In this document: one piece after another, positions 1 through 43,405 of the stretch
Layout: each line of letters opens with the position of its first letter
Position numbering within the stretch: the first letter of the stretch is position 1
Virus record (IMG/VR): IMGVR_UViG_3300044647_001355
Span: 1 to 43,405 of that record
DNA: 43,405 nt
From: a virus
Reading direction: 5' to 3' (one strand)
The notes under the pieces: generated by a model
Databases searched by the model: none
Told to the model about the DNA's origin: nothing
What the model saw: the letters and a program-made list of their open reading frames with translations, nothing else
Program-made: the position numbers and the translations under genes

Positions 1-3000
1 GAAGTTTGCTTGATTGCCGTAGAAATGAAGGAATCCTGTGGAACTACTACGACCCATGTCGTAATAAAATGAACTACTATACCCCAGCCTAAATTGAAAA
101 TTATCGTTTGGGTTATATAGATTTAATAATCTTTCTGTTCCATCCGTTTTGAATATTGCCTGAACCGTGCCATTATCGGTAATTCTTGCATTACCTCTTA
201 CATCGAATTTGTATGCAGTATTAATACTTGTAGAACCTATAACCACACCCCCCGAACTCGTTGCAAAGTATGCATCAGTTGTATTGCGGAGGGTGCCGGA
301 GATGTCGAGGTTGTAGGTGTTGTTGGTGTTACCTATTGAAACGTTACCACCTGCGTTGATACGCATTCTTTCTGATGTGACACCTCCAGATGTTGTGTGA
401 AATTGCATGATACCACCATGAGGCCAACCGCCTATCATCATGGCTTGTGTTCCCGAACCTATAATAATCCTGTCGTATCCAATAGTTGACCCAAGAATTA
501 CGGATGCACCACCGGATGTCGGTAATATACCAAAAGCTTTATCTCCACTTCCGTTAACTGTTAAGTCATAACTTGGAACATTTGGGCCAATCGAAACTTT
601 TCCATCTGCCGTAATTCGCATCCGTTCGGTTGCGTTTGTTCCAAATAACATCGCTTGATTTTGGTAATTCCATAAATAAGCGATGTTTGCGCTATAGCTT
701 AACTGAAAACCATTTGTTGTCAATGAACCACTTGCGTCATTTTGTAATGCGATTACGGGCGTACTTGCACCTCCATAAACTCTAAGGTAATTGTTGTAAA
801 CAATTGTTGAGCCGATTGATACCCCTCCACTACTCGTTGCAAAGTATGCTGATGTGGTGTTACGAAGGGTGCCTGCAATATCCACCTTGTAGGATGGAGA
901 TGATGTTCCAAAACCAGCATCACCGGTATCCGTAATGCGCAGACGTTCAGTATTTGATGTTCCTGTGTTAATTGTGAAAGTACTTGCCGCAGCTGCACCA
1001 AAGGATACCTTTTCTGAACCGTTTACCAATCCAATTCGGCCCCAATAACTACCATCGCCTATTGACGCGTATCCAAATAAAATTGCATTAGTTGCGCCAA
1101 ATGAGTTATTTAAAATTCCAATTCTACTTGGGCGTGCATTTGCTGAAAACAATCCATCATTTGCATAAGTACTGAAAGACGCTAATCCATTAATTTGACC
1201 AATTACATCAAGTTTGTAACTGGGTGATGATGTTCCGATGCCTACATCTCCAAGAGATGTGATTCTTAGTCTTTCATTAATAACAGCACCAGTTGTTGTA
1301 TAAAAAAGAAGATCTGTTGCATCTTTATTTGTAGTAGAATGAAGGTTAGCAATATATGACCTACCCCTACCATTCATTCCGAGCGCAATAGCAATGCCTT
1401 CGCCACCAGAAATTGTTAAATCCGGATAAGTAAGCTGCATTGCAGTAACTGTTCCGTTTGCTAAATTCGCTGTACTTAATGTTACTAAACCCTGTTGTAC
1501 ATGAACTTCGGATATGGGTGACGTGATGCCGATACCGACATTGCCAGACCCATCAATCCTCATCCTTTCAACAGGGGTAGTGCTTCCTGCCGGGGTGGTG
1601 TGGAACTGAAGACTTGTCGTATTAACTCCAGCATCTTTTAGAGCATAAATAAGCGCACCGTTGTATAAGGCAGCAGCAGTGGAATTAAATCGGAATTCCA
1701 TCTGTACCGCTTGGGAATTAGCATTACCGCCTGTGTTTGCGAATCTGACAACATCTGTGCCGGTTGGTCCAGAGAAACTTGCCATTGTGGTTATGTCACT
1801 TACCACATCAAGTTTGGCGGTAGGGTTGGTATTATTAATACCAAAATACCCACTTGTTCTTGTGATTGTAACAAACTCTGATGTTTCGTTGAATATCGAA
1901 AAACTTCCTCCGGTTCTTGCATGGCTTAAATACCAAGTACCTGCCGCACTTGCAAAACCAAGCCTAACTCTTGCAGATGTACCTGCGTTATTATTTTGGA
2001 AAATTATGTTTACATCACTATTAACATCATCTACAACAAATAATTTTCCATTAGCACTTGTAGAGCCTATGGAAACATTACCTGAACTCGTAGCGAAATA
2101 GGCTGATGTGGTGTTGCGTAGGTTGCCGCTAATGTCTAAGTTGTAGGCGGGGGATGTAGTGCCAATGCCAACAGAAGAATTGCTTAATATCCTAATTGCT
2201 TCGGTTAAGGATGACCCAGCATTTGGTTTAACAAAAAAACTTAAACCGTGTGAATTATTTGTACCGTTGTTATTTGTAGCAATTTGCGCTTGATCATAAT
2301 TGGGTAGATTGCCTCCTCCAGATTTTCCCCGAAATAATATTGCAGTGCCAGCTCCGACCTGCTCTGCTGCTGTTGCTTCAAAATCTACAATCAACCCAAT
2401 GTTTATACTATTAACACTGCCTCCTGTTTTAATAATGTGCAATGGTGCAGTTGGACTTATCGTACCAATCCCCACATCTCCGGCAGATGTTATCCGCATC
2501 CGCTCAAAGTTGTTTGTGCCGTCAGCCGTGTAGAATGTTAGGGCAGCGGTTGGAAAAGATGAACGACCTCCGACACCTATACGCCCCTCGGTACTAAATG
2601 AGCCAAGATATACTGCCGTGTTAGCATCTCCTCCGAAATATGCATAGTTGCTGCGAACATTGAACGTGCCATTGACATCTAACTTATAGGATGGTGATAT
2701 AGTGCCGATACCAAGATTTCCAGAGGTTGTCAGCAACATTCTATATGAACTACCAGTCAAATCATACCACGAAAAATTATTTGATGCGTCAATGCCAGAT
2801 CCAACCCACCATGTCTGAGATGCTCCTCGCACATATGATATATAAGGTGAATTGATAGCGGATGATGTAAGTTTAAAATACGCATTTGCACTACTATTTG
2901 TTACCTCGGCATTTCCGCGAACATCCAATGTCGCTGCCGGACTTGTCGTACCAATACCAACCTCTCCAGTATTACTAACATAAAATCTTGAAGTTGTATT

Positions 3001-4212
3001 GGCATTAACACCGGCAGTTCCGCTTGGAGCAGTTACATAATTTAATGTCCCAGATATAAACACCAACGATCCAAGAGCAGCATTTACGGCATATCTATAA
3101 TTACCGCTTGTATTAATAAAGCCATTTTGGATTAAATATGTATTAGCACTGTTGTCGCTTAGTAACGTAAAATTCTTTAATTGAAAATACTGAACCCCAT
3201 TTGATGTTACATGTGCAAATGTTCCTACTGAACCAACATTGACCCCTCCCGAACTCGTTGCAAAATACGCATCTGTTGTATTGCGAAGGGTGCCACTGAC
3301 ATCAAGGTTATATGTATTATTGGTATTCCCGATGGAAACGTTGCCGCTTGCGTTGATAACAACTCTTGCGGTTGCTGTTGTACCTGCCGTTTGACTTGCT
3401 CCTGTGTAAAATCTTAATACACCTTGATTGTCATATTTGTATCCCGCTATTGTGCCTGTTTCCGCATGGGATACAACACCAGCGGCTGACACGTCTAAAT
3501 TATAACCGCCACTAATTGCGCCACTATCATCATTTTTTGCCACGCGCATAAATGTAGCATCGTTCAATCTATACTCACCGACTGCTGTAATTCTATTGTT
3601 TGAACGAATGACACCCCTAACATCTAATGTATAAGATGGCGCATTTGTGCCAATTCCAAACCTTGTATTTGTGTTATCCCAAAAAAGATTATTGCTTCCC
3701 GTTACCGCTGACGTTCCGCTGAAATACGTTACTTGTCCACTTGTCCCCGTCCCTGTTACAGGATTCGTCAGCGTTGCCTGTTTGCCGTTCAGTTGGGTTT
3801 GTATGGCAGATGTGACCCCGTCAAGGTATCCGAACTCTGTATTAGACACGACCCCTGTGCCTATCTTCGCAGCATCAATACCCGTAGGCATATCAGCAGC
3901 CTGAAGGAATGACCACTCAATATCAAAGTCTGTAGTAGACTTCTTGACTATAAACTGCCTGACAGATCCTCCGGAAGGGAAAGCTCCCGGGTCACCCTTG
4001 TCTCCTTTCGGTAAAACAAAGTTCAGTACCGCCTCATTGATGGTACCCACGTTTGTGATGGAAGGAACCGCCCCAGATACAACATCACCTATCTGTATGG
4101 TAACAGCTGCTGCAGGTACAATATTCCAGACAGAACCGTTCCACTCCCAAGTGTTGTTATTGAAAGTCGCCTGCTGGCCAATAGATGGATTGTCTGGGAA
4201 GTTTATAGCCAT
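1..4212 (-). CDS. Long repeat-built tail fibre protein, 3' part missing
   Basis: The frame is open for 1404 codons from the ATG at 4212 to the left window edge, so the C-terminus is not seen. The N-terminus (MAINFPDNPSIGQQATFNNN, then WEWNGSVWNIV) matches the start of many phage tail fibres and is followed by a short collagen-like GDKGDPG stretch. The rest is built from about 13 degenerate units spaced roughly 230-410 bases, each with a core like GIGTxAPSYxLDVxG. Such fibres form trimeric beta-rich shafts that contact the host, and relatives often end in a self-cleaving S74 chaperone domain, which would lie outside the window. It starts one base after the tailspike stop codon. The fold is inferred from composition and repeats. 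Confidence 0.85.
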   Translation of the reverse strand, partial: MAINFPDNPSIGQQATFNNNTWEWNGSVWNIVPAAAVTIQIGDVVSGAVPSITNVGTINEAVLNFVLPKGDKGDPGAFPSGGSVRQFIVKKSTTDFDIEWSFLQAADMPTGIDAAKIGTGVVSNTEFGYLDGVTSAIQTQLNGKQATLTNPVTGTGTSGQVTYFSGTSAVTGSNNLFWDNTNTRFGIGTNAPSYTLDVRGVIRSNNRITAVGEYRLNDATFMRVAKNDDSGAISGGYNLDVSAAGVVSHAETGTIAGYKYDNQGVLRFYTGASQTAGTTATARVVINASGNVSIGNTNNTYNLDVSGTLRNTTDAYFATSSGGVNVGSVGTFAHVTSNGVQYFQLKNFTLLSDNSANTYLIQNGFINTSGNYRYAVNAALGSLVFISGTLNYVTAPSGTAGVNANTTSRFYVSNTGEVGIGTTSPAATLDVRGNAEVTNSSANAYFKLTSSAINSPYISYVRGASQTWWVGSGIDASNNFSWYDLTGSSYRMLLTTSGNLGIGTISPSYKLDVNGTFNVRSNYAYFGGDANTAVYLGSFSTEGRIGVGGRSSFPTAALTFYTADGTNNFERMRITSAGDVGIGTISPTAPLHIIKTGGSVNSINIGLIVDFEATAAEQVGAGTAILFRGKSGGGNLPNYDQAQIATNNNGTNNSHGLSFFVKPNAGSSLTEAIRILSNSSVGIGTTSPAYNLDISGNLRNTTSAYFATSSGNVSIGSTSANGKLFVVDDVNSDVNIIFQNNNAGTSARVRLGFASAAGTWYLSHARTGGSFSIFNETSEFVTITRTSGYFGINNTNPTAKLDVVSDITTMASFSGPTGTDVVRFANTGGNANSQAVQMEFRFNSTAAALYNGALIYALKDAGVNTTSLQFHTTPAGSTTPVERMRIDGSGNVGIGITSPISEVHVQQGLVTLSTANLANGTVTAMQLTYPDLTISGGEGIAIALGMNGRGRSYIANLHSTTNKDATDLLFYTTTGAVINERLRITSLGDVGIGTSSPSYKLDVIGQINGLASFSTYANDGLFSANARPSRIGILNNSFGATNAILFGYASIGDGSYWGRIGLVNGSEKVSFGAAAASTFTINTGTSNTERLRITDTGDAGFGTSSPSYKVDIAGTLRNTTSAYFATSSGGVSIGSTIVYNNYLRVYGGASTPVIALQNDASGSLTTNGFQLSYSANIAYLWNYQNQAMLFGTNATERMRITADGKVSIGPNVPSYDLTVNGSGDKAFGILPTSGGASVILGSTIGYDRIIIGSGTQAMMIGGWPHGGIMQFHTTSGGVTSERMRINAGGNVSIGNTNNTYNLDISGTLRNTTDAYFATSSGGVVIGSTSINTAYKFDVRGNARITDNGTVQAIFKTDGTERLLNLYNPNDNFQFRLGYSSSFYYDMGRSSSTGFLHFYGNQANF

Positions 4213-4213
4213 A

Positions 4214-7105
4214 TCAGTTATTTGCTACTATTATCCAATTAGTTCCGTTAGACCTTACACGAACATACTTCCACTGAGCTGTCATGGTATAGGTAGCTGC
4301 TCCGTCGATTGTCTCTGCCCCCGAACCGTCAACGATAACTGAGTTTGCAGCCACCACCTTCTTGATGGTGTACTCCTTGCCCTTTATCTTGGCAGCAGTC
4401 GGTAGGTTGATGGTCACGTTACCGGAAGTGCTGTCAACCTCTACGGTGTCATCAAACGGTACCAGAGTGTAGTTGGCAGACTTTGATATCACGCCGTTAA
4501 GGAATGCAGGATCCTCAGCCCACTCAGCCTGACGTGTGTCAGTCTGTGAAGCGGCGTCTATGTATCCTGACTTGGTGACGATGTAAGCCTTTGTTTCCCC
4601 ATTCTCGCTCATGGTTATCCTTCCACCTTTCTGAACAAGCAGATATCCCAAGTTAAGGATGTTGTAGCTTGAAGAGATGGAGGAGATATTCTTTATGTAT
4701 CCGTTGTTACTGAAGTAAACTCCGGTAGCGGTAGTGTCAAAGTTTGTACTGCAAGTAAACTGCTTGGTGGTATTGTTCCAAGAGTCTATCGAGAATGCCT
4801 CTATTCCGTCCGGAGATGTGACGTTGCCCACATTCTGGATGAAGATATTGTCCTTGCCGGCGAAATAGTCAGGACGTCCGATGTCTATCCTTACATTGCT
4901 GATTACATTACTACCCGCTGTAACATCACCCAAGAAAGAGAGGAACTGAAGTGTTCTATACACATATACCCTGTAGTTTCCGTCAGGCATTGAACCGGTT
5001 ATGTAAGAAACCTTGAAGGTGCTTGCACCAATGTTCGTCACAATACCAACACCGGCAATCGTAAGGTTGGTGTTATAGAACGCAACCACTGAAGGAGGTG
5101 TAGACCTGAGCCATGCAAGGCTAGAGGAAGGTGCAGTGATTGTAACCTCACGGTTTCCATCTGTAGAAACCGCAATAGAAACTGCAGACCCGCCATTCAC
5201 CCTAAGATCCTGCAGGAAATAAGCTTGGTTTATGGAGCTCCTTGGACTGTGAGATATTTCTATACCACTTACAAGATTCCCTTCCTGCCGAATAATGTTC
5301 TTACCGTCAGCGTAGAAGTACCAGCCATTTTCAGGAAGTACACTCTGAGGGTTTAGTGCTCCAAGGTTTATCAGACCAGATCCAACATAGCAGTTGTCAA
5401 GCATCGTGTTCCCACGGTATCCAGTTTGTGACACTTCGAATCCGTCAATCTGAATGGGGGGAACAGTAAACCTACACTTGTCAAATGCAAATCTTCCGTT
5501 GAATACTATCGGATGGTATATTCCATCTCCGGTGTAATATCTAAATAAGCAGTTTTTGAAACCACAAACACCTGTTGCCAGTATATCATAAGAAGCTGAA
5601 GCATATGTTCCACCTGCGGGATATACGAAATCAAATACACTGTCAGAGATAGAGCTACCCATGGTAAAGTTAATATCCCCAATCCTTCCAAGGGACTCTG
5701 CGTACACGCTAGAGATCTTCATCGGGAAGTACCCGGTCTCAGATCGAGAACAGAGGGTATGATTTTTACCAGCAATGTTAACATTCTCTATCACCCAGTG
5801 GCCAACCTGACTTACGGAAGGGTAAGAAGATGCGCCGTACTTATTGAACACAAGTATCGTGTGAGTGTCTCCCCAGCAGCTGAGGAAGGACGCACGGTTC
5901 ATCTTCTCCTGATCCTGACACCCGGCGATACAACCCTTCACATTTGCAAACTGTATCCTGTTGAACTCAAGAAGCTCTGCGTTTTTGGTTGTTCCGTTCG
6001 GTGAGGTTATGATCCCTATAATAAAATTTGTTATTACACACTCATCAACCACGATACCGGTCGATCCATTATCGGGATCAATTACAATTATAAGATCACC
6101 AGTGGATGGATCTATATCATCATTCCCACGATAATATGTTGAAAGGCTTACGCCATATGCGTCAGTTCCCTGATAACCACCATCTGATGGTATGGTTGTA
6201 CTGCTGTGAGAAAAAGGATCTATCACAATACCCGCATACGGGCTGAATGGCTGGTTGCGGCATCCACTATCACTGTAATTTTCCCAAGAAGTTGAAAAAA
6301 ATACATCATTTGAAAGGTCTGGAGGTGCGTATGCCCCCTCAATTTTAAGATTCATTATCCTACACCCCTTACCCCTTTGTATGCCAAGAGCAAAAGAATT
6401 AGTAAACGTAGCCCTTATAGTTGACCCGCCATACGGACCCGCTGCCTCATAGAAAGATGTTTCTCCTATTAAGTTTACAGTATACGTTTGATAAAATGTC
6501 CCATTCCAGTTATGTGCTATAATTGGTTTTGCTATTACATATATACCTTCAGGGAAATATACATTGTGAAGCTTTTGATAATTTCTTATCAGCGTGTCTA
6601 TCGTTTTCTGAATAGGAACTTCATCGGTAGTTCCACTATTACCATTATCGCCCTTTGCCCCAAACCACTTAACACTGAAATATCTATTTGAAACTCCTAC
6701 AGGGTTTATTGTCATTGATGTTGAGAATATCTGCCTGTTGAACTCAGCATCTATAACACAGCCATTGACAGTTCCAGACCCGATGAATGCTCCATTAGAT
6801 CTGAACGTAAGCTTCTTCCCCTGACAGTTAAGTGTTCCAGATATGGTAATGTTTCCATTATCTATCACAACCTCTGAAACTCCAGAGTTTAAAAATATTG
6901 TGTTCAGCCTATAGGTCATGTCCGAGCCCGGGAGTACACCCCCGAGCCGGGCAAGGTATGGTCCCTTGTCGTCCGCAATCCTCCACTTGTCAGTGCCGCT
7001 TGCAAAGACAAATACGTCATCAGCTGCAGTTCCGGAACTAACCTGACGATAAAGACCGGAGCTGTCAAATGCGACCCCTAATGTTTGAGATGTATTGATT
7101 GCCAT
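4214..7105 (-). CDS. Tailspike with pectate-lyase-type beta-helix
   Basis: A 963-residue protein. Residues about 143-200 carry the usual entry to a right-handed beta-helix of the pectate lyase 3 family: KWFGAKGD, then a spaced run ending in VYFPEGIYVIAKPI. The middle is rich in short beta-strands with N, G and S turns, and the last 100 residues (TVEVDSTSGNVTINLPTA onward) form a separate beta domain common at the end of phage fibres. Proteins of this type bind and often cleave host surface polysaccharide. No catalytic residues can be assigned by eye, so enzyme activity is inference. It lies between two other fibre genes in a tight minus-strand operon. Confidence 0.8.
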   Translation of the reverse strand: MAINTSQTLGVAFDSSGLYRQVSSGTAADDVFVFASGTDKWRIADDKGPYLARLGGVLPGSDMTYRLNTIFLNSGVSEVVIDNGNITISGTLNCQGKKLTFRSNGAFIGSGTVNGCVIDAEFNRQIFSTSMTINPVGVSNRYFSVKWFGAKGDNGNSGTTDEVPIQKTIDTLIRNYQKLHNVYFPEGIYVIAKPIIAHNWNGTFYQTYTVNLIGETSFYEAAGPYGGSTIRATFTNSFALGIQRGKGCRIMNLKIEGAYAPPDLSNDVFFSTSWENYSDSGCRNQPFSPYAGIVIDPFSHSSTTIPSDGGYQGTDAYGVSLSTYYRGNDDIDPSTGDLIIVIDPDNGSTGIVVDECVITNFIIGIITSPNGTTKNAELLEFNRIQFANVKGCIAGCQDQEKMNRASFLSCWGDTHTILVFNKYGASSYPSVSQVGHWVIENVNIAGKNHTLCSRSETGYFPMKISSVYAESLGRIGDINFTMGSSISDSVFDFVYPAGGTYASASYDILATGVCGFKNCLFRYYTGDGIYHPIVFNGRFAFDKCRFTVPPIQIDGFEVSQTGYRGNTMLDNCYVGSGLINLGALNPQSVLPENGWYFYADGKNIIRQEGNLVSGIEISHSPRSSINQAYFLQDLRVNGGSAVSIAVSTDGNREVTITAPSSSLAWLRSTPPSVVAFYNTNLTIAGVGIVTNIGASTFKVSYITGSMPDGNYRVYVYRTLQFLSFLGDVTAGSNVISNVRIDIGRPDYFAGKDNIFIQNVGNVTSPDGIEAFSIDSWNNTTKQFTCSTNFDTTATGVYFSNNGYIKNISSISSSYNILNLGYLLVQKGGRITMSENGETKAYIVTKSGYIDAASQTDTRQAEWAEDPAFLNGVISKSANYTLVPFDDTVEVDSTSGNVTINLPTAAKIKGKEYTIKKVVAANSVIVDGSGAETIDGAATYTMTAQWKYVRVRSNGTNWIIVANN

Positions 7106-7108
7106 ATT

Positions 7109-7735
7109 TTATGAGAATAAAGTTCCACCTAATGTTGCACCGGTAGCAGCTCCTGTAGCAGACAACACACCACCGGTTAATGAAAGACCAGCACCTATCG
7201 TAAGTTCCTGAGGGGATCCGGAGCTTCCGGCTGAACGACCCAAGACCCTTGCGTCTGTCATGTTCTGCATCTTAGCATATGTGACAGCACCCGGATCGAT
7301 AGACCAAGAGGCGCCGCCTCCTGAAACACTTATGTCCCCCTTGTCGCCATCTGTTACGCCACTAGACGTAGATGACAGAACGCCTCCAGAAAGAGAAAGT
7401 CCAGAACCTATGGTTATCTCCTGAGGAGAACCCGCTCCGGCCGCACTGCGACCAAGGAGCCTGCTGTTCGTGACATTCTGCATCTTGGCATAGGTAACAC
7501 TTGCCGGGTCGATGGTCCACACGACCCCGCCACCAGAGACAGATATGTCACCCTTGTCTCCGTCCGATACACCACCGGCAGAGAAGAATGACAGCTGGGA
7601 CCAAGTGCTGGTTCCGTTACCTATCTTTATACTCCCTGTGGTTTTGTCTATGCCGATCTCTCCATCGGCCAGTACCGGATTTGCTGTAGCCCACTCCGTA
7701 GATGTCCCACGGCGTAGTTGAATTATGTTAGGCAT
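7109..7735 (-). CDS. Short tail fibre or adhesin with duplicated module
   Basis: I place the start at the ATG at 7735 ([12 protein letters not shown]), which overlaps the upstream stop by 8 bases and follows a GGA-containing purine stretch; the longer frame from 7834 would add 33 residues read from inside the neighbour. The 208-residue product opens with a domain seen at the N-terminus of many fibres ([24 protein letters not shown]...[13 protein letters not shown]). It then has two copies of a roughly 65-residue module starting [12 protein letters not shown] and containing YAKMQN, LGRSA and SPQE. Function is inferred: an adsorption structure built with its neighbours. Confidence 0.75.
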
Positions 7736-9137
7736 TTCCTGCGTCGATTTTTTGTATTTGTAGATAAACACTATTAGGCACACCACCATCAAAAGTGATG
7801 CCGTCAATAGTTTGAATAAGTCCAGAGTTTGCATCTTGTACCCAAAAGTTATCGTAGTAAATATACGAAGTACCTGTAATACTGTTGTACCACTGAAGAC
7901 CTATGTACGGGTTGGCCGGCGGAGTGTCAGAGACAATCGTCTTACCCGGCAGACCCTGAGCACCGGCAGGTCCGGTGGCACCGGTGTCACCCTTTATGGC
8001 CTTCTTCCCAGACAGAACAACAACACGGTACTGCCCATTGGATGGTGCTGATGCGAAACTCACCTGAACAGTGTTGGCAGTCAATACCGCCACCTCTGCC
8101 AGAACCTGTATTCCAGAAGAAACCTCGTACACCTGAACAACCACGCACACATCATTGAGGTTGTGGGTTACAACAAACGATAACAGCGAACCATTCCCTA
8201 GCGTTGTGCAGTAAGATATCTCGCCAGTAAAAGGATCAATCTCATACTGTGTAAAATCATAGGGCGGTATTGCAGCATTTGTGTGAACACAAGGTATAGT
8301 CTGGCCTGAATTAAGAACAAATAGTAAATCTTCATATACATCTAAAACTCCCTGCTGACCTATCCCACCAACAAGAAGAAGGCGGAGCATGTCTACCAAA
8401 TGCGTGAACAGGGTCTGAGCTTTCTCAAACTCAGGGAAGTCCCCATTGCATTCAATGTACAGGTTGCGAAATGTCTCAAGCTGCTGGACAAGATCACCTA
8501 TCGGCTTCGGGGTACATGCATCTGCAGTCTCGGTTTTCGACAAGGATTCCAGAACCGTAAGCCAAGAGTTCGTCTGGCTTGTGTATGTCAGCGTTGAGGT
8601 GAGGCTTATCGTATAAAGAGCATCGTAGTAGTTCTCGTTGAATTCCAAGTTCAGTGATACCCCCGAACTGGAAAGATTACCGGTAGGAATACTAGAGCCA
8701 ACCCAAGCCCTTATGGGAGTGGTGTTGTTGTATCCAGATACTTGATAGTTTGTTCCATCACTGTATGAAAGTACAGGAGTGAAGATGTCAAAGTTCTTGA
8801 CAAGGCTTAATGACACAGGACTGTACTGGAACGCAAACGTTCTGGTAAACTCTGTGGCAAAATATCCAGATGCGGTGACCGTAAACTTTATGACATAGTT
8901 CCCGCACTGTGGTCCACCTATACTGTCCGGGCTTAGATTGAATTGAAACGTACCACCCGGTGAAGTTATGTCCGGAGTATCCAAACTACTTGACCTGACA
9001 TATCCATCTGGCTGAGTAATCGTGAAAACGCCGATCATGCCAGAAGGTGCTCCGACAGTAGTGTCTGTCAGAATCATCTTTGGCGCACCGGTCAAGTCGA
9101 ACCGGACGTTAAAAGACACATTACCGATCGATGGCAT
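7728..9137 (-). CDS. Tail or baseplate structural protein with collagen-like segment
   Basis: A 469-residue protein with no hydrophobic segment and a beta-rich composition. The N-terminal 200 residues look like tandem immunoglobulin-like or fibronectin-like strands. Residues about 382-398 are a collagen-like run ([16 protein letters not shown]), followed by a fibre-type segment ([23 protein letters not shown]). A conserved-looking block before it ([19 protein letters not shown], then FVVTHNLND) resembles linkers in baseplate-attached proteins. It is the first gene after a terminator-like hairpin and has its own candidate promoter, so it probably begins the fibre transcription unit. The exact role is not recognised. 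Confidence 0.65.
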
Positions 9138-9141
9138 GTCA

Positions 9142-9175
9142 CAAATTTAGTCAATATTTATGACAGATAAACAAA
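9142..9175 (-). promoter_or_regulatory. Candidate Bacteroidota-type promoter for the fibre operon
   Basis: On the minus strand a TAAATTTG box (9149-9142) fits the Bacteroides -7 consensus TAnnTTTG, and a TTTG (9175-9172) lies 22 bases upstream, close to the usual spacing for the -33 element. The box ends only a few bases before the ATG at 9137, so transcripts would have almost no leader. It sits just downstream of a hairpin terminator, which fits a new transcription unit. Confidence 0.45.
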
Positions 9176-9176
9176 T

Positions 9177-9198
9177 CCCCCGCCTAGAAAGGCAGGGG
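9177..9198 (-). terminator. Hairpin after the 9225-10058 gene
   Basis: Four C-G pairs (9177-9180 with 9195-9198), one mismatch, then GCCT/AGGC around an AGAA loop. On the minus strand it is followed by ATTTGTTT, a weak T-rich tail. It separates the head genes from the fibre genes. Confidence 0.55.
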
Positions 9199-9224
9199 AG
9201 TTCAAACAACCAAACTAAGAGAGA

Positions 9225-10058
9225 CTATTTTTTAGACTTAGACTGAATAGTCTGATATACCTTTTCTCCTTTGGCACTGCTAACGCAATACGCCAGCAGC
9301 TCTTCTACATTGTCACCTCCGGTTGTTCTTGATACGGTAAGGATAACCTCACCACCGGGCCAGCTGAACCTAGACTGCTCAGAGTCGAACAGGATAACAC
9401 CCTTATTCAGAGCCCTATTAATTGTGGCCTTCATGACTGCCTGCTTGTTGTTGATGAGTTCCAAGAACTCTGCAGGCGCATTGTCCGCCATTGTTTCCAA
9501 ATTGTTTCTCAGGATGTCGATCTTCTGAGTGTCGTCCTGACCAAGTGCTGCAGTGTAGTTTCTTACATCTTCAGTGCTCAGGTCTGCGGCTGCATTCAAT
9601 GCCTCCCTCTTCAGGTTCCTAGTCTTCCTCTCAACCTCTGACTTCTTGGACTCATCGACCATCTCAAAGATCAGCTCCTTTGTTGTGTCCCTGTCAGGGT
9701 TTGACCCGTTGTGATTGCAGAGGGAAAGATAAGCGTGTATCTCCTGATCGGCACCACGACCACCGATGCATGTTATTGTTCCGGCGGACTGGATGGTAAA
9801 ATAAAGATCATGGAACGTGTGGTTGCCTTCAGAGTCAACAGACTTCACGGCAGCGATGTCCACATACTCCTCCGCCTTCTGGTCATAGATCTGATCCATG
9901 GGCGGCACCTGACGGACGGCAGGGTATGCCTTCTTGCCGGGATCCATCGGGTGGTTTGGAAGATCGGTCAGCCTGTATACCACCTGCTCTCCAATCTTCA
10001 ACTTTGTTTTTTCTACAATCTCTTTGGATAGGTTGTTAAACCTTTCTGTTTTTCTCAT
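9225..10058 (-). CDS. Unrecognised structural-region protein
   Basis: A 277-residue soluble, charged protein directly downstream of the major capsid gene, between two terminator-like hairpins. The first 100 residues look globular (VVYRLTDLPNHP, then TFHDLYFTIQSAGTITCIGG); residues about 140-200 are strongly helical and charged (DESKKSEVERKTRNLKREA). No enzyme motif is visible. Its place suggests a head-completion, connector or decoration protein, but that rests on position only. Confidence 0.7.
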   Translation of the reverse strand: MRKTERFNNLSKEIVEKTKLKIGEQVVYRLTDLPNHPMDPGKKAYPAVRQVPPMDQIYDQKAEEYVDIAAVKSVDSEGNHTFHDLYFTIQSAGTITCIGGRGADQEIHAYLSLCNHNGSNPDRDTTKELIFEMVDESKKSEVERKTRNLKREALNAAADLSTEDVRNYTAALGQDDTQKIDILRNNLETMADNAPAEFLELINNKQAVMKATINRALNKGVILFDSEQSRFSWPGGEVILTVSRTTGGDNVEELLAYCVSSAKGEKVYQTIQSKSKK

Positions 10059-10072
10059 CTTATTTGGGTTTT

Positions 10073-10103
10073 AAAAAAGGGGGGAGCGTTATTGCACCCC
10101 CCC
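10073..10103 (-). terminator. Strong rho-independent terminator after the capsid gene
   Basis: Six G-C pairs (10079-10084 with 10097-10102) with a short GC/GC continuation inside. On the minus strand the stem is followed by six T (the A run at 10073-10078). It lies just after the capsid stop codon and could limit or tune transcription into the fibre genes. Confidence 0.75.
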
Positions 10104-10121
10104 GTAAGAACATATTACAAT

Positions 10122-11429
10122 TTATTTCAATTTGAAACTCCACTGGGCACCGAGAAGTTCCAGACCCTGAATTGATTCGTAGTGAATCTCAAGGACAGAA
10201 CGCTCGTTGGTAGGCACAGGAGCCAGACCGCCGAGAAGGATCTCACGATATTTGAAATCGGTTCCACCTTCTGCAAGGTAGCGAACCTGCATCATGTCGA
10301 CCATCTGACCGTCAACGGTCTTGATCTTCGTTGCAGGAACACCGTATGCAGCATCTTTGGCGTTGTAACCACCGGTGAAGTTGACGATGTTCTTGTGGTC
10401 AAGAATCGGCAGGTACTTCTTGTAGTAGGTGCGGCCATAGATTTTGATGGTGTCGATTCCGAGCTCGATCTGCTTGCCGGAGATTTGGAACCTTGCACCC
10501 TGAGAGAGCAGAGCACTGTTACCGAGGTTATTGAACAGGTCATCCCACAGGATGTTCTGAGCAGTACCTACGAACAGGAAGTACTCTTGAGGAGCACGGT
10601 TCTTATTCAGCAGCTGAGTCAGAGCCTTGATGTCAGCCAGAGCTACAGTACCAGAAGTCAACAGACTCAGGTCGCTACCCAGAGTGGTAACATACTGGTC
10701 AAGACCCATGGTGGTCTGTACGGGCTTGCTTTCAGCGTCAACCAGAACCGGAGATGCGTCAGCAAACTTCGTGGTGCTCTTCTTGCCGAAGAACATGGCA
10801 GCAGAGATGTCAGAGCGGAACTTCAGAAGAGATTCGTGCTGGCCCTTGTACATGTAGAAAGGCTTGCCTTGGAATTCAACTTCCACCTTGGAGGCCTTCT
10901 GCACGTCAGTGATCTCGAACTTACCTTTGAAGATCTGGACTTGGTTGGAGTACTTCGTCACACCCCACCTCTTAGCGGCCGGAGAAAGAGAACCTTCGCC
11001 GTTTGCGTTAGAGAAGAAGGAGATCTTGTCAGCGGCAGTTACAGTCAGGTTAGTTCCGTCAACGCTGTGAACGACAATGTTAGTCGTTGAAGCCTTGCTC
11101 TTAACCAGACCAACCTTACCGTTGGTGAAGAGAACCAGTTCGCCCGGCGTTACATAAGCGTAGGCGGTGGCGTCGATCGTTGCAGTTACAGCAGTAGTTC
11201 CAGAACCAGTTACAGCAGTAACGGTAGCGAGAACATACAGCTCTTCGTTTACGAAGTGATGGTACTCAGGAACAGAAGTAACGGTGCTACGACCGGTGAG
11301 TTCCATGATGTCAATGAAAGAGGATTCCTCGTTTGTGATATCGAGTACCTTGTTCAGGATTTCCCTCTGATCGAGAAAGTCGATAGAGGAAACGTAGGTC
11401 TTATTAAGTTGACCAAGTGTTCCGGGCAT
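10122..11429 (-). CDS. Major capsid protein (HK97-fold type)
   Basis: The 435-residue length and position fit a major capsid protein: portal, scaffold-like protein, this gene, then tail genes. The N-terminal part (FLDQREILNKVLDITNEESSFIDIM) looks like the N-arm and early helix of HK97-like capsids. Residues about 65-150 form a beta-rich, T- and V-rich stretch that may be an inserted surface domain. Later segments (VEFQGKPFYMYKGQHESLLKF) resemble the capsid core. Codon use is clean and the antisense frames are shadows. A strong terminator follows, as is common for highly expressed capsid genes. I rely on context as much as on sequence. Confidence 0.8.
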   Translation of the reverse strand: MPGTLGQLNKTYVSSIDFLDQREILNKVLDITNEESSFIDIMELTGRSTVTSVPEYHHFVNEELYVLATVTAVTGSGTTAVTATIDATAYAYVTPGELVLFTNGKVGLVKSKASTTNIVVHSVDGTNLTVTAADKISFFSNANGEGSLSPAAKRWGVTKYSNQVQIFKGKFEITDVQKASKVEVEFQGKPFYMYKGQHESLLKFRSDISAAMFFGKKSTTKFADASPVLVDAESKPVQTTMGLDQYVTTLGSDLSLLTSGTVALADIKALTQLLNKNRAPQEYFLFVGTAQNILWDDLFNNLGNSALLSQGARFQISGKQIELGIDTIKIYGRTYYKKYLPILDHKNIVNFTGGYNAKDAAYGVPATKIKTVDGQMVDMMQVRYLAEGGTDFKYREILLGGLAPVPTNERSVLEIHYESIQGLELLGAQWSFKLK

Positions 11430-11445
11430 TGTGTTAGGTTTTTAA

Positions 11446-12402
11446 TTATTTCTGAATTCCCCTCGATGCAAACGCCTGAAGAAGACCTGACCTAAAATCG
11501 CCAGATGTTTCTGTAGGCACATCACCAGAGGAGGTATTACTAGGGTTTTTGATCTCCTTTGTAATCTCCTGACGTCCTAGGGTTTTTCCGTAGTTGATGA
11601 GTGAACGCTCAAACAGCTCCGGGTTCTGAGAATAAGCTGCGGTCTTATACCAACGCTCATAATTCAGTTCCCCATTTTCGTCAGCAAACTGACCAAAGAA
11701 TCGATCGTTATCAAGAGTCATGTCCAACAGCGTATCCGCCTGAGGTATCTCGTAGTTGAACTCTCCGTCAGCAGTCTTGATAGAAAGCTTCTTGCTTTCC
11801 AGAAGATTCTTGGTGAGAGAATTACTACGAACACCCTCTTCGAACTTTTTCATAAGTTCAATGGCCTGTTCCTGATCATTTGAAGTTTCCGGTTCCGGGG
11901 CCGAAAAGTTCTTTTGCCAGTCCAAATACTTGGATCGGAGTTTGTTCGCCTCAGTCCTGAGCAGTTCTTTGCCCAAGCTTGAATCGTCCTCACCCCATTC
12001 ATCGGCGTCGATCTTGAACCTGTCAATCACCTGCTGCTTGTAGAGCCTTTCGAAGGCACTATCACTCAGCTCACTGTACTGCTCACGGAGATCTCTTCTC
12101 ATGATCTCCTCGTCAGACATCTTGGTGAAGTCGACAGTTTTAGCCTGCAGATATGGTGTCAGATCACCTGTCTTTTCATAGAACTCGACGGCTCCCTTTA
12201 TGAAGTCGTCTTTAAAATTATATGTCTTCTCAACGTCTGCCGGTTTCTCAACTTGTTTCACCTCTTGAGGTGCTTCTGTTGGTGCCTCTGCTGGTGCTTT
12301 TACTGGTGTTTCTACTGGTGCCTCTGTTTGTGCAACCGGTTGTGCTTCTCCAGCAACTTTGAAGTCATCCAGACTCGCCGTTGAAAAATCAAATTCTGCC
12401 AT
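11446..12402 (-). CDS. Scaffold-like protein before the capsid gene
   Basis: A 318-residue acidic protein between portal and capsid genes, where scaffolding proteins or head proteases usually sit. Residues about 20-55 are a low-complexity run of short P/E/A/T repeats (EAPVETPVKAPAEAPTEAP), followed by a long, highly charged helical region. I see no serine protease or other catalytic motif. Low complexity at one end and a helical body fit an internal scaffold that is lost on capsid maturation; this is inference from layout. Confidence 0.65.
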   Translation of the reverse strand: MAEFDFSTASLDDFKVAGEAQPVAQTEAPVETPVKAPAEAPTEAPQEVKQVEKPADVEKTYNFKDDFIKGAVEFYEKTGDLTPYLQAKTVDFTKMSDEEIMRRDLREQYSELSDSAFERLYKQQVIDRFKIDADEWGEDDSSLGKELLRTEANKLRSKYLDWQKNFSAPEPETSNDQEQAIELMKKFEEGVRSNSLTKNLLESKKLSIKTADGEFNYEIPQADTLLDMTLDNDRFFGQFADENGELNYERWYKTAAYSQNPELFERSLINYGKTLGRQEITKEIKNPSNTSSGDVPTETSGDFRSGLLQAFASRGIQK

Positions 12403-12439
12403 AGATTGGTTATTTTGTTACAAAGTTTGTTAAGAGTTT

Positions 12440-14806
12440 TTACATAACCTGAGATTCAGGACCAAGTGGCTCTTCGGTCATGGGTTCCGGGGGGGTCATG
12501 GGTGGCTGTTCCGCAGGCAACGAGGGCTCATCTTCCTCAAAAATACCCTTGTTCAATTTTGCCACGCTCTTTTTACCCTTGTTCTCAACCTCCTTGGTGG
12601 TGACCTTACCTGTCTGCCTCATCTCTTCAAGCTGCAATTCGAACTGGTACTTCATCTCGAGAAGCTTTGCCTCCAGTTCTTTCTCAACCTGAATGAGTTG
12701 TGACTTCACCTGACCCTCCACCTGCATGGTCTGCTGCTTGGCCTGCTCTGAAGCCATGGCTGACTCCTGCTGAACCTGAGAGTTCATCTGCTGCATACGC
12801 ATTGCCTTCTCCTCTTCCTCCTCCCTGCGCTTCTTTATTTTGTACGCCAGCAACTGCTGTGCCACCTTTAAGTTGTCGGTGTTCTGTATGATAATCCCAT
12901 CTTCGATATCAAGCAATCCGTTTGCCTGAGAGCCCTGTACCTGCTGCATCAGGAGCATCCTCTGCTCATCTGTTGGTTTGTCCTCCAAGAAGATTCCAAA
13001 CTCATGCAGTGACAGGTTGGGGGATACTTGGAAGAATCTCATGGTGTTACCCCCGAGCGACCTCGCATAGCCCTCCACCTTCCCGGTAGATACAACATCC
13101 TGAAGCCTTATAATGATGGCGTTTGACACCGACTCGAGCAGCTTCTTCTCTCCGCTTATGATCCCGGAGAGAGAGTTGTTGGTACCCTCAGATGCAAGCT
13201 TTGCAACCGTTGTGAGAGTCCTTGGATCCGGTGTGGATCCGTCAGTCATCTCGTTCATGCCGGTTATATCCCTGAGCATCTGTATGTGATTCTGTATAAG
13301 CTGCCAGTAGCTTAGAGCATCCCTTCCAAGACCGTTCTCAAGTTCTTCTATTGGCTTGATGTTAGACGCCCTTCCCTGAGAGTCAAGCTTGCGATACACA
13401 AGTGTACCGGTCTTGTTGTACAGGTCAAGGACTTTTAGCGGAGTCATCTTTGTTCCCCCCGAACCGAGCGGGATGTCCTCCAGTGCGCCCATCTCAATCA
13501 TGATACCCTTCGGCCTCGACTGGTTGATTACGTTCTGAAGGCGGTACCATGCTATCTGAATGGCGTCTGCAATGGGGATCAGTTGCTCCATCATACCATA
13601 TGCCCTCATGTCCCAGAACTCAGGGGCATACAGGTGGTAGCTCATCTCTGTATCCATCAGGCTGGACTTTGCACGCTTCATGTCTGTGCAAAGACCGTAG
13701 TCATACATGTATGGAGTGTCAATTATCCACTTGCACTTGTATACCACCTTGTAGGCCACCCGATCGAATTTTTCCTTTCTCTTATTGCGATCATCAAATT
13801 TTGCTCGGGCATATATAAGATTTCCCCTCCTGTCCACACGCTGCTCATATACCAGCTGATTAACGGAGAAGAATTCCAAGTCGAGTACACGAAGTCTGAA
13901 TTTGTCATAGCCTTTGTTGTATACAGAAAGAGATGACGGCCATTCCCTTGGGTTGCCAAACTTTCCTATTACGTTCTTTGCTATCTGCTCATACTCCTCT
14001 TCAGAGAACTGATTGCCGGCAGCCTGCTTCAGATCGGCGATGGTTATCTCTACAACCTCACCAATATAGGCAGCGTCTCTGAAATCATTTGTCTTACAGT
14101 GGTTTATGATTATATTCCTAGGGTTTACGGTCCTGATCTTTATGGCACCGTTCGAGTCTATTGACTCCTTATAGCCGGCGACCCCAAAGTCAAACAGATC
14201 CTCACGGATCTTCTCCCTCATCTTCTCGATCTGGTTCTGCTCAAGCACAAGCTTTATACCCTGCTCGGCTTCTATCGCCATGTGATGCTTGAAGGTGTAC
14301 TTCATCTGCATCTCAAGCTCTTCCAGATCCCTTGCTTCCTGAGGACCCATTTGAAGAACCGGCGAGTCAAGAAGTTCCGGATTGATTTTTTTCGCCTCCT
14401 CCCTAAGAAGTATCTTGGCCTTTGCCTCGGCAAAATAGTTTTCGGTGTCATCGTTGGCCATGGCATCTATCGGAGTGGCTACAATATTGTAGTCAACCTT
14501 CGCCAGCTTTCCAAGGGCAATCCTCCTGAACTTTGGCACGATCGGTATCACCGACCAGTCTATATTCAGCCAGCTCTCCTTTGTCTGCTCGTCAATACCC
14601 ATGAGAGGCCTGTACTTGTTTATGCTCTGGTTTCCCATGGCATACTGCTTGTTGACCTCGTACCGGAATCTTGAATGGTAGAATATTTCCCTAGGAGTGT
14701 CGTTCTCAAAGGATGACCAAGCAGCCTTTGCAAATTGCATGATCCACTCCCTGTTCTTTTCCCTTGGATCCAGCAGGTGGCTGGGGAAGTCGTGTATTAA
14801 TCCCAT
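12440..14806 (-). CDS. Portal protein
   Basis: A 788-residue protein immediately downstream of the large terminase, as is usual. The central part has portal-like features: a tryptophan-rich N-terminal block, a conserved arginine segment (IPIVPKFRRIALGKL), and a helical crown candidate (MEQLIPIADAIQIAWYRLQN). The last 170 residues are a long Q-, E- and M-rich coiled coil ending in a proline-rich tail. Length and style resemble the large portals of crAss-like and related Bacteroidota phages, though I cannot assign the family. It would form the dodecameric DNA channel at one capsid vertex. Confidence 0.8.
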   Translation of the reverse strand: MGLIHDFPSHLLDPREKNREWIMQFAKAAWSSFENDTPREIFYHSRFRYEVNKQYAMGNQSINKYRPLMGIDEQTKESWLNIDWSVIPIVPKFRRIALGKLAKVDYNIVATPIDAMANDDTENYFAEAKAKILLREEAKKINPELLDSPVLQMGPQEARDLEELEMQMKYTFKHHMAIEAEQGIKLVLEQNQIEKMREKIREDLFDFGVAGYKESIDSNGAIKIRTVNPRNIIINHCKTNDFRDAAYIGEVVEITIADLKQAAGNQFSEEEYEQIAKNVIGKFGNPREWPSSLSVYNKGYDKFRLRVLDLEFFSVNQLVYEQRVDRRGNLIYARAKFDDRNKRKEKFDRVAYKVVYKCKWIIDTPYMYDYGLCTDMKRAKSSLMDTEMSYHLYAPEFWDMRAYGMMEQLIPIADAIQIAWYRLQNVINQSRPKGIMIEMGALEDIPLGSGGTKMTPLKVLDLYNKTGTLVYRKLDSQGRASNIKPIEELENGLGRDALSYWQLIQNHIQMLRDITGMNEMTDGSTPDPRTLTTVAKLASEGTNNSLSGIISGEKKLLESVSNAIIIRLQDVVSTGKVEGYARSLGGNTMRFFQVSPNLSLHEFGIFLEDKPTDEQRMLLMQQVQGSQANGLLDIEDGIIIQNTDNLKVAQQLLAYKIKKRREEEEEKAMRMQQMNSQVQQESAMASEQAKQQTMQVEGQVKSQLIQVEKELEAKLLEMKYQFELQLEEMRQTGKVTTKEVENKGKKSVAKLNKGIFEEDEPSLPAEQPPMTPPEPMTEEPLGPESQVM

Positions 14807-14814
14807 CTCGGAAT

Positions 14815-17800
14815 TTATATTTTATAGAGTTTGAAATAATCCGTTGCTTCTTTTATCTCTCCCATATCACGCTTAGAAACCTTCACTTGGTCGGCTATCA
14901 GTGCGTAACCTGCGGCCATGGCTATGTCAAACTTAGTCGTGTTTGATATGTCAAAGTCCAGCCAGTCCTGAATCAGATCCTTGAAATACACAACCTCTAT
15001 GTAGTTGTTTATGTAATCCTCGGTCAGTTCAGCTATCTGCTGGTGCGTCTTTGGACTTGCAGCAATACCCGGCTGGTTTCTTTCCGGTAGCCAAGTCAGG
15101 AAGTTCCCATAGTTTCGGTCGTTGAAATAGTTCAACATACCTATCTTGTTGTTCTCGAACAGCAAACTACAACCATAGTATACCGCCATCTTCAGCATGT
15201 CCTCATAGAAGATGACCACGCTGTCTGGCCGGTGAACATACTTCGCAACAAATGCGTAGTTGTACTTGTCCCCCGAGGCGGCAGAATACTTCTGTAGAAC
15301 TATCCCGGCACCGTTCGACCTCCTCCCATCTTCTGTGGTGTTGTGGTCTATCGGGTCTACTCCGATCACAAACTTGGTATTGTTGTTGGGATAGAAAAGT
15401 TCGCCCCTCTTCAATACCTTGTTGCTATCCATCTCATCATCGAATAGTTTTACCACTTCCCACTTGCCATTCCTTGACGGCTCCCAGATGACACGACTAT
15501 CCTTTTGTCCACCTTCCCACACAAAGTTACCTCTTGTTGTTATATTATCCTTCCAACTGAGCCTATCTAACCTTTCGTTCAGCTTCATGGCGTCATAAAG
15601 ACACTTGTTGCCGTCTATCCTGAACGCCTCTTCCCAGCTTAATGGTTCCTTTCTGATGACCGAGCTGAGAGATCTTGGGTCATTTGCAAGAAGTTTCCTC
15701 TCCTCAAGTATCTCGTTCAGTGCCATCTCCCTGTTTGCTATACCATACTTGTCGTAGTACCTTGTCTGGTCTGCCGAACAGAAGTACCTGTACAGGCCAC
15801 TGGGAGTTCTCTTGCCGGTCTTGTTTGTGTGGTCCGACTTGTCCCATATGGTCTTAAACGCCTGACCGCCCTGTTCCATATCTTCGACCGTTGTAGTAAG
15901 GAGCGACTTGCCTATGATCCTTCCCTCGTCATCTAGGTGGCAGTATCTGGTAACAAGGTACCTGTCCCAAACATTTATGTCTGCAGTCTTCCCCACCTCA
16001 TCTCCTAAGTACCTCTGAAGCTTCTGACCGTCATATGATATCGCCTCGGATGTCTTCCAGTCTATCATTGACTCAAGCTCTTCGTCATCTTTTATTGACT
16101 CCGCCTTTTTACCTTTCACCGTTGTTCGGTAGAACCTAAGCTCAGATGTTGGTGTCAGACCCTTTGACTGGTCATATACCGGTATGAAGAAATCTGGGAG
16201 TTTCTTGAATGGTTGAATGATTGCCTTACGGAATACTTCTTTTGCATCCGATCCGGTCTTTGATTGTACCCCCGATCTGGAATTATTAGCCCGGGAAGTA
16301 TATTCATAAAGGAACACACCTCCACGATAGGTATTATGAACCACAGTTCCATCCGCCAGTAGGAATAGATGGTTGTCATCAACGGCAAAACCATAGTACT
16401 CCCCAATCCCAACATCTTCAATCTTAAAACCAAACCTCATGGAGTTTACCCTGTGCTTAACATTTAATGCTTTTTTTCTATCTATTCTGCACGGTATCCT
16501 GTGTATGTTTCCATAAATGGAAACCCTATAAACATCACACCTATAAACAGACCCGTCAGCCCTTTTCATGCTCGCCACCTTTTTGATAATGCTGGTGTAA
16601 AAGCCTAAACTTCTTGACAGTTCAACAATGCCATCAGCAAGTTCTTTTCTTTTCTGGGTAATCTCATAGCATGTTTGGAATCCCCTTATTATTGATAGGT
16701 GACCATCCGTATCTATCAAGCCTGCCAACAAGTCCAGCCTATTCTTTTCGCTGTCTATTAGATACTCGGATGGGATGTGCTTATTGTTTATCACATTGCA
16801 ATCCCTCAACCCTTGGCGGTATATATTAACACCCTTCTGCTCTTTTTTTACTATAGCGTATGTGACTTCATCCCGATCAACCACAGAATAATTAATTGAT
16901 TCCGCATACCTTTCTATCTCATCCCTAACTTCCGGGTCAACACCAGTTATGTTCCCAAAAGTTTTGCATCCATCTCCAAGATAAACGCCCATGATATAAG
17001 GAGGGATTGAATGGGAAACCTCTTCAAAATTTTTACCCCATCCAGTCCTATACATGACAAGGTGATCCTTCTCCCACTGCTTAAGAAGAAGATAGTCTTT
17101 TACAGAAATATTAACAGTTGAGTCTTTCTCCCATCCATAGATAGAATGTTTAGCAGCCCCATTCCATATGAGGGTTAGTATATGAGATTCGTTACAAGAA
17201 AATGGATCGCCCTTTCTTGGGATAATTTTATACATCCTTTCAGACCCAGATGTAGAACCATAAACCAGTCTAGGTGTGGAATCATCACCCATAACAAACT
17301 CCCCGTCTACAATATCTTGAACCATCTTTATAGATCCATCGTACATCCTGATCGGGGTATCTTTTGCAAAGCATTTCCCTTGCCTCCTTTTGGTTATCTC
17401 AACCATTCCAAAACACTCGGGATCATCTATACAATACTGAAGGAAATAGAAATATCTCCTGTCCGTGTCCCTGTATTTTGGCAGGCCAGTATCAAGGTGC
17501 CAGTAATTTAGGTAGAAGTAATGAAGACCGGTTATGTATGTGTCAACGCCATTGTTCTTAAACCAGAAACCATTCAGCCGGCGGTCCCATTCCTGCTGCC
17601 TGAACTGCTCAAGCACCGGGTCAAAATATTCATTATCCTCAGACTGCTTCTTTATTTCCTTCTCTCTTAGTTTTTTGTAATCCTTTGGAAGCTTTGTATA
17701 TTCCCAGTACTGCTCAGATTTTTGGGGCAGGCGTACATAGACACCACGCTTCTCAATGCTGCCAGTGATGATGTTATAAACATACCCGGCCGGCGGGATG

Positions 17801-17856
17801 TTACATATCAAACCCTGCACATCTTCTGTGGTTCCCTTATCTATTGGATTGAACAT
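14815..17856 (-). CDS. terL: Terminase large subunit interrupted by an intein
   Basis: The packaging ATPase and nuclease. The 1013-residue reading frame becomes 666 residues if residues 162-508 splice out. Joining the flanks restores ITKRRQGK next to TYRGGVFLYEY, a phage-type Walker A, so the intein sits between the P-loop lysine and threonine. A Walker B candidate is RYLGDEVG. The C-terminal nuclease shows RNase-H-like acidic positions (FVIGVDPIDH, LLFENNKIG, FDIAMAAGYAL). It overlaps the upstream gene by 20 bases and precedes the portal gene by 8. The unspliced protein should be inactive because its ATP site is split. Confidence 0.93.
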   Translation of the reverse strand: MFNPIDKGTTEDVQGLICNIPPAGYVYNIITGSIEKRGVYVRLPQKSEQYWEYTKLPKDYKKLREKEIKKQSEDNEYFDPVLEQFRQQEWDRRLNGFWFKNNGVDTYITGLHYFYLNYWHLDTGLPKYRDTDRRYFYFLQYCIDDPECFGMVEITKRRQGKCFAKDTPIRMYDGSIKMVQDIVDGEFVMGDDSTPRLVYGSTSGSERMYKIIPRKGDPFSCNESHILTLIWNGAAKHSIYGWEKDSTVNISVKDYLLLKQWEKDHLVMYRTGWGKNFEEVSHSIPPYIMGVYLGDGCKTFGNITGVDPEVRDEIERYAESINYSVVDRDEVTYAIVKKEQKGVNIYRQGLRDCNVINNKHIPSEYLIDSEKNRLDLLAGLIDTDGHLSIIRGFQTCYEITQKRKELADGIVELSRSLGFYTSIIKKVASMKRADGSVYRCDVYRVSIYGNIHRIPCRIDRKKALNVKHRVNSMRFGFKIEDVGIGEYYGFAVDDNHLFLLADGTVVHNTYRGGVFLYEYTSRANNSRSGVQSKTGSDAKEVFRKAIIQPFKKLPDFFIPVYDQSKGLTPTSELRFYRTTVKGKKAESIKDDEELESMIDWKTSEAISYDGQKLQRYLGDEVGKTADINVWDRYLVTRYCHLDDEGRIIGKSLLTTTVEDMEQGGQAFKTIWDKSDHTNKTGKRTPSGLYRYFCSADQTRYYDKYGIANREMALNEILEERKLLANDPRSLSSVIRKEPLSWEEAFRIDGNKCLYDAMKLNERLDRLSWKDNITTRGNFVWEGGQKDSRVIWEPSRNGKWEVVKLFDDEMDSNKVLKRGELFYPNNNTKFVIGVDPIDHNTTEDGRRSNGAGIVLQKYSAASGDKYNYAFVAKYVHRPDSVVIFYEDMLKMAVYYGCSLLFENNKIGMLNYFNDRNYGNFLTWLPERNQPGIAASPKTHQQIAELTEDYINNYIEVVYFKDLIQDWLDFDISNTTKFDIAMAAGYALIADQVKVSKRDMGEIKEATDYFKLYKI
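16333..17373 (-). mobile_element. LAGLIDADG intein within the terminase Walker A
   Basis: A 347-residue in-frame insert. It begins with Cys (CFAKDTPIRMYDG, splicing block A), has a block B candidate around NESHILTL, and ends with block F/G (YYGFAVDDNHLFLL, then VVHN) followed by Thr as the first extein residue. Two LAGLIDADG helices are visible: IMGVYLGDG and LLAGLIDTDGHL, spaced as in a monomeric homing endonuclease. All residues expected for splicing are present (Cys1, block B His, terminal His-Asn, +1 Thr), so it looks active. It is a parasitic element placed in an essential, conserved site. Confidence 0.92.
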
Positions 17857-18469
17857 TTGCTATCTCCTCCGGCCTGAGCCTCTTTCTTATTGTTATTGCG
17901 TTATCAAGATCTTCATCTCCGCCGCTTAGTTCATTGTAATACTTCTGAAGTCTCTGGTATATCTCATCCTGAGAGGTCATGATCTGGGTCTTGATATTGA
18001 TCGCCTGCAGAATGTCCTTGTCCCTGCTGCCATCTACCGGCATCATAACCCTGCGGTTGTACTCAAAGAATGCCTGCTCATTTGATACTATCATGGTCCA
18101 CACCCAGTTATTCTGGTACTGCAGATATAACATGATCATGTCTATGAGTTCATTGTATGGCTCGTACTCGTCCTCTACCTTGATCTTAAAATCAAACAGA
18201 CAGCTAACATCCTCCAGATCGTAGCCGGCCAGATCGGCAGCAAACTTTTTCCTCTTCCCAAGTTCTGGATAATGCTTTCTGAGTGGACTATTTATGTCGT
18301 ACATCAGCAGGATGTACCTGACCATCTTGTCAATTCTTTCCTTTACTTTCTGATCCTTGGAGTCAAACTTTGGCTTTACTATCTCATAGAGCTTGGGATA
18401 CACCGCAAAGATGTTCTTCTTGACAAGTGGGTCAAACTCCATTTTCTTATACTCTCTTTCGTCAATCAT
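17837..18469 (-). CDS. Small protein before the terminase, possible small subunit
   Basis: A 210-residue, mostly helical, charged protein directly upstream of and overlapping the large terminase gene. It contains YELGKRKKFAADLAGYDL-like phrasing (ELGKRKKFAADLAGYDLED) and long helices such as ELIDMIMLYLQYQNN. Terminase small subunits commonly hold this position, but I do not see a clear helix-turn-helix, so the role is inferred only from order. Confidence 0.7.
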   Translation of the reverse strand: MIDEREYKKMEFDPLVKKNIFAVYPKLYEIVKPKFDSKDQKVKERIDKMVRYILLMYDINSPLRKHYPELGKRKKFAADLAGYDLEDVSCLFDFKIKVEDEYEPYNELIDMIMLYLQYQNNWVWTMIVSNEQAFFEYNRRVMMPVDGSRDKDILQAINIKTQIMTSQDEIYQRLQKYYNELSGGDEDLDNAITIRKRLRPEEIANVQSNR

Positions 18470-19443
18470 TTTAGTTCATGTTTCTTAACTTTCTCATATA
18501 CCTTCAGTCTTTTTTCTGAGTAGTCTCTTAGGTTATAGTTCGCCACGCAAAAATCGTACAGATTGTTTGCGGACTTTGTCCGGTACTTCTTGTCTTCAAC
18601 CAGCTTCCTCACCTGCTCCACAAACTCAGACTCGCCACTGAAATGATTCACCGGCATTAGCATGTATGGATCCACATAGGATACAACCGCCGGCATTTTA
18701 AGCGCAGCAAACTCCAAGACCTTTAGGTTGGACTTCATCCGGTTGAACTTTGTGTTCTTACTTGGTAAAATACCTATGTCCCCGTCATACTCTGACATGT
18801 ACTCCTCGGATCCCTTCCATGGCCGGAAGCTGTATGGTATCACCCCCCCGGTCAGGTTCTTGACAAGTGGCTCATAGAACGGGCTTTCGTGGTGGCCGGC
18901 GATTACATACTCAACCCCCAGATCCGAAAGCTTCTTGTGAGTGTTCGATATTATCCCGGTATTTGAATAGTTCATTACCGTTGATGCATAAAGAAGCTTC
19001 CTTGAAAATTCACGTTTTGTGAACTTGAACTGCCCATGCCCATAGTCAATGGCATTGGGTATTATGTACACATTACTATTTGGTATAATATCAGCTAGGT
19101 CTTTGTGTGTGACCGTGACGGCGTCAGCCATCATCAGGTGCTCCCTTATCTGGAGGGACACATTACTCCTGCGCCACCATTCATAAAGTGGGTGATCAGG
19201 GTTCACCTCCCACCAATCGTCTGTGTCAACAATAATCTTGAACCCGTACTTCTTTCTGAGCCCATCCAAGAATCTTGCAGAAAGCTTTGTGTGCCGGTTA
19301 TAGTGCAGGACGTCACACCACCTAACATCATCCTCGGATATGTTGGCCACCGTCCTAACCTCTGCGTCAAGAAGATTGTTCGGCATGTACACCCTGTGGT
19401 AGGACGAACCGTCAAGACCCTTTATGTACGAAAGTATTTTCAT
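18466..19443 (-). CDS. GT-B glycosyltransferase (GT4-like)
   Basis: A 325-residue protein with the two-domain plan of family 4 glycosyltransferases. The N-terminal half has an opening strand (MKILSYIKGL) and DTDDWW. The C-terminal half has VYIIPNAIDY, the typical linker before the donor domain, and SNLKVLEFAALKMPAVVS, which carries the donor-binding E. It would transfer a sugar from a nucleotide sugar to phage DNA, a virion protein or host surface polymer; the target is unknown. It overlaps its downstream neighbour by 4 bases, so it belongs to the late operon. Confidence 0.8.
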   Translation of the reverse strand: MKILSYIKGLDGSSYHRVYMPNNLLDAEVRTVANISEDDVRWCDVLHYNRHTKLSARFLDGLRKKYGFKIIVDTDDWWEVNPDHPLYEWWRRSNVSLQIREHLMMADAVTVTHKDLADIIPNSNVYIIPNAIDYGHGQFKFTKREFSRKLLYASTVMNYSNTGIISNTHKKLSDLGVEYVIAGHHESPFYEPLVKNLTGGVIPYSFRPWKGSEEYMSEYDGDIGILPSKNTKFNRMKSNLKVLEFAALKMPAVVSYVDPYMLMPVNHFSGESEFVEQVRKLVEDKKYRTKSANNLYDFCVANYNLRDYSEKRLKVYEKVKKHELK

Positions 19444-19670
19444 TCTATAGCCTTCTCGAACTCGCCTATGTTCATGAGTATATTATGATCGATCCCAGAC
19501 TTGGTTGTCAACTTTATGCATGGCTTAACCTGAGATATCACATCGTCATGAAAGTTCAGGTCTGTCTCAATATAAGACTCTATCTGGAACGGATTTATCA
19601 TCAGGTCAAAAGAAACCACTTCCCCATCAACTGTTATCTCGTATGCGTTCAGCTTTATAAACCTTCCCAT
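19440..19670 (-). CDS. Unrecognised small protein
   Basis: A 76-residue protein overlapping the glycosyltransferase start by 4 bases. It alternates short strands (FIKLNAYEITVDGEVVSFDL) with an acidic C-terminus (NIGEFEKAIE) and appears to be a small beta-rich domain with one C-terminal helix. No family recognised; kept because of tight operon packing and a good ATG. Confidence 0.65.
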   Translation of the reverse strand: MGRFIKLNAYEITVDGEVVSFDLMINPFQIESYIETDLNFHDDVISQVKPCIKLTTKSGIDHNILMNIGEFEKAIE

Positions 19671-19671
19671 A

Positions 19672-20025
19672 TTAATTGAATTTATCCCACCTTTCCAGAT
19701 ATGTTTGTTTCGGATATATGCACACCTTCATTTCAGAGTACGGTATTATGTACCAAGATTTCAACGAGTGTATGTATACTGCGAATATGTCAACATCCCC
19801 GGGTTCATACTTCTGGTTTCTCTTCTTCCTGAGGTATATCTTGTATTCGCTGTTTAACCTCTTTTCATACCAGATGCTTTTTATCTGAACCTTGTGTATA
19901 TTCCCAGAGTCAACTATCCTGTCATAGGTAGACTGGGAGTTTACCGGACGGGACACCACAAAGCCCATCTCAATCATCTTAGTATCAAACATCACCTCGG
20001 CAAGATCCCCTTTTTCAGAACTCAA
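19672..20025 (-). CDS. Small PD-(D/E)XK nuclease-like protein, TTG start
   Basis: A 117-residue protein with the order of motifs of small PD-(D/E)XK endonucleases: KGDLAE near the N-terminus, YDRIVD followed by VQIKS (the D...QxK catalytic pair), then DIFAVY and WYIIP. The first in-frame start that keeps the KGDLAE helix is TTG at 20025, overlapping the upstream stop; the first ATG would remove it. Related proteins act as restriction-like or resolvase-like nucleases. The substrate is not evident. The next gene upstream looks like a second nuclease of the same fold. Confidence 0.7.
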   Translation of the reverse strand: MSSEKGDLAEVMFDTKMIEMGFVVSRPVNSQSTYDRIVDSGNIHKVQIKSIWYEKRLNSEYKIYLRKKRNQKYEPGDVDIFAVYIHSLKSWYIIPYSEMKVCIYPKQTYLERWDKFN

Positions 20026-20473
20026 AGATTTTAGCTTTATCGAGTGGTAGGTAAGCGTTTACTCTTGTGGCTACACCGCCGTTGCAGGTTTCTTGAGTCT
20101 TTGACTTCTTGGTCTTGAACTCAAACAGACGCTGTCCGTTCACATCGGTTATCTTCCATATAAGTATGACGTTTTCGGAGATCAGTCTCACTATCAAAAA
20201 GAATGGCACACCAAACTGGTATGCCAATTCACCCCCGAACTTCAGCTTTGTGTACGTCACCAGATAACCCCCGTTCTCGGATAGGTACCTTCTTGTAAGT
20301 CTTTTGTCGCCGGCAAATTCTCTGGTTCTTATCTCAGCAATCCCGATCATCTTCAGGAGGTCTCCGTCCTTCTTGGCTATCACAACGTCAGCGGTGTGAT
20401 CCGGCGTTGCGGTGTTTATCAGAACAAATCCCATGCTCTCTATAAGAGACTGGGTCTTGTACTGTTCACCCAT
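20015..20473 (-). CDS. PD-(D/E)XK-like nuclease, second copy
   Basis: I use the ATG at 20473 (MGEQYKTQSLIESMGF), which overlaps the upstream stop by 8 bases and follows a GGGGAAAG site; the longer frame to 20509 adds 12 residues. The 152-residue product has HTADVVIAKKDGD followed by IAEIRTRE, fitting the D...ExK arrangement with R in place of K, and a later strand-helix pattern (YQFGVPFFLIVRL). It could be an inactive or altered paralogue of the downstream nuclease. Function is inferred from motif order only. Confidence 0.65.
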   Translation of the reverse strand: MGEQYKTQSLIESMGFVLINTATPDHTADVVIAKKDGDLLKMIGIAEIRTREFAGDKRLTRRYLSENGGYLVTYTKLKFGGELAYQFGVPFFLIVRLISENVILIWKITDVNGQRLFEFKTKKSKTQETCNGGVATRVNAYLPLDKAKIFEF

Positions 20474-20756
20474 GAATACTTTCCCCTTCCTCGTTTCGCA
20501 GTCCAGCATTCTCTCTTCTTTTTTGCTGAAGGGAGTAGATCATATCAAGATACCGATGTATCCCGGGCATTCCATCTTTTTCGTATGCCTTTCTCATCCT
20601 CCTTTCGTGGTTTATTGGGTGGTTGACTATGTTGGGGAAATTCTGCAATTCGCCCTGTTCGTTATAGTCCTCATAAAAGCCGGAGACCGTCTGCTCGTAA
20701 ACTACGGGCAAACGGTCGGCTATCTGTTTGATGTGTTTGATGTCAGACTTGTTCAT
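20466..20756 (-). CDS. Unrecognised small helical protein
   Basis: A 96-residue charged protein with helical character (KHIKQIADRLPVVYEQT, then YLDMIYSLQQKRRENAG). The segment VNHPINHERRMRKAY is rich in His and Arg and could bind nucleic acid. It overlaps both neighbours by a few bases, as in a translationally coupled operon. No family assigned. Confidence 0.65.
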   Translation of the reverse strand: MNKSDIKHIKQIADRLPVVYEQTVSGFYEDYNEQGELQNFPNIVNHPINHERRMRKAYEKDGMPGIHRYLDMIYSLQQKRRENAGLRNEEGESIHG

Positions 20757-21115
20757 TTGAACTTCATCATGTATTTAAGTTTTGTAACCGCCTGCAGCAG
20801 ATCCGCAGACAGGTTACACAGGGTTTCGTCTTCTATCTCCTCAGAGGCGTTGTACAGTTCCCGGAACAGAAGTTCGCCGGTAACCACAGTACCTCCGGAG
20901 ATGTCAAGCACTGCTGCCTCAACCCGGGGAATATACCCGGCACCGATACAGTGCTCAATGACCTTGTCATTGAACTCATCCAGAAACTCATAGAACTCTC
21001 CAAGTGCCACATGCATTGCGTAGGACTGTGAGACAACCGCAGTGTTGGCGTGCTCCACCTTTGCAAGTACTGAGAGTGCAAGGAGCTTTCTTACGATCTG
21101 AGAAAATTCTTTCAT
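20753..21115 (-). CDS. Small ferritin-like or DUF5856-like helical protein
   Basis: A 120-residue, mostly helical protein. Residues about 20-60 (AKVEHANTAVVSQSYAMHVA, then LGEFYEFLDEFNDKVIEH) resemble the four-helix, Dps-like layout of a family seen in Bacteroidota phages, with His and Glu positions that could bind metal. I recall this pattern as DUF5856 but cannot confirm it. It lies between the co-chaperonin and the nuclease cluster. Confidence 0.65.
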   Translation of the reverse strand: MKEFSQIVRKLLALSVLAKVEHANTAVVSQSYAMHVALGEFYEFLDEFNDKVIEHCIGAGYIPRVEAAVLDISGGTVVTGELLFRELYNASEEIEDETLCNLSADLLQAVTKLKYMMKFK

Positions 21116-21120
21116 TGTTT

Positions 21121-21672
21121 TTAGTTTAGGATTCCAAGAATGTTTTCGTTATACATCACATAAAGGTTGTGTCCCTCTATCTTGTTTTCAAACATGCCCC
21201 TCTCTTCGAACATCACAACCGATCCGGCGGGGATGGATTCATCATTGGAGGCAAACACCCTACCCTGAGTCTTGCGTTTCTTTTTCGCCGTCTCAGGAAT
21301 TATAAGTGTGCTCTTGACCTCCTCCTCTTCAACCTCTATTAGGATATGCTCACCGACCGGGATGATCTTCCCACCCCTTACAACCGCAAGGGCTTGGTAG
21401 TAGTCTATGACCCAGAGATTATCTCCAAGGAAATTTGTAGTGTCCTCCACTATCCCATAGTTGAAGTACAGCCTGTCACCGACCTGAACATTACAAACGA
21501 AGTCATCTGAAAGGTAGGGATCCCGCTCGGGGGTAGCAACAACCTCTGCATAGGGGAATACATTCTCCTGAGGTTTGTAGGAGGTGTCAAGCCAAAGCTT
21601 TTCACCGTTGAAGTCTATCTCCTCTTGGTGTGTTTTCTCAAGTCTAATAATTATCCTTGTAGGGCATTTCAT
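21121..21672 (-). CDS. GroES-like co-chaperonin with two barrel domains
   Basis: A 183-residue protein. The C-terminal half is a clear GroES fold: GKIIPVGEHILIEVEEEE, a loop ending in TLIIPETAKKK that corresponds to the mobile loop, then GSVVMFEERG, and a final strand NLYVMYNENILGIL. The N-terminal 95 residues repeat the pattern more loosely (RIIIRLEKT...VGDRLYFNYG...NLWVIDYYQALAVV), so the protein looks like two fused GroES domains. It would cap host GroEL to help fold capsid proteins, as T4 gp31 does; that role is inferred. It lies in the late gene cluster. Confidence 0.8.
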   Translation of the reverse strand: MKCPTRIIIRLEKTHQEEIDFNGEKLWLDTSYKPQENVFPYAEVVATPERDPYLSDDFVCNVQVGDRLYFNYGIVEDTTNFLGDNLWVIDYYQALAVVRGGKIIPVGEHILIEVEEEEVKSTLIIPETAKKKRKTQGRVFASNDESIPAGSVVMFEERGMFENKIEGHNLYVMYNENILGILN

Positions 21673-21684
21673 ATTAGAGATATA

Positions 21685-22143
21685 TTAGAGCTGGAAGTGC
21701 ATGCCGTCCAACCTCTTAAAGTTACCGCCCCAAACAAAACCGGCATCTGTAAAGCATTTAACAAACTTTTTAGAAAGCTTTGGGGTTTTGCCCAGACCAT
21801 TCTCTGCGGCGTTTACATCAATCGCCAGTCCCCAAGAGTGGGCGGAGATATACTTGGCAGACTCTTCTATCTTGCCGGCATTGACCAGAGTCTGGTACTT
21901 TTTCTCGTAACCCCTTATCGGTCTGGTGTTGTAGCAACCATCCCAAGTCTTGAGTTCTTTTACTGCGCCGGTTGATATAAGGTTTTTGAATGCCTGAGAC
22001 AGTGGGGCAATCAGGTCTGGGTGGCAGAAGATCTTTTTTGGGATGAACCCGATCTCAAGTTCTGCCGGGACGTCCCACACCACCAGCTTCCTTTTGAATG
22101 CCGGCGACATGGGGTCTCCGTATTTCTTGTAGTATGCGCTCAT
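21685..22143 (-). CDS. Endolysin, M15 peptidase family
   Basis: A 152-residue zinc peptidase of the VanY/L-alanyl-D-glutamate endopeptidase group. The metal ligands are visible: H102 and D109 in ISAHSWGLAIDVN and H149 in LDGMHFQ; FVWGGNF is the conserved turn before the last ligand. These enzymes cut the peptide stem of cell-wall peptidoglycan at the end of infection. It has no signal peptide, so a holin or another route would be needed; no clear holin is next to it. The start overlaps the HNH gene stop by 4 bases. Confidence 0.9.
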   Translation of the reverse strand: MSAYYKKYGDPMSPAFKRKLVVWDVPAELEIGFIPKKIFCHPDLIAPLSQAFKNLISTGAVKELKTWDGCYNTRPIRGYEKKYQTLVNAGKIEESAKYISAHSWGLAIDVNAAENGLGKTPKLSKKFVKCFTDAGFVWGGNFKRLDGMHFQL

Positions 22144-22490
22144 GATTTAAGTTTCTCCATGTGTTTGGATACAAGCATGTCCTTGTACTGTTTTTTATCG
22201 CCGTATTTTACATGACACTCTCTGCAGACCGCCATCAGGTTTTCTATGTTATTGGCCTCCTTGGATCCTCCCATGCCACGGGCATTGATGTGGTGGATGT
22301 CCACCGCAGTTTTTTTACAAACCTCACAGGGAATGAAATCATTCTGGTCGTACCCAAAGTGGTCAAGGTAGATCTTTGTGTGCTTCTTCATCTTCTGGTA
22401 TTCCATCCTGTACTGGTACTGCTGCAACCTTATTCGCCAGTTCAGGTTGTTGTTGCATGATAACAGTAGAAGTACTACAAGGTATTTCAT
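22140..22490 (-). CDS. HNH endonuclease
   Basis: A 116-residue protein with a C-terminal HNH domain: zinc pairs CEVC (55, 58) and CREC (89, 92), and the core DIHHINARGMGG followed by NIENLMAVCRECH. The ATG at 22490 overlaps the upstream stop as ATGA, which supports this start. Its N-terminus (MKYLVVLLLLSCNNN) looks like a lipoprotein signal, odd for a nuclease; an internal start at 22406 would remove it. HNH nucleases beside packaging genes often help terminase; free-standing homing nucleases are the alternative. Confidence 0.85.
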   Translation of the reverse strand: MKYLVVLLLLSCNNNLNWRIRLQQYQYRMEYQKMKKHTKIYLDHFGYDQNDFIPCEVCKKTAVDIHHINARGMGGSKEANNIENLMAVCRECHVKYGDKKQYKDMLVSKHMEKLKS

Positions 22491-22627
22491 TTCCAGCCCT
22501 TCTTTAGTTTGGCAAACTGCTTGGGGCCAACTGTGCTTTTGCTTTTGGGTTTAGATGTCCCGGCCTTTTTCTTGGCATTGATGTTGTTGACCAGACTGTT
22601 CTTTACTCCAAGCTTATTGAGTTTCAT
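22487..22627 (-). CDS. Small basic protein, first gene of the late operon
   Basis: A 46-residue lysine-rich protein starting MKLNKLGVKN and containing KKAGTSKPKSKSTVGP. The stop overlaps the HNH start (ATGA), so the two are likely coupled. Similar short KAGTS-KSKSTV proteins recur in Bacteroidota phages, to my recollection. The charge suggests nucleic-acid binding; nothing more can be said. Confidence 0.7.
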   Translation of the reverse strand: MKLNKLGVKNSLVNNINAKKKAGTSKPKSKSTVGPKQFAKLKKGWK

Positions 22628-22752
22628 ATTGAGTAGTTATTGAGTTTCTTTAAAGAACCACTCATTATAACTACTGCTTAGTGGTTCAGTCTTTCTTCAG
22701 CATTGCTTCGCTTAAAAGCGTAGCAGATACACTTGTCGTAAAAACCCTGCTT

Positions 22753-22816
22753 GAGCGGACGAGCCCTCCCCCTAGCAAAGCTACCTTTCGGTCAGGGGTT
22801 TCGGCCCCTGTCGCTC
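22753..22816 (+). ncRNA. Possible tRNA-like element in the divergent region
   Basis: GAGCG-G-AC (22753-22760) can pair with GTCGCTC (22810-22816) with one bulged G, directly continued by a T-arm-like hairpin CAGGGG/CCCCTG with loop TTTCGG. The layout resembles the short elements at 28-30 kb, but there is no ATGGT in the linker and the T loop is not canonical. It could also be a chance pair of hairpins. Confidence 0.3.
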
Positions 22817-22954
22817 CTGCTCTCAGCGCTAAACATACCGGTCTTCCGGTTAAACTTGGCTTGGCTTTTGAATGGTGCCGACCCGAGCAGGTAGAACCAT
22901 GGAACAAATGTATGAACAATTTCTTGGATTTGGGAAGGGTGTGGAAAAGTCGTG

Positions 22955-22984
22955 TTCGTTCAGTTGTTTTTGTTTGTAAATTTG
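22955..22984 (+). promoter_or_regulatory. Candidate promoter starting at the tRNA-like element
   Basis: TAAATTTG at 22977-22984 matches the Bacteroides -7 box TAnnTTTG; TTCG at 22955-22958 is a poor match to the -33 TTTG at acceptable spacing. Transcription would begin within a few bases of G22989, the first base of the tRNA-like acceptor stem. This is the best candidate promoter for the plus-strand operon. Confidence 0.45.
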
Positions 22985-22988
22985 TTCT

Positions 22989-23122
22989 GTCGGGGGTGGC
23001 GGAAATAGACGCTAATAAGGTAAGATTGACTCCAGTTTAGGCAACTGGTCCTGTTCGTGATGCGCTATGTTAAGTGTCACCAACTTCATTGATCATACAG
23101 GTATCGAATCCTGTCCCCGACA
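22989..23122 (+). ncRNA. tRNA-Leu-like element TL-1
   Basis: A 134-base element. Acceptor GTCGGGG (22989-22995) pairs perfectly with CCCCGAC (23115-23121), followed by A. After it comes the D-arm sequence TGGCGGAAATAGACGC and before the 3' acceptor a T-arm ACAGG-TATCGAAT-CCTGT. The interior is not a normal anticodon arm plus variable arm: it carries a 6-base-pair hairpin CCAGTT/AACTGG and a GTGA/TCAC pairing. Its first base follows a candidate promoter, and the next gene starts 17 bases after its end. No CCA is encoded. Confidence 0.75.
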
Positions 23123-23139
23123 ATTTTAAACAACCAAAC

Positions 23140-23604
23140 ATGAAGATACTAAAAGGCACACACTCCCCGTTCCGTATTCCAAGATTGCTCTTTGGGAAAC
23201 TTACCATGGAATACGAGGTCACATTCACCGACTCCTGCCGGTACGAGATTGACACCGACCAGTCGGACATCAACAAGCTTTTCGGGGTGGGGTACTTCCC
23301 GCACCATCACAAGAACTCCGTCCGGTTTGGATGGAGGTGGTACAATGACCGGCTTGAGGTACTGGCGTACTGGTACCAAAAGGGGGTTAGGAGCAGTAGC
23401 TACATCTGCGATGTGGAGCTCAACACGCCAACGGTTTTCAGGATAGACATCCTCAGGGACGTGCATATACTGACGGTCATGGGGAACCCTGTCAAGACAG
23501 ACATCTTGGTACCCGGCAGGTGGTTTGGGTATTTCCTCAGGCCATACTTTGGTGGGAACAGGGTGGCACCTCACAACATCACAATCAAACTAAGGAGACT
23601 ATAA
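23140..23604 (+). CDS. Conserved beta-rich small protein, first plus-strand gene
   Basis: I take the ATG at 23140 (MKILKGTHSPFRIPR), 17 bases after TL-1, giving 154 residues. The protein is rich in aromatic residues and alternating strands (SVRFGWRWYNDRLEVLAYWY) and ends with GYFLRPYFGGNRVAPHNITI. I recall small proteins with a PYFGGNxxAPH ending in many Bacteroidota phages, likely a jelly-roll or lectin-like sandwich, but cannot name a function. Its stop overlaps the next ATG (TAATG). Confidence 0.8.
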   Translation: MKILKGTHSPFRIPRLLFGKLTMEYEVTFTDSCRYEIDTDQSDINKLFGVGYFPHHHKNSVRFGWRWYNDRLEVLAYWYQKGVRSSSYICDVELNTPTVFRIDILRDVHILTVMGNPVKTDILVPGRWFGYFLRPYFGGNRVAPHNITIKLRRL

Positions 23605-23912
23605 TGTACAACTACAACGCCAATGTTGTCAAGGTTATTGACGGAGACACTGTCCGTCTGGACATAGACCTTGGATTCCGGGTCAGGTGGGTCAGCAACT
23701 GCAGGCTGGCATCTATCAACGCTCCCGAGCTCGGTTCGGGGGGAGAAGAAGCCAGAGACTACCTAAAGACAATCCTCCCAGAAAACTGTAAGGTAGAGAT
23801 AGTCAGCCGTTCACTGGATAAGTACGGTCGCCCAATAGTGGACATCAAGTCCGCTGACGGAACGGTAAACCAGCACCTGATAGACAAGAAACTAGTAAAG
23901 CTGTACAAATGA
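23604..23912 (+). CDS. Thermonuclease (staphylococcal nuclease family)
   Basis: A 102-residue single-domain SNase starting at 23604. Catalytic and calcium positions can be read off: D13 and D15 (VIDGDT), R34 (CRLASINAPE), E49 (GGEEARDYL) and R76 (DKYGRPIVD), matching Arg35, Glu43 and Arg87 of the Staphylococcus enzyme. No signal peptide, so it acts inside the cell or is released on lysis. Such enzymes cut DNA and RNA; host DNA degradation is a likely use. It overlaps both neighbours by 1-4 bases. Confidence 0.9.
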   Translation: MYNYNANVVKVIDGDTVRLDIDLGFRVRWVSNCRLASINAPELGSGGEEARDYLKTILPENCKVEIVSRSLDKYGRPIVDIKSADGTVNQHLIDKKLVKLYK

Positions 23913-24571
23913 AGTTGATAGGATACTACGGCGGTGACGATACTCACGCCATGAGCGCATGGACCTCTACCGATCGGGACCCGGATAAGATGTCAAGGAT
24001 GCCCCAGCTTTTGTATGGTCTGGCTCAGAACGGTCATGAGACCCCATTCGAGAAGTCCAGCCTGCACTTCCTGATCACGGTCGATCAGGCCACCCATATC
24101 CATCTGCTGAAGCACAGGATCGGGGTTTCGGTCAACGCCGAGTCTGCCCGGTACAAAGAACTCAAGGAAGATAAGACCTATCTTCCTGAAGACTGGAAAA
24201 CAATAGAATTATCCGAAGGTCACATCAATCCATTTTTCTACGACGATGAAGGGGAAATCAATGACTGGTATGGTGTCCTGAAAGCCTTCACTGAGATGGG
24301 TGATCATCTCTACCACCAAGCACTTAAAGACCTAACACCCATCCTTGGCCGGCAGAGGGCAAAGGAGTCCGCCCGGTTCTTCAAGACCATGAACAGCGAA
24401 ATAACCATGGACGTGATGTTCAACTTCCGGTCATTCGTCCACTTCTACCGGTTGAGGGCGGATGATCACGCCCAGCTCGAGGTTAGGGAGCTGGCTCGGG
24501 GGATGCTGAACCTAATCAAAGAAATACCCGGACAACCATTCAGACACTCTATAAACGCATTCAAACTATGA
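23909..24571 (+). CDS. thyX: FAD-dependent thymidylate synthase
   Basis: A 220-residue ThyX, which makes dTMP from dUMP using FAD, NADPH and methylene-tetrahydrofolate. The signature lies at residues 68-81: KHRIGVSVNAESAR. The first arginine of the usual RHR motif is lysine, and there is one extra residue before the serine, a variant I recall from Bacteroidota phages. MTVDQATHIHLLKHR-type context and the C-terminal HFYRLRADDHAQLEVRELA helix are also typical. It supplies nucleotides for phage replication together with the dNMP kinase at 40695. Confidence 0.93.
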   Translation: MKLIGYYGGDDTHAMSAWTSTDRDPDKMSRMPQLLYGLAQNGHETPFEKSSLHFLITVDQATHIHLLKHRIGVSVNAESARYKELKEDKTYLPEDWKTIELSEGHINPFFYDDEGEINDWYGVLKAFTEMGDHLYHQALKDLTPILGRQRAKESARFFKTMNSEITMDVMFNFRSFVHFYRLRADDHAQLEVRELARGMLNLIKEIPGQPFRHSINAFKL

Positions 24572-24771
24572 CACCATACGATAAAGCAAAAGAACTATTC
24601 TCAAAGGTATACCCATATGTCAACGATTATTCAGATCCAGAAACTGCTGCAAAAGAGTTGGCCCTAATTGTATGCGATGAGGTTCTAGGTCAGCTTGTAA
24701 GCAGTACAACAGACTACGGTGCTTCGATACTTGCTTGGGAGCAGGTAAAAAAAGAGGTAAAAAATATCTGA
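24568..24771 (+). CDS. Small protein of a family with three copies in the window
   Basis: A 67-residue protein beginning MTPYDKAKELFSKVYPYV and containing AAKELALIVCDEVL and WEQVKKEVK. The same plan recurs at 42925-43167 and 43164-43405 (MTPKE-A-ELY, YAKECALIAVDEII, YW-EVKQE), so these are paralogues. All helices, no catalytic motif. Function unknown; families like this are common in Bacteroidota phages. Confidence 0.75.
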   Translation: MTPYDKAKELFSKVYPYVNDYSDPETAAKELALIVCDEVLGQLVSSTTDYGASILAWEQVKKEVKNI

Positions 24772-24774
24772 CAT

Positions 24775-25008
24775 ATGAACAGACTGGTAAGACATGACGG
24801 GCTGGTAAGGCAATACAAAAGCTTCATATGGATAAAGTGGAAAGAGGACAGGAGCTTCAGGTCTAAGCACAAGAAGATCGCCATAGGAAGGTCATTAATG
24901 TTTGGCGACTGGCTAACCACCACGGTAACGGAGATCCTAGAGGAGTCTCCAGAGTACATAAAGTTCAAGACAAAGAACAGCACATACGAACTATTCATAA
25001 ACAAATAA
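24775..25008 (+). CDS. Unrecognised small basic protein
   Basis: A 77-residue lysine- and arginine-rich protein with a possible beta-barrel C-terminus (GDWLTTTVTEILEESPEYIKF then NSTYELFINK). Three bases separate it from its upstream neighbour and one base from the lipoprotein gene. No family recognised. Confidence 0.65.
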   Translation: MNRLVRHDGLVRQYKSFIWIKWKEDRSFRSKHKKIAIGRSLMFGDWLTTTVTEILEESPEYIKFKTKNSTYELFINK

Positions 25009-25009
25009 C

Positions 25010-25264
25010 ATGAAAAAGACACTTTTAGCATTATTCACATTCACCCTTTCCGGATGCTTAAATAACCCACAGTCTACAGATTATGTTGGAGCGAACAATA
25101 AAATTAGGGTTGATTTTCTTTTTGAAAAAGACGGAGTAAGGGTTTATAGGTTTAATGACGATGGTTACTACCATTATTTTACCACAAACGGAGAGACCAT
25201 TTCAAGGGTAAGTAAATACCGGGAAGAAAACATAAAACCCCAACCAGATGAAAACATCAAATAA
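25010..25264 (+). CDS. Small lipoprotein
   Basis: An 84-residue protein with a type II signal: MKKTLLALFTFTLSGC, where LSGC is the lipobox and Cys16 the predicted lipid-modified residue. The mature part holds VDFLFEKDGVRVYRFND and HYFTTNGET, a short domain I recall from lipoproteins of Bacteroidota phages. It would be anchored in the host envelope; a role in superinfection exclusion or as a spanin-like part is possible but not shown. Confidence 0.8.
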   Translation: MKKTLLALFTFTLSGCLNNPQSTDYVGANNKIRVDFLFEKDGVRVYRFNDDGYYHYFTTNGETISRVSKYREENIKPQPDENIK

Positions 25265-25529
25265 CCATATCGGTGACTCCAACAAAATGGTAACAGCAGT
25301 AGACTGGCTTCTGGGCGAAATCAAGAAGCTTGCATTCGACCCGGCCCATCACCTAGGATTGGGGGATGTGAGGATCACTCAGGGGATGATTGAGGATTGG
25401 GAGGAAATAGCCAAACCTATGAATAGAAAACAGATAATTGAGGCATATGTAGAGGGGTGGGATTGCAATGAACGGGGCGAAGTTAGGTGGATTGGAGATA
25501 AATACTACGATCAGACATATGGAAAATAA
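25248..25529 (+). CDS. Small protein, AVDWLL family, copy 1
   Basis: A 93-residue protein; the ATG at 25248 overlaps the lipoprotein end by 17 bases, and an internal ATG at 25287 (MVTAVDWLLGEIKKL) is an alternative. The TAVDWLLGEI opening and the ending YYDQTYGK are shared with the next gene (TAVWWLAEQL...YYNQTYEV), so the two are tandem paralogues. Function unknown. Confidence 0.7.
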   Translation: MKTSNNHIGDSNKMVTAVDWLLGEIKKLAFDPAHHLGLGDVRITQGMIEDWEEIAKPMNRKQIIEAYVEGWDCNERGEVRWIGDKYYDQTYGK

Positions 25530-25758
25530 ACAACAGACCGCAGTATGGTGGTTGGCAGAACAGCTGTTCAAAGACACAGCCCCTACGCTAAGGCAAAGGG
25601 CTCTAATTGAAGAGGCCAGAGCAATGCATAAGGAGCAAATAGAAAACGCTTGGGATAGGGGACAGTATATCGGCGAAAATTTTCCGCAAAGAATTATTGA
25701 GCCAGAGTACGAAAACAATTCAGAGGAATACTACAACCAAACATATGAAGTCAAATAG
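25519..25758 (+). CDS. Small protein, AVDWLL family, copy 2
   Basis: I use the ATG at 25519 (MENKQQTAVWWLAEQLF), whose ATGGAAAATAA overlaps the upstream stop. The 79-residue helical protein has the family pattern: WWLAEQL, a middle helix with AMHKEQIENAWDRG and the end EEYYNQTYEV. The family is frequent in Bacteroidota phage genomes, to my recollection, without known function. Confidence 0.7.
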   Translation: MENKQQTAVWWLAEQLFKDTAPTLRQRALIEEARAMHKEQIENAWDRGQYIGENFPQRIIEPEYENNSEEYYNQTYEVK

Positions 25759-25954
25759 AGAGATACACGAAAGCATAAAGTCCCTAGAGAAGGAACTGGT
25801 CGGTGCTAAACGCTGGGTAACGGAGGTTATAAAAAAATACCGGGCGGATCGGGAGCGGTTCGGGGATGCCGACACTGGTGAGCTAGACGCAGCCACAGAC
25901 CTAGTAACAGAAATAACAGTCAGGATTAATACCCTGCTCTGGGTGCTCGAATAA
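25745..25954 (+). CDS. Small coiled-coil protein
   Basis: The ATG at 25745 overlaps the upstream stop. The 69-residue product is almost entirely helical and charged (ESIKSLEKELVGAKRWVTEV, then DLVTEITVRINTLLWVLE), with heptad-like spacing, so a coiled coil or small helical bundle is likely. It ends the first tight plus-strand cluster. Confidence 0.7.
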   Translation: MKSNREIHESIKSLEKELVGAKRWVTEVIKKYRADRERFGDADTGELDAATDLVTEITVRINTLLWVLE

Positions 25955-26026
25955 AGCCCATTACGGGCACCGGTCTAAGAACCATACTACGACATTCCCA
26001 GACAAAGATCTGCCAGCCACGGGCTT
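25954..26026 (+). ncRNA. Possible structured element after a stop codon
   Basis: AAGCCC (25954-25959), beginning in the stop codon, can pair with GGGCTT (26021-26026), enclosing small hairpins GGT/ACC and CAGA/TCTG. A simpler alternative is the GCCC-ATTAC-GGGC hairpin at 25956-25968, which could act as a terminator. The position echoes the tRNA-like elements further right, but there is no T-arm. Confidence 0.3.
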
Positions 26027-26039
26027 CTAATGAGCTCAC

Positions 26040-26481
26040 AGAAAGTCGGGGATTACAATCTGGTAGCAAGAGGGGTGGGAAGGAGAGGTAAATGGGGGGG
26101 ATGTGAGGGTGAGAAGAGGGGGTGTGAGGACGAGAAGGTGGGGTGAGTGTATATGTATGTGTATGCGTACACGCGCGCGGAGGCGCGGTTCATTAACCGG
26201 GTGGGGGTCGAAAATGGGCATCCCGAATCGATTCTGAAGCCACCACATAACGGGTCATTATGTGGGGATGAAACTAACAAATTGAAACTGAATGTAATGC
26301 ATATGGGCAAACCAATTTCGACAGGCAGAAGAAGGGTAAACGGGAAAGGGAAATCGGGAATGAAACTGATCCTGATGGGGAGAAATGAAACCCGATCCTG
26401 CCCTGCTTATCCGTTCTATTGTGTACGTTTGACGCAAAGCAATTACCCCCCCTCCCTCCTCCTCCTTCATCCCCACCTGCC
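26040..26481. other. Purine-biased non-coding tract with a perfect hairpin
   Basis: From about 26066 to 26150 the plus strand is nearly all G and A with many GGGG and GAG runs, then GT-rich (GTGTATATGTATGTGTATGCG) and an alternating CGCGCG. It ends in the reverse bias, a C/T tract at 26440-26480. CCACATAA (26243-26250) pairs perfectly with TTATGTGG (26258-26265) around CGGGTCA. Reading frames on both strands here are low-complexity and I do not accept them. The strand switch in base bias, hairpin and G-runs would suit a replication origin or a regulatory tract. Confidence 0.5.
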
Positions 26482-26808
26482 GTGAAACTTAACAAGTACA
26501 TCTTCCTGCTACCTGCTGCCGTCGATGTGGTATGCAAGCGGATGGGGATCTCTCCCCTGTCTCCCTCGGACCTGTTCGTCCTGTACAGCGTTCAATATCT
26601 TCCTGCCCCTCCCAGTCAACTGGCGATCCTCCGACATGCCTCTGAGATGTTTCATCCCATTGCTCCAAGGACCGTGAACGAATGTTGCAGGAGGCTTGTC
26701 TCTTCCTCCCTGCTGTGTATCATAGAAGGGCGATATCATCTCTCTCCTGACGGGCGCATCTTTATCTCTTCTATTCGTCGTTACCTACTGAATAAGCGGC
26801 TGTCATAG
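26482..26808 (+). CDS. Probable winged-helix DNA-binding protein, GTG start
   Basis: The open frame reaches back to 26419, but its first 21 residues are a proline-rich translation of the C/T tract; I prefer GTG at 26482 (VKLNKYIFLLPAAVD), giving 108 residues. The helix pattern (SPSDLFVLYSVQYL, RTVNECCRRLVSSSLLCIIE, GRYHLSPDGRIFISSIRRYL) fits a winged helix with a recognition helix at RTVNECCRRL and a wing at IEGRYHL. It stands alone between two non-coding regions, as a regulator would. The gene is C/T-rich, unlike its neighbours. Confidence 0.55.
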   Translation: MKLNKYIFLLPAAVDVVCKRMGISPLSPSDLFVLYSVQYLPAPPSQLAILRHASEMFHPIAPRTVNECCRRLVSSSLLCIIEGRYHLSPDGRIFISSIRRYLLNKRLS

Positions 26809-27069
26809 TTTCCCCCCGAACTGCTCCCCATAGCCTCCACACACTATAACCCCCATTTATAGCCATTTGCTAACATATTTAGTACGCCAATGCTAAGAAT
26901 CTTAGTAGCATTCAACCCATCAACAGGTCACATCTTCCATGCCCTGTGAATTATTTTAAACTTTTTTTGTCCCATGAAACCCTTGTCAGTACTGCATTTC
27001 ATTAAAATCTGCAACGCTGTTGCAAAAATAAATTTGGATGCTGTGGAAAAGTCGTCGTATGTTTGTGTG
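26809..27069. other. Non-coding spacer
   Basis: No gene seen. AT-rich, with TAAATTTG at 27029-27036 (a possible -7 box, no good -33 partner) and a 14-base string TGTGGAAAAGTCGT at 27042-27055 that also occurs at 22940-22953, upstream of TL-1. The start holds CCCCCCGAACTGC, a sequence that also precedes the short element at 30409. Confidence 0.4.
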
Positions 27070-27455
27070 GCAATCGGGTGATACCAACCAAGTCCCTCAC
27101 CTTGCAATCAGTTCTTTCACATCGTCCCCTGCCCTGTAAGGCAGCCCGACAAACGGAGCAAAAGCACTCAGCCCGCCCAAAGGCAGGTATGAATAGCGGC
27201 ATTCCAACCAAGACCCTGCCGCTATCCCCAACACGGCTCTGACATAGTCAACCCCACAAGGATGCGAACACGATGTAATATCGTCCCCAACGCATGACCA
27301 ATTCCTTAGCACTGAGACAGCAAGTAGCGGCCACCATGCACCAAGCCACCCGATGAGGTCGATTTATCACCCATCGGTCGGGGGTTCCCCCCCTGAACAG
27401 GCCTGCATGGTGGTGACATGGTGTAATGCTACCACGCCGAAAGGGTGGCGGTCAC
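27070..27455 (+). ncRNA. Highly structured non-coding RNA region
   Basis: At least five strong stems in 390 bases without an acceptable gene. (1) GCAA/TTGC plus GGTGA/TCACC, 27070-27105. (2) CTGCC/GGCAG near 27127-27143. (3) ATAGCGGCA/TGCCGCTAT, nine perfect pairs, 27193-27225. (4) ATGCG/CGCAT enclosing ACGAT/ATCGT, 27262-27295. (5) CCACCATGCA/TGCATGGTGG, ten perfect pairs, 27331-27413, enclosing CCGATG/CATCGG and a G/C hairpin. Stems 1 and 3 share a 15-base loop. The region leads into the small-gene operon, so a leader RNA, riboswitch or independent ncRNA is likely. Known class not recognised. Confidence 0.6.
27413..27455 (+). ncRNA. Short minihelix-like element MH-1 (weak member)
   Basis: GTGAC (27413-27417) pairs with GTCAC (27451-27455). 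Between them lie a linker starting ATGGT, as in the tRNA-like minihelices, and a hairpin CCACgCC-GAAA-GGGTGG. The loop is a GAAA tetraloop rather than a T loop, and the first G is shared with the ten-pair stem before it, so the two folds compete. The next gene starts 46 bases on. Confidence 0.4.
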
Positions 27456-27501
27456 AAGTCCGCATAAAAGCAGAGTGAATGAAGTATAAAAACCTATCAC
27501 C

Positions 27502-27705
27502 ATGACAAACAATTTTGAAGGTACATTCGCATTTGAAACATGGCACAATGGCGGACTACAAATGTCTGCCTTTTACGAAGGTATTCATGCCATCAATTTC
27601 ATCTACATGCATGAGCAAAGCCGCACATTCGCTGACCTGCATGTGTACCATAACAAAATCGAGGCTTTAACTGCTTATGAGCAGTTGCAGAGCGAGGTTA
27701 ACTGA
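27502..27705 (+). CDS. Unrecognised small protein
   Basis: A 67-residue protein (MTNNFEGTFAFETWHNGG) with beta-strand-like start and a helical end (KIEALTAYEQLQSEV). It has the leader CCTATCACC before ATG that recurs through this operon, in place of a Shine-Dalgarno site. No family recognised. Confidence 0.65.
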   Translation: MTNNFEGTFAFETWHNGGLQMSAFYEGIHAINFIYMHEQSRTFADLHVYHNKIEALTAYEQLQSEVN

Positions 27706-27707
27706 CG

Positions 27708-27741
27708 AGGACTGATTGCCCGAAACCCCTTCGGGGGTCTT
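27708..27741 (+). ncRNA. Intercistronic hairpin, possible degenerate minihelix
   Basis: AGGA (27708-27711) may pair with TCTT (27738-27741), enclosing a 14-base linker and a very stable CCCC-TTCG-GGGG hairpin (27726-27737). The leader after it (AAATTTTATCGCC-ATG) is nearly identical to that after the element at 28078. A plain hairpin CCCGAA/TTCGGG is an alternative. Confidence 0.4.
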
Positions 27742-27758
27742 AACCAAATTTTATCGCC

Positions 27759-28070
27759 ATGATGACTATCAACATTGGCCTGAACAATAACCCGTTCAAG
27801 TACGAAGAACTCAGTGAGGCTATTGGTTATTCCTTCGGAGGCCGCTGTCAGTTTAGGTTAGGGCAGTGGGGAGAGACACCCGAGCCGACACTTGTCGCTC
27901 TCCTGCCCCGGCCGCTGACCATCGACGAATTAACGCTTCTGCTCTGCCTGACAAAACAGGAGTGCATCGCTGTTTGGGAAGATGGGGAGGGATATTTGGA
28001 TTGGCATCCGAATTTTCCTGAGACCTGTCAATTCGATGAGCGGTTTTTCATACATCACACGGCTGAATGA
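27759..28070 (+). CDS. Unrecognised small protein
   Basis: A 103-residue acidic protein (MMTINIGLNNNPFKYEELSE). A helix-turn pattern LTIDELTLLLCLTKQECIAV lies in the middle and the C-terminus is aromatic (GYLDWHPNFPETCQF). The second Met at 27762 is an equally good start. No family recognised. Confidence 0.65.
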   Translation: MMTINIGLNNNPFKYEELSEAIGYSFGGRCQFRLGQWGETPEPTLVALLPRPLTIDELTLLLCLTKQECIAVWEDGEGYLDWHPNFPETCQFDERFFIHHTAE

Positions 28071-28077
28071 CCCTCCC

Positions 28078-28115
28078 CCACCCGCCGCCGAGCGTGGCCT
28101 TTGATGGCAAGGTGG
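28078..28115 (+). ncRNA. Miniature cloverleaf MC-1
   Basis: CCACC (28078-28082) pairs with GGTGG (28111-28115), enclosing hairpin CGC/GCG (28083-28094), the dinucleotide TG, hairpin GCC-TTTGAT-GGC (28097-28108) and AA. The element at 28406 has the same order with different paired bases. It lies 7 bases after one stop and 17 bases before the next ATG. Confidence 0.5.
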
Positions 28116-28132
28116 AACTAAATTTTATCACC

Positions 28133-28399
28133 ATGAAACGTATCAGCAAACAGGCCAAGGCCATCGCAGATGCCCACATTGAAGCCCGCAAGTCAGGAAA
28201 CTTTAACGATCCAGTCTGCACCACCAAAGAGGAAGTCATCGCTGCCCTTCGAGACGGCAAAACGATCGAGGCAGTACTTGATCAAATAGAGATCAAGTTC
28301 ACCTCCATCCATGCCATCATCCTGTCAAGGGTTCTCTTTCATCAGAGCAAAAACTACAGGGCGGGAGTTTACAAAGGTTTCCGCCTCCTGCTCGACTGA
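28133..28399 (+). CDS. Unrecognised small helical protein
   Basis: The ATG at 28133 (MKRISKQAKAIADAHIEARK) follows the TTTTATCACC leader shared in this operon; the longer frame from 28067 would translate MC-1. The 88-residue product has a basic N-terminal helix and a C-terminal KFTSIHAIILSRVLF helix. No family recognised. Confidence 0.65.
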   Translation: MKRISKQAKAIADAHIEARKSGNFNDPVCTTKEEVIAALRDGKTIEAVLDQIEIKFTSIHAIILSRVLFHQSKNYRAGVYKGFRLLLD

Positions 28400-28405
28400 T
28401 CTTTC

Positions 28406-28444
28406 ACCTGTCGCTTTAGGCGTGGCATTCGATTGCGAACAGGT
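28406..28444 (+). ncRNA. Miniature cloverleaf MC-2
   Basis: ACCTGT (28406-28411) pairs with ACAGGT (28439-28444), enclosing hairpin CGC-TTTAG-GCG (28412-28422), TG, hairpin GCA-TTCGAT-TGC (28425-28436) and GA. Every stem differs in sequence from MC-1 where it pairs, while order, TG spacer and the TTYGAT loop are kept. It starts 6 bases after a stop codon and ends 15 bases before the next ATG. Confidence 0.55.
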
Positions 28445-28459
28445 CCTAAATTTAACACT

Positions 28460-28630
28460 ATGAATCAAGACAGGAAAAATCTCATCATCGTTCTCGCCCT
28501 GCTCATTGCAGGACTTATATTTGCAGGACATGCAGACATGGAGCAATACCCGCAGCATGCCTGCTACGACTCCACGCACAAGACCTGTGACGGAAAGTGT
28601 AAATGCGATGGATTTGAATGTACGAAGTGA
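28460..28630 (+). CDS. Small membrane-anchored or secreted cysteine-rich protein
   Basis: The ATG at 28460 gives 56 residues. Residues 7-22 (NLIIVLALLIAGLIFAG) are a single hydrophobic segment, either a signal peptide or an anchor. The rest is cysteine-rich: HAC, KTC, GKC, KC and FEC, five Cys in 20 residues with DGKCKCDG spacing like a small disulphide knot or metal-binding loop. It would act in the periplasm or at the inner membrane. The stop codon lies inside the acceptor stem of MH-2. Confidence 0.7.
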   Translation: MNQDRKNLIIVLALLIAGLIFAGHADMEQYPQHACYDSTHKTCDGKCKCDGFECTK

Positions 28631-28663
28631 TGGTCGCAGGGTGGTTCGACTCCACCCGCTTCG
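28623..28663 (+). ncRNA. tRNA-like minihelix MH-2
   Basis: CGAAGTG (28623-28629) pairs with CGCTTCG (28657-28663), seven pairs with one G-U. Between are the linker ATGGTCGCAG and a T-arm GGTGG-TTCGACT-CCACC. Acceptor (7) plus T stem (5) gives the 12-pair tRNA half-molecule geometry. The stop codon of the preceding gene (28628-28630) is within the element. A second perfect hairpin GCTCGG/CCGAGC follows at 28673-28690. Confidence 0.7.
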
Positions 28664-28699
28664 CTAAACTGCGCTCGGCAGTACCCGAGCATTTACACC

Positions 28700-29140
28700 A
28701 TGAAGTACGCAATAATTAAGCACGGGACAGCAGAATTTGATGTTGTCACCGAAGATGGCGGGGTTGCATCCATCTACCTAAATGGGTATGGATACACTAC
28801 AATGTATTTTCAGTCAAGAATCGAAAACGGGAACTTTGATGAAGTAACGGAAGGAAAGGCATACTGCAAGGATTGGTCGGGAAATGAAGAAGACGATGTC
28901 ATGATTGCTGATGCCTTGAAATGGCTCGACCCGTTCGAGGACAAATGGGAGCATGATGACAGCATTTGGCCTCAGATGAATTGGACTGCCCACATCAAGT
29001 GGCATGGCGAGAATTACGGCCTCGCCATAATCGACAAAGGCAATTCGGTCAGGCAGACACCTGTTGTCAAGATAGGGGGCAATATCCTTTTTGACAATAC
29101 CCTTACTGAACGAGAAAGGCAAATTCTCTTATCCCTGTGA
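28700..29140 (+). CDS. Unrecognised acidic protein
   Basis: A 146-residue acidic, tryptophan-rich protein (MKYAIIKHGTAEFDVVTEDGG). It has alternating strands early and a helical C-terminus (TLTERERQILLSL). Start preceded by TTTACACC. The stop codon overlaps the first bases of MH-3. No family recognised. Confidence 0.7.
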   Translation: MKYAIIKHGTAEFDVVTEDGGVASIYLNGYGYTTMYFQSRIENGNFDEVTEGKAYCKDWSGNEEDDVMIADALKWLDPFEDKWEHDDSIWPQMNWTAHIKWHGENYGLAIIDKGNSVRQTPVVKIGGNILFDNTLTERERQILLSL

Positions 29141-29181
29141 GAGCGATGGTCGCAGGACGGGTTCGACTCCCGTCCGCTCTC
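29139..29181 (+). ncRNA. tRNA-like minihelix MH-3
   Basis: GAGAGCG (29139-29145) pairs perfectly with CGCTCTC (29175-29181). Linker ATGGTCGCAG is identical to that of MH-2. The T-arm is GACGGG-TTCGACT-CCCGTC. The stop codon of the preceding gene (29138-29140) overlaps the acceptor. The next ATG is 20 bases after the element, after the leader CTAATCAAAAACAAATCACC. Confidence 0.78.
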
Positions 29182-29201
29182 CTAATCAAAAACAAATCAC
29201 C

Positions 29202-29687
29202 ATGAGCAACTTTAATTTTGAAATAATAAAAGAAACCGAAAAGGCAATTTTTGCAAAAGTTCCTTATTTTGAAAAAACATCTGATAACGTTAAAAAACAC
29301 AAGCAATTATTTTATGAATGTTGGATACCTAAAGCAGTTATTGATAAAGGAATTGCAAAAGAATTTGTTATCGGAAAAAGAAATGAAATAAGATTATCCA
29401 ACAAATATCAAAGATTGTGCGAAATGCCGGATTGTTGGAAAACACTTGGAGAATATGCACCTGTAAAAACAGCACAAAAAGTTCAGGTTATTGATTATGA
29501 TAAGTTGTCAGAATTGATTAAGTTTTATGAAAATAAATATGGTGCAAACTTGCGGAGATTGGTCATAGATGGCGAAGGATCTAATGGATATGTAAGTGAT
29601 GAAGATGAAAAAATAATAAATCAATTAGAATTTCCTGCATTAACTAAGGCGCATATCCCCAAAAAACATATAACTATTTATTTGTAA
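29202..29687 (+). CDS. Unrecognised AT-rich small gene
   Basis: The ATG at 29202 (MSNFNFEIIKETEKAIFAK) follows the operon-typical AAATCACC leader; an upstream extension would read through MH-3. The 161-residue lysine-rich product has KKHKQLFYECWIPKAVIDKG and a helical C-terminus. The gene is much richer in A and T than its neighbours, which suggests separate origin. No family recognised. Confidence 0.7.
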   Translation: MSNFNFEIIKETEKAIFAKVPYFEKTSDNVKKHKQLFYECWIPKAVIDKGIAKEFVIGKRNEIRLSNKYQRLCEMPDCWKTLGEYAPVKTAQKVQVIDYDKLSELIKFYENKYGANLRRLVIDGEGSNGYVSDEDEKIINQLEFPALTKAHIPKKHITIYL

Positions 29688-29688
29688 G

Positions 29689-29712
29689 GGCAAAGAAACA
29701 GCCTGTTTTTTA
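29689..29712 (+). terminator. Weak terminator-like hairpin
   Basis: AAACA-GCC-TGTTT (29696-29708) followed by T residues, within a GGC/GCC pair, just after the stop of the AT-rich gene. The stem is short and AT-rich, so function is doubtful. Confidence 0.35.
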
Positions 29713-29722
29713 ATCCTCCCCC

Positions 29723-29764
29723 GAACTGTGATGGTCTAATGTGGGTTCGACTCCCACGCAGTTC
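29723..29764 (+). ncRNA. tRNA-like minihelix MH-4
   Basis: GAACTGT (29723-29729) pairs with GCAGTTC (29758-29764), seven pairs with one U-G. Linker GATGGTCTAAT; T-arm GTGGG-TTCGACT-CCCAC, a canonical 5-pair stem and 7-base T loop. It begins 35 bases after a stop codon and ends 19 bases before the next ATG (leader CTCATCAAAACAAATCAAA). Confidence 0.78.
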
Positions 29765-29783
29765 CTCATCAAAACAAATCAAA

Positions 29784-30011
29784 ATGAGCAACACGCACTA
29801 TGTACTTATCAACGATGACAACGAGGTGGTCGCTGTCATAAAAAAGCAAAACTTCAAAGGTAGACTTGTGACAGCCATCGAAGATGAAACAGAGCAGGAT
29901 GTATTGGGGTTGCAATTGGATCAGATTGAATACAATAGTTACATGATTAAAGCAAGGATTTCGGGCGGTCAGACATACACCGCCACGCTTAGACAAACTT
30001 GGGAATATTAA
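29784..30011 (+). CDS. Unrecognised small beta-rich protein
   Basis: The ATG at 29784 (MSNTHYVLINDDNEVVAVIK) gives 75 residues, mostly short strands (MIKARISGGQTYTATLR). The opening MSNTHYVLINDDN recalls small SH3-like folds but no family is recognised. It starts 19 bases after MH-4, and its ORF extension upstream would translate that element. Confidence 0.65.
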   Translation: MSNTHYVLINDDNEVVAVIKKQNFKGRLVTAIEDETEQDVLGLQLDQIEYNSYMIKARISGGQTYTATLRQTWEY

Positions 30012-30022
30012 AACAAATCACC

Positions 30023-30307
30023 ATGGTAGAATCAAATTACATCCATGCCGACAGAGTCCTGTCAAGCATCTACGCTGATGCTGTTGGCAAGTTTATGTCC
30101 AAGGCAGAGAATCAACTATGCTTCGATGAAATTTGCGAATATGTTCATCGTAAACTACAGCATAGAAAACAAGATGGGTATACTCACTCTTTAGCCATCG
30201 TCAAAGAAGTTTGTAAAAAGGTAGGAGAAAACTTTGACGGGTGCGTGGAGTACTATGCGCCAAATGCTAAATGCTATCGAGATATTTATTTTGCAATCTA
30301 TAATTGA
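30023..30307 (+). CDS. Unrecognised small protein
   Basis: The ATG at 30023 (MVESNYIHADRVLSSIYADA), after AAACAAATCACC, gives 94 residues. Helical N-terminus, then HRKLQHRKQDGYTH and a cysteine-containing C-terminus (EVCKKVGENFDGCVEYY). No family recognised. Confidence 0.65.
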   Translation: MVESNYIHADRVLSSIYADAVGKFMSKAENQLCFDEICEYVHRKLQHRKQDGYTHSLAIVKEVCKKVGENFDGCVEYYAPNAKCYRDIYFAIYN

Positions 30308-30314
30308 ACATCCT

Positions 30315-30401
30315 ATGCAGATTTATATTTTTTTGTGTGCGGGGATGATAATTGTAGTCATACTTATGATACTCGGAATCATTTATGACGACAGGCAATA
30401 A
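30315..30401 (+). CDS. Tiny single-pass membrane protein
   Basis: A 28-residue frame, MQIYIFLCAGMIIVVIL then MILGIIYDDRQ, is almost wholly one hydrophobic helix with a charged C-terminus. It lies 7 bases after the preceding stop and ends 7 bases before MH-5, fitting the gap exactly. Small phage membrane proteins of this size often act on the host envelope; no specific role can be given. Confidence 0.5.
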   Translation: MQIYIFLCAGMIIVVILMILGIIYDDRQ

Positions 30402-30408
30402 TACCCCC

Positions 30409-30452
30409 GAACTGCTATGGTACTCGATCGGGTTCGATTCCCGATGCAGTTC
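30409..30452 (+). ncRNA. tRNA-like minihelix MH-5
   Basis: GAACTGC (30409-30415) pairs perfectly with GCAGTTC (30446-30452). Linker TATGGTACTCG; T-arm ATCGGG-TTCGATT-CCCGAT, six pairs and a 7-base T loop. Compared with MH-4 the last acceptor pair is C-G instead of U-G, and the T stem is changed on both sides, so pairing is kept. It starts 7 bases after a stop and ends 19 bases before the next ATG. Confidence 0.8.
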
Positions 30453-30471
30453 CTCATCAAAACAACAAACC

Positions 30472-30573
30472 ATGACAGCGACAATTTTCTTCTCAGTGGT
30501 GGCGGGAATAGTCTTCTCAGCCTACCTCCTCAGCAAAGGCCTCTCCACCCCCGAACAAATTAAAAAGTGGTGA
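30472..30573 (+). CDS. Tiny membrane protein
   Basis: The ATG at 30472 gives 33 residues: MTATIFFSVVAGIVFSAYLL, then SKGLSTPEQIKKW. One hydrophobic helix and a short basic tail, so probably inserted in the inner membrane. The start lies 19 bases after MH-5, as for the genes after MH-3 and MH-4, which supports it as real. Confidence 0.55.
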   Translation: MTATIFFSVVAGIVFSAYLLSKGLSTPEQIKKW

Positions 30574-30574
30574 C

Positions 30575-30742
30575 ATGTGGAAGGACGTCAAACAAATCAG
30601 CCTGAGCCACCCAAACGAGGTGGTTCGGGCATACGCCAAACACCTCCTCGCTAAAATGAACAGCGGCAAAAGGAGAGAAGCAAGAAAGGAAATTTTATTC
30701 TTCATCAAAAACCATAAACATGAATGTACATCAATTTCTTAA
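30575..30742 (+). CDS. Small basic protein overlapping the next gene
   Basis: A 55-residue frame from the ATG at 30575 (MWKDVKQISLSHPNEVVRAY) through KRREARKEILFFIKNHKH, starting one base after the upstream stop and running 23 bases into the next gene. Strongly basic and helical, so nucleic-acid binding is possible. No family recognised. Confidence 0.5.
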   Translation: MWKDVKQISLSHPNEVVRAYAKHLLAKMNSGKRREARKEILFFIKNHKHECTSIS

Positions 30743-31052
30743 GCAAATTGAACAGGACGGGAAAGCAGTTTACTCCATTTCTGAAGGGGTCTTGAATCCC
30801 GAAGATGGGTTTATATTCTGCATACCCGACACGTTCGAGAAATTCGACGGGTCATATGATTCCCTGCAGAATTACGTTATGAAGCACATCAAGGAACTCG
30901 CATCGCCTCAGAGGTACATCCTCGCCTCGAGGATAAACATCGAGGTGGGAATCAAGATGTCAGAGTCTTCAGCAAGGGAACTCGCATCCATCAACGGAGG
31001 AGATTGGGTATACAACTGTCAAGACAAAAAGTATGAACTCACTAAAAGTTAA
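30720..31052 (+). CDS. Unrecognised small protein
   Basis: A 110-residue protein (MNVHQFLKQIEQDGKAVYSI) with helix-strand alternation, SSARELASINGGDWVYNC near the C-terminus and a final YELTKS. It starts within the preceding small gene. No family recognised. Confidence 0.65.
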   Translation: MNVHQFLKQIEQDGKAVYSISEGVLNPEDGFIFCIPDTFEKFDGSYDSLQNYVMKHIKELASPQRYILASRINIEVGIKMSESSARELASINGGDWVYNCQDKKYELTKS

Positions 31053-31056
31053 AACT

Positions 31057-31296
31057 ATGCAAACGTTTATCACGGCCATCGTATTGGTTGTTGTGTCCTT
31101 TATCTTTGTCCTTGACAGGTACAAAAAGAACTGGGCATACAACCAAATCGAGGAAGACTATCAGAAAACAAAATCCGCCATCAATAAAGTGGACGAGCAG
31201 ACTGCCACCCGCCTTAAAGATTATTTTTTCGAGAGGTGGACAGGTAGAATAAACAGGTGGGTTCTCCTCCAATATATGGCGAATCTTAATAGTTGA
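31057..31296 (+). CDS. Small membrane protein with coiled-coil tail
   Basis: I choose the ATG at 31057 (MQTFITAIVLVVVSFIFVL), just after the upstream stop; 31033 is a possible earlier start. The 79-residue product has one N-terminal transmembrane helix and a charged helical tail (YNQIEEDYQKTKSAINKVDE). This resembles an anchored Rz-like or other accessory envelope protein, but no family match is claimed. A terminator follows. Confidence 0.65.
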   Translation: MQTFITAIVLVVVSFIFVLDRYKKNWAYNQIEEDYQKTKSAINKVDEQTATRLKDYFFERWTGRINRWVLLQYMANLNS

Positions 31297-31306
31297 CATG
31301 GTGATA

Positions 31307-31340
31307 CCCCCCGAACCATTCTTGGTATAGGGGGCTTTTT
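31307..31340 (+). terminator. Rho-independent terminator
   Basis: CCCCC (31308-31312) pairs with GGGGG (31330-31334); inside, ACCA-TTCT-TGGT forms a second stem (31315-31326). C then five T follow. It ends the chain of minihelix-associated small genes, and its start, ATACCCCCCGAAC, resembles the sequence at MH-5. Confidence 0.7.
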
Positions 31341-31355
31341 ATTAAAACAAATCAG

Positions 31356-31553
31356 ATGGAAAATATAACATTCAATCAATGGATGGCGCATATCTACAGA
31401 GAGTTGGGCCATCCCGAAGAAAAGATAAAAAAATATGAGCAAGGTTGCGAAAGTGAAGAAACTATTCATGGATATCGACCAGTCTCTTCGGGGGTTGGAC
31501 ACTATGCCCGCCACGAAGAGAGCCAAGACACTGCACATTCTGTTGTTGATTAA
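31356..31553 (+). CDS. Small frame with uncertain 3' half
   Basis: A 65-codon frame after an AAACAAATCAG leader. The first 27 residues (MENITFNQWMAHIYRELGHP) look like a real protein; from 31435 on it overlaps another gene in the +1 frame and its sequence becomes compositionally odd. A run of seven A at 31427-31433 lies just before the overlap. Either a short real gene with a random tail, or the start of a protein fused to the next frame by slippage or a sequence error. Confidence 0.4.
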   Translation: MENITFNQWMAHIYRELGHPEEKIKKYEQGCESEETIHGYRPVSSGVGHYARHEESQDTAHSVVD

Positions 31554-31713
31554 CGAAGAGTTGTGCGATAAAGTAATAGAATTAATTGAAAACAATGAAA
31601 CACTTCAACGAAATCAGAGAGCATATCCTTCAGACGTACAAGATAGACATCACGAACAAAACGCGGAGGCAGCCGACGACTTACCTTCGAGGAGCGACAG
31701 CGTATATTCTTAG
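31435..31713 (+). CDS. Small helical protein with long overlaps on both sides
   Basis: A 92-codon frame, MSKVAKVKKLFMDIDQSLRG, with convincing helices up to about residue 62 (IELIENNETLQRNQR). After 31595 it overlaps the next gene for 119 bases and reads as a shadow. It also overlaps the preceding frame by 119 bases. No family recognised. Confidence 0.5.
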   Translation: MSKVAKVKKLFMDIDQSLRGLDTMPATKRAKTLHILLLINEELCDKVIELIENNETLQRNQRAYPSDVQDRHHEQNAEAADDLPSRSDSVYS

Positions 31714-31930
31714 TTCCGTCTACCGATACCCCGATGGACTTGTTGCAGGGTGGCTCGGGATAGACAGGACATCTGCCCTGTACCATAGGCAGAGCCATGG
31801 GAACAAATACCTGTACGACTCATGGTACGCAGACCTGTACGATGAGTTATTTAAATTCGTAATTGAAAAAAAGGACGGACATGCAGAAAGCATTAAGAAC
31901 AGGGTCAGAGAGGTTTTCGAAGGCATATAA
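31595..31930 (+). CDS. DnaA domain IV-like DNA-binding protein
   Basis: The ATG at 31595 (MKHFNEIREHILQTYKIDIT) gives 111 residues. The centre, TYLRGATAYILSSVYRYPDGLVAGWLGIDRTSALYHRQ, resembles the C-terminal DNA-binding domain of DnaA: a helix ending in an AYIL motif, then a helix-turn-helix with IDRTSALYHR in place of GRDHSTVLHA. It would bind duplex DNA as a regulator or origin factor. It overlaps the recombinase gene by 50 bases. Confidence 0.7.
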   Translation: MKHFNEIREHILQTYKIDITNKTRRQPTTYLRGATAYILSSVYRYPDGLVAGWLGIDRTSALYHRQSHGNKYLYDSWYADLYDELFKFVIEKKDGHAESIKNRVREVFEGI

Positions 31931-33053
31931 GGCAGGCGATAGCATCTGCAGGATGACGATGGGAGTAAGGGAGAACACGGGCATCCGTGTTTTCCAATAC
32001 CCATTTTCGGGGGGGAAGTTCCACACCCAGTCCCACTACACGGACTGGGCGAACAAGTTCCTGACCGAAACCGAAACTGAATATATCCAACCCATGGACG
32101 TGGTAGGCAGGTGCGAACTCTACACAAGAGGCATGCACACAGGAGAAATCAAGAGCAACAGGGGCACAAAGTATTCACCCCCTTCCGTCAGCACCTACAC
32201 CAATGCAGCATCCAACCTATACAAGTACAGCCTGAGGGCGGGAACAATCCACTTGGAAAGATTCTCAGGTCTGCAGGGTATCGAAGAGCGCAAGAAAGCA
32301 AGGGATAAATGGAACAGGTTTTGGATCGGGTTCGATAGGTGGATGGAGGATCGTTCGATGAGGGCTAAAAGCAGGCACGAAATCATCAATGCCATAAAGA
32401 TCATGGTCACCTACTGGGCGAGGGAAGAGTTTCTTACCCTGCCCGAGTTTCCGAAGATCGGAACATCCGTGAAACCGATCGTAGTCATCCCCCCGAAAAT
32501 GATCCCCGCCATCATCAACGATGTGCAGGACGATGTTATGTGGGAAGTGGTATCCACCATACTTGTAAGCACCCTGAGAATCGGGGATGTACTGACCCTG
32601 TCCCCATCAGACTTTGAATTCGATGGGGAAGAGATGTACTTCAACAAGACTCTGAGCAAGACAGGATCGTGTACAATGCCTGTTCCGCCCGTTCTCGCCA
32701 AGGTGTACAGGAAAAACTTCCCAAACGTATTTTCCAAACCAATCGAAAAGCAGGACGTGTACGATGGTATAAAACAATTCCTTTCCAAGTATCCCGAACT
32801 GCAGGTAGAACACACGGTCACCACAGATGGGGTGCAGGAGACGAGAAAGTTGTACGAATGGGCGACCCCTCACATGCTGCGTAAGAGTGCCATTACAGCC
32901 ATGATATACTTCGGGGTGGACCACATGCATGTCAGGCATGCCTCCGGCCACTCACACGGCTCTAAAGCGTTCTGGAGGTATGTGCAGGTGGTGGACAGCA
33001 AGTTCAAATCAGAAATCTCCAAGGCTCACCTCGCTATGGGGATAAGCAGTTGA
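31881..33053 (+). CDS. Tyrosine recombinase (phage integrase family)
   Basis: The ATG at 31881 (MQKALRTGSERFSKAYKAG) gives 390 residues. Active-site residues are visible in order: R233 in STLRIGDVL, H331 and R334 in TPHMLRKSAIT, H357 in ASGHSHGS and the nucleophile Y367 in FWRYVQV. The N-terminal part has an SAM-like core-binding domain (SVSTYTNAASNLYKYS). Such enzymes integrate phage DNA, resolve dimers, or move gene cassettes. No excisionase or lysogeny repressor is evident nearby and no attP core is obvious. Confidence 0.88.
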   Translation: MQKALRTGSERFSKAYKAGDSICRMTMGVRENTGIRVFQYPFSGGKFHTQSHYTDWANKFLTETETEYIQPMDVVGRCELYTRGMHTGEIKSNRGTKYSPPSVSTYTNAASNLYKYSLRAGTIHLERFSGLQGIEERKKARDKWNRFWIGFDRWMEDRSMRAKSRHEIINAIKIMVTYWAREEFLTLPEFPKIGTSVKPIVVIPPKMIPAIINDVQDDVMWEVVSTILVSTLRIGDVLTLSPSDFEFDGEEMYFNKTLSKTGSCTMPVPPVLAKVYRKNFPNVFSKPIEKQDVYDGIKQFLSKYPELQVEHTVTTDGVQETRKLYEWATPHMLRKSAITAMIYFGVDHMHVRHASGHSHGSKAFWRYVQVVDSKFKSEISKAHLAMGISS

Positions 33054-33096
33054 TATCTTGTACCAAACTTACAAACCAGTATTCTAAATTGCACAC

Positions 33097-33330
33097 ATGA
33101 ATCTCAATTACAATGAAGACTCCATGACCATCGGGAAGGTGGAGTACAGCCTTAAAAAATACAGGTGGTACTTGTTGAACGAGCACCCCGACCTGTGTAA
33201 GGCGTACTTTATCAAGTCAATTCGGGTCGGGAGTGAGACCATCTTCACATACGACTGGATGGCGATCTACAGCAGGGCAAGGGAACTTAATATTCACATA
33301 CAATTCATCAAACATGAAAGCAATTCTTAG
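33097..33330 (+). CDS. Unrecognised small protein
   Basis: A 77-residue protein (MNLNYNEDSMTIGKVEYSLKK) rich in aromatic and charged residues, ending HIQFIKHESNS. It overlaps the ERF gene by 17 bases and heads the recombination operon. No family recognised. Confidence 0.65.
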   Translation: MNLNYNEDSMTIGKVEYSLKKYRWYLLNEHPDLCKAYFIKSIRVGSETIFTYDWMAIYSRARELNIHIQFIKHESNS

Positions 33331-33886
33331 TGCATTGCAGGTCTTCCACAAAGAGGTGAAGCCTGTTAAGAGGTCCGCAGACAATCCATTTTTTAAAAGT
33401 AAGTATGCCTCACTGGAAGACATCCAGTCTCAAATCAGAGAGCCCCTTTCAAAGGCGGGACTTGTGGTCACTCAGGCCAACGAGTTCAATGAGCACGGGA
33501 CTTTCGTGTCAACCAAGGTGTGGCATGTGGAGAGTGGAGATTGTCTGACATCTGTCTTCCCTGTCATCGCCAAAAACCAAACAGCACAGGAGTACGGGAG
33601 TGCCGTATCCTACGCCAAGAGGTACAGCCTGACGGGACTTCTGAATCTGATCATCGTAGACGAAGATGATGATGGTGCAAAGGCATCGGGAACGATCAAG
33701 CAGATCACCACCAACAGCCTGACTGCCCTGCAGTATGACGCCATGGTCAAGTTTATCTCGGAAGGAAAGATCAAAGAGGTGGAAGCGGGTCTGAAGAAGT
33801 ACACCCTCACCCCCGAGCAGACCAAGTTGCTTACTGCGATGATCAATCAGAAGAAAGCGGAACTGATTAAAGCGAGTACTATATGA
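33314..33886 (+). CDS. erf: ERF-family single-strand annealing protein
   Basis: The ATG at 33314 (MKAILSALQVFHKEVKPV) gives 190 residues. The ERF core is clear: NPFFKSKYASLEDIQSQI, a middle strand region, then QEYGSAVSYAKRYSLTGLLNL followed by DEDDDGA. These proteins bind single-stranded DNA and anneal complementary strands in phage recombination. Directly followed, with a 4-base overlap, by a YqaJ nuclease, the usual annealase-exonuclease pair. Confidence 0.9.
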   Translation: MKAILSALQVFHKEVKPVKRSADNPFFKSKYASLEDIQSQIREPLSKAGLVVTQANEFNEHGTFVSTKVWHVESGDCLTSVFPVIAKNQTAQEYGSAVSYAKRYSLTGLLNLIIVDEDDDGAKASGTIKQITTNSLTALQYDAMVKFISEGKIKEVEAGLKKYTLTPEQTKLLTAMINQKKAELIKASTI

Positions 33887-34869
33887 AGAGAATATCTACA
33901 GCCAAACTGAGCGAAGAGCAGTGGCAACAAACGAGACTGGGGTTGGTAAGAGCCGGCAAGGTCGGGGGCAGCGATGCCTCCACCCTGCTCGGGCTCAATC
34001 CGTACAAGTCCGCCATCAGCCTGTACTACCAAGCACTGGGACTTGTGTCCGTGCCCAACAAGATGAATGCCATCATGCTTCATGGCAAGCAGTTGGAGTC
34101 TTATGTGGCCGATTGTTGGCAGTACTGGGACGGGACAGAAGATGGATGGGTCAACAACACCCTCGCCAATAACAAGATCAAGGAATATAAGAAGGTCAAG
34201 GCGATCCTTATGAACCCGAAATATCCTGCGCTGTTTGCGAACATCGATGGCAAGATAACCAAGCACCCGGACTACCAAACCCATGGGATCCTCGAGGTTA
34301 AAACAATCAGCGGATATTCTGCAGATATGTGGGAGGGCGGGATACCTCCAAGTTATCTGATTCAGTTGCAGCACTACCTGATCGTAACTGGATGGAAGTG
34401 GGGAGAGATTGTATACATGAAGGACGGCAGGGAACTTGGCTGCGTCACCTTTGACGCAGATAAGGAACTGCAGGAGAGGATTCTGAATGCAGCCAATGAC
34501 TTCTATGAGAATGTCAACCATGTCAGGGGGCTTCTCAGGGAAGACGCACCTCAGGACGAACTGATGGACATCGCTATGCAGTACGAGCCACCCGCAGATG
34601 ACACCAAAGCGTTCTCTGATTTCATCTCCGAAAAGCATAAGGCTCGGGAGAATGATGTCAGGGTGGTAGCGGATGACGATACTGAATCCTCAATCGCCGG
34701 CTACACAGAGGTGACGGCGAAGATCAAGTCTCTCGAAACCCATAAGCAGTTGGCTCAGAATCAGATCAAGCAGTTCATGGAAAGGGAAGGAGCGAATATC
34801 CTGACATTCAACGGAGGAAAGATTACATGGAGAACAAAATTCAACATCACTTATGATAAAGTTAATTGA
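33883..34869 (+). CDS. YqaJ-family viral recombinase nuclease
   Basis: A 328-residue PD-(D/E)XK exonuclease partner of the ERF protein. Motifs: GGSDASTLLGLNPYKS (28-43), HGKQLE with E72, ANIDGK with D122, LEVKT with E138 and K140, and the helix with Q163 and Y165 (IQLQHYL). It would resect double-stranded ends so that the annealase can load. The C-terminal 100 residues form a helical extension (SLETHKQLAQNQIKQFMERE) ending in a small strand domain. Confidence 0.9.
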   Translation: MKRISTAKLSEEQWQQTRLGLVRAGKVGGSDASTLLGLNPYKSAISLYYQALGLVSVPNKMNAIMLHGKQLESYVADCWQYWDGTEDGWVNNTLANNKIKEYKKVKAILMNPKYPALFANIDGKITKHPDYQTHGILEVKTISGYSADMWEGGIPPSYLIQLQHYLIVTGWKWGEIVYMKDGRELGCVTFDADKELQERILNAANDFYENVNHVRGLLREDAPQDELMDIAMQYEPPADDTKAFSDFISEKHKARENDVRVVADDDTESSIAGYTEVTAKIKSLETHKQLAQNQIKQFMEREGANILTFNGGKITWRTKFNITYDKVN

Positions 34870-35215
34870 GTTAGAGAAGGCATTTAAGGGCCAGTTTATC
34901 TGGGGAGATACCACGAAGCGGGCCATGGCTACGGATGAGAATTACGAGGGCAACATTGAGTCCGCAAGGACTATCTTTGTGGGGCTGTCTAACGTGTACA
35001 ACTTCGATGCGCTTGACGTATGTGACCATCTCGACATTGGTATCGCCACATACAACGATAAGTTGGGCCAGTGGAGGGAGGCGTGGAAGGCAGGAGTCAG
35101 GGGAGATTACTACAGCAACACTCAGAAGAGGATGTTTATCAAGACCTGCCTTATTTTGAACGTGATCAAGTGGAAGACTAAAACAAACCCATACCTTAAA
35201 CTTTCCGAGATATGA
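34853..35215 (+). CDS. Unrecognised protein in the recombination operon
   Basis: A 120-residue protein (MIKLIELEKAFKGQFIWGDT) with a helical middle (LSNVYNFDALDVCDHLDIG) that could be a small DNA-binding bundle, and a basic C-terminus (KRMFIKTCLILNVIKWKTK). It overlaps both neighbours by 4-17 bases, so it belongs to the same translational unit. Confidence 0.7.
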   Translation: MIKLIELEKAFKGQFIWGDTTKRAMATDENYEGNIESARTIFVGLSNVYNFDALDVCDHLDIGIATYNDKLGQWREAWKAGVRGDYYSNTQKRMFIKTCLILNVIKWKTKTNPYLKLSEI

Positions 35216-35766
35216 TATCAGTAATCAACCACGACATAAGAGAAAAGGCAGGACTGAATTCTGTACAATATCTTGTACAGGATGCATGCTCTCAGTTTTC
35301 CCCCACACTCCGGCCAACAGGCGTGAAAGCGTTGTCAGAATTCTTAGGTCTGTCAACTACTCAGGTGTCCGATTCCATGAAGGAACTGATCGGACTTCAG
35401 TTGTTGGCAAAGCATGAGAACGGGTTCTACTATCCAACTGCGCTGTGGTATAACGCTCTGATGTCTGACGATGTGGAAGTGGTGAGCAAGGCCGCTGAGA
35501 TGACATACAAGGTTATCTCTTATTTCAATGTACTGAACGGCACAAAGTATCAGCCGTCCACATCTCTTGCGAGCATCAAGTCAATCTTGCGCCAAAAAGA
35601 ACTGGGATTCGATCACTTTCAGTCGGTTATTACACACAAGTATGAGACATGGGGAAAGGATGAGAAGATGAAGGAGTACAACAGGCCTGCGACAATCTTC
35701 TCAAGCAAGTTCTTCAAGTATCTTGACGATGCGAACCATTACTGGATCCGGAAAGCAGCCGAATGA
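35212..35766 (+). CDS. Replisome-organizer-like protein
   Basis: A 184-residue protein. The N-terminal half looks like a winged helix (ALSEFLGLSTTQVSDSMKEL, then LLAKHENGFYYP). The C-terminal half matches the conserved phage C-terminal domain of replication proteins (Phg_2220_C): VISYFNVLNGTKYQPS, a helix with IKSILRQKELGF, and YNRPATIFSSKFFKYL. Proteins of this kind recognise the phage origin and load the helicase, which is encoded two genes downstream. Helicase loading here is inference. Confidence 0.8.
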   Translation: MISVINHDIREKAGLNSVQYLVQDACSQFSPTLRPTGVKALSEFLGLSTTQVSDSMKELIGLQLLAKHENGFYYPTALWYNALMSDDVEVVSKAAEMTYKVISYFNVLNGTKYQPSTSLASIKSILRQKELGFDHFQSVITHKYETWGKDEKMKEYNRPATIFSSKFFKYLDDANHYWIRKAAE

Positions 35767-36014
35767 AATTCTTAAACCTACTTGGAATGTCCGTAATAAG
35801 CAGGCATGATGATTACTTCCTCATTGATGTTACCGTGAACGATCTGATCAAGCATGGTCCTATGAACAGGGATGAACTGGAGAAGTTTATTCTCAGCAAG
35901 TTTCAGGATCAGCCTATCAAATACTTCAATGAGAATAGCAGACTGAAAATATTCCACCCCCGATCCGGGAAAAGTTGGTCTCCGAAATTATCAATAACTT
36001 TCGACTATGATTGA
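35763..36014 (+). CDS. Unrecognised small protein
   Basis: An 83-residue protein (MKFLNLLGMSVISRHDDYFL) with a helix pair DLIKHGPMNRDELEKFIL and a beta-rich end (WSPKLSITFDYD). It overlaps its neighbours by 4 and 8 bases. Its place before the primase-helicase suggests a replication accessory role. Confidence 0.65.
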   Translation: MKFLNLLGMSVISRHDDYFLIDVTVNDLIKHGPMNRDELEKFILSKFQDQPIKYFNENSRLKIFHPRSGKSWSPKLSITFDYD

Positions 36015-37782
36015 AAAACTAAGGCAGTATGGAATCAATGTGCGCCATGGTCGGGGGGATGTGAAGACTATCTGCCCCAAGTGCAGCCACACCCGAAAGC
36101 ATAAGACAGATCCTTGTCTTTCCGTGAACGTGGACACTGGGGTATGGAACTGCCACAACTGCGGATGGACTGGCAGGGTAAAGGAGGAGAAGGTTTATGT
36201 CAAACCACAGGGCGAACTCAAGAAAGTAAGTCAGTCGGTGATCGATTGGTTTGCCGCTCGGGGGATAAGCAACCAAACACTCCTGCGCTATCAGATTACC
36301 GAAGGGATCGACTACATGCCTCAGGCGGGGAAGGAAGTGAGAACCATCCACTTCAACTATTTCTACCATGGAGATCTGGTCAACATAAAATATCGGGACA
36401 GCGAAAAGAACTTCAAGTTGGTGAGCGGGGCAAGGCTGATCCCTTTTGGATTCGATGTATGGAATGACGCAGACTCTGTCATAATTGTAGAGGGCGAGAT
36501 AGACTGCATGTCCTTTTATGAGGCAGGCATAAGTAATGTTATCTCTGTTCCAAACGGAGCAAGCAAGGGCAATCAGAAACTGGAATGGCTCGATGAATTC
36601 TACCACCACTTTGAGGGTAAGAAGATCTACCTGTGCTGTGACAAGGACGAGGCAGGTCAGGCACTTCAGTATGAACTTGCCCGCAGACTGGGAAGGGAGA
36701 ACTGCTGGGTGATCGATCTGCCACATAAGGATGCAAACGATACTATGACCTCGGATGGTAAGGAAAGGTTGGTGGAGTGTTACAACTCCGCCACACCTTA
36801 TCCTGTAGAGGGACTCGAGGATGCATCCACGGAGATTGACAGCCTGATGGACCTGTACGACAACGGAATCCCAGATGGTTGGTATGGTTATGCCACCGAC
36901 CTCAGGTGGTATCCGGGTCAGGTGGTGACCATCACTGGCATACCCTCTCATGGTAAGTCTACCTTTTTGAAAAACCTGATGGTTCAGTTATCCGAAAGAT
37001 ATGGTCTGAAATTCTTTGTGTACTCTGCAGAGGAAGCGAGCACCGCCATTGCCCTTACAGACCTGTATAGTATCTACACAGGCAAGGGGTTCTTCGAGAG
37101 CCAGTACGGGCCTAGGATTACACGACAGGAGATACTGGACATACAGCCGTTCATCAACAACCACTTCAAGTTCTACCGCCTGTCGGATCAGGATCTTTCT
37201 GTGGAAGGGATTCTTTCCAAGGCGAAGGAGATGGTCAGGCAGTACGGGATCAACGGGATAGTGATCGACAACATGAGTACGGTAGAGCAGAGCATGTCCT
37301 CCAAGCAGGACGCCCGCCACCATCAGATCCAGTCCATGCTGATGACCATAAGCAAGTTCGCCAAGAGCCACGGGGTAATTGTATTCCTTGTGGCGCACCC
37401 TAAAAAGATGCAGGAGGTTAAGTCAGGCATATACAGGGTGCCGAATGGGTATGACATCAGCGACTCAGCGCACTGGTACAACCTGACAGACTATGGAATC
37501 ACGGTCTACAGGAACTTCGAGACCGGACAAACGGAGGTACACAGGTGGAAGGTCAGGTTGAAGTATGCAGGCAATGTGGGTGTGGATGCATTCAACTTCA
37601 CCCCGTTTAACTCAAGGTATTCACTCACAGAAAGACTGAACGATGGCAATGACAGGACTAAGTTTGTCGGACAACCTATTGATCAAAAGAAGATTGAGGG
37701 ATTCGCCCGACTTGCAGATTCTTCTGAGGGAACACTGGGTACTTCTAAAGCAGGGAGGACAGGTATTAGAATACCGTCTTGA
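36007..37782 (+). CDS. Primase-helicase (T7 gp4-like architecture)
   Basis: A 591-residue fusion. Residues 23-52 form a zinc finger (C23, C26, C49, C52: CPKC and CHNC). A TOPRIM domain follows with VEGEID (E162) and CDKDEAG (D212, D214). The C-terminal RecA/DnaB-type helicase starts near residue 300 with Walker A GIPSHGKST (311-319), then the Walker B GIVIDNMST and a later VIVFLVAHPKK motif. It makes primers and unwinds DNA at the phage fork. No separate DNA polymerase is in the window. Confidence 0.93.
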   Translation: MIEKLRQYGINVRHGRGDVKTICPKCSHTRKHKTDPCLSVNVDTGVWNCHNCGWTGRVKEEKVYVKPQGELKKVSQSVIDWFAARGISNQTLLRYQITEGIDYMPQAGKEVRTIHFNYFYHGDLVNIKYRDSEKNFKLVSGARLIPFGFDVWNDADSVIIVEGEIDCMSFYEAGISNVISVPNGASKGNQKLEWLDEFYHHFEGKKIYLCCDKDEAGQALQYELARRLGRENCWVIDLPHKDANDTMTSDGKERLVECYNSATPYPVEGLEDASTEIDSLMDLYDNGIPDGWYGYATDLRWYPGQVVTITGIPSHGKSTFLKNLMVQLSERYGLKFFVYSAEEASTAIALTDLYSIYTGKGFFESQYGPRITRQEILDIQPFINNHFKFYRLSDQDLSVEGILSKAKEMVRQYGINGIVIDNMSTVEQSMSSKQDARHHQIQSMLMTISKFAKSHGVIVFLVAHPKKMQEVKSGIYRVPNGYDISDSAHWYNLTDYGITVYRNFETGQTEVHRWKVRLKYAGNVGVDAFNFTPFNSRYSLTERLNDGNDRTKFVGQPIDQKKIEGFARLADSSEGTLGTSKAGRTGIRIPS

Positions 37783-37786
37783 TAAG

Positions 37787-37969
37787 ATGGGTCAGTACCT
37801 TACTCAGTGCAAAGAGAAGGACGTGATCCCCGGGAAGAAGTACTACCTGAGGATGCACACAGACCCAAACATTTTTTATCCGACAGTATTCGATCCGATC
37901 GTTGAATGGAAGACAATTCAAGACTTCGTTAAAATAGGAAAGGTATGGCAGGAAAGTCATCAAGAGTAA
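37787..37969 (+). CDS. Unrecognised small protein
   Basis: The ATG at 37787 (MGQYLTQCKEKDVIPGKKYY), 4 bases after the helicase stop, gives 60 residues; an upstream extension would read inside the helicase gene. It ends IQDFVKIGKVWQESHQE and overlaps the nuclease gene by 25 bases. No family recognised. Confidence 0.6.
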   Translation: MGQYLTQCKEKDVIPGKKYYLRMHTDPNIFYPTVFDPIVEWKTIQDFVKIGKVWQESHQE

Positions 37970-38283
37970 AGGGACACACGTTTGAGAGGGACATGGCTAA
38001 GTTGTTCCGTGAGATGGGATGGGAGAGATGTGTTACCTCCCGAGCTGAAAGCAAATCCAAGGACGACCAGAAGATTGATCTTTGTTTTACCGATCCCCTG
38101 AACGTTCAGTGCAAGGCTGTGGAGAACTTGGGTAGCATACACAGGGTACTCGCTGAGATGCCAGACGACACCAACTACAACATCGTCTTGCACAAGCGGA
38201 GCAGGTCGGGGGTGATAGTAGCAATGTCACTGGATGACTTCATAGAAATTATTAAAATGCTAAAATCAAACAGGATCATATGA
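37945..38283 (+). CDS. Holliday-junction-resolvase-like nuclease
   Basis: A 112-residue PD-(D/E)XK protein: RVKGHTFERDMAKLFREMGW (N-terminal helix with E), SRAESKSKDDQKIDLCF (catalytic D) and VQCKAVENL (K, with Q in the acidic position). The order matches archaeal Hjc-type resolvases and phage RusA-independent resolvases. It would cut branched DNA before packaging. The glutamine replacing the usual acidic residue before K occurs in some active members. Confidence 0.75.
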   Translation: MAGKSSRVKGHTFERDMAKLFREMGWERCVTSRAESKSKDDQKIDLCFTDPLNVQCKAVENLGSIHRVLAEMPDDTNYNIVLHKRSRSGVIVAMSLDDFIEIIKMLKSNRII

Positions 38284-38498
38284 AAGAATTAGTCAGGAAG
38301 ATTCTAACCAACCACAAGCAGTCATCTTTAGAGGGTTTGCACATGATTACCGGCGGGGATATAGAAGAGTTAAGGTTGGCCATCTCTGAGTTGATTGATG
38401 AGGGATGGCTGAAGGAAAGCGTATTGAAAAATGGGTACGGTTCGATCGTGGTTTATAAGCGCAAGGAAACAAAACAGTTAGAATTGTGGAAAAATTAA
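38280..38498 (+). CDS. Small winged-helix-like protein
   Basis: A 72-residue protein, MKELVRKILTNHKQSSLEGL, then EELRLAISELIDEGWLKESV and a wing-like hairpin (KNGYGSIVVYKRKE). The pattern fits a minimal winged helix, so DNA binding is likely. It overlaps the nuclease by 4 bases. Confidence 0.65.
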   Translation: MKELVRKILTNHKQSSLEGLHMITGGDIEELRLAISELIDEGWLKESVLKNGYGSIVVYKRKETKQLELWKN

Positions 38499-38517
38499 CA
38501 ATAAAAAATATACTTTA

Positions 38518-38802
38518 ATGTGGGTAGTTCAAGATCTTTACACCTCGGATGATTCGATATACTTCATCCCCCCCGAGGCAGACATCGATGAGATAGAGTT
38601 TGGAGAATGGAAAAAGAGCAACTGGCCAAACTTTCAGAGGAAACTGTTTGAGGACAAGAGGGAGGCTGAAAGATGGATGAGGGCAGCAAACCGGCAGGCA
38701 TCAAAACAACATCAAAACAACTGGGCCTACAACACTAGGCACGGGATCATGAAAAAAAACTTTGAAGTGTATGAAGTTGACACTGGATCTTGGTACGACT
38801 GA
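38518..38802 (+). CDS. Unrecognised acidic protein
   Basis: A 94-residue protein (MWVVQDLYTSDDSIYFIPPE) with strands at the start and a charged helix (KLFEDKREAERWMRAANRQA). It follows a 19-base AT-rich leader. The start pattern resembles MWVITRAVNE at 39347, so the two may be distant relatives. No family named. Confidence 0.65.
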   Translation: MWVVQDLYTSDDSIYFIPPEADIDEIEFGEWKKSNWPNFQRKLFEDKREAERWMRAANRQASKQHQNNWAYNTRHGIMKKNFEVYEVDTGSWYD

Positions 38803-38910
38803 ACAACCGGTACTCGCCATTGCAATCGTATGGCATCCGGAGGAAAGGAGACTTGAAGTCCCCGGCATTTATCTTGTAAAATTTTTCATAACAATAAATC
38901 TCACATTCAA
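38803..38910 (+). other. Intercistronic region with two hairpins
   Basis: GCCAT (38816-38820) pairs with ATGGC (38830-38834), inside a CCGG/CCGG pair; a second hairpin GACT-TGA-AGTC follows near 38850. An AT-rich stretch leads to the next ATG. This could be a degenerate relative of the tRNA-like elements or a processing or termination site. Confidence 0.4.
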
Positions 38911-39138
38911 ATGAGTAAAGAATCAGCAGGAGCTGCATGGAAGAAGAACATCAACACTAAGAACGGAGAGGTTGAGGTACTGAGCATCACGATCGGGGAC
39001 AAGCGTTACACCGCATGGCCCAACACCTACAAGAAGCCCGGTGAAAAGAGCCCCGACTACAGGCTGCAGGAAGACAACTGGAAGCCGGAGTCCAAGCTTG
39101 CACCCAAGTTCGCAGGGCAGGAAGATCTGCCGTTCTAA
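38911..39138 (+). CDS. Small protein with SSB-type C-terminal tail
   Basis: A 75-residue protein (MSKESAGAAWKKNINTKNGE) with a small strand domain (VEVLSITIGDKRYTAWPNTY) resembling short DUF736-like or SSB-like proteins of phages and mobile elements. It ends QEDLPF, like the DDDIPF tip by which SSB proteins recruit replication partners. A single-strand-DNA or replication-fork accessory role is inferred; no OB fold can be shown by eye. Confidence 0.7.
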   Translation: MSKESAGAAWKKNINTKNGEVEVLSITIGDKRYTAWPNTYKKPGEKSPDYRLQEDNWKPESKLAPKFAGQEDLPF

Positions 39139-39144
39139 TTAGGT

Positions 39145-39231
39145 TTCCCGGATGGCGTAACTGCGAATGAATAGCAGCATAGGGTAACGCTCCACATTGG
39201 AAGATGCGGGTTCGAATCCCGCTCCGGGAAC
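39145..39231 (+). ncRNA. tRNA-like element TL-2, distinct class
   Basis: TTCCCGG (39145-39151) pairs with CCGGGAA (39224-39230). The T-arm GCGGG-TTCGAAT-CCCGC (39206-39222) is canonical. The interior is not a standard D plus anticodon arm: after ATGGC it has GCGT/ACGC enclosing CTGC/GCAG, then TCCA-CAT-TGGA. Length 87 bases. It starts 6 bases after a stop codon and abuts TL-3. A highly diverged tRNA is the alternative. Confidence 0.65.
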
Positions 39232-39237
39232 GAAATT

Positions 39238-39323
39238 GTCAGGGTGGCGAAATGGTAGACGCTATACTTAAGCAGTTGAAGCTGGGCAATTCAACAATAC
39301 AGGTTCGAATCCTGTCCCTGACA
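39238..39323 (+). ncRNA. tRNA-Leu-like element TL-3
   Basis: The shortest Leu-like copy, 86 bases. Acceptor GTCAGGG/CCCTGAC is perfect, with discriminator A; D-arm TGGCGAAATGGTAGACGC; T-arm ACAGG-TTCGAAT-CCTGT. At the anticodon position CTTAAGC could present UAA (Leu), but the stem beside it has only three of five pairs; a better hairpin is GTTGAA/TTCAAC next to it. It may be a degenerate or unusual tRNA-Leu(UAA). The next ATG is 23 bases on. No CCA encoded. Confidence 0.7.
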
Positions 39324-39346
39324 CTAACTTTTAAAATTAACAAATT

Positions 39347-39565
39347 ATGTGGGTAATTACAAGAGCAGTAAATGAATATGACCAAGATGGTGATTATTTT
39401 GAATGCGTGTTTCAAAGTAAACCGACCCTTGAGCAGTTAGTAAAATATTTTGACGATGAGGAATTGGCTAAACACGTTTTAAATGGAGGTGGGAGAATTG
39501 AATTTGAACATACTTGGTACTATTTAACTCCGATGAAATCGGGAGAGAAATACGTACAGTCTTGA
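39347..39565 (+). CDS. Unrecognised AT-rich small gene
   Basis: A 72-residue acidic protein (MWVITRAVNEYDQDGDYFEC) with a strand-helix-strand plan (PTLEQLVKYFDDEELAKHVL, then RIEFEHTWYYL). AT-rich compared with the replication genes. It stands alone between TL-3 and TL-4, 23 bases after one and 15 before the other. Confidence 0.7.
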   Translation: MWVITRAVNEYDQDGDYFECVFQSKPTLEQLVKYFDDEELAKHVLNGGGRIEFEHTWYYLTPMKSGEKYVQS

Positions 39566-39580
39566 TTATTTATATTTTTT

Positions 39581-39709
39581 GTCGGGGTGGCGGAATGGAG
39601 TATCAGATACTCTTTGGTAGACGCTAATATGCTAAGTCCCTTTGGAGCTAAACCGAGATTGCAATAGGTTAAATGGGGGACGTACAGGTTCGAATCCTTG
39701 TCCTTGACT
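39581..39709 (+). ncRNA. tRNA-Leu-like element TL-4
   Basis: 129 bases. Acceptor GTCGGGG pairs with CCTTGAC through two G-U pairs. The D-loop is split by an 18-base insert containing hairpin GAGTAT-CA-GATACTC minus its first base, between AATG and GGTAGACGC. The interior is closed by GTCCC/GGGAC and carries AACC/GGTT. The T-arm has ACAGG-TTCGAAT-CC with one extra T on the 3' side. The G-U pairs and bulge suggest an older, drifting copy. The next ATG is 17 bases on. Confidence 0.68.
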
Positions 39710-39726
39710 ACTTAAAATTAATACTT

Positions 39727-39885
39727 ATGTGTTGTAGTAATACAAGCTACGAAAGGAAAGAAATAAATGGAGAATGTCCAGATTGCGGAGAGCCCACCGT
39801 AAATGGGAATGCATATGATTGCTGCGATTATTCACCTACGCAGTGTGAAACTTGTGGGTGGGCTCCATGCGATGAGTCTTGTTAA
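39727..39885 (+). CDS. Small cysteine-rich zinc-ribbon-like protein
   Basis: The ATG at 39727 gives 52 residues with ten Cys: MCCSN, CPDC, YDCCDY, CETCGW and APCDESC. The CPDC and CETC pairs fit a zinc ribbon. A role in nucleic-acid or protein binding is likely; the target is unknown. It lies alone between TL-4 and TL-5, starting 17 bases after one and ending 5 bases before the other. Confidence 0.65.
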   Translation: MCCSNTSYERKEINGECPDCGEPTVNGNAYDCCDYSPTQCETCGWAPCDESC

Positions 39886-39890
39886 ACACA

Positions 39891-40029
39891 GTCAGGGTGG
39901 CGAAATGGTAGACGCTTTGTAAAGGTTCATTCGGAGAGATTAATTACCTTGAAGATTGATTTTACCCTGAGAAAGGACTTTATAAGATAGGTTGCAAACT
40001 AATACAGGTATCGAATCCTGTCCCTGACA
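39891..40029 (+). ncRNA. tRNA-Leu-like element TL-5
   Basis: 139 bases. Acceptor GTCAGGG/CCCTGAC is perfect, with discriminator A; D-arm TGGCGAAATGGTAGACGC is identical to TL-3. T-arm ACAGG-TATCGAAT-CCTGT has the 8-base loop seen in TL-1. The 90-base interior shares no clear similarity with the other copies; AAGGT/ACCTT is one possible stem. It starts 5 bases after a stop and ends 31 bases before the next ATG. Confidence 0.72.
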
Positions 40030-40060
40030 CTTAAAATTTAAAAACAAAAAAACAATAATC

Positions 40061-40321
40061 ATGTACAGAGAACCAGTTCCTGAAAGAATGCCAGATCGAG
40101 TAGAATATGAGGTTGGAACAGATGTGGCAAAAAACTATGGTAAACAACGTTTACTGCAAGAATACCCTGTTACTATTAGGTTTTTATCTATAGGATGTGT
40201 TATTGAAGTGGGATGTAGAAGTGTTCCCTTTTCTAGTTCGGATGAAGCTATGAAACAACTTAATGAATACGTTTCTGATCCTCATAAAGCAATTGAAAAA
40301 TGGCGTAAGATATTTGAATAA
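40061..40321 (+). CDS. Unrecognised AT-rich small gene
   Basis: An 86-residue protein (MYREPVPERMPDRVEYEVGT) with a strand-rich middle (YPVTIRFLSIGCVIEVGCRS) and a helical end (DPHKAIEKWRKIFE). Start after an A-rich leader. It stands alone between TL-5 and TL-6. No family recognised. Confidence 0.68.
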   Translation: MYREPVPERMPDRVEYEVGTDVAKNYGKQRLLQEYPVTIRFLSIGCVIEVGCRSVPFSSSDEAMKQLNEYVSDPHKAIEKWRKIFE

Positions 40322-40327
40322 AATTTA

Positions 40328-40479
40328 GTCAGGGTGGCGGAAGATAGACGCTACTGGTTAAATAGTGGGTATATGATGCGTAACGACTAACTATGAAAAC
40401 CCACACAGGAGGAAAGTATTTCCACATCAGTGGAAGCATCAATGAAATTCCTTGCAGGTATCGAATCCTGTCCCTGACA
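40328..40479 (+). ncRNA. tRNA-Leu-like element TL-6
   Basis: The longest copy, 152 bases. Acceptor GTCAGGG/CCCTGAC is perfect, with A after it. After the D-arm (TGGCGGAAGATAGACGC) an anticodon-like arm CTACT-GGTTAAAT-AGTGG presents UAA in an 8-base loop. Then come GTGGGT/ACCCAC and a perfect TTCCAC-ATCA-GTGGAA hairpin before the T-arm GCAGG-TATCGAAT-CCTGT. It begins 6 bases after a stop codon. A terminator follows before the next gene. Confidence 0.72.
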
Positions 40480-40511
40480 CTGTTTTTTGCCTTGATTTTT
40501 GAAATTAAATC

Positions 40512-40538
40512 GGACGGGAGTTTCTACTCCTGTCCTTT
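40512..40538 (+). terminator. Terminator-like hairpin after TL-6
   Basis: GGACGGGAGT (40512-40521) pairs over ten positions, one G-U, with ACTCCTGTCC (40526-40535) around TTCT, followed by TTTAATTT. It closes the alternating array of tRNA-like elements and small genes. Confidence 0.65.
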
Positions 40539-40572
40539 AATTTACAAATTTTAAACACTTTAATTTACAAAA

Positions 40573-40698
40573 ATGGTAGTAACAGACAATCCCTCCTCGT
40601 TCGAACCGCTACATCTTTCAGTGATAGCGTTCATACTGATCATCTCATTGTCAATCAGAACATGGCTCCGCCGCCGGAGGAAAAAGAACAGCTTATGA
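40573..40698 (+). CDS. Tiny membrane protein before the dNMP kinase
   Basis: A 41-residue frame, MVVTDNPSSFEPLHLSVIAF then ILIISLSIRTWLRRRRKKNSL: one hydrophobic helix followed by a strongly basic tail, which places the C-terminus in the cytoplasm. Its stop overlaps the kinase start (ATGA), supporting both. Holin-like accessory or unknown small protein; not resolved. Confidence 0.55.
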   Translation: MVVTDNPSSFEPLHLSVIAFILIISLSIRTWLRRRRKKNSL

Positions 40699-41306
40699 TT
40701 ATCGGATTATCGGGCTATGCCGGATCGGGCAAAGACACCGCAGCAGAGATCATTAAATCCATCGACCCCACTTGGGAGGTCAAAAGGTTTTCGGAGAAAC
40801 TTAAACAGGTGGCAGAGATCCTTACAGGAATCCCCGCCCATGCTTTCAACTCTCAGGAGGTGAAGGCGAGTGCACTGTCGCACCACTGGGACAGGTGGGA
40901 GTACAAGCCTAAAGCCGGAGGCACCCCCGTCCTCCCGGTCTATAGCGGAGAGGTCTCAAGAAAGCCGATGTTCATAAGGGACTTCCTGCAGATACTAGGG
41001 ACAGATGCCGTCAGGGACAACCTGCATGAAGATGCTTGGGTCATAGCACTCATGCATGAGTACAGGCCTGATAGCAAGTGGATTATCACAGACGTAAGGT
41101 TCTTCAATGAATGTGCCGCCATCAAAGAAAAGGGCGGCATTATTGTTAGGGTTGACAGGGGCCGGCCGGTTAATCGCCACCCATCAGAGACTGCTATCGA
41201 TGACTACCTGTTCGATGAAGTTATCCACAACCATGGTGGGATTGATGAATACATAGAGCGAGTTAAGTACTTTTATGAAAAGAAGATTCTTTTTTCATTA
41301 CAATAA
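40695..41306 (+). CDS. Deoxynucleoside monophosphate kinase
   Basis: The ATG at 40695 (MIIGLSGYAGSGKDTAAEII) gives 203 residues and overlaps the upstream stop. The P-loop GYAGSGKDT is at residues 7-15. A lid and base-binding region holds IRDFLQILGTDAVRDN and WIITDVRFFNECAAI, as in T4 gp1-type dNMP kinases. It phosphorylates dNMPs, complementing ThyX in supplying dNTP precursors. An earlier in-frame start at 40662 would translate the neighbour's tail. Confidence 0.88.
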   Translation: MIIGLSGYAGSGKDTAAEIIKSIDPTWEVKRFSEKLKQVAEILTGIPAHAFNSQEVKASALSHHWDRWEYKPKAGGTPVLPVYSGEVSRKPMFIRDFLQILGTDAVRDNLHEDAWVIALMHEYRPDSKWIITDVRFFNECAAIKEKGGIIVRVDRGRPVNRHPSETAIDDYLFDEVIHNHGGIDEYIERVKYFYEKKILFSLQ

Positions 41307-41487
41307 GTTTAAGCACGGCATGACAGTTCACTGGAAGAACCAATGCATACCGGTAGATGACATCTCCTGCGAGGTTCCGGTTGAAACCAAGTGGAACAGC
41401 TCTCAGCCAAGGCTTGTCCTTAGGGGCTGGGCCAAGGAGGTGGAAGTTCAATCTGTTGACGGAAGAAAAATAGCATTCATAAAATGA
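41275..41487 (+). CDS. Unrecognised small basic protein
   Basis: A 70-residue, beta-rich basic protein (MKRRFFFHYNKFKHGMTVHW) ending EVEVQSVDGRKIAFIK, perhaps a small SH3-like barrel. It begins 32 bases inside the kinase gene; an internal Met at 41320 (MTVHWKNQ) avoids most of that overlap. No family recognised. Confidence 0.6.
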   Translation: MKRRFFFHYNKFKHGMTVHWKNQCIPVDDISCEVPVETKWNSSQPRLVLRGWAKEVEVQSVDGRKIAFIK

Positions 41488-41615
41488 AAGAAGAACTCAA
41501 AGAGATTGTGGTCCAGTTGTCAAGGGCTATCGAGGAGGGCAATGAACTTAAATTAGGGATAGTGATAGGACAAATACTTTCAAGGCTAAAAGAGATCATA
41601 AATGAAACTGAATGA
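41484..41615 (+). CDS. Tiny helical protein
   Basis: A 43-residue frame (MKEELKEIVVQLSRAIEEGN, then GQILSRLKEIINETE), wholly helical with heptad-like spacing. It overlaps its neighbours by 4 and 14 bases, which fits the packing of this operon. Probably a small coiled coil. Confidence 0.55.
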   Translation: MKEELKEIVVQLSRAIEEGNELKLGIVIGQILSRLKEIINETE

Positions 41616-41898
41616 ATCACAGGCGGAATCCCTTGAGTTGTTGTACGCCAACCTCAGGAACGCTCAGATGTATGCCGAGGATCTGATGAGATCAAGTCCC
41701 ATAAAGGACGCCATACACAAGGTGCAGGTGAAGATCGACTGGTCGGTTAAGTTCTTGGAGAGTGCAATCCCCTCTCACAAAAGGGGGGCAGCTCGGGAGA
41801 TAGACCACCTGTATTATGACCAGATATCCAGACTCGTAACACACATGGACGAAGAAACCAAAAACAAACTTGAAAACTTTATAAACCAACAATTATGA
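41602..41898 (+). CDS. Unrecognised helical protein
   Basis: A 98-residue, all-helical protein (MKLNESQAESLELLYANLRN) with a repeat of amphipathic helices to the end (DEETKNKLENFINQQL). It overlaps the next gene by 4 bases. No family recognised. Confidence 0.65.
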   Translation: MKLNESQAESLELLYANLRNAQMYAEDLMRSSPIKDAIHKVQVKIDWSVKFLESAIPSHKRGAAREIDHLYYDQISRLVTHMDEETKNKLENFINQQL

Positions 41899-42107
41899 AA
41901 AAGTACATTATCTGTCTTGTAATCGCATTTAGCTTAGTAGAATCGGCAGCAGCCTGCAGCATGTGCCGGAAATTAGAAAGCGCATGGGACTCCTTTACCG
42001 CATGGTTGGAGAAGAAAGCATGCGAGAATGCCCAGTTCCACTACAAAAGGATCACCGGCAAAGATGGATTCTGTGAGCATGGCGGGAAGCACAAAGCAAA
42101 TTATTAA
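41895..42107 (+). CDS. Small exported cysteine-containing protein
   Basis: A 70-residue protein with a signal peptide, MKKYIICLVIAFSLVESAAA, followed by CSMCRKLESAW. The SAAAC junction could be a lipobox or a type I cleavage site. The mature part has CSMC, KKACE and GFCEHGG, possibly a metal site or disulphides. It would act outside the cytoplasm, alongside the lipoprotein at 25010 and the exported protein at 28460. Confidence 0.7.
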   Translation: MKKYIICLVIAFSLVESAAACSMCRKLESAWDSFTAWLEKKACENAQFHYKRITGKDGFCEHGGKHKANY

Positions 42108-42124
42108 CCGAAATAAATACACTA

Positions 42125-42319
42125 ATGTCACAGCAACCGATCATTACTTCCAACGGACATGTAACTGTCAACCACAAGGACGGCACGCTTACCATCCACC
42201 GGGATGAGATGTTGGACTTTGTAAAAGATTATATCCGGTACTATGCCTCCACAGATGGAGAGAATGTAACCTTTGACAAATCTCCGGAAGAATTCTTTGA
42301 CGAAATATACGGAGGGTAA
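42125..42319 (+). CDS. Unrecognised small acidic protein
   Basis: A 64-residue protein (MSQQPIITSNGHVTVNHKDG) with a strand pair then an acidic helical end (DFVKDYIRYYASTDGE, PEEFFDEIYGG). Start follows an A-rich leader. No family recognised. Confidence 0.65.
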   Translation: MSQQPIITSNGHVTVNHKDGTLTIHRDEMLDFVKDYIRYYASTDGENVTFDKSPEEFFDEIYGG

Positions 42320-42320
42320 T

Positions 42321-42683
42321 ATGGACCTTGTCCCTTACAAGCAATCGTTGGAACTCAAGAATCTTGGGTTTGACGAGCCTTGTTTCACTTGGTATTGGGA
42401 TGATATTGGACTCTATAGTGGTCTAGAGTTTGGCAATCATAACAAAAATATTAATTATGTTTCAGCACCAACGTTCTCTCAAGCTCTTAGATTCTTTCGT
42501 GAGAAGCACAACCTGTATGGGTTCATAACTCCGGCAGAAAAGAAAGATACAAAGCTTCGGTTTTCATTTCATATTGTAGACAACTGGGATGTCAACGAGA
42601 TATTCGACACACCTGAAGAAGCTGAAATAGGATGTATCAAAAAGCTTATTGAACTTGTTAAAAACAAACAAAACGCACAATAA
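42321..42683 (+). CDS. Conserved phage protein of the YEQALALKELGF type
   Basis: The ATG at 42321 (MDLVPYKQSLELKNLGFDEP) gives 120 residues. The pattern VPYKQSLELKNLGFDEPCF, followed by APTFSQALRFFREKHNLYG and ending with EAEIGCIKKLIELVKNK, matches a family I recall as widespread in Bacteroidota phages and prophages, without known function. AT-rich. It begins one base after the upstream stop. Confidence 0.75.
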   Translation: MDLVPYKQSLELKNLGFDEPCFTWYWDDIGLYSGLEFGNHNKNINYVSAPTFSQALRFFREKHNLYGFITPAEKKDTKLRFSFHIVDNWDVNEIFDTPEEAEIGCIKKLIELVKNKQNAQ

Positions 42684-42684
42684 A

Positions 42685-42912
42685 ATGAACCTATTTAAAT
42701 TATTTATTCCGAAAGAAAAAGCACAAGTAGTTACAGAACTTGAAAGCTGGACGGTTAGTTGGGAAGTTGCTACATCGCTTATGTGGGGGGATTCAAAAGT
42801 GTTTAATAAAGTATTTATAAAACAGCCAGACGCTAAAGAGTTTGAGAAGCAGCTTAAAGAATCTGCATCATTTCTAAATACGCCAATAAGAGTTGAGGTT
42901 GTTCGTAATTAA
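42685..42912 (+). CDS. Unrecognised small protein
   Basis: The ATG at 42685, just after the upstream stop, gives 75 residues (MNLFKLFIPKEKAQVVTELE). Strand- and lysine-rich, with KEFEKQLKESASFL as the main helix. No family recognised. Confidence 0.62.
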   Translation: MNLFKLFIPKEKAQVVTELESWTVSWEVATSLMWGDSKVFNKVFIKQPDAKEFEKQLKESASFLNTPIRVEVVRN

Positions 42913-42924
42913 TAAACTAATAAC

Positions 42925-43167
42925 ATGACACCCAAAGAACAGGCTTACGAACTATATCACGCTATGGGGTTTTCGACTTATACAACAATGAATACGCAAA
43001 CTGGGGAGAGTGAACCCGTTCACAGGAACCAGTACGCTAAAGCTTGCGCAATGACAGCTGTTAATTACATAATAGCATCAAACCCTCACAGCAACCCTCT
43101 TAACACAGAAGTCCATTCGACCATGGATTATTGGTTTCAAGTAAAACAAGAAATAGAAAAACTATGA
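42925..43167 (+). CDS. Small protein, paralogue of 24568-24771
   Basis: An 80-residue member of the MTPKE family: MTPKEQAYELYHAMGFSTYT, YAKACAMTAVNYIIASNPHS and YWFQVKQEIEKL. The next gene is another member, so there is a tandem pair here and a third copy 18 kb away. The stop overlaps the next start (ATGA). Confidence 0.75.
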   Translation: MTPKEQAYELYHAMGFSTYTTMNTQTGESEPVHRNQYAKACAMTAVNYIIASNPHSNPLNTEVHSTMDYWFQVKQEIEKL

Positions 43168-43405
43168 CACCAAAAGAAAAAGCAATAGAATTATATCAAG
43201 AATTTATTAATTATGTGCCAGCAGACATAGAATGGGAGCATAAATATGCAAAAGAATGTGCATTGATAGCAGTTGATGAGATAATAAACTCAGAACCTCG
43301 TAATCCATCCAATGTTGATTGGGATGATTGCGGTGGAACTCATGAGTATTATTACGAAGAACAACGAGAAGAAGCTGATAAATATTGGCGAGAAGTTAAA
43401 CAAGA
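43164..43405 (+). CDS. Small protein of the same family, cut by the window end
   Basis: Open at the right edge after 80 codons. MTPKEKAIELYQEFINYV, YAKECALIAVDEIINSEPRN and YWREVKQ show it is a close paralogue of the preceding gene. AT-rich. The family plan predicts that the stop is only a few codons beyond the window. Confidence 0.75.
   Translation, partial: MTPKEKAIELYQEFINYVPADIEWEHKYAKECALIAVDEIINSEPRNPSNVDWDDCGGTHEYYYEEQREEADKYWREVKQ

Follow-up and report, generated by a model that had tools for sequence, protein, structure and literature searches.

Four short tRNA-like elements in the 43,405-nucleotide stretch of viral DNA that we analyzed (hereafter the window) form, judging by the covariation of their letters, one RNA family together with elements in other phages. 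We suggest that these minihelices are probably cis-acting, autonomous minimal mimics of tRNA that act as RNase P/RNase Z processing sites and punctuate polycistronic phage transcripts. From its sequence, each element can form a T arm that stacks on an acceptor stem, ~12 bp in all, mostly with a purine-C end that lacks CCA.

The original prediction, made from the letters of the window, placed four such elements on its plus strand. All acceptor and T-stem positions pair there (with G-U allowed):

28623–28665, plus strand: minihelix 1; acceptor 28623–28629 / 28657–28663 (7 pairs), linker ATGGTCGCAG, T stem of 5 pairs, loop TTCGACT, then C, T.
29139–29183, plus strand: minihelix 2; 7 + 6 pairs (or 6 + 7), linker ATGGTCGCAG, loop TTCGACT, then C; next ATG at 29202.
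29723–29766, plus strand: minihelix 3; 7 + 5 pairs (last acceptor pair T-G), linker GATGGTCTAAT, loop TTCGACT; next ATG at 29784.
30409–30454, plus strand: minihelix 4; 7 + 6 pairs, linker TATGGTACTCG, loop TTCGATT, then C; next ATG at 30472.

Their presence is beyond chance. A strict descriptor (7 acceptor pairs, 5–6 T-stem pairs, loop TTCRANN, linker 8–13), run on both strands of the window, gave 4 matches versus a mean of 0.018 in 500 dinucleotide-preserving shuffles, of which 493 had zero, 6 had one and 1 had three. Covariance model R1 scored the minihelices at 43.1 bits (28623–28663), 65.5 bits (29139–29181), 35.5 bits (29723–29764) and 43 bits (30409–30452), the second and fourth being themselves R1 seeds. 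Position 73 is C in all four. Single-copy energy folding was moderate (z of -1.2, -1.9, -1.4 and -2.1), and the minimum-energy fold was the proposed pairing in full for minihelix 3 only; minihelix 2 folded in a slid register (6 + 7), the acceptor of minihelix 1 was paired otherwise, and so was the T arm of minihelix 4.

The elements had been described as lying between small phage genes. They are better described as sited at gene ends, with two of them overlapping upstream stop codons: the stop at 28628–28630 overlaps minihelix 1 and the TGA at 29138–29140 overlaps the start of minihelix 2. The upstream stops of the other two are at 30399–30401, 7 nt before minihelix 4, and at 29687, 35 nt before minihelix 3. 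By eye, a leader hairpin (GCTCGG/CCGAGC) stands between minihelix 1 and the ATG at 28700, and none was seen for minihelices 2–4. Pfam found no families in ten small window genes, most of which adjoin minihelices.

Stems that differ in letters and yet keep pairing had been read as covariation within one genome. Across the elements collected here the pairs covary, including in a structure-blind test on exact matches to a pattern that fixes one acceptor letter. At least 6 of the 7 acceptor pairs formed in register 0 in 119 of the 163 distinct matches, versus a mean of 38.5 with partners shuffled. The viral part contributed 47/78 (3.9 when shuffled) and the genome part 72/85 (51.8 when shuffled, with only 21 distinct 5' strands there). 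In 33 of the 163, fewer than 6 of the 7 acceptor pairs formed in any register from 0 to -2; some of these fit a 5+7 form (L016, L132), and others look like chance. In fitted alignments, the rows of which were selected or aligned by pairing so that the figures are biased upward, pairing reached 97.4% in the 12 seeds (62.5% shuffled), 93.8% in 105 distinct rows (59.8% shuffled; score 0.779 versus 0.149) and 99.2% in 53 distinct rows, most from named phages (62.2% shuffled; score 0.836 versus 0.149).

This pattern bears on whether the elements are mere relics of tRNA genes or of tRNA-targeting integration, moved by gene shuffling and with no function of their own. Decay would break pairs, whereas here pairing stays as stem letters vary, a result that the structure-blind test shares, and phages of distant hosts carry one and the same form of minihelix. 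We thus hold relics to be extremely improbable, even though elements are swapped between near-identical phages (see below) and the window carries, besides the four minihelices, six longer tRNA-like elements, in some of which the T arm is irregular:

22989–23121, plus strand: longer tRNA-Leu-like element that retains an acceptor, a D-arm-like stretch and an 8-nt T loop and has a replaced middle; then AA.
39146–39229, plus strand: longer tRNA-like element with an acceptor, a T arm and a middle that folds otherwise; 7 nt after the stop of ORF 38911–39138; then A, C.
39238–39322, plus strand: tRNA-Leu-like element; ARAGORN Leu aag; Rfam tRNA 40.8 bits; then A, C; ORF start ATG at 39347.
39581–39708, plus strand: longer tRNA-Leu-like element; irregular T arm; 15 nt after the stop of ORF 39347–39565.
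39891–40028, plus strand: longer tRNA-Leu-like element, 5 nt downstream of the stop at 39885; then A, C.
40328–40478, plus strand: longer tRNA-Leu-like element, by eye; 6 nt after the stop at 40321; then A, C.

As a whole, 39581–39708 folds no better than shuffles (z 0.61). The ORF that follows it is listed from an ATG inside the element (39673), and an in-frame ATG is also found at 39727. With Rfam 15 at gathering thresholds, the tRNA-Leu-like element at ~39238–39323 was the sole match in the window and no family was found at the four minihelices; these fell below the gathering threshold of the cloverleaf tRNA family (RF00005), and their below-threshold matches were weak ones to tRNA-Sec, mascRNA and tmRNA fragments.

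Across the family, the 7-bp acceptor of the predicted architecture did not hold. What is constant is a coaxial helix of ~12 bp in total (11–13), which a one-sided bulge may divide as 5+7, 6+6 or 7+5; a 7-bp acceptor was rejected as a family rule, the outermost model pair being unpaired in 52 of 103 alignment rows. The T loop is of the TTCGANT type, and a D-loop-like GG lies in the bulge. We collected 298 distinct elements picked on the T loop, 11 pairs and a GG in the linker, so that the loop and the first 11 pairs are selection criteria; this descriptor gave 360 matches before duplicate removal, versus 2–8 in Markov copies of the same loci. T stems of 5, 6 and 7 bp were found in 37, 194 and 56 of the 298. 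For these three lengths, position 12 paired in 70%, 68% and 93% (composition expectation 45%, 42% and 76%) and position 13 in just 41%, 33% and 29%. Helix length has its mode at 12 bp (143/298), with 11 bp in 83, 13 in 70 and 14 in 2. A tRNA-type T arm (TTCRANN loop) stacked on an acceptor, 12 bp in all, was found with both the descriptor and the alignment, and the modal form is the 12-bp acceptor/T helix with T loop of a minimal RNase P substrate. The linker GG, which had been proposed to stand in for G18–G19, was present in 57 of 59 elements found without requiring GG, and lay 2–3 nt from the linker start in 46 of the 59; with shuffled linkers the mean was 38.6 and the maximum 47.

The helix is followed by A or G and then C in 108/143 of the 12-bp class and 57/83 of the 11-bp class, and G is preferred at +1. 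In sequence, the ~12-bp helix, T loop, bulge GG and purine-C end resemble RNase P determinants, and the 12-bp ruler and the purine-C end lend weight to the likeness to a minimal RNase P substrate that the original prediction noted. Several features speak against processing by RNase P. C75-A76 is mostly absent (a full RCCA end is found in 5/143 of the 12-bp class), and therefore only half of the RCCA contact is present. Position 73 of the window's four minihelices is C. In addition, the base preceding the 12-bp helix is A or C in 125/143, not the U that E. coli RNase P favours before the helix it cuts.

We examined where the elements lie relative to genes. In 12 annotated loci with 18,498 intergenic bases out of 118,092, 54 of 57 elements were intergenic (by midpoint) and co-directional with both flanking genes. 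Gordonia phage Trine stands outside this count; its three elements are in or overlap annotated gp40, and with Trine the figure is 54/60. Two of the 54, L271:10038 and L272:8498, may not be elements; both end in CGCG and have a 12-nt overlap with the stop. The median distance was 9 nt after the stop and 45 nt before the next start, with element starts 2–16 nt after the stop in 38/54 and element ends 29–52 nt before the start in 43/54. Same-strand gaps of at least 60 nt in five regions contained an element in 45 of 56 cases, with 0 antisense; variants were seen by eye in 4 of the 11 gaps that had none by the descriptor. Of the 51 loci that have at least two elements, 49 carry all of them on the same strand. 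When the GG rule is dropped, one match in the 12 annotated loci falls on the opposite strand. The elements are between genes and on their strand, as in the t-elements and tRNA punctuation discussed below.

The 36 nt after the element folded at z < -2 in 24%, versus 14% for the 36 nt before it (298 elements, compared with shuffles). Among folded cases (z < -1), the hairpin started within 0–5 nt in 119/132 after the element, but also in 64/85 before it, and the leader-hairpin signal is moderate. Some leaders in L073 and Konstantine look promoter-like by eye, and therefore some junctions may start transcripts. Konstantine also differs from Damien and Megatron06 (~96% identical) in carrying a different minihelix of the same form at the same junction, gene order and length being the basis for equating the junctions.

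Transcription terminators, or DNA recombination sites of gene cassettes similar to integron attC, could also produce hairpins at the ends of genes, modular units of gene and element, and such swapping at junctions. However, the T fraction in the 12 nt after the helix is 0.183 versus a background of 0.202, and TTTT occurs in 6/298. An intrinsic terminator was rejected, as there is no U tract and no window minihelix is among the 2 terminator-like matches found in its region. The conserved T loop and GG, which we take to be a signature of tRNA and not of attC, argue against recombination sites. Terminators or cassette sites are therefore a very unlikely explanation.

The position close behind the stop codon (within 2–16 nt in the 38 of 54 cases above) would also suit tRNA-like 3' caps, in which only an RNase Z-type 3' nuclease acts and the minihelix stays on the upstream mRNA, protects its 3' end and possibly receives CCA, in parallel with the tRNA-like ends of some plant virus RNAs. 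The rarity of RCCA fits such caps, CCA being a block to RNase Z, and the missing C75-A76 favours them at least as much as it does RNase P. Addition of CCA is required by more than half of M. tuberculosis tRNA species, according to a section of PMC10673834. Yet three features, namely the 12-bp ruler, a preference for G at +1 and the purine-C at 73–74, belong to an RNase P 5' cut, and we consider 3' caps unlikely.

Under the RNase P/RNase Z reading that we prefer, the transcribed minihelix would be recognised by host RNase P, with 12 bp measured from the T loop and contacts at 73 and 74, and would be cut at its 5' end, while RNase Z or another tRNA 3' nuclease would cut after position 73. The two cuts would separate the mRNAs: the upstream one would end a few nt past its stop codon, the downstream one would begin with a short leader, often hairpin-first, and the released minihelix would be a by-product or a short-lived 3' tag. 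Gene punctuation leaves unexplained the tandem arrays of L148, L132 and L016, whose copies are not evidently separated by genes. These arrays, as well as the many copies per phage stretch (9 in L073, 14 in L277), would suit freed minihelices that act in trans, occupying tRNA-binding proteins, RNase P or anti-phage tRNA nucleases as decoys or sponges; the junction site would then only secure transcription. A decoy, however, needs neither one element per junction nor the gap occupancy of 45/56, and the minihelices offer no anticodon loop to anticodon nucleases. Furthermore, since stem sequences differ freely, a stem-sequence-specific partner is excluded. We regard a role in trans as quite improbable.

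Homologues, the lack of which would have spoken against a family, are present in many phages: members were found in IMG/VR phages and in named phages of Mycobacterium, Gordonia, Streptomyces and Bacteroides, with sporadic occurrences in the genomes of actinomycetes and Bacteroidota. Elements turned up in 8 of 81 Streptomyces genomes, the chosen centre included, and in 1 of 119 Bacteroidia genomes, namely the chosen centre itself, with just 78 and 53 candidates scored per genome, respectively, under strict filters that can miss weak copies. In 3 of 8 genomes reached via pattern loci (Myxococcales and Burkholderiales MAGs, and Sinorhizobium), there was no R2 match among 150 scored candidates, the covariance models used being biased toward the ATGGTC form; the pattern matches in those genomes are probably not elements. 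We infer, mainly from their sporadic spread, that chromosomal copies sit in mobile elements; Pfam found little in 20 long ORFs (simple ORF rule) of ten host loci, with an integrase in L209 and DUF2637 in L187. No DNA-level relatives of the window's right half or of the L148 region were found in the phage collection. Full-text searches of open-access papers other than preprints found no description of such a phage family, and we consider the family undescribed, as had been supposed, because neither these searches nor Rfam 15 yielded it.

Parallels are found in several known systems. The t-elements of plant mitochondria are, in a passage of PMC8003010 citing Forner 2007, tRNA-like secondary structures that define intergenic cleavage sites. 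They lie at mRNA ends and, like the phage minihelices, are tRNA-like structures between genes, but they are organellar, whereas the minihelices belong to bacterial viruses, have one minimal, many-copy, covarying form, and are here predicted to be processed. In mitochondrial tRNA punctuation, as outlined in part of PMC8601606, tRNA units between genes are excised from a long transcript and the mRNAs are freed. The minihelices are likewise tRNA-shaped units between genes, but are not tRNAs, have no anticodon arm or decoding role and rarely carry CCA. RNase P cleaves acceptor/T-stem/T-loop hairpins, its proposed measuring device is the 12-bp length, and RCCA pairs with RNase P RNA (sections of PMC11143913). 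The model hairpins of McClain and Altman have the same architecture and 12-bp length; the minihelices differ in being natural and genome-encoded, in their GG bulge, in mostly missing CCA and in being putative substrates. Plant-virus tRNA-like structures (TYMV and others) react with RNase P, according to a reference in PMC11143913. They too are viral mimics of the acceptor/T half. Unlike the phage minihelices, such structures occur once per RNA genome, at its 3' end, and contain a pseudoknot. Other non-tRNA substrates of RNase P, namely sites in bacterial polycistronic mRNAs and the phage C4-type antisense RNA, are single and structurally unrelated, whereas the minihelices are a repeated covarying family.

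More broadly, and with slightly more confidence than doubt, we propose that the minihelices may be a gene-punctuation code that tailed phages and related mobile elements use generally, in the form of a ~41–44 nt RNase P/RNase Z signal that stands alone, is made of ruler and elbow, and has spread through viruses of at least Actinomycetota and Bacteroidota. Small genes could then be shuffled in cassettes that insulate themselves and consist of a stop, a minihelix, a leader hairpin, a ribosome site and a start, and phage gene expression, relying on cuts by host RNase P and RNase Z, would therefore depend on host tRNA-processing enzymes. On this reading, deposited phages, Trine, Predator and Indlulamithi among them, have features that are missing from the annotation and gene starts that are probably wrong. 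Delimiting by tRNA-processing signals is known from mitochondria; for bacterial viruses, no description was found in the open-access literature searched. If our reading is true, the minihelices would be compact cutting modules with free stem sequence, usable in synthetic operons, and a large natural set of minimal RNase P substrates, in which the needed parts of tRNA are the 12-bp ruler, the elbow GG and the purine-C, with no CCA, and many phages would delimit their messages with tRNA-processing signals.

The four tRNA-like acceptor plus T-arm elements (minihelices) of the window lie on the plus strand between small ORFs, exactly where the original prediction had placed them:

28623-28663, plus strand: element 1; next ORF starts at 28700, plus strand
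29139-29181, plus strand: element 2; next ORF starts at 29202, plus strand
29723-29764, plus strand: element 3; next ORF starts at 29784, plus strand
30409-30452, plus strand: element 4; next ORF starts at 30472, plus strand

Elements 1 and 2 are overlapped by the stop codons of their upstream ORFs, and the stop lies 35 nt upstream of element 3 and 7 nt upstream of element 4. The window belongs to a tailed phage, with genes for a portal protein, large terminase, RecE-like exonuclease, primase/helicase and integrase. A strict descriptor matched it four times on both strands together (shuffle mean 0.018, 500 shuffles). A 68-kb IMG/VR phage contig, G001, has the same sequence where compared, with four copies at matching places. 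Energy folding of single copies was only moderate, with the proposed pairing fully recovered for one of the four; the case for these minihelices rests on comparison.

A pattern combining GATGGT with the T-loop core matched at least 119 stretches in IMG/VR. A tighter pattern matched 87 there and 93 in one-per-species genomes, mostly Streptomyces, Nonomuraea and relatives but also one Bacteroidales MAG and one Hymenobacter; pattern matches include some non-elements. The tighter pattern, which fixes a single acceptor letter, had 163 distinct exact matches, of which 119 formed at least six of seven acceptor pairs in register 0, versus 38.5 with shuffled partners, and sliding the register by one left only 3 or 10. 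Viral matches were the stronger part (47 of 78 versus 3.9 shuffled); those in genomes (72 of 85 versus 51.8) had few distinct stems. A covariance model (R1) built from 12 seeds picked for full pairing yielded 114 matches (E up to 1e-5) among 94 chosen sources. In the 105 distinct rows, 93.8% of cells were paired versus 59.8% when shuffled, with 444 double changes versus 137; in 53 distinct rows, mostly from named phages, pairing was 99.2% versus 62.2%. Both alignments were fitted to the model and are biased in its favour, a bias from which the pattern test is free. The covariation originally claimed is thus borne out, in the structure-blind test as well, and the minihelices are a family rather than a curiosity of one phage.

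In each of 12 phage records selected for holding elements, a 12-bp model from a wider alignment (R2) had 2-13 matches with E no higher than 0.01. It also matched 8 of 81 Streptomyces genomes, among them the chosen centre, and a single one of 119 Bacteroidia genomes, itself the chosen centre. Strong copies are therefore rare in host genomes, and so few matches in genomes with many tRNA genes indicate that R2 does not respond to tRNA genes; these counts are lower bounds, since few candidates were scored per genome and the models are biased towards the ATGGTC form. Rfam does not class the minihelix as a tRNA, and none of its 4227 families reached threshold. One minihelix lies between two genes of pGBRO01, a Gordonia bronchialis plasmid typed as mobilizable (4002-4042 of locus L285); the family is thus not confined to phages. 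No published phage minihelix family was found in searches of open-access papers, preprints excluded, which suggests that this one may be unpublished.

The outermost of 13 modelled pairs was unpaired in 52 of 103 rows, revealing a shorter real helix. We measured it in 298 distinct elements chosen on a TTCRANN loop, 11 pairs and GG in the linker joining the acceptor 5′ strand to the T stem (360 matches before duplicate removal; five Markov versions of these loci gave 2-8). Counted outward from the T loop, 72% were paired at position 12, where composition predicts 48%, and 34% at position 13 (26% predicted), a drop that was alike whether the T stem had 5, 6 or 7 bp. Contiguous helices measured 11 bp (n=83), 12 bp (n=143), 13 bp (n=70) or 14 bp (n=2). 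A or G then C directly followed 108/143 helices of 12 bp and 57/83 of 11 bp, and C was the next base in 56/70 of 13 bp; purine-C followed 1 of 22 Markov matches. RCCA followed only 5/143 of the 12-bp class. Among 59 elements in annotated loci that were found without requiring the linker GG, 57 had it, and in 46 of the 59 it lay 2-3 nt from the linker start. The bulge thus shifts along a helix whose total length stays the same, a behaviour expected of the substrate of an enzyme measuring from T loop to cleavage site. An RNase P review (PMC11143913) presents the 12-bp T plus acceptor length as a suggested measuring device, and describes pairing of R73-C-C-A with RNase P RNA and cleavage of acceptor/T-stem/T-loop hairpins.

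One 45-nt copy from an actinomycete had blastn matches in 76 phage records (41 Mycobacterium, 22 Gordonia, 6 Streptomyces). Of the 60 listed, 45 had no annotated feature beneath the match; the remaining 15 comprise Trine and weak hits that fall within an ATPase gene in Gordonia phages. True tRNAs may be among the weak hits. Twelve annotated loci (118,092 bases, 18,498 intergenic; Trine not among them) held 57 elements by descriptor: by midpoint, 54 between two own-strand genes (L271:10038 and L272:8498 being doubtful), one in another gap and two inside annotated CDSs. The same loci shuffled 20 times gave 0-2 matches per replicate. The element began 2-16 nt 3′ of a stop in 38/54 cases and ended 29-52 nt 5′ of a start in 43/54. 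Parts of Indlulamithi, VanLee, Konstantine, Predator and Endor1 contain 56 same-strand gaps that are 60 nt or longer; 45 of these held an element and none held an antisense one, and variants were seen by eye in 4 of the 11 empty gaps. All elements shared one strand in 49 of 51 loci having two or more. Three annotated CDSs cover minihelices near their 5′ ends:

gp40 of Trine (L273)
gp49 of Predator (L272)
gp53 of Indlulamithi (L282)

In all three the annotated start probably lies too far upstream, which would explain why all three Trine elements lie in or overlap gp40. In Konstantine, Damien and Megatron06 (~96% identical in the compared region; gene order and length were used to match the junctions), one junction has an ATGGTC form in Konstantine and an ACTGGC form in the other two, and at another the Megatron06 element is unlike the other two. 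At these junctions the sequence has been replaced and the minihelix form kept. Close to their right ends, Mulciber (L280:1788-1830) and Journey13 (L292:2168-2211) also carry minihelices between leftward genes; both phages are members of Fromanvirus, a well-studied mycobacteriophage group. An ARAGORN tRNA-Val call (L277:4245-4335) overlaps a minihelix at 4288-4333 and is probably a false call caused by it.

The window also carries six longer tRNA-like elements, two of them read by eye:

22989-23121
39146-39229
39238-39322
39581-39708
39891-40028
40328-40478

Five are tRNA-Leu-like. All keep the acceptor and T arm, separated by 53 to about 120 nt; four begin 5-15 nt 3′ of an ORF stop, and A then C follows four. 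As a whole, 39581-39708 folds no better than shuffles. The six elements suggest a range from near-tRNA to minihelix, all doing one job.

Scored against dinucleotide shuffles, the 36 nt 3′ of the helix folded better, with a mean z of -0.93 (z < -2 in 24% of 298), than the 36 nt 5′ of it, with -0.46 (14%). In folded cases (z < -1) the hairpin began within 0-5 nt in 119/132 downstream and 64/85 upstream, so its position by itself tells little. In one stretch of Indlulamithi, junctions look as if they run from stop through minihelix, often a small hairpin, and a GAGAGGATG-like ribosome site to start; such a hairpin, if it formed the 5′ end after processing, could shield the mRNA. In locus L004, a TAGTGA...TCACTA hairpin recurs beside minihelices (~5899-5917, 6379-6397, 7084-7103), directly following an element in two cases and shortly preceding one in the third. 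No U tract was found 3′ of elements. Promoter and terminator scans were not above shuffles in Indlulamithi or the window region, in keeping with long shared transcripts. Some leaders of Konstantine and locus L073 look promoter-like by eye.

Structure (by comparison), ruler, end signature and place are shown. Against a role in cutting stand the missing CCA and the C at position 73 in the window copies, as do tandem minihelices ~100-125 nt apart on minus strands (L148:6500-7040, L132:7480-7900, L016:4700-5000), whose spacers consist of GGCNNGGC-like repeats with no evident gene between copies. These arrays leave room for a role in trans. The minihelices most likely mark where RNase P and a 3′ tRNA nuclease cut: the surrounding genes would be transcribed as one RNA, both enzymes would cut it at the minihelix, and the cuts would separate the phage messages. 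The minihelices would then work much like plant-mitochondrial t-elements and mitochondrial tRNA punctuation, as PMC8003010 and PMC8601606, respectively, present them.
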